This document shows positions 1-36,803 of a stretch of 36,803 nt of DNA, in pieces (position 1 is the stretch's first letter; the number at the start of each line of letters is the position of its first letter). Location of the stretch: contig JAIQFW010000013.1 in the NCBI GenBank assembly GCA_020073105.1, positions 1-36,803 on the forward strand, in the 5' to 3' direction. The notes below the pieces were generated by a model. It searched no databases. It was given only the letters and a program-made list of their open reading frames with translations, and was not told the origin of the DNA. The position numbers and the translations under genes are program-made. The stretch is from Terriglobia bacterium (GTDB lineage Bacteria; Acidobacteriota; Terriglobia; Terriglobales; Acidobacteriaceae).

Positions 1-882
1 GTGGGCAACGTCTACGGCAAAGTGCGTGCCATGTTGGACGACCGGGGCAACCAACTGGAAGAAGCTCCGCCCTCTACGCCAGTCGAGATTCTTGGCATGG
101 AGGGGTTGCCGCAAGCGGGCGACCAGTTTGTGGTAGTGGCGGATCGCGACAAGGCCCGAGGCATCTCCGAGTACCGCGAACAAAAGGCCCGCGAGGCCGC
201 CCTCGCCAAGAGTTCCCGCGTTTCCCTGGAAGGCCTGGCCGAACAAATCAAGACCGCCGGCATCAAGGAGCTGAACATCATCCTCAAAGCCGATGTCGGC
301 GGCTCGGTCGAAGTGCTCAGCGATCTTCTCGCCAAGCTTTCCAACGACAAGGTTCGCTTGCGAGTGCTGCACTCCGGCGTCGGCGCCATTACGGAGACCG
401 ACGTGCTTCTGGCGTCCGCCTCCAATGCCATCATTATCGGCTTCAACGTCCGTCCGGAGCGCAAGGCGCAGGAACTCGCCGAGCACGAAAAAGTAGACAT
501 CCGCCTGCACTCGATCATTTACGAACTGCAGGATGAGATCAAGCGCGCCATGAGCGGCCTGCTGGAGCCGACCATCAAGGAGACTTACCAGGGCCGCGCC
601 GAAGTGCTGGAAACCTTCCGTATTCCCAAGGTCGGCACCGTCGCTGGTTGCCGGGTCAGCGATGGCTTGATCAAGCGCGATTCCGAGGTCCGTCTGCTGC
701 GGGACAACGTGGTGATCTTCAAGGGCAAAGTCGGATCGCTGCGCCGTTTCAAGGACGACGCCAGCGAAGTGCGCAACGGTATGGAGTGCGGCATCTCGAT
801 CGCCAACTATGGCGACATCAAGGTTGGCGACGTGATTGAGGCCTTCGTCACCGAGAAGATTGCCGCTGAAGTCATTGCGTAG
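1..882 (+). CDS. infB: Translation initiation factor IF-2, C-terminal part (5' truncated by window edge)
   Basis: IF-2 is the GTPase that places initiator fMet-tRNA on the 30S subunit and promotes 50S joining. The reading frame is open from base 1, so the true start and the GTPase domain lie outside the window. The 293 visible residues hold the end of the beta-barrel domain II, the C1 domain (from about residue 88, ELNIILKADVGGSVE) and the C2 beta-barrel (about 198-285, GRAEVLETFRIPKVGTVAGC onward) that binds the formyl-methionine end of the tRNA. ylxP and rbfA lie downstream on the same strand, which is the usual infB neighbourhood, but an opposite-strand gene (939-2018) sits between. No terminator hairpin is obvious in 883-938. 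Identification is very secure. Confidence 0.97.
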   Translation: MGNVYGKVRAMLDDRGNQLEEAPPSTPVEILGMEGLPQAGDQFVVVADRDKARGISEYREQKAREAALAKSSRVSLEGLAEQIKTAGIKELNIILKADVGGSVEVLSDLLAKLSNDKVRLRVLHSGVGAITETDVLLASASNAIIIGFNVRPERKAQELAEHEKVDIRLHSIIYELQDEIKRAMSGLLEPTIKETYQGRAEVLETFRIPKVGTVAGCRVSDGLIKRDSEVRLLRDNVVIFKGKVGSLRRFKDDASEVRNGMECGISIANYGDIKVGDVIEAFVTEKIAAEVIA

Positions 883-938
883 AGCAGTGGTTGGTCGTGG
901 GGGGTCTGTCGTTGGCCGAGTTTGTACACCGAATGCGA

Positions 939-2018
939 CTAGGGTTTGCCTGAGTCGTGATTAACATTCGGTGTCACCTTCCGAACGAAGAATTCTTGAA
1001 ACACGTTGACGCCGGCAGTGGCTCCAATCCCGATGAGCCCGGTTTCGATGGTTAACCCTGCTCCGTTGCGATCTTTCTCCGGATAGTAAAGATTCGAGAT
1101 GCCGCCAGCAGCGAGGCTTCCAAAGATATTCGAGTAATTCGCCTGCCAGTGTCCATTGTCGCCCTTGCAAATCACCGAACTGGCCAGCGCATAGAGAATC
1201 CGTGATCGCTTACTGCCGCTGCCCTTGTAGAAATAACGGGGATCCTGTTTCAGGAGCGATGGCAGGATGGCGCCCCCGATCAACGTGCCGGAAACCAGGT
1301 CGGCATAGGAAGCGCCATAGCGCTTGGCATAACCTTCTGCGCCTTGCCCATATCCGCTAAAGGCATTTTGTGCCTGCTGCACTCCCGCAATGACCCCGAC
1401 CATGGCAAACGTGATGGGATCCACCGTCGTCTTCCAGGCAAGCTCAAACTTTTGCTTCGAGGTGAGGGGAACCGCATTCCCATGCTCGTAGGTGACATAG
1501 AAATTGGGAACGACGCCGAAGACCCGCTGCTTCTCCTGCTCTTTGATCTGCTCTTCCGCCACTTCCTCCGGAGAACCTCCGACCCGCACCTCGGTGATGG
1601 CCTCGGCGACATTCAGAGTAATCTGGGGGACAAGGTAGACCTCCCCCAAGAGCAGGACTCCAGAAGATGTTTGCGTGGCGAAGCCCGTCGACGTGATGGT
1701 GAGCTGGAAGGGGCCAGAAGCGATGTTGGCAAAGGAGAATTGTCCATTGTCGCCGGAGAACACCTCTTGCTGCGATTGGTCTTCACGGGTAAGTTTCACC
1801 CGGGCCCCGGCGACGACGGCTCCGCTTCGGTCCACCACGGTTCCGCTGATGCTTCCTGCCAATTGCTTGGGAAGTTGCCCGCCAGAGGGGGAATCAGTCC
1901 TCTGAGGCTCTGGACTGGGGCCGGGCGCCGGCTGAAGGGTCTGTGCCACGCTGCGCGACGTGCAGCCCATAATCGTAAGCGCCAGAACCAGAAGTTGGGA
2001 CTTTAACTGAACGGACAT
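939..2018 (-). CDS. Secreted protein with N-terminal carboxypeptidase-regulatory-like (CnaB-type) domain
   Basis: The protein has about 359 residues. A hydrophobic signal sequence ends near SRSVAQ. After a proline-rich linker comes a carboxypeptidase-regulatory-like beta-sandwich (ISGTVVDRSGAVVAGARVKL, then GQFSFANIASGPFQLTI), the module that begins many acidobacterial TonB-dependent transporters. The C-terminal part is not a TonB barrel; it holds glycine-rich, weakly hydrophobic segments (GTLIGGAILPSLL, IGIGATAGVNVFQEFF). The start chosen is the ATG at 2016-2018, preceded by a purine-rich GGAGAGAGGA; a TTG two codons earlier is possible. The role is unknown; an outer-membrane or periplasmic location is inferred. 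The gene is opposite to its flanking translation genes and breaks an otherwise conserved infB-ylxP-rbfA order. Confidence 0.8.
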   Translation of the reverse strand: MSVQLKSQLLVLALTIMGCTSRSVAQTLQPAPGPSPEPQRTDSPSGGQLPKQLAGSISGTVVDRSGAVVAGARVKLTREDQSQQEVFSGDNGQFSFANIASGPFQLTITSTGFATQTSSGVLLLGEVYLVPQITLNVAEAITEVRVGGSPEEVAEEQIKEQEKQRVFGVVPNFYVTYEHGNAVPLTSKQKFELAWKTTVDPITFAMVGVIAGVQQAQNAFSGYGQGAEGYAKRYGASYADLVSGTLIGGAILPSLLKQDPRYFYKGSGSKRSRILYALASSVICKGDNGHWQANYSNIFGSLAAGGISNLYYPEKDRNGAGLTIETGLIGIGATAGVNVFQEFFVRKVTPNVNHDSGKP

Positions 2019-2282
2019 GAACAAAAATTCCTCTCTCCTCTCAGGTTCTGCAAGCCGGCATCACCCAATAATCTTCATCAAGTGAGCGAACCCAACGTCT
2101 CCGCGGTGCCCCCAAGCCCCAGTCACAGGATACAAGAATATTAGATTGAAACAGGAGGTGCACCGGCACCCGAAAGCACAAGCCCTAGTGGGAGGTGGTG
2201 AATCCTGTCGAAGAGAGAGAAAACGCTATCCGCTTCTCAAAGCCTTTTGTCTTAAGATAGCTGCTGGAGACGCAAAGCTGAC

Positions 2283-2570
2283 TTGATTGCTTTTCTCACC
2301 CTCGAGCTGCACATTGAAGTGGCCCAGTCTCTCAAAGACAAGCGGCAAGTCGTGCGTAGCCTGAAAGACCGGCTGCGCGCCCACTTCAATGTGGCGGTGG
2401 CGGAACTCGATTCGACGGGATTGTGGAACCGGGCCACGCTCGGCGTCGTCAGCATTTCCGACTCGCGCGACTATCTCGATGGCTTGATGAAGAACATTGA
2501 GCGTCAGGCGGCGCGCATCGCCAACAACGCCGGGGCTGAGATAACCGATTCTTTCGTGGAGTTTCTCTGA
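2283..2570 (+). CDS. ylxP: DUF503 / YlxP-like protein
   Basis: A 95-residue protein of the DUF503 family, usually found between infB and rbfA. Characteristic pieces are the start MIAFLTLELHI, the segment SLKDKRQVVRSLKDRLRAHFNVAVAE, and TLGVVSISDSR. YlxP is thought to act near ribosome assembly because of this constant linkage, but the biochemical role is not settled. The start is a TTG at 2283 with a GGAG about a dozen bases upstream; no in-frame ATG would keep the conserved N-terminus. It lies upstream of rbfA with a gap of 214 bases, larger than usual for this operon, in which I see no gene. Confidence 0.9.
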   Translation: MIAFLTLELHIEVAQSLKDKRQVVRSLKDRLRAHFNVAVAELDSTGLWNRATLGVVSISDSRDYLDGLMKNIERQAARIANNAGAEITDSFVEFL

Positions 2571-2784
2571 ATCACAATGCGGATATATCTCCGGCAGGAT
2601 CGGTATTCCGTCCCCTGTCCCGAGGCCGGCGCGCTCAGTTCTGATTGCAAGCCCCAGCCGGCGGCGGCGCTCCCGCCCCGAACTCGCCGAAACTGCACTG
2701 AAGTACTGTCGCAAACCGCATCAAGGGCACACTGGAAGCTCATTTTCTGATATTCTCATCCGTTTTACTCCGAGGCCAAGAGCA

Positions 2785-3147
2785 GTGGAAAAGCGAGGGC
2801 AGAAATATCATCGGGAGCGGCTGGGAGAAGCCCTGCGCGAGGAAATCGAGACTATCGTGGAGGGTGAGCTGGCCGATCCTCGGGTGGGGTTGGTCAATGT
2901 GAGCAGCGTGGAACTGGCGGAGGATTCCCGTTCGGCGCGGATTTTCGTGGTGGTCGAAGGGGATGACGCGGAAGCCGACCGAACTCTGGAGGGTTTGGCC
3001 GCGGCAGTAGGTTTCATCCGCCACGAGGTGGCCGACCGCTTGCATCTGCGTCGCGCGCCGGAACTGTTTTTCCAGCTGGACCGCTCGCAAAAGTACCAAA
3101 GCCGCATCAGCGAACTCTTGAGTCGCGCAAAGAAAAGGAGCAAGTGA
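2785..3147 (+). CDS. rbfA: 30S ribosome-binding factor A
   Basis: RbfA is a small KH-type protein that binds immature 30S subunits and helps 16S rRNA 5' end maturation. The 120-residue length is normal. The family signature is clear: N-terminal RGQKYHRERLGEALREEIETIV, then LADPRVGLVNVSSVELAEDSRSARIFV and the C-terminal RRAPELFFQLDRS. The start is GTG at 2785 with GAGG about 11 bases upstream. The stop codon overlaps the GTG start of nrnA (GTGA at 3144-3147), so the two are translationally coupled. The position after infB and ylxP fits its job in ribosome biogenesis. Confidence 0.95.
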   Translation: MEKRGQKYHRERLGEALREEIETIVEGELADPRVGLVNVSSVELAEDSRSARIFVVVEGDDAEADRTLEGLAAAVGFIRHEVADRLHLRRAPELFFQLDRSQKYQSRISELLSRAKKRSK

Positions 3148-4118
3148 TTTTTGCGGAGATCTCGCCAAAAATGCTGAAGGAAGTTCTCAGACATATCGAA
3201 CAGCGGAACCGCTTTCTCCTGACCTCGCACGCCCGTCCCGACGGCGACGCGATCGGCTCAGCCCTGGCTTGCTGCCAGATTCTGCGCCTCATGGGCAAAG
3301 AGGCCGAAGTGGTCCTGCGCGACGGGGTTCCACGGATCTATCAGCCCCTGCCGTTTGCCGATAAGGTGATCACCGCTGAGCGGGTCAACGGCCGCTACGA
3401 GGCTGCCATTATTCTCGAATGTGACAGCATCCAACGCACCCGGCTCGAAGGCCTGGAGGACCGCTTTCTGATCAGCATTGACCACCACCTCAGCGGGCGG
3501 CCTTTCGCTAACGTGAACTGGATCGATCCCAAGGCGGTGGCCACGGCGGAAATGGTGTACCGCCTGGCACGGGAAGCGGGGGTGGCAATCTCCCCCGAGA
3601 TTGCCACCTGCCTTTACACTGCCGTGCTCACGGACACAGGTTCATTCATGTTCGAAGGCACCAACGAGCACACCTTCGCGTTGGCGAGGGAACTGGTCCT
3701 GGCAGGCGCCGACCCCGCGCATTGTGCGCGCAATGTGTATTTCGCACACTCCACCGCCAAGATGCGTCTGCTGGGCTCGGCTTTGTCGAATCTGCACCGC
3801 GAGGGCCACCTCGCCTGGATTTGGGTTACCCAGGATCAGATGGAGCAGGCGGGCGCCAAGGAAGAGGATTGCGAAGGGCTGGTGAACTACACGCTCTCGA
3901 TCCAGGATGTGGAGGTGGCTGCGTTCTTCCGCGAGCTGCCCGATGGCCGCTTCCGGGTGAGCCTGCGCAGCAAAGGCCAATTGAACGTGGCAACGGTGGC
4001 CGATCGCTTCGGTGGTGGCGGCCACAAGTGTGCCAGCGGCTGCTCGCTCGACGGTCCCTTGTCGGTCGCGGTGGCGCGCGTGATTGCCCAACTTGGCGGC
4101 AGTCCTCCCGTACAATAA
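3144..4118 (+). CDS. nrnA: DHH-family oligoribonuclease / pAp phosphatase (NrnA)
   Basis: NrnA-type enzymes degrade very short RNA oligonucleotides to mononucleotides and dephosphorylate 3'-phosphoadenosine 5'-phosphate, using manganese. The 324 residues show the full DHH/DHHA1 layout: HARPDGDAIGSAL at 29-41, an aspartate in LECDS (94), the DHH motif at 113-115 and the C-terminal DHHA1 glycine motif GGGGHKCASG at 290-299. The start is GTG at 3144, overlapping the rbfA stop, with AGGAG just upstream. The rbfA-nrnA pairing is common in bacteria lacking the Orn exonuclease. All catalytic motifs are intact, so activity is expected. Confidence 0.94.
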   Translation: MIFAEISPKMLKEVLRHIEQRNRFLLTSHARPDGDAIGSALACCQILRLMGKEAEVVLRDGVPRIYQPLPFADKVITAERVNGRYEAAIILECDSIQRTRLEGLEDRFLISIDHHLSGRPFANVNWIDPKAVATAEMVYRLAREAGVAISPEIATCLYTAVLTDTGSFMFEGTNEHTFALARELVLAGADPAHCARNVYFAHSTAKMRLLGSALSNLHREGHLAWIWVTQDQMEQAGAKEEDCEGLVNYTLSIQDVEVAAFFRELPDGRFRVSLRSKGQLNVATVADRFGGGGHKCASGCSLDGPLSVAVARVIAQLGGSPPVQ

Positions 4119-4124
4119 CCATCC

Positions 4125-4373
4125 ATGGACATTTTACTGGCGCGGCAGATCGCTTCCTTTGTGGGCGCGTTACTCATTCTGATTGCCTACGTTGGGCACC
4201 AGTTGAGGTGGATGGATGCCCGCAAGGCCGCATACAACGTTTTAAACGCCATCGGCTCACTGATTCTGGCGTACATTGCGTTTCATCCCTTCCAGGTCGG
4301 CTTTGTCATGTTGGAGGTGGCCTGGGTGCTGATCAGTCTGTACGCACTGTTGAGACCACGGATCAATTTGTGA
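4125..4373 (+). CDS. Small membrane protein, CBU_0592-like
   Basis: An 82-residue protein with three predicted membrane segments (around LLILIAYVGHQL, AIGSLILAYIAF and FVMLEVAWVLISLYAL). The pattern, including the charged RWMDARKAAYNVLNAIGS stretch between the first two helices, resembles the CBU_0592 family of uncharacterised bacterial membrane proteins. The ATG is 6 bases after the nrnA stop, so it is probably the last gene of that operon. Its TGA stop (4371-4373) is the first three bases of a heptamer repeat array, so the extreme C-terminus may have been set by that array. Function unknown. Confidence 0.75.
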   Translation: MDILLARQIASFVGALLILIAYVGHQLRWMDARKAAYNVLNAIGSLILAYIAFHPFQVGFVMLEVAWVLISLYALLRPRINL

Positions 4374-4448
4374 TTCTTGATTTCTGATTGTTGATTGAAT
4401 GGCCGTCGGATTCGATCTGCAATCAAAAATCATCAATCAACCATCAAA
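4371..4448. repeat. Inverted pair of heptamer arrays (locus A), TGATTNN x4 and AATCANN x4
   Basis: Positions 4371-4398 read as four exact 7-base units: TGATTCT, TGATTTC, TGATTGT, TGATTGA. After 22 bases, positions 4421-4448 read AATCAAA, AATCATC, AATCAAC, CATCAAA, which is the same unit family in reverse complement. The two arms could pair into an imperfect hairpin. The left arm contains the stop codon of the 82-residue membrane protein; the right arm lies inside the first codons of the next reading frame. Confidence 0.9.
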
Positions 4449-6087
4449 ATTCGGAAGAGTGGCCACAGCGCCCGCCTCCCGTCTGCGCACCGACTGGCTT
4501 CTGCTCGCCGGCTTCTGTGGTTTTTTGTTCTTCTTTGGTCTTTCATCCTTTGGCTTGGTCGGCGCCGACGAGCCTCGCTACGCTCAGGTAGCTCGCGAAA
4601 TGCTCGCCCGCCACGATTGGATTACTCCTACCTTGGGCGGCAAGCCCTGGCTGGAAAAGCCCCCGCTGTACTACTGGCAAGCGATGCTCTCCTACAGCAT
4701 CTTCGGCGTGAGCGATTGGGCGTCACGGTTGCCCTCGGCCGTGGACGCCGCCTTGATGGTGCTCGCTGTGTACTTCTTTCTGCGCCGCTTTCGGCCTGGA
4801 TCACACCTCGACGGTGCTTTGATGACAGCTTCTGCCGCGGGCGTGATCGGGTTTGCACGCGCCGCGTCGACCGACATGCCATTAGCAGCGACGTTCACCA
4901 TTGCACTTCTGGCGTGGTACGCCTGGTATGAGAGCCAGGCGAAGTTGTGGCTGGCCATCGCCTATGTCTTTCTGGGCTTGGGTACCCTGGCTAAAGGACC
5001 GGTTGCGCCATTTCTGGCCGCCATGATCGTCGTGATCTTCGCCACCGCCAAGGGCGAGTACCGGTTGCTTTGGCGAAGCCTGTGGATTCCAGGGATCCTC
5101 CTTGCCTGCGTCATCGTTGCGCCCTGGTTCGTCGCGGTACAGCTCAGAAATCCGGAGTTCTTCCACACCTTCATCCTGCAACACAACGTGGAGCGCTTCA
5201 GCACCAACCTGTATCACCACCGGCAGCCGTTCTGGTTCTACATTCCGGTGGCTCTTCTGGGACTGGTCCCCTGGACGTTGTTTGCAGGCGCAGCAGTTGT
5301 GGAGGCCGTTCGCACCTGGTGGGGGGACCGCCGGGAGATGTTTCGGTCTGAAAATGCGTTGGGTGCCTTTCTGACTGTTTGGTTCATCGTTCCGATCTTG
5401 TTCTTCTCCCTTTCGCAATCCAAGCTGCCGGGCTACATCTTGCCGGCCCTGCCTGCGGGTACGCTGCTCTTGGCGGAGTACGTGCGACGGCATACGACGG
5501 ACCACGATCCGCCAGGTGCCACCTTAGCCATTCTGCACGCGTTGGTCGCGGCTGTGCCGGTCGTTCCCGCATTGATGATCCAATACATTGTGTTACAGCA
5601 CCGGCTGCCGTGGGGGAAGGCGGCTGCCATTTCCTGCGTGTTTGGTGCTGTGCTGGCAATCGGGATTGCGGTGACGTTACGGATGCAACCCGGGCTGGGC
5701 ATTCTGCGCTTTGTGACTCTTGTTCCTGTCGTGCTTGCGGTGGCTGCCGTGCTTCGCCTGGGCGCTCCAGCGCTGGACAGCACCCTGTCGACACGGCCAC
5801 TGGCCGAGGACATCGCTCGCCTGGACACAAGACGCCTCCCCATAGCTGTGTTCCGGGTTCGCCGCGAAACGGAATTTGGTCTTGCCTTCTATCGCAACCA
5901 GGCGATTGAACGATATGAGCGGGACCCGGCGCCGGCTGGCGAGCACTTGGTCGTGGCTGCTGGGGGATCCCAAACCGAACTGGCCAAGCTGGTCGTGGGC
6001 CGGCGCGTCTCCTACCTGGGAAGCTTCGCGCCGCAGGGTCTCGACTACTATTGGGTGGCCGCTCCCGGGATGAGCCACGAGCATTGA
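4399..6087 (+). CDS. GT39/ArnT-like membrane glycosyltransferase
   Basis: Enzymes of this fold move a sugar from a polyprenyl-phosphate carrier to lipid A, protein or other envelope acceptors on the outer face of the inner membrane. The protein has about a dozen hydrophobic segments. The first periplasmic loop carries GADEPRYAQVAREML, whose acidic DE pair is the expected catalytic site, followed by GGKPWLEKPPLYYW, typical of the ArnT/PMT superfamily. Substrate cannot be told from sequence. The start is uncertain: ATG 4399 has no clear ribosome site and its first 20 codons are partly heptamer repeat, while GTG at 4459 would give 542 residues starting just before the first helix. The next gene, on the other strand, ends one base away. 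Confidence 0.88.
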   Translation: MAVGFDLQSKIINQPSKFGRVATAPASRLRTDWLLLAGFCGFLFFFGLSSFGLVGADEPRYAQVAREMLARHDWITPTLGGKPWLEKPPLYYWQAMLSYSIFGVSDWASRLPSAVDAALMVLAVYFFLRRFRPGSHLDGALMTASAAGVIGFARAASTDMPLAATFTIALLAWYAWYESQAKLWLAIAYVFLGLGTLAKGPVAPFLAAMIVVIFATAKGEYRLLWRSLWIPGILLACVIVAPWFVAVQLRNPEFFHTFILQHNVERFSTNLYHHRQPFWFYIPVALLGLVPWTLFAGAAVVEAVRTWWGDRREMFRSENALGAFLTVWFIVPILFFSLSQSKLPGYILPALPAGTLLLAEYVRRHTTDHDPPGATLAILHALVAAVPVVPALMIQYIVLQHRLPWGKAAAISCVFGAVLAIGIAVTLRMQPGLGILRFVTLVPVVLAVAAVLRLGAPALDSTLSTRPLAEDIARLDTRRLPIAVFRVRRETEFGLAFYRNQAIERYERDPAPAGEHLVVAAGGSQTELAKLVVGRRVSYLGSFAPQGLDYYWVAAPGMSHEH

Positions 6088-6088
6088 G

Positions 6089-7021
6089 TCACAAGGTCAG
6101 TTCCCAGGTTTCTGCCACCAGGTGATCGCGCCCCCAACTGCTGTGCCGCTTTCTGCCGGCCAGCTTGAATCCAGCATCTTGGTACAAATGCCGCGCCGCT
6201 TGCAGTTCACTTTGCGTCCACAGGGTGATCTTCTTGTATCCAGCCTGGCGGGCGAAGCGGACACATTCGCTGACTAAGCGTCTCCCGATTCCTAGCCCCC
6301 GAGCGCTAGGCTCTACCAGCAGCGTGCGCAGCTTCGCAACGGTTTTTGATTTTTTCACGAGGAAGACGCATCCCACGTTCTCGCCATCTCGTTCGGCAAT
6401 CCAGCAGCGTTCGCGGTTGGGTTCAAGGTTCTGAATGAATTCGGCAACAATCCCAGCCACCAGCGCTTCAAAGCGTTCGTCGTAGCCATACTCCTGCGAG
6501 TAGAGGACACCATGACGGTGGACCACCCACCCCATGTCTCCCGGTCGAGATGGCCGCAACACATAGGGAACCTTTGGCTTGGTGTCAGGCTCTAACAGCT
6601 GCGAGATCGTCCGCATGGCTCGCCCCAACTGGTCCTGCTGGGTAGGGGACAGCCTGCTCAGCAGGTCCTTTACCTGTTGATTGGAGCGTACGTCGAGGGG
6701 CGCGAAGGCCCGCCGGCCCGGCTCCGTCAATACCAAATGGCTTTGGCGGCCATCGGCGGCCGAGGGTGTGCGCGAAATCAAGCCTTGCCTTTCAAACCCC
6801 CGCAGCATCCGGCTCAGATAGCCGGCGTCCAGCCCCAAATCGCGGCCCAGTTCGGTTGCGGTCAGCCGGTGGTGATGGGCCAGTTCGTAGAGGACGCGGA
6901 CTTCGGTCAGCGAGTAGCCGCTGTCCAAAAGTCCTTCGTTCAGCACCCCGATTTTTTGGGTGTAGAACCGGTTGAAACGGCGCACCGCCTGCACCTGCCG
7001 GGGAATGACCGAGGCACTCAT
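6089..7021 (-). CDS. MarR-family regulator fused to GNAT acetyltransferase
   Basis: A 310-residue two-domain protein. Residues about 10-140 form a MarR-type winged helix (SLTEVRVLYELAHHHRLTATEL, recognition region DLGLDAGYLSRMLRGFERQGLI, wing around RTPSAADGRQSHLVLTE). Residues about 152-310 form a GNAT acetyltransferase with the acetyl-CoA loop RGLGIG at 241-246 and the C-terminal HLYQDAGFKL. Such fusions are known and are thought to be DNA-binding regulators that may also acetylate or sense a small molecule; the ligand here is unknown. The ATG at 7021 has no Shine-Dalgarno, which agrees with a promoter placed only a few bases upstream. A palindrome over the -35 suggests autorepression. Confidence 0.9.
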   Translation of the reverse strand: MSASVIPRQVQAVRRFNRFYTQKIGVLNEGLLDSGYSLTEVRVLYELAHHHRLTATELGRDLGLDAGYLSRMLRGFERQGLISRTPSAADGRQSHLVLTEPGRRAFAPLDVRSNQQVKDLLSRLSPTQQDQLGRAMRTISQLLEPDTKPKVPYVLRPSRPGDMGWVVHRHGVLYSQEYGYDERFEALVAGIVAEFIQNLEPNRERCWIAERDGENVGCVFLVKKSKTVAKLRTLLVEPSARGLGIGRRLVSECVRFARQAGYKKITLWTQSELQAARHLYQDAGFKLAGRKRHSSWGRDHLVAETWELTL

Positions 7022-7033
7022 GGGTCAATTGCC

Positions 7034-7062
7034 AGTATCATCCAGATAGTTGACTGAGTCAA
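7034..7062 (-). promoter_or_regulatory. Promoter and palindromic operator of the MarR-GNAT gene
   Basis: On the minus strand TTGACT (7062-7057) and GATACT (7039-7034) are separated by exactly 17 bases, a good sigma-70 pair (5/6 and 4/6 matches to consensus). The -35 is half of a perfect 13-base palindrome TTGACTGAGTCAA (7050-7062). The expected transcription start, about 7027, is only some six bases before the ATG, so the mRNA would be almost leaderless. A MarR dimer on this palindrome would block RNA polymerase; that binding is inference. Confidence 0.6.
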
Positions 7063-7150
7063 GTAAATCGAACATGACATGGCCGTTGACATTTTCGTCG
7101 TGTAGGTTTCCGAAGGCACTTCTTCAAGGGGCGTGACGTGGGGCTGTTTG

Positions 7151-7178
7151 GCCAAATGCCAAGTGCCAGGTGCCAAGT
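7151..7178 (+). repeat. Heptamer array (locus B), GCCARRT x4
   Basis: Four exact 7-base units: GCCAAAT, GCCAAGT, GCCAGGT, GCCAAGT. It lies in the divergent intergenic region between the MarR-GNAT gene and the next acetyltransferase, upstream of the start chosen for the latter. Confidence 0.85.
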
Positions 7179-7311
7179 GCTCCTTGCTGGCCGCTTGGCT
7201 GTTGGCTTTGGATGTTCTTGCCGTTTGCCTCCGTACCGCCGCTGCCACTACACTCGCATTTCGCGGCGGCGAGCATGGCAAGGGCCCGCCGTTGTCCTCC
7301 AGGAGCCCCAG

Positions 7312-8253
7312 GTGGAGATTCTCGATCTCAGGCACTTCTCATCGGCCGACCTCCGTCCGCTGCTGGAAGACGAGATCCAGGTGTGGTCTCGCCTGCTTTG
7401 CTGGGACTACAGCGGCTCGGCCGAAATGATTCTGCGCTACGTGGACTCCAAGATCCTGCCGGGGTACGCAGCCGTGGATCGCGGACGGGTCTTCGGGTAT
7501 GCATTCTTCGTCTACGAGGGCAGCAAGGGAGTCATTGGCGATCTGTTCGTGGCCAACGGTGGACGCTTGCCCGATCCCCACCAGGTGGAATCCCAGTTAC
7601 TCACTCACGTGATCGAGACCTTGCAGCAGTCGCCTGGGCTGCACCGGGTGGAGGCGCAGTTGCTGGTGCACGAGGCGGGCGTGGTCGCGCGCTCCTTCGT
7701 CGACCAGGGGTTTCAGCGCCACGCACGGCTCTTCATGGTATTGCCGCTCGCGGACTCTACGCCGTCCGTTTCGGTGCACAGCGACATTGAGATCCGGCCC
7801 TGGGCGGAGCAGGATTACCAGTCCGCTGCAGCCGTCATCACCACCGCTTACCGCAGCCACGTGGACTCCCAGATCAACGACCAATACCGCAGCCTTAGTG
7901 GCTCTCTGCGCTTTCTGAACAATATTGTTCGCTTTCCCGGATGCGGAACGTTCGACCCCGAATCGTCATTCGTGGCGGTCCACAAGCGGGCCCGGACGCT
8001 GATCGGGCTGATTCTCTGCTCCCGCGTGCGTCATGATGTGGGCCATGTGACCCAGGTCTGTGTGCTGCCCGAGAATCGTGGCCAGGGAATTGGCGAGGCC
8101 TTGCTGGCCCGCGCCGCTGGAAACCTGCGCCAACGGAAGTTTACGATGCTGTCCTTGACCGTGACCGAGGCCAACAAGCGCGCCGTCGATCTCTACCTGC
8201 GCCTGGGGTTTGATACCAAGCGGGTGTTCGACGCTTTCGTGTGGGAAGGGTAG
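7312..8253 (+). CDS. GNAT-family N-acetyltransferase, tandem-domain length
   Basis: A protein of about 313 residues. The C-terminal half is a clear GNAT domain (IEIRPWAEQDYQSAAAVI, then VCVLPENRGQGIGEALL with the acetyl-CoA loop near residue 258, and ANKRAVDLYLRLGF). The N-terminal half (VEILDLRHFSSADLRPLL, GYAFFVYEGSKGVIGDLFV) looks like a second, degenerate GNAT fold. The frame is open further upstream to 7138, but I chose GTG 7312 because AGGAG (7301-7305) lies six bases before it and the upstream part is repeat-rich and low in protein character. It is divergent from the MarR-GNAT gene and may share its control region. Acceptor substrate unknown. Confidence 0.83.
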   Translation: MEILDLRHFSSADLRPLLEDEIQVWSRLLCWDYSGSAEMILRYVDSKILPGYAAVDRGRVFGYAFFVYEGSKGVIGDLFVANGGRLPDPHQVESQLLTHVIETLQQSPGLHRVEAQLLVHEAGVVARSFVDQGFQRHARLFMVLPLADSTPSVSVHSDIEIRPWAEQDYQSAAAVITTAYRSHVDSQINDQYRSLSGSLRFLNNIVRFPGCGTFDPESSFVAVHKRARTLIGLILCSRVRHDVGHVTQVCVLPENRGQGIGEALLARAAGNLRQRKFTMLSLTVTEANKRAVDLYLRLGFDTKRVFDAFVWEG

Positions 8254-8290
8254 GCACCTCCGACTCCCTGCTCCTGTCCGTGCCTGTTAT

Positions 8291-8324
8291 GGTAGAATGG
8301 TAGCATTGGAGGGTAGAAGGGTAG
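8291..8324 (+). promoter_or_regulatory. Direct-repeat candidate operator of vapBC
   Basis: GGTAGAATGGTAG (8291-8303) recurs as GGTAGAAGGGTAG (8312-8324) with one mismatch, starting 21 bases apart, about two helical turns. The second copy runs into the GGAGGG ribosome site just before the vapB ATG at 8329. Toxin-antitoxin operons are usually repressed by their own complex bound near the start, so this is a plausible operator, but binding is inference. Confidence 0.45.
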
Positions 8325-8328
8325 ATTC

Positions 8329-8583
8329 ATGAGTCTCAACATCAAGAACCAAGAAGCTCACAAGCTGGCGCGGCAATTGGCCAGGCTGACCCGCGAAAAC
8401 ATGACCGAGGCAGTCACCCGCGCAATTCGTGAGCGTCTGGACCGCGTGCGGCGCGCCCGTGGGGCCGGATTGGCGGACCGCCTGACCAGAATTGGAAAGG
8501 ATTGTGCCGTCCACCTCAAAGAGCCGTTTCGGTCCGCCGACCACGGGGACCTGCTCTATGACGAAAAGGGACTGCCGCGGTGA
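8329..8583 (+). CDS. vapB: VapB-type antitoxin (PSK transcription-factor family)
   Basis: An 84-residue protein whose N-terminus [20 protein letters not shown] and [20 protein letters not shown] segment match the Rv0623/PSK-type VapB family, with a short DNA-binding N-terminus and a helical, toxin-binding remainder. It should neutralise the downstream PIN-domain RNase and repress the operon together with it. The ATG is preceded by GGAGGG. The stop overlaps the toxin start by four bases (GTGA, 8580-8583), the normal arrangement for coupled translation of antitoxin and toxin. Confidence 0.9.
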
Positions 8584-8975
8584 TTATCGACACCTCCGCG
8601 CTGATCGCGATCTTGCGGGACGAGTCTGACGCCCTGATCTATGCGACGGCGATAGCGAGCGCGGACACGCGGCGCCTCTCAGCGATGAACTATGTCGAAA
8701 CCGCAGCCGTCATCGATGGAAGCCGTGATCCGGTTGCCAGCCGCCGTTTTGATGATCTTTTGCGCGAGGCGGAAGTGGAGATCGAGCCCGTCACCGAAGG
8801 CCAGGCAAGGCTTGCCCGTGAAGCGTACCGCGATTTCGGCCGGGGAAGCGGACATTCCGCCAAGTTGAACCTTGGCGATTGCTTTGCTTATGCTCTCGCC
8901 AGAGCACTGCGCGAGCCGCTTCTCTTCAAAGGAAGTGACTTCAAGCACACTGATGTTACACCTGCCCTGCCTTGA
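8580..8975 (+). CDS. vapC: VapC-type PIN-domain ribonuclease toxin
   Basis: A 131-residue PIN-domain protein. The four acidic residues that hold the magnesium ions are all present: D4 in [13 protein letters not shown]40 in [10 protein letters not shown]100 in [11 protein letters not shown] and D120 in KGSDF, so the toxin should be active. VapC toxins cut tRNA or rRNA when released from VapB; the target here cannot be told. The start is GTG at 8580, overlapping the vapB stop. Chromosomal VapBC pairs of this type are common in acidobacteria and often move between genomes. Confidence 0.93.
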
Positions 8976-9073
8976 CCGGGAGATCGCCCTCAGCTGGTTC
9001 AAAGCCTTCGTACGGGAGAAACAGCAGCCGGCACTCAGCCCAGGCATCGGACCGCGGCCTTGGTCGTGGGTCG

Positions 9074-9256
9074 CTACCGTCTCAGGATCCACATCACCCA
9101 ACCCGCTAGAAATACTCCACCCACGAACATGGCGAAACAGTACAGCCCGTAGCGGACCTGCTCGCGGGAGGTGCTGCGCTGGGTGATCCCGAAGACGATC
9201 GAAGCAAATGCAGAGAACAGCAGAGCGGCAGTGAAGTGAGAGAGGGCGAGGATCAC
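9074..9256 (-). CDS. Small two-helix membrane protein
   Basis: A 60-residue protein with two hydrophobic segments (LSHFTAALLFSAFASIVFGI and YGLYCFAMFVGGVFLAGWVMWI) joined by a charged loop. The GTG start overlaps the stop of the DUF6677-like gene upstream by four bases (9253-9256), so it is translationally coupled to it. Function unknown. The length, overlap and clean membrane pattern support a real gene. Confidence 0.72.
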   Translation of the reverse strand: MILALSHFTAALLFSAFASIVFGITQRSTSREQVRYGLYCFAMFVGGVFLAGWVMWILRR

Positions 9257-9687
9257 GGCTTCTTTCCGATCGCGATGTGGTAGGCGTCGGCCACGCTGAT
9301 GAAGTTCAACAGCCCGGCGACGATCAGATACTTGGTTCCATAGTCAGCTGTGGCATGGGAAATGGCCCCCTGCCCCCAGTCCATGACTTGGGCAACGATG
9401 TACAGCCCGCCGGCTCCGACGTCGCCCACAAATCCGAGAATATCGAGGATGTCTCCCCCATTGGGCTGGTAGATGTGTCCCTGCATCAAAATGCCGAGCA
9501 CGAACATGGTCACGATGGAGCCCATCAGCAGCAGGCCGCGGATCCAGCGCTTCTGGATCAGGTGTCCCGCCCCAGGGATCAACCAGCCAAGCGCCGGCGC
9601 CACCACGGAGATCATAGTCACCGGCGGAGGCGTGGGCTTGCCCTCGGAGGCCGCTGACTCTTTCTTGTTTGTCGTAGAGTTTGCCAT
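9253..9687 (-). CDS. DUF6677-like membrane protein
   Basis: A 144-residue protein with a charged and proline-rich N-terminus and about three membrane segments, including VVAPALGWLIPGAGHLIQKRWIRGLLLMG. The GWLIPGAGHL turn followed by a basic stretch recalls small TM2/DUF6677-type proteins seen in acidobacteria. Its ATG directly follows the TGA of the M24 peptidase gene (no base between), and its own stop overlaps the 60-residue gene, so the three form one tight operon. What the membrane pair does for the peptidase, if anything, is unknown. Confidence 0.75.
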   Translation of the reverse strand: MANSTTNKKESAASEGKPTPPPVTMISVVAPALGWLIPGAGHLIQKRWIRGLLLMGSIVTMFVLGILMQGHIYQPNGGDILDILGFVGDVGAGGLYIVAQVMDWGQGAISHATADYGTKYLIVAGLLNFISVADAYHIAIGKKP

Positions 9688-10854
9688 TCAGATCAGTACA
9701 ATCTCGCGTTGAATTTTGCCCGTTACTTCCGCAGTCTTAGGCCGCACCAGCACATTGACTTCGCTGCGCACGCCGAACTCCGGCAAGTAGATGCCGGGTT
9801 CGATCGAGAAGCAGGAATTGGGCAGAATGCGGCGCTCGTCGTGAATCTCCAGATCATCCATGTTAGCTCCATTGGCATGGACTTCAGTTCCAATGGAATG
9901 CCCAGTGCGGTGGATGAAGTATTCCCCGAAACCCGCCTTCTTGATGTGATTTCTCACCGCCCGGTCTACCTCCCACCCGGCAATGGCGCGGCCGTTGGCA
10001 ATCGCGTCCGTCACCGTCTTTACGCCTTCATCCCGACCACCACTCACGATGGTAAAGATTTCCCGCATGCGGTCCGATGGCGTCTTGCCCACGAATCCGG
10101 TCCAGGTAATGTCGTAATAGACGGCCCCGGGGGTGCTCTTCTTCGCCCAAACATCCAGCAGGACAAAATCCCCTTCGCGGATGGGCGCTGAACCCTCCGC
10201 ATGGGGCTCGTAGTGAGGATTGCCGCTATTGGCGTTGACGGCGACGATGGGCGGATCGTCAGTCACCAGGTTCTCACGCCGGAAGGCTTCCATGAACCAC
10301 TGCTGTATCTGGTACTCGTTGGTGCCACCGTCGCGCACCCGGTGCCCGATTTCCTTGAAAGCGTCCGCAGTAATGGCATCGACCGCATCGCGGGCCTCGA
10401 AATGCGTCTTGATCTGCGCTTCTGTCCAGGTCGCCTCGAACTGCGCCACCAGGTCGGCAGAGCTGACCACGTTCTTGCCCAGCCCGCGAATCATTTCCAG
10501 AGTCCCGCCATCCACCATGGACACCGTAAAGACCAGGTTGTTGGACGAATACTGCATGGCAACGTCGCGATAGGCCGCCAGCATGGCTTTGATCTGCGCA
10601 AAAAGCTCCTGCCAGCCCGAGTACTGGTGGGTCTTGCCGGGAAGCGAGTCGAGGTGGTGAGACTCAATCCGGTGGACCAACTTTACCGGCTCGCCGTGCG
10701 CTGGAATCAGATAGTACCACCGCCGAGTGACCATCAGGCTGGCGGGCAATTCAAGTACCCGGTAGGCGATGGGATCGCGATGATGATGGTCGTAGAAAAG
10801 CCAGCCGTCGATGTTGCGCTCGCGCAAGGCAGACTGGATGGCGGGGAGGTTCAT
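9688..10854 (-). CDS. M24-family metallopeptidase (Xaa-Pro dipeptidase-like)
   Basis: A 388-residue cytosolic pita-bread-fold peptidase, the family of Xaa-Pro aminopeptidase and prolidase that releases N-terminal residues next to proline. The N-terminal creatinase-like domain covers about 1-140; the catalytic domain covers about 145-388. All five metal ligands are visible: D234 (LLDVW), D248 (YYDITWTG), H319 (HRTGHSIG), E352 (SIEPGIYL) and E365 (RSEVNV), so it should be active with two metal ions. It is the first gene of a three-gene minus-strand operon with two small membrane proteins. The ATG at 10854 follows non-coding DNA without a strong ribosome site. Confidence 0.92.
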   Translation of the reverse strand: MNLPAIQSALRERNIDGWLFYDHHHRDPIAYRVLELPASLMVTRRWYYLIPAHGEPVKLVHRIESHHLDSLPGKTHQYSGWQELFAQIKAMLAAYRDVAMQYSSNNLVFTVSMVDGGTLEMIRGLGKNVVSSADLVAQFEATWTEAQIKTHFEARDAVDAITADAFKEIGHRVRDGGTNEYQIQQWFMEAFRRENLVTDDPPIVAVNANSGNPHYEPHAEGSAPIREGDFVLLDVWAKKSTPGAVYYDITWTGFVGKTPSDRMREIFTIVSGGRDEGVKTVTDAIANGRAIAGWEVDRAVRNHIKKAGFGEYFIHRTGHSIGTEVHANGANMDDLEIHDERRILPNSCFSIEPGIYLPEFGVRSEVNVLVRPKTAEVTGKIQREIVLI

Positions 10855-10913
10855 GGGCGAAAGACTATTCTAAACAAGAGAAGCGATTTGGGCGAATCGG
10901 AGGACTGCATGGT

Positions 10914-11888
10914 TCAGTTTGATTTCCCCAGAAGCTTTGCGTTGACGTTCGCATTGAAAGTCGTCGGAGTCGACGCGAGGATTGCTTCTCCCAAATCCTT
11001 GGATCGCGGCGTTAACTGGAACAGGTTGAACTTACAGTTCACGAAATAGACACTATCCAGAACGATTCGGCCTCCGCCGTATTGCACGGTTCCATCCCTG
11101 ATGATGACGTTCTTCATCCACATGTTGTCCAGCACAACAATGTCTCTAGACATGATTTGTATTATGTAGTACTTGATGTCGTTGGGTTCGGTTTGTGGAC
11201 TATCCAACGGTTCCAAACGCGCAGCGTGTGCTGGATCGACGTGTCCCCCTGCATAAAATACGCCGAAGGGGTGATGGGGCGGCTTCTCCACGGGAATGAT
11301 TGTTACCGTTTCACGATATTTGCTGTATCCCTTTGTGGTGACTTCCAGGTTTCCGAGGCTGGCTTCGACGTCTCTATTAAGAAACGCCTTATAGTTCAAA
11401 TATTGCTGCACCGCAGGCCAAACGGCTGGATTCGTTTTTCCATCTGCCGTATAAGACGCCTGCATGAAGTTGATCCCTGTATTCCGCACTACTTCTTGAT
11501 CGATCTTGATTTTGCCGGCAATCGCTTGTTGGAGTACTTTTTGGGTTTGCGAAATGTTCTCTGCTTTGGTTGGTTCGGCAGACAGTTGTGTCAGCCGAAT
11601 AGCACTCACGCCAGCAGCAACCTGCTTCACATTCTCATCGAGGGCAAAGACCCGCCCGTTCATAAGATAGAGTTGAGTGCCAAAGGCTAAGAGCACAGCT
11701 ATGCCGATTCCAAAAGCCCACAAGAGCATCGATGTGCGCTCTTCGACCCTCGCAACACGGATCGAAAACTCCTGCGCTGAATCCTTTAGCTTCTCCAGTT
11801 TATCGCCGAGTCTGAGCGTGCGGTCGTCTGATTCCGTGAGCGATTTCTTGAGACTTGCGACGTCGTTACGCGCTTGTTGATCCGTCAT
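10914..11888 (-). CDS. Unrecognised single-pass membrane protein with coiled coil and beta-rich C-terminus
   Basis: A 324-residue protein I do not recognise as a named family. Residues about 1-50 are charged and heptad-like (SLKKSLTESDDRTLRLGDKLEKL), followed by a helix at about 54-76 (SMLLWAFGIGIAVLLAFGTQLYL). The remainder should be extracytoplasmic if the N-terminus is inside. The C-terminal part (DIVVLDNMWMKNVIIRDGTVQYGGGRIVLDSVYFVNCKF) has the repeating hydrophobic rhythm of a short right-handed beta-helix. Base composition is lower in GC than neighbouring genes; one 60-base line (11461-11520) has 27 G+C. That may mean transfer. No partner gene is obvious. Confidence 0.7.
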   Translation of the reverse strand: MTDQQARNDVASLKKSLTESDDRTLRLGDKLEKLKDSAQEFSIRVARVEERTSMLLWAFGIGIAVLLAFGTQLYLMNGRVFALDENVKQVAAGVSAIRLTQLSAEPTKAENISQTQKVLQQAIAGKIKIDQEVVRNTGINFMQASYTADGKTNPAVWPAVQQYLNYKAFLNRDVEASLGNLEVTTKGYSKYRETVTIIPVEKPPHHPFGVFYAGGHVDPAHAARLEPLDSPQTEPNDIKYYIIQIMSRDIVVLDNMWMKNVIIRDGTVQYGGGRIVLDSVYFVNCKFNLFQLTPRSKDLGEAILASTPTTFNANVNAKLLGKSN

Positions 11889-12197
11889 GTTGTCTCGGGA
11901 GGGTTTGTAGTTCTTAACCCCCTAGGTAAGGCCCCTGAGTTGGTACCCAAACAGTGCGGGGCACGATATCAATCGACATTCTATCTTCTGTGAGAATATT
12001 ACTACTGCACCATAGATTCGACACGGCCATTTCTTGTGGCGCCAACAGCGCCGGCTCATGACGGTCTCGCTGTTCTACTGAACGAGCTGCGGCACCAGGC
12101 TCGAAGAAACAAGAATGGCTCCGTCACCGGAGCCATTTTGCATACCGTGATGTACTGCAGCACTCTGTCCAAGAACAGTATCGGCATCGGTTGCTGA
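11889..12197. other. Gene-free interval, AT-richer
   Basis: About 309 bases between the lower-GC membrane-protein gene and the AlkD-like gene. No credible coding frame was seen on either strand. The first half is AT-richer than the window. The only structured element is the hairpin at 12114-12137, listed separately. Confidence 0.6.
12114..12137 (-). terminator. Hairpin terminator after the AlkD-like gene
   Basis: A perfect 10-base stem AATGGCTCCG / CGGAGCCATT with a four-base loop, about 60 bases past the stop of the minus-strand AlkD-like gene. Read on the minus strand the stem is followed by CTTGTTTCTT, a moderate U-rich tract, which fits rho-independent termination. Confidence 0.65.
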
Positions 12198-12941
12198 TTA
12201 CTTGAGTCCGGCTTTGAGCGCCAGGATTCTCTTCCTTGTCCCCGCTGGCAGCGTCTCGCACGCCGTCCGGAGCACCAGTCGTGGTGCTCGTCCCCGAATG
12301 CTCATCAGGTACGGTACCGTCCGCCTCGCATCGTACTTCGCGGTTTCCCGCAGCAACCAGCCCAGTCCCTTTTGCACCATGTCGTCTTCGTCTGAGAGAA
12401 GCAGATTCGACAAACGCTTGATCTCCGGGAAAAGCATCTTCTGCCGCGCACCCCGAATCAGCGCGACACACGCGGCCCGCCGGTGCCAACGGTTGGACGA
12501 CTTCGCCCAGCGAAAGACGTTTCTGGTTCGGGCAGGTTTCGCCACGACCATTGGCGAGATCAAGTAGTGCACCAGACCATCGTGATCCGCCCAACTGCTA
12601 ATCCGATCAAGCCAGGATTCGAACAGCCAGAACTCCACGTCGCCGAAGTTGTCCGTCAGATTCTCCAGCAGGAAGACCGCAAAGACTTTTTCTTCGAGGA
12701 TCTGGCCGGAAAAAAGCTCGTCCGCGACTTCAAGCAGGAAGGGAAGTCCTAGTTCTTTCAGGATCGTTCGCCGGAAGCGGACTGCTACCTTGCGCAGTTC
12801 TGCTGTGTACCACCCGCGCGATCTCACTTCCTCTTTGAAGAACCACTGGACTTCTTCCAAATGCGGGGCGGAGCCGCCGTCCTTCAGCACCCGCCGAATG
12901 TGGGCGGCGATGTAGGTGGGCGTGACTTTGCGTTTCGGCAT
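12198..12941 (-). CDS. AlkD-like DNA alkylation repair protein
   Basis: A 247-residue all-helical protein resembling the HEAT-like-repeat DNA glycosylase family AlkC/AlkD, which removes positively charged alkylated bases such as N3-methyladenine and N7-methylguanine without base flipping. Typical pieces are EEKVFAVFLLE in the middle, the WADHDGLVHYLISPM helix with its aromatic and acidic residues, NRWHRRAACVALI and DMVQKGLGWLLRETAKY. The ATG at 12941 is preceded, after three bases, by heptamer units (12945-12965), so its promoter region is repeat-derived. I did not map each catalytic residue onto the characterised enzymes, so activity is likely rather than shown. Confidence 0.85.
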   Translation of the reverse strand: MPKRKVTPTYIAAHIRRVLKDGGSAPHLEEVQWFFKEEVRSRGWYTAELRKVAVRFRRTILKELGLPFLLEVADELFSGQILEEKVFAVFLLENLTDNFGDVEFWLFESWLDRISSWADHDGLVHYLISPMVVAKPARTRNVFRWAKSSNRWHRRAACVALIRGARQKMLFPEIKRLSNLLLSDEDDMVQKGLGWLLRETAKYDARRTVPYLMSIRGRAPRLVLRTACETLPAGTRKRILALKAGLK

Positions 12942-12944
12942 TGG

Positions 12945-13108
12945 TAGTCAGTAGTTAGGAGCTAGGAATTTCCTGGGGTTGGCCTACTGCTGCCGTCGTC
13001 TTCCTAAAGCCTCACTCCCAGCTACTAGCCCCAAGCTGCTAGCCCCTAGCCCCTAGCTACTAGCCCCTAGCTACTAGCCCCTAGCTACTAGCCCCTAGCT
13101 ACTATCCC
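12945..13108. repeat. Inverted heptamer arrays (locus C), mainly CTAGCNN, 13 units in the long arm
   Basis: Positions 13018-13108 are exactly 13 units of seven bases; most are CTAGCCC or CTAGCTA in alternation, with variants CCAGCTA, CAAGCTG and CTATCCC. Positions 12945-12965 hold TAGTCAG, TAGTTAG, GAGCTAG, the same family in reverse orientation. About 50 bases lie between the arms. The long arm runs over the TAG stop of the POT transporter gene (13095-13097), and the short arm starts three bases before the AlkD-like start codon, so the element fills the whole intergenic gap. Confidence 0.92.
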
Positions 13109-14477
13109 CTGCCTTATCGTAAATCCACAGTGCTGCCGCCGTTGCCAGCCCCACCGCCGTTGCCACCCACCACATGCGCTCGGGCTGATGAGTGACCTCG
13201 CCAAAGTGGTGCAGCAGCGTCCCGCCGAACCAGCCTCCGATGAGCGAGCCGAGTCCGATCGGCAGAAACGCGAACCCCATGTACGTACCCTGCTGGCCCG
13301 GTGGAGCCAGACGAGAGATGTAGTCGTAGTACGGCGGCTGTTGCGTGATCTCGCCCAATGCCAGCACAAAGATCGAGAGCACGGCGCCCCAGATCGTCGG
13401 CCGCAGCGCAAGGATAAGCCATGAAACCGATGTGATCACCGTCCCCAGAATCACCGCTTGCAGGGGTGGTATCTTACGCGTCAGAAAACTCACTGCCAAG
13501 GTGAGGCAGATTACGGTCAGCCCGTCGGTTACCAGAACAAGTTCGACGTCCGCCTGCGGATTAATGAATTTGTGAATGTAGCCCGGCAGGCTTATGTACT
13601 GCTGCCAAAACACGACCCAGTAGCCGGTGAAGATCACCAGGAACCACATGAACCGGCTGATGCCCACGAGCACCAACACCAGGAGTCCACTCCAGACCCA
13701 CCAGGGCACTGTCAAGCTGGGGTACACCCAAAGACTGATGCGCAGCAGCAAGGCGACCAGAAACACTGGCAACACGAGTCGATGGTTGCCGACCACCGTG
13801 CAGAAGTTCCGCGCCACGTCCGCAATCGACGGCGGAGGCGCATCCCCCGCTTTACGCGGTTCCCGGAAGAAGAACAGGACCACAAAGAACATGGCGAAGA
13901 CGCTGAGTGCGGAAACCCGGTAAACGTTCTCCACTCCCAAGTGGCGATGGGTCCAGGAAGCGGCATAGGGGCCGGCCGCGCCCCCCAAATTGACCATGGT
14001 GTAGTAAATCGAATAGCCGATCGAGCGGACATTCTCCTTGGAGGCTCGCGCGGTGGTCCCAACTACGCACGGCTTCACCATCGAGATACCAAGAGCCGGC
14101 AGCATGAGAATGAAGCCAACGAACAGGCCAATCGGAACCGCATTGCGCACAGGTGCCAACCAGGGAGCGCCGATGGAGCCGATCAGGAAATACGCGGCAG
14201 CCAGGATGAGGTACGCCGTGGCCAGCGCGCGGCGGAATCCCAGGCGGTCAGCAATCGCCCCGCCAAAGATGGCCATAAACCAGACCACGCCGCCGAATAT
14301 GCCGGTCAGCGTGCCGGTCTGCTCGGTCGAGAAATTCAGCTTTTCCTGCAGGTACAAGGCGAGAGAAGCAAAAGCTCCGTAGTAGGAAAGACGCTCGAAG
14401 ATCTCGCTGATGTTTGCAACCCAGAAGGGAAGTTCGAAGCCGGTGCGAATCTCATGGAAGCGTTCGGCGAAGGTCAA
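13095..14477 (-). CDS. POT/PTR-type proton-coupled MFS transporter
   Basis: A 12-helix major facilitator protein. The N-terminal ISEIFERLSYYGAFASLALYLQ carries the ExxERxxYYG signature of proton-dependent oligopeptide transporters, which take up di- and tripeptides with protons across the inner membrane. A longer frame opens at ATG 14591 but would overlap the VOC gene by 77 bases; I chose TTG 14477 because AGGAG (14488-14484) lies six bases before it and the protein then begins MTFAERFHEIRTGFELPFW, giving 460 residues. The last two serine codons and the stop lie in heptamer repeat DNA. The substrate is inferred from the signature only. Confidence 0.85.
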   Translation of the reverse strand: MTFAERFHEIRTGFELPFWVANISEIFERLSYYGAFASLALYLQEKLNFSTEQTGTLTGIFGGVVWFMAIFGGAIADRLGFRRALATAYLILAAAYFLIGSIGAPWLAPVRNAVPIGLFVGFILMLPALGISMVKPCVVGTTARASKENVRSIGYSIYYTMVNLGGAAGPYAASWTHRHLGVENVYRVSALSVFAMFFVVLFFFREPRKAGDAPPPSIADVARNFCTVVGNHRLVLPVFLVALLLRISLWVYPSLTVPWWVWSGLLVLVLVGISRFMWFLVIFTGYWVVFWQQYISLPGYIHKFINPQADVELVLVTDGLTVICLTLAVSFLTRKIPPLQAVILGTVITSVSWLILALRPTIWGAVLSIFVLALGEITQQPPYYDYISRLAPPGQQGTYMGFAFLPIGLGSLIGGWFGGTLLHHFGEVTHQPERMWWVATAVGLATAAALWIYDKAGDSS

Positions 14478-14514
14478 GAATGGCTCCTGAACGCGGGATG
14501 GGTCGTGGAAACAC

Positions 14515-14925
14515 TCATGGTTTGCGCCGCCTCTTCTTGGTCCTTCGTGATTTTGGCTGCACGAATTCGCTGAAGCGGATCCGGTTTCCAAACGGGTCGA
14601 TCACTGCCAGTTCCTTCGCATTCCAGGGCTGCAACTGAATTCCTGGCCGATAGTACTTGTATTTCTTTCGCTGCAGCTCGCGCAGGTACTCTTCGATTCC
14701 GGTCATGACAACAAGAGTGGCTGTTCCTGGAACACCATCCCCGTGATGTTCGCTCAGGTGCAGGACCACTTCACCTCGAGAGACCTGCATAAAAAGCGGT
14801 GTGTTCGGCTCGAAGCGGTGTTCCCAATCCACTGAGAACCCAAGGAAGTCACCATAGAATTCCCTCGCTTTTCGCTCGTCAAAAATGCGGAGGACGGGAA
14901 TTGTGCGGCTGAATTTGATCGGCAT
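14515..14925 (-). CDS. VOC (glyoxalase / bleomycin-resistance-like) protein
   Basis: A 136-residue protein of the vicinal-oxygen-chelate superfamily with two beta-alpha-beta-beta-beta modules. Visible landmarks are ERKAREFYGDFLGFSVDWEH, EVVLHLSEHHGDGVPGTATL and the C-terminal ELAVIDPFGNRIRFSE, the last glutamate being a usual metal or ligand position. The pattern is nearer to bleomycin-resistance-type VOC proteins than to glyoxalase I, but many such proteins have other roles, so I do not assign a reaction. The C-terminus is strongly basic (KSRRTKKRRRKP), which is odd for the family. It sits 21 bases after the DUF167 gene, probably in one operon. Confidence 0.82.
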   Translation of the reverse strand: MPIKFSRTIPVLRIFDERKAREFYGDFLGFSVDWEHRFEPNTPLFMQVSRGEVVLHLSEHHGDGVPGTATLVVMTGIEEYLRELQRKKYKYYRPGIQLQPWNAKELAVIDPFGNRIRFSEFVQPKSRRTKKRRRKP

Positions 14926-14946
14926 CGACTTTTCTTCCCTGGTCGC

Positions 14947-15234
14947 TTAGAGGTTTAACCGCTGCCGCAGTTCTTGCTCAGACAGCCCCGCCACCCGAAT
15001 CACCTTTCTGCGGCTGGTCTCACCGGACGCTATGGTAACGGAGGAACGCGGAACCTTCAAAAGATTTGCGAAGAATTCGATGCAGGCTTCGTTTGCTCGA
15101 CCATCGACGGGAGGGGCGGTCAGAGCTAGTTTGAGGGCGTCGCCTATTTCTCCCGTGATGGCGTTCTTCTTGGCACGGGGATGGACTTTCACTGCGAAGG
15201 TGACTCCGGCGGGAGTTTCGTGGATAGGAATCAT
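14947..15234 (-). CDS. yggU: DUF167 / YggU-family protein
   Basis: A 95-residue protein starting MIPIHETPAGVTFAVKVHP, with the family's core RAKKNAITGEIGDALKLALTA, PPVDGRANEACIEFFANLL and VTIASGETSRRKVIRV. DUF167 proteins are widespread, of unknown function, and commonly linked to yggS as here. The reading frame is open much further upstream into yggS, but that part has no family similarity; the ATG at 15232-15234 gives the standard length. The ribosome site is weak. Confidence 0.9.
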   Translation of the reverse strand: MIPIHETPAGVTFAVKVHPRAKKNAITGEIGDALKLALTAPPVDGRANEACIEFFANLLKVPRSSVTIASGETSRRKVIRVAGLSEQELRQRLNL

Positions 15235-15261
15235 GAGCGACCGATTGGAGTTCCCCCGTGA

Positions 15262-15279
15262 TCCTCTGTGTCCTCTGTG
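15262..15279 (-). repeat. TCCTCTGTG nonamer, two tandem copies
   Basis: Two perfect 9-base copies of TCCTCTGTG lie immediately downstream of the yggS stop codon. The same nonamer, in inverted orientation, lies 11 bases before the yggS start, so the gene is bracketed by this element. Confidence 0.8.
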
Positions 15280-15280
15280 G

Positions 15281-15985
15281 TCACACTTTGGTTCTTTCCC
15301 CAAGAATCGCTGTCCCCACCCGTACACAGGTCGAACCTTCTTCGATTGCCACCTCGAAATCGTGAGACATGCCCATGGACAACGTCTCCATGGCGACTGC
15401 AGGCAGCTTGCGTGCTGCAATCTGGTCGCGCAGCTGGCGTAGTTTGCGGAAGTAGGGCCGCGCAAGTTGCGGATCTTCGGCAAACGGTGGAATGGTCATC
15501 AGGCCATGAAACCCGAGATGCTGCAACTCGGCAGCGCCTTGAAGAAGATCTTCCAGTTCGTTTGATCCGGGCGCGACACCACTCTTAGCGGCTTCGCCAC
15601 CGACGTTGACTTCGATTAGCACCCTCAGCTTCTTCCCCAACTGCTCAGCCGCACTGTTGAGCTTCTGGGCGAGTCGTAGCGAATCCACCGAGTCCACTGC
15701 GGCGAAGAGTTCTGCGGCTCTTCCAGCCTTGTTGGTCTGCAGGTGCCCGATCAGATGCCATTCGGAATCCCCCAAGTCGCGCACAGCTTCCGCTTTGCCG
15801 GCAAACTCCTGCACCCGATTTTCGCCGAACAGTCGCAGCCCTGCGTCATAAGCCTCGCGAATGCGCTCGGGTGGGTGGGTCTTGGTGACCACCATCAACG
15901 CGATCTCAGCAGGGTCCCTCCCGGCGCGCCGCGCAGCCGCTTCAATTCGCCGGCGAACTTGCACGAGGTTGTTCGATATGGACAC
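15281..15985 (-). CDS. yggS: YggS-family pyridoxal-phosphate homeostasis protein
   Basis: A 234-residue single-domain PLP-binding TIM-barrel protein (PLPBP/YggS/COG0325) that buffers free pyridoxal phosphate and affects amino-acid balance. The Schiff-base lysine is in VVTKTHPPERI, with the conserved FGENRVQE, WHLIGHLQTNK, GFHGLMTIPPFAED and the phosphate-binding SMGMSHDFEVAIEEGSTCVR. The length is normal. It stands upstream of yggU in the common yggS-yggU order. Both ends of the gene abut a TCCTCTGTG repeat, which may have altered the promoter and the last codons. Confidence 0.95.
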   Translation of the reverse strand: MSISNNLVQVRRRIEAAARRAGRDPAEIALMVVTKTHPPERIREAYDAGLRLFGENRVQEFAGKAEAVRDLGDSEWHLIGHLQTNKAGRAAELFAAVDSVDSLRLAQKLNSAAEQLGKKLRVLIEVNVGGEAAKSGVAPGSNELEDLLQGAAELQHLGFHGLMTIPPFAEDPQLARPYFRKLRQLRDQIAARKLPAVAMETLSMGMSHDFEVAIEEGSTCVRVGTAILGERTKV

Positions 15986-15996
15986 AAGAACCTAAC

Positions 15997-16072
15997 CACA
16001 GAGGACACAGAGAACCACAGAGGAAATCATCATTACCTCGATCCTCCCAGTGCGCCTCTGTGCTCTCTGTGG
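15997..16072. repeat. Inverted nonamer element upstream of yggS (CACAGAGGA / CCTCTGTG)
   Basis: CACAGAGGA occurs at 15997-16005 and 16016-16024 with a partial copy between, and the reverse complement CCTCTGTG plus a variant at 16055-16072, around a 30-base core. It has the same arm-core-arm build as the heptamer loci but with a 9-base unit. Confidence 0.75.
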
Positions 16073-16078
16073 TTGGAG

Positions 16079-16162
16079 CTCTCTCGCTGCGCTCGGGATG
16101 ACTGCGCGCCTCCCGCTTCCGCTCACGCCGTGCAAGGAGATCCCTCACTTCGTTCGGGATGA
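16079..16162. repeat. Copies of the dispersed CGCTCGGGATGAC element
   Basis: CTGCGCTCGGGATGAC (16086-16101) and TTCGTTCGGGATGAT (16148-16162) are two related copies. Their reverse complement resembles the TGTCATNNTGAGCG element at 20165 and 32815. Such sequence is widespread between genes in acidobacterial genomes; its nature is not established. Confidence 0.55.
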
Positions 16163-16196
16163 TCGCTGCGAGGCTCAGACGCCTCGCAAAACGCGA

Positions 16197-18251
16197 TCAC
16201 ATGATCGCCGTCGGCGGCGCCGGTTCATCCGGGCTGCCCGCATTCGCCAGCGGCACCTTCACCATCACGAAGATGAGCACAGCCATCCCAATCAGGCCCG
16301 AGAAAGCGAAGTCACCCACGCCGATGTGCCAAAGCTGGTGATTGCTGCCGACGATGGCGGCAATGACCAAGCCGCAAAGCGCTTCTCCCGCGATCAAGCC
16401 CGAAGCCGTAAGCACGCCGGCGTTATCGACTCGCGCCTTCTGCGCATCGTTGAAGCCGCGGCGGTCGCGCAGTTTGTCGGTCAACCAGCGGATGACCCCA
16501 CCCACGAAGATGGCAGAAGTTGTTTCCAACGGCAGGTACATGCCCACGGAGAAGAGCATCGGACTCTTGACTTCCACCAGGATCATGGCAAAGCCCAGCA
16601 GGATACCGACTACCACCAGCGGCCATGCCATATTTCCACCGACGATGCCCTGGGCCAACATAGCCATCAAACCGGCTTGTGGGGCAGGTAATGCCGCGCT
16701 GCCAAAGTGGTACGCCTTGTCGAGAATCATCAGCGGAAAGAACAACACCAGCGAGGCCACGATCGTGCCAAAAATATCGCCTATCTGCATCTTTGACGGT
16801 GTCCCGCCCAGGATGTGTCCGGCCTTCAAGTCCTGCAGCATCTCGCCCGCCACCGCGGAGGAAACGCAGACCACGGCCGCGACACCCAACACAGCTGCAA
16901 CCCCGCCGATCCCCGACACGCCCAGCACTACCATCAGCAATGCCGCCACCACCAAGGTGCACAGCGTCAGGCCGGAGACTGGATTATTCGACGACCCGAT
17001 CATACCGACCAGGTTGCCGGAGACGGCGGCGAAGAAGAAGCCGAGTACGATCATGACCACCGCAGCCACGACCGCCCCGGCGATGATCTTGTTGCCGACC
17101 AGATTATGCGCGCCCGCAATGAAGTAGTAGTAGAGACCGATCATGGCCAGGAAGACCAGCCCCACACCCAGGAAGACTACTTTCGCATTCAGATCGCGAT
17201 CGGTACGGTCGGTAGCCCGATGCGCTTCTGCGGATTTCTTCAGATCCGAGACCGCTCGCTTCATACCGACGATAAGCTGCTTGCGCATGCGGAAGAGCGT
17301 AAAGCCCGCGCCCACCAGCATGCCGCCCACCGCGATGGGGCGAACAATGGCGAACCATACGCTGAAGGCGACTCCGCTCCAGTACGCTGCCTCACTGGTG
17401 CCGGGCTGCATGGGTGGCAAGTTCGGTCCGAGGAAGTAAACCAGGAGCGGAACCATCAGGCCCCAGGCCAGCACGCCGCCGGCAAAGTTGAGTGCTGCCA
17501 GCCGCGGGCCAATGATATAGCCGACGCCGAGATACGCGGGGCTGATGGCCGGAGAGTTGAACGCTGTCATTCCGCCGGTAGCCAAAGTTGGCGCGGTGTC
17601 GCCGCGGCCCAGCCGCAATCCAGCCGGCATTTTGGGAATGTTCACCATCATTTGCCGGATGTACCAGTAGAGATTGATTTGGGAGAAGAAGTACATCAGG
17701 CCGCCAAAGCCCATGTTTGCGAACAGGATTTTGGCCGCTTTCGAGCCCTGCTGTCCGGCCTTGTGAATTTCCGACGCGGCGACGGATTCGGGAAAGGGAA
17801 GCTCGGGATCTTCCACCATCACGCGGCGCAGCAGCGTGACAAAGAGAACGCCGAGCAGGCCGCCGATCGCCATCAAGGCGACCGACTGCCAGTATCTTTC
17901 CATGCCGAGGCTAGGCCACAATCCCGCCAGCACAAAGGCCGGGATGGTGAACACCGCGCCGGCGGCCACCGATTCGCCAATCGCGCCTACGGTTCGGGCG
18001 ATGTTCTCTTCCAGCAGCGATCCCTTCATCAGACGCAAGATCGACATGCCAATGACCGCCGCCGGATAGGTGGCGGCGATCGTCATACCCGCTCTCAGGC
18101 CGAGGTAGGCGTTGGCCGCACCGAGGATACCGGTCATGATCATCCCCAGGAAGACGGCCCGGAAGGTGAACTCCCGCATCTCCATATTTTGTGGCACGTA
18201 AGGTTGGTACTTCTTTTGGCTTGTCGGCGGAAGCGTGGTTTGGGGGCTCAT
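16197..18251 (-). CDS. OPT-family oligopeptide transporter
   Basis: A 684-residue polytopic inner-membrane protein of the oligopeptide transporter (OPT) family, whose bacterial members import peptides or metal chelates with protons. Landmarks are the N-terminal REFTFRAVFLGMIMTGILGA, LGLRAGMTIAATYPAAVIGM, LPFPESVAASEIHKAG, GSSNNPVSGLT and the C-terminal helices. About 16 hydrophobic segments fit the usual topology. The ATG at 18251 has AGAGGA about ten bases upstream. The substrate cannot be told. It lies about 210 bases upstream of yggS, with the repeats at 15997-16162 in the gap. Confidence 0.92.
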   Translation of the reverse strand: MSPQTTLPPTSQKKYQPYVPQNMEMREFTFRAVFLGMIMTGILGAANAYLGLRAGMTIAATYPAAVIGMSILRLMKGSLLEENIARTVGAIGESVAAGAVFTIPAFVLAGLWPSLGMERYWQSVALMAIGGLLGVLFVTLLRRVMVEDPELPFPESVAASEIHKAGQQGSKAAKILFANMGFGGLMYFFSQINLYWYIRQMMVNIPKMPAGLRLGRGDTAPTLATGGMTAFNSPAISPAYLGVGYIIGPRLAALNFAGGVLAWGLMVPLLVYFLGPNLPPMQPGTSEAAYWSGVAFSVWFAIVRPIAVGGMLVGAGFTLFRMRKQLIVGMKRAVSDLKKSAEAHRATDRTDRDLNAKVVFLGVGLVFLAMIGLYYYFIAGAHNLVGNKIIAGAVVAAVVMIVLGFFFAAVSGNLVGMIGSSNNPVSGLTLCTLVVAALLMVVLGVSGIGGVAAVLGVAAVVCVSSAVAGEMLQDLKAGHILGGTPSKMQIGDIFGTIVASLVLFFPLMILDKAYHFGSAALPAPQAGLMAMLAQGIVGGNMAWPLVVVGILLGFAMILVEVKSPMLFSVGMYLPLETTSAIFVGGVIRWLTDKLRDRRGFNDAQKARVDNAGVLTASGLIAGEALCGLVIAAIVGSNHQLWHIGVGDFAFSGLIGMAVLIFVMVKVPLANAGSPDEPAPPTAIM

Positions 18252-18624
18252 AGGCGAAATCCTCTTGAAAAATCAGGGCTCATCATCATAAACCTTAGGA
18301 CGGCGCACGTTAGCACGCGGGAAGGCTGCATTACAAGTGGAGGGGCCGAACGCCCGAATAGAGACGTTGCTGGCAACGTCTCCGGGGAGACGCAGCAAGC
18401 TGCGTCTCTACAAAAGTCCGGAGACTTCGACCGCAACCTGACTTTAGTACCGTTGGATGCGTTGCGCGCTGATTCCAGCACCGTTATACTGATAAAGATT
18501 CGCCCGGTTGGAGCCCCCGTAAGTCGCGGCTGGGCGAGGGAGGGTCGTCTTCAGCAGTAGCACGAACCCAATTCGGGCCCCCGAGGCCACGGACGTAAGG
18601 CGAGAAAGTTCGCTGCTCTCTTCT
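18252..18624. other. Divergent intergenic region between OPT transporter and comF
   Basis: No credible gene in about 370 bases. It holds the double palindrome at 18359-18410 and a plus-strand promoter-like pair TTGCGC (18462-18467) and TATACT (18485-18490) with a 17-base spacer. That promoter would give the comF message a leader of about 130 bases. I recognised no riboswitch class in it. Confidence 0.5.
18359..18410. repeat. Double GAGACG palindrome
   Basis: Two adjacent hairpin units: GAGACGTTGC-TG-GCAACGTCTC (18361-18382) and GAGACGCAGC-AA-GCTGCGTCTC (18387-18408), each a perfect 10-base stem with a two-base loop. They are framed by TA at both ends, so the outer ends also pair. Related single units occur at 27239 and 29586. 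Confidence 0.85.
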
Positions 18625-19461
18625 TTGGTTTCCGGCGTAAACGGCGTTGCTGCCGCCTTGTTTGCCACGCTGTTCCCGTCTGATTGTCGTCTTTGCGGTA
18701 ACCCCCTACTCAACATTTCGCGGTTGCCGGTTTGTGACGAGTGTGTAGCTGCAATTCACCCAATCTGCGAGGGCGTCTGCGCGATCTGCGGCGAGCGTTT
18801 GGCCGCGCCTTATGCATTTGCCGAGAATTCGGGCGAGGCCCGCTGCGGACTGTGCCGCCGGCTGGAGCCTCCATTCGTAAAGGCTGCTGCATACGGCAGC
18901 TACGAGGGCGGCCTGCGCGAGTTGATCCACTTGCTCAAGTATGACCAGGTCCAGCCTGCCGCTAGTGTCCTGGGGCGAATGCTGGCTGAGGCCATAGCGG
19001 ACTTGCAGCCGCTCTTTGGGGATGGCCCGGTGCTGGTCGTTCCCGTGCCGCTGCACGCGAGAAAGCTGCGCCAGCGGGGTTTCAACCAGGCAGAGGTGAC
19101 CGCTCGGGCGGCGCTGAAGCAGGGTTCCCTCCAAGGGAACCTGGAATTAGCATCCGGCGTGCTGGAGCGCCGCCGGGAGACGCAATCGCAGATTGGTCTG
19201 TCGCGTCATCAGCGCCGGGAAAACATGCGTGGGGCGTTTGCCGTCACCCGGCGGGAAAAGATTGAAGGACACGAAATCCTGGTGGTTGACGACGTATTTA
19301 CAACCGGCACCACGGTTTCGGAATGCGCCAGGGTGTTGCAGCGTGCTGGGGCTTCCAAAGTATTCGTGGCCACAGTGGCCCGCACGTTGAAAGCCGAACC
19401 TCAGTTCGCAGTCGTGGCGACGAAGAATGAGATCGAGTCGGCCATGGCCGCCGCGGGTTAA
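18625..19461 (+). CDS. comF: ComF family phosphoribosyltransferase-like protein
   Basis: A 278-residue ComF/GntX-type protein associated with DNA uptake and handling of transformed DNA. The N-terminus is a cysteine-rich, zinc-finger-like region (C21, C24, C37, C40, C52, C55, C74, C77) and the C-terminus a type-I phosphoribosyltransferase fold with the PRPP loop [11 protein letters not shown] at 220-230, plus [20 protein letters not shown] in the middle. The start is TTG at 18625; no nearby ATG fits. The gene is upstream of an HNH protein on the same strand with only a short gap. Confidence 0.92.
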
Positions 19462-19511
19462 CAAGAGAAGTGTTGGAGGACGGGAGTCCCGCCCGCCAAC
19501 TTGAGAAGTCT

Positions 19512-20120
19512 ATGTCAGGGAAGTGGAACAACTCGGTGACCAACCTCGGCCGGAGCCACCTGCCCCCTCCGATGCTTGCCGGGGTTCGTCCAGACGGTGA
19601 AGGGCACGTGCTGCACGCTCCGGTTCTGGTGTTGAACGCTTCCTACGAGCCGATCAACGTCTGCGCGGCTCGGCGGGCGATCGTGCTTGTCCTCAAGGGT
19701 GTCGCCATGACCGAAGAGGAGAACGGTCACTTCTTGCACGCTGCCCGCCTGGCAATGCGTTTGCCTTCTGTCATCCGGCTGCTGGAATACCGGCGGATTC
19801 CGCACCAGACGCGTGCCCTGTCACGCAAGAACATCTTGCTGCGTGACCGCAATACCTGCCAGTACTGCGGAGAAGTTCTGCCCTCGGGCGAGTTGACTCT
19901 GGACCACGTGGTCCCTCGTTCGCGCGGCGGGGCTTCCACCTGGGAGAACCTGGTGGCGTGCTGCCATCCCTGCAATCGGCAAAAGGGCAATCAATTTCCC
20001 ACCGAAGCCGGTATGCGATTGATGCGTGAGCCCCGTGCCTTCAATCTGCACACCAGCCGCCACATCATGCGCCTGATGGGTCGCTCCGACGACAAGTGGC
20101 GGAAGTATCTCTTCTACTAA
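19512..20120 (+). CDS. HNH-family endonuclease domain protein
   Basis: About 202 residues. An N-terminal part ([28 protein letters not shown]) is shared by a widespread bacterial HNH group often linked to housekeeping genes. The nuclease motif follows: CQYC at 116-119, [13 protein letters not shown] with the catalytic DH near 131-132, [16 protein letters not shown]. Paired cysteines should bind a structural zinc. The natural DNA target is unknown. I prefer ATG 19512 to the TTG at 19470 because conserved sequence begins well after both and the ATG removes a low-quality N-terminus. The TAA stop is directly followed by a heptamer array. Confidence 0.88.
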
Positions 20121-20337
20121 GCTTTCAGCACTCAGCATTCAGCATTCAGCCTGACACCATGTTTGTCATGCTGAGCGAGGATTGAGCTTCGCGCAGCGAA
20201 GCCCAACCGCAATCGAAGCATCCCTACTTGCCCCCGGACTTTACTGGGAGTAGGGATTCCTCGCGGCTGAAGCCGGCTCGCAATGACAGACTCCCGATGG
20301 GCTGACTGCTGAATGCTGACGGCTGAGAGCTTACTGC
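20121..20337. repeat. Composite inverted-repeat element with heptamer arms (locus D)
   Basis: Left arm 20121-20155: GCTTTCA, GCACTCA, GCATTCA, GCATTCA, GCCTGAC. Right arm 20303-20337: TGACTGC, TGAATGC, TGACGGC, TGAGAGC, TTACTGC, the reverse complement of the unit GCNNTCA. Inside, further pairs nest: TGTCAT (20164-20169) with ATGACA (20283-20288), and ATCCCTACT (20219-20227) with AGTAGGGAT (20249-20257). The whole 217-base intergenic region is one layered imperfect hairpin. It starts right after the HNH stop codon, and its last unit contains the stop of the facing gene. Confidence 0.88.
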
Positions 20338-21170
20338 GGCGGCTGCGGCTTGTCCTTCTGCTCCGTTCCCTTGGGCAGTTCCTTGCCTTCATACGTGATC
20401 TTCACATTTGCCCCGAATCTCCTGTAGTTCTCGTACTTGACGATCTCCCGGATGTGAATATCTCCGGTAGTGAAGTGAAGAATGTCATCCGCCCGGGTAA
20501 AGGTGGGGAACCAGTACTTGTCGTCGATTTGCTCCCGCCAGGTGGTGAATTTCGGGTAGAGGTGCTCGTCTTTCCCTTTCTTGCCAGGGTGAATGTCGGG
20601 GACCGTCTTTCCGTATGTCTTGACGATTTGAAAATCGTGATCGTCGACCCAGATCCGCCCCTGGAAATATCGCTTCTTCCCGACGATCTCCTTAGGGGCG
20701 ATGTCAAAAACGTAGCAATGCAGTTCATCTTCCTGCTGTTGCCCCGCGTACAGAACGCTGTACTCAGAGAGCTCGTCGCTGGTCAGCACGAACGGCAGGC
20801 GGTGACGGATGTCTTCAAAGTCCCCCGAATCCATCGAAAGGTTGGCGTTTTCCAAGGTGGATTGTGGAGCAAAGACGACGTTTTCCAGCCGCTTTCCCTG
20901 GTCGTCGAACACCACGTCAAAGACCTGCTGGTATTCGCCATTGACCGTGTTGCCGTCCAGCACCTGGACCTTCACCGACTGGCGATACGTATATTGGTCT
21001 CGCGCCAGCTTGAACTCTTTTTCTTTGGCGGCAAATCGCTGGATGATTTCGTCGGTGGTAATCCCCTTGGGCTGCGCCGGGTCAAGAGGTCCCTCATCGG
21101 CTACTGCCATGGGTAGGAGCAGTGCCGCGGCGAACGCGGCCAGCAAAACTGCAGTGCGGGTCTGTTTCAT
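20331..21170 (-). CDS. Secreted LolA-like (outer-membrane lipoprotein-sorting fold) protein
   Basis: A 279-residue exported protein with a clear signal peptide (MKQTRTAVLLAAFAAALLLPMAVADE). The mature part is beta-rich and resembles the LolA/LolB-like outer-membrane lipoprotein-sorting fold common in acidobacteria: FKLARDQYTYRQSVKVQVLD, then YFQGRIWVDDHDFQIVKTYGK and WFPTFTRADDIL. It may handle or bind a lipid or lipoprotein in the periplasm; that is inferred from fold resemblance only. The stop codon is in the last unit of the heptamer array. No operon partner is evident. Confidence 0.78.
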   Translation of the reverse strand: MKQTRTAVLLAAFAAALLLPMAVADEGPLDPAQPKGITTDEIIQRFAAKEKEFKLARDQYTYRQSVKVQVLDGNTVNGEYQQVFDVVFDDQGKRLENVVFAPQSTLENANLSMDSGDFEDIRHRLPFVLTSDELSEYSVLYAGQQQEDELHCYVFDIAPKEIVGKKRYFQGRIWVDDHDFQIVKTYGKTVPDIHPGKKGKDEHLYPKFTTWREQIDDKYWFPTFTRADDILHFTTGDIHIREIVKYENYRRFGANVKITYEGKELPKGTEQKDKPQPPQ

Positions 21171-21364
21171 AAGAGTAGTGTAGCGGAATCGAGGTCACAG
21201 AACCGGAACCGATGTCCTTCCGGTCGTCACTCTTCCCTCACCAGTTAGATTGTCCGTCCGCCCCGGTGGTTGCCGCTGGCGGGACCATCTTCCCGGACTG
21301 TTGAAAACCTCGTCAAAAACCGCGCTGCTGATCTGCCGCCACGTTGTAAGATGGCCAGAACTCC

Positions 21365-22627
21365 ATGCCTTGGACCCCGCAGGCACCGGCCCCTGAAGTC
21401 CTTCCCAGTGTTCAGCAGGAGATTGCTCACCTCGCCGAACGCCCGGAGATGCGCTCCGCGTTTGCCTGGGCGCGTGCCCAGGAGGCGAAATTCGCTCACT
21501 GGCAGTTGGAACTGGCCCGCATTCCTGCGCCCCCCTTCGGGGAAGCAGCCCGCGGGGAATGGCTCAAGAAGCGCTTTCAGGAGTTTGGACTCGAAGGCGT
21601 CCACCGCGATGACGTTGGCAACGTTTTCGGCGTGCTTCCGGGTTCGGTGAAGGAATACGTTTCGCTGAGCGCACACATCGACACCGTGTTTCCCGCCGGG
21701 ACCCCTTTGAACGTGCGCCAGCATGGGACTCGCTTGTACGGGCCCGGAATCTCGGACAATGGGGCCGGAGTGACCGCCCTGCTTGCGGTCGCGGCTGCAT
21801 TGCAAGCCGCTAAAGTGATGCCGGCCCGGTCGGTCCTGTTTGTCGGCAATGTAGGGGAAGAAGGCGAAGGAGACCTACGTGGGATGCGGTGTATCTTCTC
21901 CAGCCCGCGATGGAAGGACGCCATTCGTTACAGCCTGGTGCTGGATGGCGCCGGCTCCGACACCATTGTGGCGGAGGCCCTGGGCAGCCGCCGTTTCGAG
22001 GTCATCGTACGCGGACCGGGCGGACATTCCTGGAGCGATTTTGGCGCTCCCAATCCAATTGTGGTTCTGGCGCGCGCCGTGCACGCCTTCGCGCAAACCC
22101 CGGTTCCCCAGTCTCCGAAGACAACCTTCAACATCGGCGTGATTCGCGGCGGCACCTCCGTGAATTCCATTCCCGAGTCGGCCAGCATGCGCGTGGATAT
22201 TCGCTCGACTTCGATGGCGGAGATGGAGCGGCTCGAATCCGCCCTGCGGCTCGGGCTCCAGCGGGCGGTTGAAGCAGAGGCCCAGGCCAGCGAACAGCGT
22301 CAGCCCTCCCAGCGACGCTCCTCCGGTCTGAGTCATGAGATTGTCGAGATTGGCAATCGTCCCGCGGGCGAATTGAATCTGGACGCCCGCATGATGGCGG
22401 TCATGCGGGCCGTGGATGCGCATTTGGGCAACGCCGCGCAAATTCAGCGCGCTTCGACAGATGCCAACATTCCTTTGTCGCTTGGCCGCGAAGCCATTGC
22501 CATCGGCGGGGGTGGTGCTGGCGGCGGAGCGCACACTCTGCAGGAATGGTTCGACGGCAGCGGCCGCGAACTGGGCCTGAAGCGCATCCTGCTGACGGTG
22601 GTGGCCCTGGCTGGAATCACGGAGTGA
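21365..22627 (+). CDS. M20-family metallopeptidase (peptidase T / carboxypeptidase-like)
   Basis: A 420-residue zinc peptidase of the M20 family, which cuts small peptides or releases C-terminal residues. The two-metal site is visible: H104 and D106 in LSAHIDTVF, bridging D131 in YGPGISDNGAG, catalytic and ligand glutamates 165-166 in GNVGEEGEGD, D194 in LVLDGAG and a late histidine at about 390 in GGGAHTLQEW. The dimerisation lid (GPGGHSWSDFGAPNPI onward) lies between. There is no signal peptide, so it is probably cytosolic. The start at ATG 21365 follows a non-coding gap of about 190 bases. It ends six bases before the facing TonB gene. Confidence 0.92.
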   Translation: MPWTPQAPAPEVLPSVQQEIAHLAERPEMRSAFAWARAQEAKFAHWQLELARIPAPPFGEAARGEWLKKRFQEFGLEGVHRDDVGNVFGVLPGSVKEYVSLSAHIDTVFPAGTPLNVRQHGTRLYGPGISDNGAGVTALLAVAAALQAAKVMPARSVLFVGNVGEEGEGDLRGMRCIFSSPRWKDAIRYSLVLDGAGSDTIVAEALGSRRFEVIVRGPGGHSWSDFGAPNPIVVLARAVHAFAQTPVPQSPKTTFNIGVIRGGTSVNSIPESASMRVDIRSTSMAEMERLESALRLGLQRAVEAEAQASEQRQPSQRRSSGLSHEIVEIGNRPAGELNLDARMMAVMRAVDAHLGNAAQIQRASTDANIPLSLGREAIAIGGGGAGGGAHTLQEWFDGSGRELGLKRILLTVVALAGITE

Positions 22628-22633
22628 GGGTAC

Positions 22634-24439
22634 TTAGAACCCCGTTTTCCTCTCCCTTGGCCGGAATGGAATCATCACCACGGCCTGAAGAGCCACCGGG
22701 CTGCCGTTGCGCAGGGCGGGCAGGAATTTCCAGTGGGAAAGCGCATTGCGCGCGTACTCATCCAGGCGATCGTCGATCCCGTTCAGCACTTGTACTTCGC
22801 CGACCGACCCATCGCTTTGAATCACCGCGGAAAGCGTGACTGTGCCCCGCACATTCTGCCGCATCAGTTCCAACGGATACCCCGGATCCACCGCGCGAGT
22901 CGCCACCGGAGCCAGCAAATCTCCCTTTTCGGCATCCTTAAATTCCGCGAAATGCATGACCCAGCTTCCCCCGGCTGAATTCAGGTTGGGCACGTTGAGC
23001 GTCATGGCGTAAAAGCGGCGCGGACCAAAGACGCTTTTTTCGGTTGGGGTCTCGAGATCGGGGGGCATTTCGGCGGCGCGGTGCCGCGGAGCAGAACCGA
23101 TGGGCGGAGGGGTCGCGCTGGCCACCATGCGCGGATCTTCGGCGGCCGACGTTCCGCCTGTCGCACCATGGCCCTGGCCGTTGGTCACCGAACTGCTTCC
23201 TGGCCTCGAACCTGGTCCGACATACAGGCCCGATGGAAGGGCAAAGGGGTTGTTGCCGGAGCCTGTGCTGTTTCCGCGGCCATGGGCGTCAGTTCCGCCC
23301 GTGCTGTTCTTACCTCCGGTCGCGCTGTCAGGTGTACCCGCGGCTCCGGGCTTGCCCTCCGGAGTGGCCGCGAAGGTGCCTCGCCGATTGCCGCTGGGGA
23401 CCTCGACCGCGGTCGGGGGCGCAGGGCGAACGTTCAGGGCAATCAGGCGTCCGTCCTGGCCTGGCGCGCCTGCCCCTTGGATGCTAGGCGGCGGAGGCAC
23501 CACCGTAGGACCGGAGCCGCCCGCCGACGCCTGGCCCGATGACGCCTGGGCCATGCTCGGCAGCGCGCGTTGCTCGCTCATCGGCAACTGAGGCGCCGGG
23601 GCCACCACTGGCGCACGGCCGATATTGATGTCGCTCAGTTTCCGCGTCGCCGCCATCTCAACTGAAGGAGGGGGCTCGACTACGGCAGGTTGAGAAAGTT
23701 GAACCCTGCGTTTGGAAAGAGCAGCGTCCATTTCTGGTGCGGGTGCCACCACGGAATCTGCCGGTGCTGGTACTTGATTCAACCTGCTTTTGCTGACCTC
23801 AGGTGGCGGCGCCACGACAAGAACAGGCAAAGTGGGCAGCTTCAAGGCCGCTGTTTGACTTACCGTCGCTGCAGGCGCAATCGCGGTTGCTGGGCGAGCC
23901 CAGGCGACGACGTTGGGCAGCGGCACGTCGCTGTTCAGTTTCAGCTTGGGAGGGGTAACAATCGTCTGCTTCCGATTGTCGGGCTCGGGTGGAACCGAGA
24001 TGATGGCCTGCGGCGCATAGGTAGGGTCGCCCTTCTGCTGCTGGCGCGGCTTTGGGCCGCCGGTGTCCAGAGGTGGCAGGTATTCGGAGGCATCGTAATA
24101 CGCAACGTCGGAGCTACGGAAAACGGTCGCCGCTGCCCAATGGGGTTGCCGGGGCCACCAGAATGGGGAACTCCACAGCACCGCGATCACTGCCACGTGA
24201 AACACTGCGGACTCGGCGAATCGCCCCCAGGGCAGGCGTGAGACGACGAACACATCCGCCCAGTAAGGCGCAGGCTGACTCGATAGCAGCAGCGCCGGCT
24301 GGTGTCGTGGCCACAGGCGGTCTCGGAGGTTGGCTAAAAAGACCCGATGCCAGGGCTCGAGCTGGACCAGGAGGCTGGGTGCCGGGACGAAGCGAGGCCT
24401 CTCTTGCACAACGGATTTGAGCCTCAAGCCCTGTTTCAT
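22634..24439 (-). CDS. TonB-like protein with long proline-rich periplasmic spacer
   Basis: About 601 residues. TonB proteins carry proton-motive energy from the inner membrane to outer-membrane transporters. An unusually long cytoplasmic N-terminus (about 75 residues) precedes the single membrane helix (AESAVFHVAVIAVLW). Then comes a proline-, glycine- and serine-rich stretch of more than 350 residues, and the TonB C-terminal domain at about 490-600 (VDPGYPLELMRQNVRGTVTLSAVIQSDGSV... HWKFLPALRNGSPV). The ATG 24439 (MKQGLRL) is preferred to GTG 24466 because conserved acidobacterial versions begin near there; neither has a strong ribosome site. The exbBD partners are not in the window. Confidence 0.85.
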   Translation of the reverse strand: MKQGLRLKSVVQERPRFVPAPSLLVQLEPWHRVFLANLRDRLWPRHQPALLLSSQPAPYWADVFVVSRLPWGRFAESAVFHVAVIAVLWSSPFWWPRQPHWAAATVFRSSDVAYYDASEYLPPLDTGGPKPRQQQKGDPTYAPQAIISVPPEPDNRKQTIVTPPKLKLNSDVPLPNVVAWARPATAIAPAATVSQTAALKLPTLPVLVVAPPPEVSKSRLNQVPAPADSVVAPAPEMDAALSKRRVQLSQPAVVEPPPSVEMAATRKLSDINIGRAPVVAPAPQLPMSEQRALPSMAQASSGQASAGGSGPTVVPPPPSIQGAGAPGQDGRLIALNVRPAPPTAVEVPSGNRRGTFAATPEGKPGAAGTPDSATGGKNSTGGTDAHGRGNSTGSGNNPFALPSGLYVGPGSRPGSSSVTNGQGHGATGGTSAAEDPRMVASATPPPIGSAPRHRAAEMPPDLETPTEKSVFGPRRFYAMTLNVPNLNSAGGSWVMHFAEFKDAEKGDLLAPVATRAVDPGYPLELMRQNVRGTVTLSAVIQSDGSVGEVQVLNGIDDRLDEYARNALSHWKFLPALRNGSPVALQAVVMIPFRPRERKTGF

Positions 24440-24554
24440 ATCCACATCACGGCTGGCGCTAGTCACTCATTATATCCGCCGTGTGACCACGAAAAGCCGC
24501 TCTGGAGTTCATTAGAAGCCGGATTCCGTGCTCTAATACCTCTTCGAGGCCGAC

Positions 24555-25121
24555 ATGACTTCTCCCAATCGGTGGGCGGGTATTCTACTGGTGTTTTGCG
24601 TCTGCGTTGCAGGGGGCAGGGGGCTAACCCAGGACCAGCCGGAAACGGACGGCCCCAAACGCATCTTCCGGGATCCCTTGCTGGAGATGATGCTGGGGAA
24701 CTGGAAAGCCACCGGCAAGGTGAGGAATCGCAGCGCTGAGCACACCATCCAGGCGGAGTGGGTCCTGAACCACCAGTTTCTCCGCATCCATGAGAAGGAC
24801 GAAACTCCCGCCAAGGAGGGTAGCGTGCCTTACGAAGCCATCGTCATGGTCGGTTACGACAACACCAGCGACCGTTACGTGGCTCACTGGATGGATGTGT
24901 ACGGGGGCCGGATTTCCGAGACTTTAGGTTATGCCACCCGTGTCGAGAACGAGGTCCGCTTTGTCTTTGAGTATCCTGACGGTCCCTTCCACACCACCTT
25001 CCGGTGGAAGCCGGACGCCAAGCAGTGGGAGTGGCTGATGACCACCAAAGACGAAACCGGACACTGGATCGAGTTCGCCGACTTGACCTTGGCACGCAGC
25101 TCGGGTGGACGTCAGGACTAA
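24555..25121 (+). CDS. Secreted DUF1579-like protein
   Basis: A 188-residue exported protein: signal peptide about 1-25 (WAGILLVFCVCVAGGRG), then a compact beta-barrel-like domain (LLEMMLGNWKATGKV, AEWVLNHQFLRIHEKDE, YEAIVMVGYDNTSDRYVAHWMDVYG, FHTTFRWKPDAKQWEWLMT). The pattern suits the DUF1579/lipocalin-like group, which has no settled function. It is followed one base later by the start of a second small exported protein, so the two are very probably one operon. No catalytic motif is apparent. Confidence 0.7.
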   Translation: MTSPNRWAGILLVFCVCVAGGRGLTQDQPETDGPKRIFRDPLLEMMLGNWKATGKVRNRSAEHTIQAEWVLNHQFLRIHEKDETPAKEGSVPYEAIVMVGYDNTSDRYVAHWMDVYGGRISETLGYATRVENEVRFVFEYPDGPFHTTFRWKPDAKQWEWLMTTKDETGHWIEFADLTLARSSGGRQD

Positions 25122-25122
25122 C

Positions 25123-25623
25123 ATGAAAATCTCTGGAATTCTTACAGCATTATTGTTTGCCGGAACCGCCCTGCTGTTCGCGCAAGATTCTTCGCAAGAG
25201 TCCACCGCTTCAAAGCCGGCGGAAAACTATTCGGGGATGTATAGCTTCCTGCGCGACGGTGAATTTGTGCAGATCACCGTAGAAGATGCCGGCGTGGTTA
25301 CCGGTTTCGTGTCCCGCTACGGGGACAGCGAAAGTGACCGGGGGGCCTTCCTCGACCAGTTCTTCAAGCAGGGCAAACTTGAAGAAACGCAACTCGGATT
25401 CACCACCGAAACCGTGCACGGCGTCTGGTTTGAATTCAAGGGCACGGCCGGCCGCGGAGAAGGCAAGACCCCGGCGGAAGAGGCCTATCACATTCTCAAG
25501 GGCACGCTCACCGAATACCGAACCGATGCGGAGAAAAAGGTTTCTGCGAAATCCCGTGAAGTCATTTTCAAGTCCTTTCCGCAAGACACCGACGCTGCGC
25601 CGCCAGCCAAGGGCGCGGATTAG
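25123..25623 (+). CDS. Small secreted protein of unknown function
   Basis: A 166-residue exported protein. The start used is ATG 25123, one base after the upstream stop, giving a short signal peptide (MKISGILTALLFAGTALLFAQ). The mature part is beta-rich with YSGMYSFLRDGEFVQITVEDAGVVTGFVSRYGDSESDRG, then HGVWFEFKGTAGRG and an alanine/lysine-rich tail. I do not recognise a family. The alternating charged pattern resembles small acidobacterial proteins found as pairs with DUF1579-like genes, but that is only context. Confidence 0.68.
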   Translation: MKISGILTALLFAGTALLFAQDSSQESTASKPAENYSGMYSFLRDGEFVQITVEDAGVVTGFVSRYGDSESDRGAFLDQFFKQGKLEETQLGFTTETVHGVWFEFKGTAGRGEGKTPAEEAYHILKGTLTEYRTDAEKKVSAKSREVIFKSFPQDTDAAPPAKGAD

Positions 25624-25660
25624 GAACGATGTGGAGGCCGGGCCCACCCCATGTTGTTCT

Positions 25661-25930
25661 CTACGCTGCTTCGCGTTTTCCCTTTGATTCTTCCTGGGAT
25701 TTGCCTTCTGTTAGTGCCAGGTACCGGGGGCAGGTTGTCACTGCTCCGTTCGCCCACACCACCTTCATCACCTGGGCACAGCTCTCACAAAGCCAGAAGT
25801 GCTCGATCTTGTCCTTGAAACGGACAGAATCGGCGTTACCAGTCGCTTTTATCTCGATGTTGAAGATCCTGCCTTCGTGCAGATAACGAAAACGCGCAGG
25901 ACATGCCGGATTCGCGCACTTGGAGAGCAC
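25661..25930 (-). CDS. Small zinc-ribbon-like protein
   Basis: An 89-residue cytosolic protein with two CxxxxC/CxxC-type pairs: CANPACPARFRYLHEGRIF near the start and FWLCESCAQVMKVV in the middle, plus a lone CP in TTCPRY. This is a small zinc-ribbon layout known from uncharacterised acidobacterial proteins. The start is GTG 25930: AGGAGG lies seven bases upstream (25943-25938), which is better than the ATG at 25969 that adds 13 poorly conserved residues. Role unknown; nucleic-acid or protein binding would fit the fold. Confidence 0.72.
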   Translation of the reverse strand: MLSKCANPACPARFRYLHEGRIFNIEIKATGNADSVRFKDKIEHFWLCESCAQVMKVVWANGAVTTCPRYLALTEGKSQEESKGKREAA

Positions 25931-26053
25931 GGGGAAACCTCCTGACAGACTAGCGGGCTGCTCTCCCACAGCCAGTGCCTGCGATTATAGAACGAGATGG
26001 TGCTGTGGATTCTTGCCAGAGGTGAAGAGGATAAGATCCGTGCTGGGCGGAGT

Positions 26054-26461
26054 TTAGTTTGCGGCGGGCTGCCCCGAAGCGGCCGGGCGCTCGGTCCTGG
26101 TTGCACGCTCGCGCTCGATCCGCTGGATGGTTTCGCGCAGCCAGTTCTTCAAGGCCTCTTCCAGTTCAATCTGTTCCCGTTGCCGCTCCATGGAGTACAC
26201 AGTCTCGCCCTGCGGATTCAACGGAATGTGGTGGCAGGGTACCTCTTCTTCCTGATGCTTCAAGGGAACGAAATCGGTGAGGGCGCACTCGTTGCAGGGA
26301 TGCGGTCGTTCGGAATCATTAAAGTTGATGCAAGAGGGGGAGTCGAGGAAGATCGACGTAGGCTTCCACGGAGTGCGCACCGAGCGCCCATAGCCGCCCT
26401 GCTCTAGAAAACTCAATTCGAACTTCAGCACCTCAAGAATATCGCGCTTGTCCTGAGACAT
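26054..26461 (-). CDS. Small conserved hypothetical protein with cysteine cluster
   Basis: A 135-residue protein of unknown function. It has LEVLKFELSFLEQGGYGRSVRTPWKPTSIF, then LDSPSCINFNDSERPHPCNECALTDFVP, with three cysteines and a histidine that could bind a metal or cluster, and a helical charged C-terminus (EEALKNWLRETIQRIERERAT). The start is ATG 26461, since AGGAGG lies six bases upstream; a longer frame reaches back to 26572 but with weak composition and no ribosome site. It is divergent from the OsmC gene, separated by a 308-base region with a CRP-like site. Confidence 0.72.
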   Translation of the reverse strand: MSQDKRDILEVLKFELSFLEQGGYGRSVRTPWKPTSIFLDSPSCINFNDSERPHPCNECALTDFVPLKHQEEEVPCHHIPLNPQGETVYSMERQREQIELEEALKNWLRETIQRIERERATRTERPAASGQPAAN

Positions 26462-26769
26462 TGTCTGCCTCCTCGGCGAGGCCATTGCACAGCCGCCCCA
26501 CGGGGTAACGAGCACATTCTCAGCCCTCTTGTCCCAGCCTGCGGTGACTGGCCTCACGGCCCGGCGTGACACATGTCACAATCAGGCAAACCCAAGCGCA
26601 GCTGTAGGTTAGCAAGGCTACTGCGGCATGAACCAAAAGTAGGACTGGGGCCGGAGAAGGCCTCGGGGCGCAGTCGCGGAACCAGTCGGCAGAAGTCACC
26701 TCGCACAGTGACCCAGTTCACAGCCTTGCAGTTCGCCGCTGGCTAGCCTCAACGTTTAGGAGGCTGGTC
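26462..26769. other. Divergent intergenic region with CRP/FNR-like palindrome
   Basis: About 308 bases with no credible gene, between divergent genes. The one clear signal is CGTGA-N6-TCACA at 26565-26580, listed separately. I found no other repeat. Confidence 0.55.
26565..26580. promoter_or_regulatory. CRP/FNR-family-like binding site
   Basis: CGTGA-CACATG-TCACA matches nine of ten fixed positions of the TGTGA-N6-TCACA consensus for CRP-type regulators. It is 104 bases before the 135-residue gene start (minus strand) and about 190 before osmC (plus), so it could serve either promoter. Whether this organism has a matching regulator is not visible here. Confidence 0.4.
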
Positions 26770-27222
26770 ATGGAAACGAAGTATAGCTACCATGCAAGCG
26801 CGCAATTTCATCAGAATGATCGCAGTTTCGTCGAACTGGAACACGGCGCTCCCCGCATCATTCATTTCTCCGCCCCGCCTGAGTTCGGCGGCGAACCCGG
26901 TGTGTGGACCCCGGAGCACTTCCTGCTCGCGGCCGTCGCCTCCTGTTTCATCGCCACCTTCAAAGCCGTGGCCAAGGCATCGAAGCTGGATTTTCAGGGA
27001 ATCGAAGTGGCCGTCGACGGGGTGATCGAAAAAGACAGCGGAGGCTTCCGATTCACCAAGATCGCACTCCGCCCGGCTTTAGTTATTTACGCAGAAGACG
27101 CGCGTGAATTGGCCCTGCGACTTCTCCAGAAAGCGGAGACGGTCTGCCTGGTGTCGCGCTCTCTTTCCAGCACCATTGAACTCGAACCCAAAGTTTTGGT
27201 GGAAAAGCCGGTCACGGTCTAG
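26770..27222 (+). CDS. OsmC-family peroxide reductase / stress protein
   Basis: A 150-residue OsmC/Ohr-type protein. These proteins reduce organic hydroperoxides through a cysteine pair; here the pair is C59 (AAVASCFIATFKAVA) and C126 (KAETVCLVSRSLSSTIELEP), in the right positions. The N-terminus and the strand GVWTPEHFLLAAVASC are typical. The ATG at 26770 has a perfect AGGAGG eight bases upstream. Whether it is OsmC, Ohr or YhfA-like cannot be decided by eye. It may respond to the CRP-like site upstream, but that is speculation. It is followed by a GAGACG palindrome. Confidence 0.9.
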   Translation: METKYSYHASAQFHQNDRSFVELEHGAPRIIHFSAPPEFGGEPGVWTPEHFLLAAVASCFIATFKAVAKASKLDFQGIEVAVDGVIEKDSGGFRFTKIALRPALVIYAEDARELALRLLQKAETVCLVSRSLSSTIELEPKVLVEKPVTV

Positions 27223-27238
27223 CTTGAAACCGTCCGTA

Positions 27239-27275
27239 GAGACGTAGCTTGCTACGTCTCAGCCCGCAACGTCTC
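27239..27275. repeat. GAGACG palindrome plus a half unit
   Basis: GAGACGTAGC-TT-GCTACGTCTC (27239-27260), a perfect 10-base stem with a two-base loop, followed at 27266 by GCAACGTCTC, the right half of the related unit at 18361-18382. Read as a whole it looks like a double element with one half lost. Confidence 0.8.
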
Positions 27276-27364
27276 GACAGTAGCTCCGCGCGGTGTCCTC
27301 AACGACAGTTTCCGCGTCTAATGATTGAGCGCCCGGCGGTTTCTGCCTCGGAGCGACGAAACGG

Positions 27365-27370
27365 TATAAT
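27365..27370 (+). promoter_or_regulatory. Perfect TATAAT -10 box before htrA
   Basis: TATAAT stands 34 bases before the htrA ATG at 27405. The -35 region, about 27341-27347, is TTCTGCC, a poor match to TTGACA, so an alternative sigma factor or an activator may be involved. The ribosome site is GGAGG at 27390-27394. Confidence 0.5.
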
Positions 27371-27404
27371 GACAAAGTCTTGATATCACGGAGGAAGTGA
27401 ACGT

Positions 27405-28979
27405 ATGGACCCGCGTGCAAGCGGTTTCTGGGTGCGCCTGAAAGCCAACCGGCCAGCCTATACCCTAACTATTCTGGCCACCCTGACGCTCGGCATTCTG
27501 ATCGGCACTGTCATTTCCAAGGGGGTCAGGGGGCAGGAGAGCAAGAAGGGCGCAGAGTCGGCCGCTCCCTTGACCGTTCCGTCGCCGCAGCAGCTTTCGA
27601 ACCAGTTCTCGCAGATCTCCAAACAACTGGAACCGAGCGTGGTCAACATCAACACTGAATCCACCATCAAGAACCCGCACCGCCGCCGGGGGGTCCCTGA
27701 TCAAGGTGGCGGCGACGATCAGAATCCCTTTGACGATTTCTTCGATCGTTTTTTCGGTGGCCAGGGAGGGCAGCAGGGGCCGATTCGCGAGCGTTCCCTG
27801 GGCTCGGGCGTCATCGTGGATGCGAAAGGTTACATCGTCACCAATCGTCACGTGGTTGAGAAGGCCGACCGCATCCGGGTGAAGTTGCAAGATGATCCGC
27901 CGGGAGTGTTGCACGACGCCCGGGTGGTCGGTTCGGACCAGGAAACCGATCTGGCGGTAATCAAGATTGAGTCTGACAAAGCTTTTCCGGTCGCCAAGCT
28001 AGGGAATTCCGACAGTATGCAGGTCGGGGATTGGGTCCTGGCAGTCGGCAGCCCCTTCGGATTGCAGGAAACCGTCACCGCAGGCATCGTCTCCGCCAAG
28101 GGCCGCAACATCGTGCCCAACCGGCAGTTCCAGTCTTTCATTCAAACCGACGCCGCCATTAATCCGGGGAACTCCGGTGGCCCCTTGGTCAACATGGCAG
28201 GCGAGGTGATTGGCATCAACACCGCGATTCTCACCGACACCAACGCCTATGCGGGCGTGGGATTCGCTCTGCCCTCGAACACGGTGGTTTCGGTTTACAA
28301 CCAGCTCATTGGTCCTGACCACCGGGTGGCTCGCGGCTCCATCGGCATTGAGTTCGCGGCGCAGGAGAATCCGGCCATTGCGCGCGTGTACGGCGTCAGC
28401 GGAGGAGTCACGGTAGCCAACGTCATCGCCGGAACGCCGGCCGAGCAGGCGGGCCTCAAAGTCGGCGACACCATCATTTCTGTGGACGGCAAGTCGGTGA
28501 AGAATGGCGACGAACTGGTGGCGGACATTGCCAGTCGGAAGCCGGGAACCAAAGTGGACCTTGGTTTCATTCGCAACGGCAAGAAGCAGGAAGCTAACGT
28601 CACCGTCTCCGACCGTGCCAAATTGTTCGCGGCGCGCTTAGGGGAAGACGACGAGGCCGGCCAGGAGTCGGCGCCCAAGGAAAGCAAGCTGGGCTTGACC
28701 GTCCATGCCATAACCAGTGAAATGGCGGATCGCCTGGATATTCCTGCGGACAAAGGCGTGATCGTGCAGGACGTCAGGGCCGGTTCATTCGCCGACGACA
28801 TCGGTGTAGCCCGCGGGGATGTCATCCTCGAAGTCAACAAACAACCGGTGAATTCCGAGGCGGAGTTCAACCGCGTCGCTTCCACCCTGAAGAGTGGACA
28901 GGATGTCGTGTTCCTGGTGCGGCAGCGCGGGGGCGGACGGCAGGGCGGTACGATCTTTTTGGCAGGTACACTTCCGTAA
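27405..28979 (+). CDS. htrA: HtrA/DegP-like serine protease with two PDZ domains
   Basis: A 524-residue envelope-quality protease. A membrane anchor or uncleaved signal (AYTLTILATLTLGILIGTVIS) holds it to the inner membrane with the catalytic part in the periplasm. The trypsin-like domain has the complete triad: H149 (IVTNRHVVEKAD), D182 (DQETDLAVIKI) and S257 (NPGNSGGPL). Two PDZ domains follow: ITVANVIAGTPAEQAGLKVGD-type near 330-400 and VQDVRAGSFADDIGVARGDVIL near 450-520. A linker of Gly/Gln/Asp-rich sequence (about 92-128) precedes the protease. It should degrade or chaperone misfolded envelope proteins under heat or oxidative stress; the nearby osmC fits that theme. Confidence 0.96.
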   Translation: MDPRASGFWVRLKANRPAYTLTILATLTLGILIGTVISKGVRGQESKKGAESAAPLTVPSPQQLSNQFSQISKQLEPSVVNINTESTIKNPHRRRGVPDQGGGDDQNPFDDFFDRFFGGQGGQQGPIRERSLGSGVIVDAKGYIVTNRHVVEKADRIRVKLQDDPPGVLHDARVVGSDQETDLAVIKIESDKAFPVAKLGNSDSMQVGDWVLAVGSPFGLQETVTAGIVSAKGRNIVPNRQFQSFIQTDAAINPGNSGGPLVNMAGEVIGINTAILTDTNAYAGVGFALPSNTVVSVYNQLIGPDHRVARGSIGIEFAAQENPAIARVYGVSGGVTVANVIAGTPAEQAGLKVGDTIISVDGKSVKNGDELVADIASRKPGTKVDLGFIRNGKKQEANVTVSDRAKLFAARLGEDDEAGQESAPKESKLGLTVHAITSEMADRLDIPADKGVIVQDVRAGSFADDIGVARGDVILEVNKQPVNSEAEFNRVASTLKSGQDVVFLVRQRGGGRQGGTIFLAGTLP

Positions 28980-29000
28980 CTGTGTGACTCACAGGAAAGG

Positions 29001-29042
29001 CTGGCACTGAGCGGCGCAATCGCGCATCATACTCAGTGCCAG
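29001..29042 (+). terminator. Rho-independent terminator after htrA
   Basis: CTGGCACTGAG (29001-29011) pairs perfectly with CTCAGTGCCAG (29032-29042), and the 20 bases between can form an inner GC hairpin. It is followed by TTGTTTGTCTT and starts 22 bases after the htrA stop. Confidence 0.75.
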
Positions 29043-29083
29043 TTGTTTGTCTTGGAGGTTGGTTGCGTACGCTTCGTTTTGGC

Positions 29084-29533
29084 ATGAGAAGGATTCTGGC
29101 GTTGGGCTGCCTCTCGGCGGTCGCCGTGGTTTCTTCTCCCGCGCAGACCAGCCACACCATGAAGAGCGGCAAGCCGGCTTCCGCCTCCCACAGCAAAAAG
29201 AAGAAACCACGCAAGACCAGCTGGCGACGCCGTGGGCAGCAGAAGATTGACGCGCAACGCGCCCGGCAAATTCAGGAAGCGTTGATTCGTGAGCACTACC
29301 TCGACGGAAGGCCTTCCGGGGTTTGGGACGACACCACCCAGAAGGCCATGCAAAAGTTTCAAGCCGACAACGGCTGGCAGTCGAAAACCACTCCCGACGC
29401 CCGTGCCCTGATCAAGCTGGGCTTAGGTCCGGACCACGACCATCTGTTGAACCCGGAGAGCGCGATGACGACCGCGCCGACGACCAGTCATCCTACCGCC
29501 ACAACACCTGATCCGAATAAGCCCCAGAACTAG
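29084..29533 (+). CDS. Secreted peptidoglycan-binding domain protein
   Basis: About 149 residues. A signal peptide (MRRILALGCLSAVAVVSSPA) is followed by a lysine/arginine-rich linker (KKKKPRKTSWRRRGQQ) and then a PG_binding_1-like three-helix domain (RQIQEALIREHYLDGRPSGVWDDTTQKAMQKFQADNGW), the sort found next to lysozyme or amidase catalytic domains; here there is none. The start could instead be TTG 29063, which has GGAGG four bases upstream and extends the n-region; ATG 29084 is chosen by signal-peptide form. It is probably periplasmic and bound to the wall. Confidence 0.8.
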   Translation: MRRILALGCLSAVAVVSSPAQTSHTMKSGKPASASHSKKKKPRKTSWRRRGQQKIDAQRARQIQEALIREHYLDGRPSGVWDDTTQKAMQKFQADNGWQSKTTPDARALIKLGLGPDHDHLLNPESAMTTAPTTSHPTATTPDPNKPQN

Positions 29534-29585
29534 GGGCACCACGAGCCACGTGGGCCCAGACGCCACAGCCTCTTTCGCTGCCGTA

Positions 29586-29607
29586 GAGACGTAGCTAGTT
29601 ACGTCTC
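29586..29607. repeat. Single GAGACG palindrome unit
   Basis: GAGACGTAGC-TA-GTTACGTCTC, a 10-base stem with one mismatch, related to the elements at 18361 and 27239. It lies between the peptidoglycan-binding gene and the convergent PHP phosphatase gene. Confidence 0.75.
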
Positions 29608-29689
29608 GGATGTCTGCTGCCGGTCAGATTGTCCCTGTGTTGCTCTGTACCTGCTGTGTTGAAGAGCCTTGGGCCGGAGATATCGCTTC

Positions 29690-30433
29690 TCACCCGGCCA
29701 CAGGCTTGGGAAAATACGGCAGCGCCTTGCCGCTCACGATCGCGTGCGGATTGTCCTCCACCAGCGCGCGTGCAACCTTATCGCCGCTATATTCGGCGAC
29801 CGCCTCGCGGGCCAGGGCGAGGCCCGGAGGGCGCCGTGTCGTGTCGTGCGCATCGCTGGCCAGCACATGCACTGCGTCTCGTTTCAGCAGCCATTGCGCA
29901 GTGTGCCAAGCGGTCTCTCCCCAGCCTCCGGTCAGCGCCGACGCCGTCACCTGAATCGCGCAGCCCAGTTCCACCCACTGCAGAATCCGTTGTGGAGTTT
30001 GCTGCAGGACCGTGTTCCGTTCAGGGTGGGTGATGATGGGAGTGATTCCGATCGCGATGAGCTGGCGCAGCTGTTCCTCGGTTTCCGGCGGGACCTTGGT
30101 ATGGCTGGGTTCCGCCAACAGGTAACGCCCCCCTTCGATCAAGTAACGTTCGGGGAAGCGCAGGATATCGTGCATGTTTTCCGGAGAGAGGCGAAAGTCA
30201 CAACCCAGGCTGAGGTGCGGCGCTCTCCCCACGCGTTGCCGAAGGGAATCGAGCGCATGGGCGAGGTGCTCACGATCGTACGCATAGCGACGGTTGGCAT
30301 GCGGTGTGGCCACCATATGCTTCGTCCCATCCGCCACCGCCATGCGGCACATTTCCGCGGCTATGTCCCAGGATTTGGGCCCGTCATCGACTCCGGGCAG
30401 AATGTGGCAGTGAACGTCGATCATGGGGCTCAC
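29690..30433 (-). CDS. CpsB/CapC-type PHP tyrosine-protein phosphatase
   Basis: A 247-residue PHP-domain metal-dependent phosphatase. The metal-binding motifs are clear: MIDVHCHILPGVDDGP at the N-terminus, MVATPHANRR, GITPIITHPERN and VHVLASDAHD near the C-terminus. The CpsB/CapC group dephosphorylates the tyrosine kinase that controls capsule or exopolysaccharide export; no such kinase is in this window. ATG 30424 (MIDVHCH) and GTG 30433 are both possible starts. It is convergent with the peptidoglycan-binding gene, so the two do not share an operon. Confidence 0.92.
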   Translation of the reverse strand: MSPMIDVHCHILPGVDDGPKSWDIAAEMCRMAVADGTKHMVATPHANRRYAYDREHLAHALDSLRQRVGRAPHLSLGCDFRLSPENMHDILRFPERYLIEGGRYLLAEPSHTKVPPETEEQLRQLIAIGITPIITHPERNTVLQQTPQRILQWVELGCAIQVTASALTGGWGETAWHTAQWLLKRDAVHVLASDAHDTTRRPPGLALAREAVAEYSGDKVARALVEDNPHAIVSGKALPYFPKPVAG

Positions 30434-30548
30434 TTCGAGGTACGGCTTGCTGCCGATTTAAGCAGATTCCGCAGGAAAGACCAAGCGGTTGCCCAGTGAT
30501 CGTTTTAGGGTGTGCGTGCGTACCGGGCAAGCCCGCAAAGACCGAAAG

Positions 30549-30611
30549 CTGGGTGCCAAGTGCTGACTCCTGACTCCTAGCTACCAGCTCCTAGCTACTC
30601 GCTCCTACTTC
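30549..30611. repeat. Heptamer array (locus E), nine mixed units
   Basis: CTGGGTG, CCAAGTG, CTGACTC, CTGACTC, CTAGCTA, CCAGCTC, CTAGCTA, CTCGCTC, CTACTTC, nine units of seven bases. It mixes the CTGACTC and CTAGCTA unit families of other loci. The stop codon (TAG on the minus strand, 30605-30607) of the GGDEF gene is the first three bases of its last unit. Confidence 0.85.
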
Positions 30612-31657
30612 ATCACTCCGCGCTGGGCAATTCCGATGTTGTCGCGGCTGGTGTTCTTTACCAGGTACATCATTTCGTCGGCTTGGCGAATGATGTCGTG
30701 CGGGGTCTTGGCGTCGTGCGGGTAGGTGGCCACACCAATGGAGGCCCGGATATTCAAATTGAGCGATTCTTCGCGGCAGAACAGGCTGGTGCGCAGGCTG
30801 TCGCGCAGGCGCTTGGCCACCACCAGAGCGGAATCTTTTCCGGTTTGCGGCAACAGCACGACAAATTCGTCGCCTCCATAGCGGAACGCGTAATCGATCA
30901 ACCTTAATTGTGCCTTGATCAGGTAGCCGATCTCGGCCAGCAGCTTGCTTCCGATCAAGTGCCCGTGGGTGTCGTTCACTTGTTTGAAGTGGTCGAGGTC
31001 GATGAACAACACCGTAAACTCGTAGCCAAAACGCGACGAACGATACACCTCCGTCTCCAGGGTCTTGTAGAGATGGCGCGCGTTAAACAGGCCGGTGCAA
31101 TCGTCGGTGATGGTGAGTTCCTGAATTTTCTCGACGGCGCGGGCATTTTCAATGGCGATGGCGGCATAATCGCAGAGCGACTGCAGGAAATATTTCTCCT
31201 GGTCGCCGAAGTGCTTCATGTCGACATTCATCAGTTGAATCACGCCCAGGACCCGCAGCCGGGAGCGCACCGGAAAGCAGATGATGGAGCGGGTCTTCTC
31301 CCGGGTCATTTCGTCGACCCGCCGCGAGAAGCGCACATCGGTGTAGACGTCCTCCACGATGAGCTTTTCGCCGTGTTTGGCAACATAACCGGCGATGCCT
31401 TCGCCCACTTTCAAACGAACATCCTGCAGCGCCTTGGAAGCGTTGCCCACCGCAATGGCAAAATACAGGTCGTCCTTCTCTTCGTCCACCATGAGCAGAG
31501 ACCAGGTGTCGGGACGGAAATATTCCGCCATCTTTTCCATGATGGTTTGCAAAATGGAGGCGAGGTCCAGAGAAGACGTCAGGGCCTTGGCCACATCGTG
31601 GAAAATGGCCAATTCCTGGGTCTGCCGGTTGCGGTCGGCCTCGGCGGCCTTGGTCAT
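30605..31657 (-). CDS. GAF-GGDEF diguanylate cyclase
   Basis: About 350 residues. An N-terminal GAF sensor (roughly 15-175: LTSSLDLASILQTIMEKMAEYF, SLLMVDEEKDDLYFAIAVGN, LKVGEGIAGYVAKHGE) is joined to a GGDEF domain. The active-site GGDEF at 261-265 is intact, as is FIDLDHFKQVNDTHGH, so it should make cyclic di-GMP. The inhibitory RxxD site (RLID, 252-255) lies exactly five residues before it, so product inhibition is expected. The signal the GAF domain binds is unknown. ATG 31657 with GAGG five bases upstream is preferred to the TTG at 31681. It is divergent from the RodZ-like gene. Confidence 0.93.
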   Translation of the reverse strand: MTKAAEADRNRQTQELAIFHDVAKALTSSLDLASILQTIMEKMAEYFRPDTWSLLMVDEEKDDLYFAIAVGNASKALQDVRLKVGEGIAGYVAKHGEKLIVEDVYTDVRFSRRVDEMTREKTRSIICFPVRSRLRVLGVIQLMNVDMKHFGDQEKYFLQSLCDYAAIAIENARAVEKIQELTITDDCTGLFNARHLYKTLETEVYRSSRFGYEFTVLFIDLDHFKQVNDTHGHLIGSKLLAEIGYLIKAQLRLIDYAFRYGGDEFVVLLPQTGKDSALVVAKRLRDSLRTSLFCREESLNLNIRASIGVATYPHDAKTPHDIIRQADEMMYLVKNTSRDNIGIAQRGVMK

Positions 31658-31875
31658 GCCAACCTCAAGTGTGGAGCGCAAGTCCTAAAATTATATTCGG
31701 CTCATGGAAGGGCGGGGAAGAAACGTTGGTAACCAGAACCCACCAAGACACGAGGGGAAAGCGCGTCTGGACGCGGACTTTGGCCGCTTTTCACGCAGTT
31801 ACCTGGTGCCCGGGGACTGGCCCGCCCTTTCCTTCTCATCTTAACTTCGGGGTGCCCCCGTCCTTGCCTAAAGTG

Positions 31876-31918
31876 CTGGCTGCTGACTCCTGACTGCTGA
31901 CTCCTGTTCCCCTATACT
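31876..31918 (+). promoter_or_regulatory. Heptamer array (locus H) overlapping the RodZ-like gene promoter
   Basis: Units CTGGCTG, CTGACTC, CTGACTG, CTGACTC, CTGTTCC (31876-31910). CTGACT at 31890-31895 matches four of six -35 positions and stands exactly 17 bases before TATACT (31913-31918), a five-of-six -10 box. The expected transcript start, near 31925, is about 17 bases before the GTG start. The repeat unit may thus supply the -35 element; this is inference from spacing. Confidence 0.5.
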
Positions 31919-31941
31919 ATGCTGTTGGGCGGAGACAGCGC

Positions 31942-32802
31942 GTGGCATCCTTTGGACCACGATTGAAGAAGGAGCGAGAACAGCGCGGCATTGGGCTGGA
32001 GGAAATCGCCCAGACCACGCGAATTGGTACCCGGTTCTTGCGTGCTCTGGAGGAGGAACAGTTTGATCAGCTCCCCGGCGGCATCTTCAACAAGGGTTTT
32101 ATCCGCGCCTACGCCCGCCACCTGGGCATGGACGAGGAACAGGCCATCGCCGATTATCTCGCCGCTACGGGAGCGGTCCCGGCGGAGAAGAAGCCCGCCG
32201 GTGGTACCCAGCCATCAGCAACCGAGGTCTGGCCTGAAGCAGAGAGTGACCGCGGCGCCAGCCTTCCTTGGGGCTGGTTGGCGATTGGGTTGCTGATCGT
32301 TGCCCTGGGATTTGCCGCCTGGAGCTTCTATTCCCGCGAGAAGCAGAGAACATCCCGGCCGGTTCCGCCCTCTGTTCCCCCCGCCGAGACGCCGGCTTCG
32401 GCAATGGGCACGCGCCCTTCGCCGGCGGCGGCCCAGGCGGCGACCGTGCTTCCCGCCAGCACCGATCGCGCGATTTCACCAAACCCGCCGGACGTCAAGG
32501 CGCCGGTTTCCGCCGGAACACTCACCTTGCAGATTCGCGTCAACGAGGACTCCTGGCTCTCCATCATTACTGACGGAAAGGAAATCGCACGCGGAATGTT
32601 TACCGGTCCAACCCAGAGGACCATCCGCGCCGGCAAAGAGATCGTCGTGAGGGCCGGAAACGTCGGGGCACTTGATTTCGAGTTCAACGGGAAGAAGCTG
32701 CCGCCCCAGGGTGACTTCGAAGAGGTGAAAACCCTGGTCTTCAATGCCAACGGCCTGCAGCCCTCGCCTCCGAAAGTCGAGGCCCCTACCCCACAACCGT
32801 AA
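31942..32802 (+). CDS. RodZ-like helix-turn-helix membrane protein
   Basis: A 286-residue protein with the RodZ architecture: an N-terminal HTH_25/Xre-like domain in the cytoplasm (FGPRLKKEREQRGIGLEEIAQTTRIGTRFLRALE, residues about 4-70), one membrane helix at about 109-130 (PWGWLAIGLLIVALGFAAWSFY), a proline/alanine-rich linker, and a C-terminal DUF4115-like beta domain (LTLQIRVNEDSWLSIITDGKEI... VVRAGNVGALDFEFNGKKLPP). RodZ links MreB to the wall-building elongasome; here the linkage is inferred from layout. The start is GTG 31942. Rod-shape genes mreBCD are not in the window. Confidence 0.86.
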   Translation: MASFGPRLKKEREQRGIGLEEIAQTTRIGTRFLRALEEEQFDQLPGGIFNKGFIRAYARHLGMDEEQAIADYLAATGAVPAEKKPAGGTQPSATEVWPEAESDRGASLPWGWLAIGLLIVALGFAAWSFYSREKQRTSRPVPPSVPPAETPASAMGTRPSPAAAQAATVLPASTDRAISPNPPDVKAPVSAGTLTLQIRVNEDSWLSIITDGKEIARGMFTGPTQRTIRAGKEIVVRAGNVGALDFEFNGKKLPPQGDFEEVKTLVFNANGLQPSPPKVEAPTPQP

Positions 32803-32814
32803 TTCTGTCATCTT

Positions 32815-32828
32815 GAGCGGAGTGGAAC
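32815..32828 (+). repeat. TGTCATNNTGAGCG element, copy
   Basis: TGTCATCTTGAGCG, followed about 35 bases on by GTCGAAAGATCCCTAT. It resembles the core of locus D (20164-20177, TGTCATGCTGAGCG) and the inverse copies at 16086 and 16148. It directly precedes the AACCTGA array, and a further TGTCAT follows that array. Confidence 0.6.
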
Positions 32829-32873
32829 CGGCCGCTCGCGACCTGTTCCTCGTAGTCGAAAGATCCCTATCCC

Positions 32874-32929
32874 AACCTGAAACCTGAAACCTGAAACCTG
32901 AAACCTGAAACCTGAAACCTGAAACCTGA
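32874..32929. repeat. Heptamer array (locus G), AACCTGA x8
   Basis: Eight perfect tandem copies of AACCTGA, 56 bases, with no substitution, then a broken unit AACCCTT. It is the most regular array in the window, which suggests recent expansion, for example by replication slippage. It lies between two TGTCAT elements. Confidence 0.95.
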
Positions 32930-33014
32930 AACCCTTGTCATTCCGAAGGACTTCAACCCCGAGGAACCTGGGTTTATCCAGCCTGTGCACACCAACGGGC
33001 TGTGCATTCCCCGC

Positions 33015-33049
33015 TTCCCATTCACCCTCTTCCCTTTACCATCTGCCAT
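33015..33049. repeat. Degenerate 7-base-period stretch (locus I)
   Basis: TTCCCAT, TCACCCT, CTTCCCT, TTACCAT, CTGCCAT: five units where C at positions 4-5 and T at position 7 are kept. It looks like an old, decayed heptamer array. Less certain than the other loci. Confidence 0.5.
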
Positions 33050-33215
33050 TTAGGGACTCCCGTTCGCTGCCCGCATCCGCCGCCCACCCCAAAACAATTG
33101 CGCCCCCACCCCCCTCTCTGATAGCTTTTTAAAGACCCAACATGCTGGTATTCAGGCCGTTGTGTTCTGATTTCCCCTGCCGGACGTAACGCCCACAGGC
33201 TTAAGGAGAAGCTGC

Positions 33216-34400
33216 TTGTCTCACAAGAACCGCTATTTGTTTACTTCTGAATCCGTGACCGAAGGCCATCCCGATAAGATCGCCGATCAAATTTCTGACG
33301 CCATTCTGGACGCCTGCCTGGCGGACGATCCGGTCAGCCGCGTGGCTTGCGAGACCTTGACCGCGACCGGGCTGGTCGTCATAGCCGGGGAAATTACCAC
33401 CAAGGCCTATGTCGATTTCCAGACCCTGGTGCGCGGCACCGTGGCCTCGATCGGCTACGACAACGCGCTTTATGGCTTCGATGCCAACACGTGCGCCGTG
33501 ATCTCCAGCATCAATAAACAGTCTGGCGACATCGCCATGGGCGTAGACACCGGCGGCGCCGGCGACCAGGGAATGATGTTTGGCTATGCGTGCAATGAGA
33601 CGCCGGAGTTAATGCCGATGCCGATTGCGCTGGCGCACAAGCTCACCATGCGCCTCGCCGAAGTGCGCAAGCACGGCAAGCTGCCTTATCTGCGGCCGGA
33701 CGGAAAGTCTCAGGTGACGGTTGAGTACGATGAGCATCGCAAGCCCATTCGCGTGGATGCAGTCGTAATTTCCACCCAGCACGCTGAGACCGTCACCAAC
33801 GACGAACTGCGCGGTGACATTCTCAAGCATGTGATCCAGGCCACCATTCCCGCCCACCTTCTCGACGAAGACACTAAGTACCACATTAATCCCACCGGGC
33901 GTTTTGTAATCGGCGGGCCCATGGGCGACACCGGCCTGACTGGGCGCAAGATTATCGTCGACACTTACGGCGGCATGGGCCGCCACGGCGGCGGCGCGTT
34001 CAGCGGCAAGGACCCGACCAAAGTGGACCGCTCGGCGGCTTACATGGCGCGTCACATCGCCAAGAACATTGTGGCGGCGGGCTTGGCGGAGCGTTGCGAA
34101 CTGCAACTCGCCTACGCCATCGGAGTGGCCGAACCGGTGAGCGTGCTGGTGGATACTTTTGGCACGGAGAAAGTGGACAAGACGATCATCCCCGACCTGG
34201 TGCGGGCCCACTTCAAACTCACCCCCAAGGGGATCATCGAATCGCTGAAGCTGCGGCGGCCGATCTATTGCAAGACAGCGGCATACGGGCACTTTGGACG
34301 CAACGATCCCGACTTCACGTGGGAGGTCACGCACCACGCCAGCAAGTTGGCCAGCGAAGCCGGTTTGCGAGAGCCGGTAGCCCACGCGGTAAGGAAATAG
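33216..34400 (+). CDS. metK: S-adenosylmethionine synthetase
   Basis: A 394-residue cytosolic enzyme that makes S-adenosylmethionine from methionine and ATP. All signatures are present: [16 protein letters not shown] at 17-32, [12 protein letters not shown] at 114-125, and [22 protein letters not shown], which holds metal- and phosphate-binding lysine and aspartate residues. The start is TTG at 33216, with AAGGAG (33203-33208) seven bases upstream; the conserved [15 protein letters not shown] start follows it directly. It precedes ahcY by 75 bases, forming the SAM-use and SAH-clearance pair. Confidence 0.97.
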
Positions 34401-34412
34401 GAGTCGGGTCAT

Positions 34413-34433
34413 CCCACCCTTCGAAAGGGTGGG
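34413..34433 (+). promoter_or_regulatory. Hairpin between metK and ahcY
   Basis: CCCACCCTT and AAGGGTGGG form a perfect nine-base stem with a three-base loop. No U-tract follows (next bases GCAGCC), so it is not a standard terminator and metK-ahcY readthrough is likely. It may stabilise the upstream mRNA or be a dispersed repeat. Confidence 0.5.
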
Positions 34434-34475
34434 GCAGCCGTCCCTCAGGATCACAAGACTTTTACAGGAGAAGTA

Positions 34476-35753
34476 ATGGCCACTACACCTACGCAACTTC
34501 GTTCTGACATCAAAAGTGTCGATTTCGCCGATCTGGGCAAGAAGCGCATCGACTGGGCGAACCAGTCGATGAAGGTCCTGCAGATCATCCGCAAAGAATT
34601 CATCAAGAACCAGCCGCTCAAGGGCATTCGCATTTCTGCCTGTCTGCACGTCACAGCTGAAACCGCAAATTTGGCCATTACCTTGCGGGACGGCGGGGCC
34701 GACGTGGTGCTGTGCGCTTCGAATCCGCTGTCCACGCAGGACGACGTATCCGCCAGCCTGGTACGCGATCACGGCATTTCCGTGTTCGCCATCAAGGGCG
34801 AGGACAACGACACCTACTACAGCCACATCCTCGCGGCCATCGATCACAAGCCGCACATCACCATGGATGACGGCGCCGACCTGGTCACGGTTCTGCACAC
34901 CAAGCGGCAGGACGCGCTCCCGGGCGTCATCGGCGGCACGGAAGAGACCACCACCGGCGTGATCCGGCTGCGCGCCATGGCCAAGGAAGGCGTTTTGCGC
35001 TTTCCCATCGTCGCGGTCAACGACGCCGACACCAAGCACCTGTTCGACAACCGCTACGGCACAGGGCAGTCGACGATCGACGGCATCATCCGGGCGACCA
35101 ATTTCCTGCTGGCAGGATCGAAGTTCGTGATCGCCGGCTACGGCTGGTGCGGACGCGGGCTAGCGAGCCGGGCACGGGGAAACGGGGCGGAGGTCATCAT
35201 TACGGAAATCGATCCCACGAAAGCACTGGAAGCGGTGATGGACGGCTTCCGCGTGATGTCGATGAGCGAAGCCGCCAAAATGGGCGACGTTTTCTGCACC
35301 GTGACCGGCAATAAAAACGTGCTGGCCAAGGATCACTTCGAACTCATGAAAGATGGCGCCATCATTTCGAACTCGGGCCACTTTAACGTCGAAATCGACA
35401 TCCCGGCGCTGGAGAAGATGTCCTCCTCGAAGCGCACCACGCGCAACTTCGTGGAAGAGTATTCGCTCAAAGACGGCCGCAAGATCAACCTGCTGGGCGA
35501 AGGCCGTCTGATCAACCTGGCTGCGGCTGAGGGCCATCCGCCGTCAGTGATGGACATGAGCTTCGCCGATCAGGCGCTGTCGGTCGAGTACATGGTCAAG
35601 AACGCCAAGACGCTGGAAAAGAGAGTTTACAAAGTTCCCGATGACCTGGATAAGCGGGTGGCGAAGTTGAAGCTCGAGTCTATGGGCATCAAGATCGACA
35701 AGCTGTCGCCGGAACAGGAAGAGTATCTGGCGGGATGGTCGGAAGGCACTTAG
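34476..35753 (+). CDS. ahcY: Adenosylhomocysteinase
   Basis: A 425-residue NAD-dependent enzyme that splits S-adenosylhomocysteine into adenosine and homocysteine and so relieves methyltransferase inhibition. Catalytic residues are in place: D132 (MDDGADLV), E156 (GGTEETTTG), K187 and D191 ([14 protein letters not shown]). The NAD-binding loop GYGWCGRG is at 221-228. The C-terminus ends LTPEQEEYL-like ([17 protein letters not shown]) and lacks the usual Lys/Tyr tail (DxxRY) that reaches the neighbouring subunit's NAD site, so it is of the shorter thermophile-like type. ATG 34476 has GGAG seven bases upstream. The TAG stop lies inside a heptamer array. Confidence 0.97.
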
Positions 35754-35780
35754 CACTCAGCATTCAGCAGTCAGCTAAGA
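35746..35780. repeat. Heptamer array (locus F), GCNNTCA x4-5
   Basis: GCACTTA, GCACTCA, GCATTCA, GCAGTCA, GCTAAGA. The ahcY stop codon (35751-35753) straddles the first and second units. The unit family is the same as that of the left arm of locus D, some 15 kb away. Confidence 0.85.
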
Positions 35781-35802
35781 CGGGGCGGCGAAAGCTGCCC
35801 CG
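35781..35802 (+). terminator. Rho-independent terminator after ahcY
   Basis: CGGGGCGGC pairs with GCTGCCCCG (one G-U pair) around a GAAA tetraloop, followed by TTTGGTTTGT. It starts directly after the heptamer array. Confidence 0.8.
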
Positions 35803-35821
35803 TTTGGTTTGTGGCCGCGAC

Positions 35822-36097
35822 TCAGTGACGGTCCTGGGCCGGGTGCCAGATATGGAGTATCTCGATGGTTTCCTCCCGTACTCGGTAGCTCACGATGTGG
35901 GGCAGGCGGCCATGCAGCAACTCCCGCGTACCCTCAATTAAACCGGGTCTGCCCCGGCGAGGGAACTCTTTCAGTGAGAGGATCGCGTCACGGATTGAGA
36001 TGACGGTTGGACGGGCCAGGCGAGCGTCATGTGCAATGAGGTAGTCGAAGATGTGTTGAAGATCGTCAGCCGCATTGGGCGTCCATCGAACGCGCAT
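35822..36097 (-). CDS. ParE/RelE-superfamily toxin
   Basis: A 91-residue ParE/RelE-fold toxin. The N-terminus RWTPNAADDLQHIFDYL, the central RGRPGLIEGTRELLHGRLPHIVSYRV and the C-terminal IEILHIWHPAQDR are typical of the ParE branch, which poisons DNA gyrase rather than cutting mRNA; the branch is inferred. The ATG overlaps the antitoxin stop by one base (TGATG), antitoxin first. The gene is opposite to ahcY and faces its terminator. Confidence 0.9.
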   Translation of the reverse strand: MRVRWTPNAADDLQHIFDYLIAHDARLARPTVISIRDAILSLKEFPRRGRPGLIEGTRELLHGRLPHIVSYRVREETIEILHIWHPAQDRH

Positions 36098-36321
36098 CAG
36101 GACTGAAGCATCCGGTCGATCCGGGCTTGCATTTCGTCTTCGTCTACAAACTCGCCACGATCCGCCTGCTCAAGCCCTTTTTGAACGGCGGCGCGAAAGC
36201 GTGCGTCCCGTTCAAGCAAGCGCAGCGCGGCATCCTTTACCAGACGTTCGGGGTCAATACCGGCCTGGCTGGCGATCTCGGAAAGCTGGGCTTCCTGCTC
36301 GGGTGTAAAACGAACTTCCAT
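36097..36321 (-). CDS. ParD-like antitoxin
   Basis: A 74-residue partner of the downstream toxin. It begins MEVRFTPEQEAQLSEIASQAGIDPERLVKDAALRLLER, a ribbon-helix-helix-like start, and ends in a charged toxin-binding helix (GEFVDEDEMQARIDRMLQS). It should neutralise the toxin and repress the operon. The ATG at 36321 has no strong ribosome site. The two genes form a complete, uninterrupted pair next to an insertion-sequence remnant. Confidence 0.85.
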   Translation of the reverse strand: MEVRFTPEQEAQLSEIASQAGIDPERLVKDAALRLLERDARFRAAVQKGLEQADRGEFVDEDEMQARIDRMLQS

Positions 36322-36385
36322 GGCCGTAGTCTAGCAAAACCGCCGCGACGCAGGAAGAGGATCTGGCAGGGTCCCTTCGGTAACC

Positions 36386-36471
36386 TCGACTGGGCAGGGA
36401 AATCTGTCGATAATGGTTCTTGTAGCTGGACAGGTTAGGCCCCGGACGAACGCCGTCCGGGGATTTGCTTT
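36386..36471 (+). ncRNA. Candidate short RNA: promoter pair followed by hairpin terminator
   Basis: TCGACT (36386-36391) and GATAAT (36409-36414) are 17 bases apart, a fair sigma-70 pair. About 20 bases past the expected start, CCCCGGACG (36440-36448) pairs perfectly with CGTCCGGGG (36454-36462), followed by ATTTGCTTT. No reading frame lies between, so the transcript would be about 50 bases. It points away from the ParDE genes. It may be a small RNA, or the remains of a gene lost with the insertion element. Confidence 0.3.
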
Positions 36472-36542
36472 GGGGAGTGTTGGGATAGGTGCGTGAAGAG
36501 AAACCCCCGCCCAAGCGGAGCGTGAACAGGGCACCCACCCAA

Positions 36543-36803
36543 CTAATTTAAGATGCATTCGCCCGGGCCACCCGCCACCAGATGCACGATGCAGAGCTGC
36601 ACCTCGGTGCGCGGATACACCGCCTCAATCGCTTCCGGAAATCCTTTCAGCCCATCCACGCACGCGATCAGGATGTCCTTCACTCCCCGGTTCTGCAACT
36701 CCGTCAGCACCTGCAGCCAGAACTTCGCGCCTTCGGTCTGCGCCACCCACAGCCCCAGCACTTCCTTCTGCCCCTCCAGGTTCACACCCAGCACCACGTA
36801 GAT
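36543..36803 (-). pseudogene. IS256-family transposase remnant (cut by window edge and disrupted)
   Basis: The reading frame enters from beyond the right edge ([22 protein letters not shown]), then gives [42 protein letters not shown], which is characteristic of the catalytic core of IS256-type transposases, including the D of CVDGLKGFP. After HLV the expected continuation (RNSL...) is lost and replaced by a short unrelated tail ending at 36543. The element therefore has lost its downstream part here and is unlikely to be active, unless the rest lies elsewhere. The sequence between 36463 and 36543 is GGGTGG-rich like a dispersed repeat. Confidence 0.8.

Follow-up and report, generated by a model that had tools for sequence, protein, structure and literature searches.

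Heptamer-armed inverted repeats, S23p genes and a hairpin between convergent genes in an acidobacterial genome

Where two converging genes of a Terriglobia bacterium (assembly GCA_020073105.1, contig JAIQFW010000013.1) meet, the gap between them is filled by a layered inverted repeat. What is this hairpin, and to what kind of element does it belong? It lies in the window, i.e. the whole stretch of 36,803 nucleotides that was analyzed. The initial annotation described it as a single layered element that starts after a stop codon and that could be either a small non-autonomous mobile element or a shared bidirectional terminator.

Anatomy of the hairpin and its two repeat families

The arms of the hairpin (Table 1) are 34 nt long each and are complementary at 30 of 34 positions, while Markov shuffling of these 701 nt, repeated 40 times, gave no pair better than 24/34. 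The inverted heptamer-armed hairpin, its TCAGCNN / NNGCTGA frame and the nested inverted pairs TGTCAT/ATGACA and ATCCCTACT/AGTAGGGAT were present as initially described. The element does not start after a stop codon, as had been annotated; instead, the arms take in both stops, with the TAA of the HNH gene (20118-20120) forming the first three bases of the left arm and the TTA of the facing gene (20331-20333) the last three bases of the right arm.

Table 1. Features of the hairpin and its neighbors, with positions in the window.
Feature	Position	Strand	Basis
Left arm, TCAGCNN heptamer array read inward	20118..20151	+	complementarity 30/34
Right arm, NNGCTGA heptamer array, inverted copy of left arm	20300..20333	+	inverted-arm match
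HNH endonuclease-family gene, left neighbor, 3' end in left arm	19470..20120	+	PF14279 1.5e-16, PF01844 1.4e-14
Facing gene, LolA-like (weak), 3' end in right arm	20331..21170	-	PF17131 5e-4, below its cut-off
REP-like doublet (family A) in loop, 125 nt, TGTCATGCTGAGCG ... CGCAATGACA	20164..20288	+	core matches elsewhere in genome
First REP-like half, 64 nt; centre outward, starts GTAGGGAT, ends ATGACA	20164..20227	+	n/n' covariation
Second REP-like half, shorter, own stem CCGGCTTCAGCCG	20249..20288	-	read from sequence and from copies

RNA from both strands, the folding of which the initial annotation had proposed, folds very stably, at -119.6 kcal/mol (z -8.37 relative to 200 shuffles) for one strand and at -119.2 kcal/mol (z -8.42) for the other strand. 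An Rfam scan of the window gave nothing at the gathering threshold. A shared terminator in the sense of intrinsic termination was not borne out, as a T-run is absent 3' of either arm and the two terminator-like matches (shuffle mean 0.6) both lie outside the element; one of them, a weak match, abuts the right arm at 20334, inside the facing gene and separate from the right-arm stem. The element does have terminal inverted repeats, as a MITE has, and it shares these ends with the S23p cassettes described below; an S23p remnant is absent from its loop. S23p is not known to be a transposase, and we know of no transposase that is similar to it.

Searches of the source genome (5.1 Mb, 308 contigs) separated the arms from the core. 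With 40 of 108 candidates scored, the whole element as a query gave a single full match, itself, besides 18 clear (L002-L019) and three weaker matches that covered only the core and many that covered only the arms. The ends of the core, TGTCATNCTGAGCG, occur at 156 sites with at most one mismatch, as compared to three sites for a reversed-pattern control. Two halves in inverted orientation make up the core; they belong to a REP-like family, here termed family A, in which a half, read from the centre outward, comprises GTAG and an imperfect palindrome in about 64 nt. Of 44 halves found, 38 could be scored, and in all 38 the variable positions n and n' are complementary, as G-C in 21, C-G in 10 and T-A in 7. 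In its GTAG tag, its covarying imperfect palindrome and its inverted doublets, the core resembles the REP/REPIN sequences associated with RAYT, as described in the accessible part of PMC3733652; it differs from them in its 64-nt halves, its variable inner stem and the lack of a Y1_Tnp gene with a flanking pair. None of the nine Y1_Tnp genes of the genome has a flanking family A pair within about 1.5 kb, and mobilization of the core by a RAYT was therefore rejected; single weak family A matches are found near four of these genes (L081, L082, L085 and L087).

It might be argued that the whole 217 nt represent one transposable hairpin with nested arms, as the parts are concentric in the window. 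However, core and arms recur separately, the other family is seldom present in the inspected copies of either family, and the orthologous gap in a relative (G009) has arms around a short loop and no core. We consider such an element highly improbable; among the 40 of 108 candidates scored in the source genome, the whole element matched only itself, and a one-unit element was rejected on this basis. The single layered element thus resolves into two separate repeat families, and we read the REP-like doublet in the window loop as a later guest within a heptamer-armed pair. Elsewhere in the window (32806-32949), an A-family half, about nine AACCTGA copies and a second A-like end make up a REP-like element with an internal heptamer array.

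The arm unit, GCTGANNGCTGANNGCTGA, occurs at 250 sites in the source genome, as compared to three sites for the reversed pattern. Among loci selected for holding either the arm or the core repeat, TCAGCNN arrays form 66 clusters, and in 58 of these an array reaches three exact units or more. Pairs were seen in 27 clusters, invariably with the TCAGC arm preceding the GCTGA arm (27/27; reverse order, 0), around loops of 11 to 385 nt that look unrelated to each other by eye. A search from 60 nt before to 25 nt after the array start placed a coding stop in the sense direction at -18 to +11 nt of that start for 22 of 89 arrays, as compared to 64 of 3000 random positions and to 3 of 89 arrays for the opposite direction. 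The free letters of the two arms, compared over the 27 pairs of the source genome, agree at 0.198 in the outer register (shuffled 0.180; reached by 1644 of 5000 shuffles) and at 0.148 in the inner register (shuffled 0.173; 3815 of 5000). As this agreement is no better than in shuffled arms, pairing of the free letters does not seem to be what is kept; in relative G009, by eye, the arms do agree in their free letters.

Two long loops of TCAGCNN pairs encode a four-helix-bundle protein, and the other 25 of the 27 loops, mostly short, hold no S23p remnant at E 0.05. ORF-less pairs are therefore not visibly deletion products. Deletion of an S23p ORF as their general source was thus left unsupported, with a stub at one locus (L319) and arms kept at another (L348), both described below.

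The 37-kb window is rich in period-7 arrays. A solo TCAGCNN array at 35742-35780 starts at the TAG stop of a 425-aa gene, which presumably encodes a protein resembling adenosylhomocysteinase. Inverted TTGATTN-type arrays with a short loop (4366-4449) resemble the arms of a divergent S23p gene, L196, and inverted CTAGCNN-type arrays lie at 12940-13104, the right one about 80 nt long. More arrays of other types are found at 7147-7188, 30551-30607 and 31871-31912.

Inverted repeat arrays flank most S23p genes surveyed

The source genome has eight genes matching PF05635 (23S_rRNA_IVP, S23p), all of which lie between inverted heptamer arrays. Two of them (L191 and L193) are flanked by TCAGCNN arms, the same type as the window arms; the other types are TAGCTAG, TTTCTAG, GTTCTCA, CGTCGTT, TTGTTGA and GGCTTCG. 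Seven of the eight entered the two-sided test below, while one at a contig end (L190) was scored separately, with 18 and 20 matches of 21.

Across genomes, the survey comprised 120 PF05635 genes, 108 of which had both flanks after 12 too near contig ends were dropped. It drew on the best gene from each of 29 other genomes of relatives (44 of 61 genomes, including the source genome, had a match) and on the best 80 of at least 585 named loci from GTDB species; Acidobacteria, Planctomycetes, Proteobacteria, Bacteroidetes, Nitrospirae, Cyanobacteria, Clostridia and an archaeal MAG are among the record titles of the latter. With at least 15 of 21 matches at period 7 or 8 on each side as a criterion, arrays flank 77 of the 108 genes on both sides (period 7 in 66, period 8 in 11), i.e. 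7/7 in the source genome, 21/30 in relatives and 49/71 among the named loci, and 31 of the 108 fail the test. Sham intervals in the same loci passed in 1, 0 and 0 of 120 cases, shuffled flanks in 0 of 108. Likewise, in a first pass over the named loci with a threshold of at least 16, period 7 was seen in 92 and period 8 in 18 of 153 flanks, as compared to 7 and 0 of 143 control stretches. The 77 two-sided pairs are inverted in 67 cases and direct in nine, with one tie. We thus consider the association between S23p and the arrays, like the gain and loss of cassettes described below, well supported.

Direct arrays were noted at L217, L242, L249, L250, L265, L270, L278, L297 and L305, and 8-nt units in a minority of cassettes (L221, L222, L241, L243, L260, L270, L288, L293, L299, L302, L303 and L341). 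LSU rRNA is absent from the 60 named cassette loci scanned of the 80. S23p proteins have sequence matches in the PDB to 2gsc (XCC0516) and 2rld.

A loose motif, (C/T)AG(T/G)NGT, is common to the heptamers when these are read inward, with AG in 47 and GT in 46 of 57; its information content is 4.64 bits, as compared to a mean of 3.09 and a maximum of 3.41 in 20 letter-shuffled sets. Over the same number of cassettes (57), similarity of the proteins and similarity of the heptamers are correlated (Mantel r 0.26, reached by 0 of 2000 permutations), as would be expected from recognition and equally from shared descent of whole cassettes.

Arrays of matching type are also found away from S23p genes. 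With overlapping units counted apart and the cassettes' own arms included, array sites in the source genome number 250 versus 3 in the control for GCTGANN, 75 versus 19 for AACGACN and 52 versus 6 for GTTNTCN, which are three of the seven arm types flanking resident S23p genes; for most of the listed sites of these types, no S23p gene was found on the contig or nearby. AGGGANN, an arm type of Nostoc plasmids, has 0 sites in the source genome, and the types searched thus match those of the resident genes. In a density survey of spaced 20-kb samples for period-7 arrays at 18 or more of 21, the 200 kb sampled from each of G017, G034 (both with no PF05635 match) and G032 (one match) contained no array, while G025, G001 and G028 had 10, 12 and 3 arrays per 200 kb (11, 7 and 8 PF05635 matches). 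Fitting less well, G013 had two arrays in 140 kb and G026 one in 60 kb, both with no PF05635 match, and the source genome (G000) one in 200 kb despite its eight PF05635 genes; its arrays with free letters seldom reach the 18-of-21 threshold.

Heptamer arrays, inverted heptamer pairs and S23p in rRNA IVS have each been described before. The 428-nt IVS in the 23S rRNA of Coxiella shares with the cassettes the gene family, a similar size and inverted repeats; according to the accessible part of PMC4990558, tandem GACAGAT heptamers of strain-variable copy number immediately precede its S23p ORF, RNase III excises it, and it is termed a selfish element and possible transposition remnant, and the Xanthomonas S23p is a homopentamer of four-helix bundles. 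It differs in lying inside rRNA and in having heptamers reported, in that part of the paper, upstream of the ORF only, whereas the cassettes described here lie near the ends of protein genes in many phyla. As gene, size and layout agree, we place the S23p cassettes with the IVS kind, outside rRNA.

Intergenic heptamer arrays are known as well from Xanthomonas (GGGAATC) and Nostoc (GGGGA(C/T)T), with 70 and 75 inverted heptamer pairs in two Xanthomonas genomes; these repeats were studied as quadruplex-forming sequences, and "four helix" occurs 0 times in the text available (PMC4692102). TAACTGA heptamers of Beggiatoaceae, Cyanobacteria and Bacteroidetes likewise form many short arrays, some at stop codons, for which horizontal spread was suspected and, in the portion available, no mechanism was given (PMC4679880). 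They differ in being mostly direct and before start codons in the genome studied, and "four helix" and "S23" occur 0 times in that text. For Flavobacterium, PMC5524665 lists a gene for a four helix bundle protein that is flanked by housekeeping genes, with heptamers unmentioned in the accessible part. Within the open PMC literature, the text available gave no link between heptamers and S23p beyond the Coxiella IVS heptamers.

Full, ORF-less and empty sites

At the HNH loci of relatives, a LolA-like gene faces the HNH gene within about 400 nt in 11 of 29 cases. TCAGC-type arms are present in two of these 11 gaps, that of G009, with a short loop and no core, and that of G006, with one A-like half. 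By eye, the gap of G014 has octamer-type arms, and others hold other period-7 arrays, are short or have seemingly ordinary terminators (L132, L140, L143); no S23p remnant was detected by tblastn in L120, L126 and L123. Beyond the HNH stop of G002 lie AGCAAGC-type arms that enclose an S23p gene encoded on the opposite strand, the frame of which has one in-frame stop. As the LolA-like gene is not adjacent there, orthology of this site is limited to its HNH side. Among relatives, the window site has diverged too far for a target-site duplication to be read.

A second site, between dprA and topA, was readable in 28 of 30 loci. An S23p gene is found there by tblastn in 12 of the 28, including the source genome, some copies being partial; eight of the 12 carriers have at least 15 matches at period 7 on both sides. 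By eye, the arm types differ (TCAGCNN, CTAGCNN, CCGCTCT and TTGGCTC). One further locus (L319) retains arms and only an N-terminal S23p stub (tblastn 1.7e-4), and the remaining 15 have no insert, carry different sequence or, in the case of L325, show by eye a possible C-terminal S23p remnant that has no tblastn match at E 0.1. The dprA-topA cassette is old and common in the family, with some copies partial or broken.

Cyanobacterial plasmids, of which 9 of 32 records with an S23p match were inspected, show such states at named sites. Seven of the nine cassettes have period-7 arrays at 15 or more on both sides; the exceptions are L341, with octamers at 14 and 17, and L337, with an upstream array only. 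In L344 the two arrays look direct. The cas10-cmr3 site is full in Picosynechococcus PCC 7003 (L341) and empty, with a 12-nt gap, in PCC 7002 (L345); the nrdB-nrdA site is full in Nostoc edaphicum (L342) and empty in Calothrix NIES-4105 (L349). At one site, after a TraM stop in Nostoc plasmids, all three states are seen: it is full in C052 and N. edaphicum (L343, L350), ORF-less in ATCC 53789 (L348), where a 260-nt gap holds similar, partly degenerate arms and no S23p, and empty, with gaps of 51-52 nt, in two C057 plasmids and UHCC 0926 (L346, L347, L351). S23p was not detected by tblastn in the ORF-less and empty plasmid loci. Two of the plasmid cassettes lie inside CRISPR-Cas operons, one between cas6 and cas4 in Anabaena sp. 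90 (L338, 1489-1857) and the other between cas10 and cmr3 in PCC 7003 (L341, 1195-1551).

One cassette has spread recently. The copies of C052 and N. edaphicum are 99.2% identical over 479 of 496 nt with one 7-nt gap, i.e. they changed in length by a whole heptamer, and their ORFs differ by one change in 363 nt, while the adjoining part of TraM has a dS of 1.01 and a dN of 0.066. High identity continues for about 100 nt within TraM; on the downstream side, the two flanks agree at 92-98%, and the flanks of C052 are 87-100%, mostly 93-98%, identical to those of an empty C057 plasmid. From the near-identical cassette, the dS of TraM and the flanks compared, we infer a recent move to the same spot, by insertion or recombination; the shared tract reaching into TraM means that recombination could have moved the cassette.

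The proposal of a small non-autonomous mobile element thus held in part: the arm unit recurs, the orthologous gap varies between genera, and one site exists in full, ORF-less and empty states in named plasmids. The two-family make-up and the link of the arms to S23p cassettes had been missed. Empty sites, which had been proposed as evidence, were found in plasmids; target duplications, proposed along with them, were not clear by eye at three plasmid junction sites.

Origin of the heptamer arms

We suggest that the window element probably is an ORF-less, heptamer-armed pair of the S23p-type cassette class with a REP-like doublet in its loop, its place in the class being judged solely from the type of its arms and the history of the site. 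Our confidence is slightly reduced by G002, where the S23p frame contains a stop and the other neighbor differs. A full cassette of this class comprises, in roughly 400-550 nt, an inward tandem array, one S23p/IVP gene (PF05635/TIGR02436) and the same array inverted, each array with a few, sometimes dozens of, heptamers or octamers; it often lies directly 3' of a stop codon, and each type has its own heptamer, loosely following the motif above. In hairpin DNA or RNA, S23p likely recognizes the array that matches its type, and it may promote copying of array-bounded segments into new sites via a nucleic-acid intermediate. ORF-less pairs, including that of the window, would then be moved or maintained in trans by a resident S23p of matching type, and the window pair itself may have moved at some time.

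Two other accounts of the arms were considered. The arms could be a host regulatory device, i.e. a bidirectional RNA stem at gene ends that is Rho-dependent or processed by RNase III and where S23p genes land or are tolerated. Such a stem would fit the enrichment of arrays at gene ends in the sense direction (22/89 versus 64/3000), the very stable fold, the apparent ordinary hairpin terminators in the same gap of three relatives and the free letters that match in G009 (the latter two by eye). However, there is no T-run, the free letters of the 27 pairs agree no better than in shuffled arms, and S23p genes of distant phyla between arrays, the matching of types and the cassette-sized presence and absence are left unexplained. 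We regard this account as improbable.

Quite unlikely, in our estimate, is that the arms arise by passive slippage or template switching at hairpins without S23p, with S23p being a selfish gene that targets such arrays. The shift in copy number by a whole unit between the about 99% identical plasmid copies is what slippage would give, arms at dprA-topA change type together between genera, and loops look mutually unrelated by eye. Yet arrays are scarce in sampled genomes with at most one S23p gene (none in a total of 600 kb from G017, G034 and G032, although G013, G026 and G000 fit less), the heptamer consensus is common to phyla beyond composition (4.64 bits versus at most 3.41 in 20 sets), and protein and heptamer similarity are correlated.

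The arrays may even be written rather than copied, an idea that we think unlikely to be right. Avd of diversity-generating retroelements, which has a reverse transcriptase as its partner, is a related four-helix bundle; its profile NF033474 gave matches to two of four S23p proteins (7e-7 and 6e-4), neither reaching the cut-off. An Avd-like S23p might guide a polymerase or reverse transcriptase that adds a type-specific repeat of 7 or 8 nt to each end of a segment bounded by hairpins. If true, this would account for arms around unrelated loops and for both arms switching heptamer together; it would be a transposase-free way of making mobile ends, one that would have left its traces in rRNA IVS and in the heptamer repeats known from cyanobacteria, Xanthomonas and other bacteria.

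On a bolder reading, the whole class would be a new kind of mobile element. Intergenic heptamer repeats in cyanobacteria, Xanthomonas, Beggiatoa and Acidobacteria have no agreed origin; S23p is annotated in many bacteria without a known function; and the S23p-bearing 23S IVS has long been suspected to be mobile. These three open items, the heptamer repeats, the S23p family and the 23S IVS, may be one, and the natural full, ORF-less and empty plasmid sites make the link between S23p and the heptamers directly testable.
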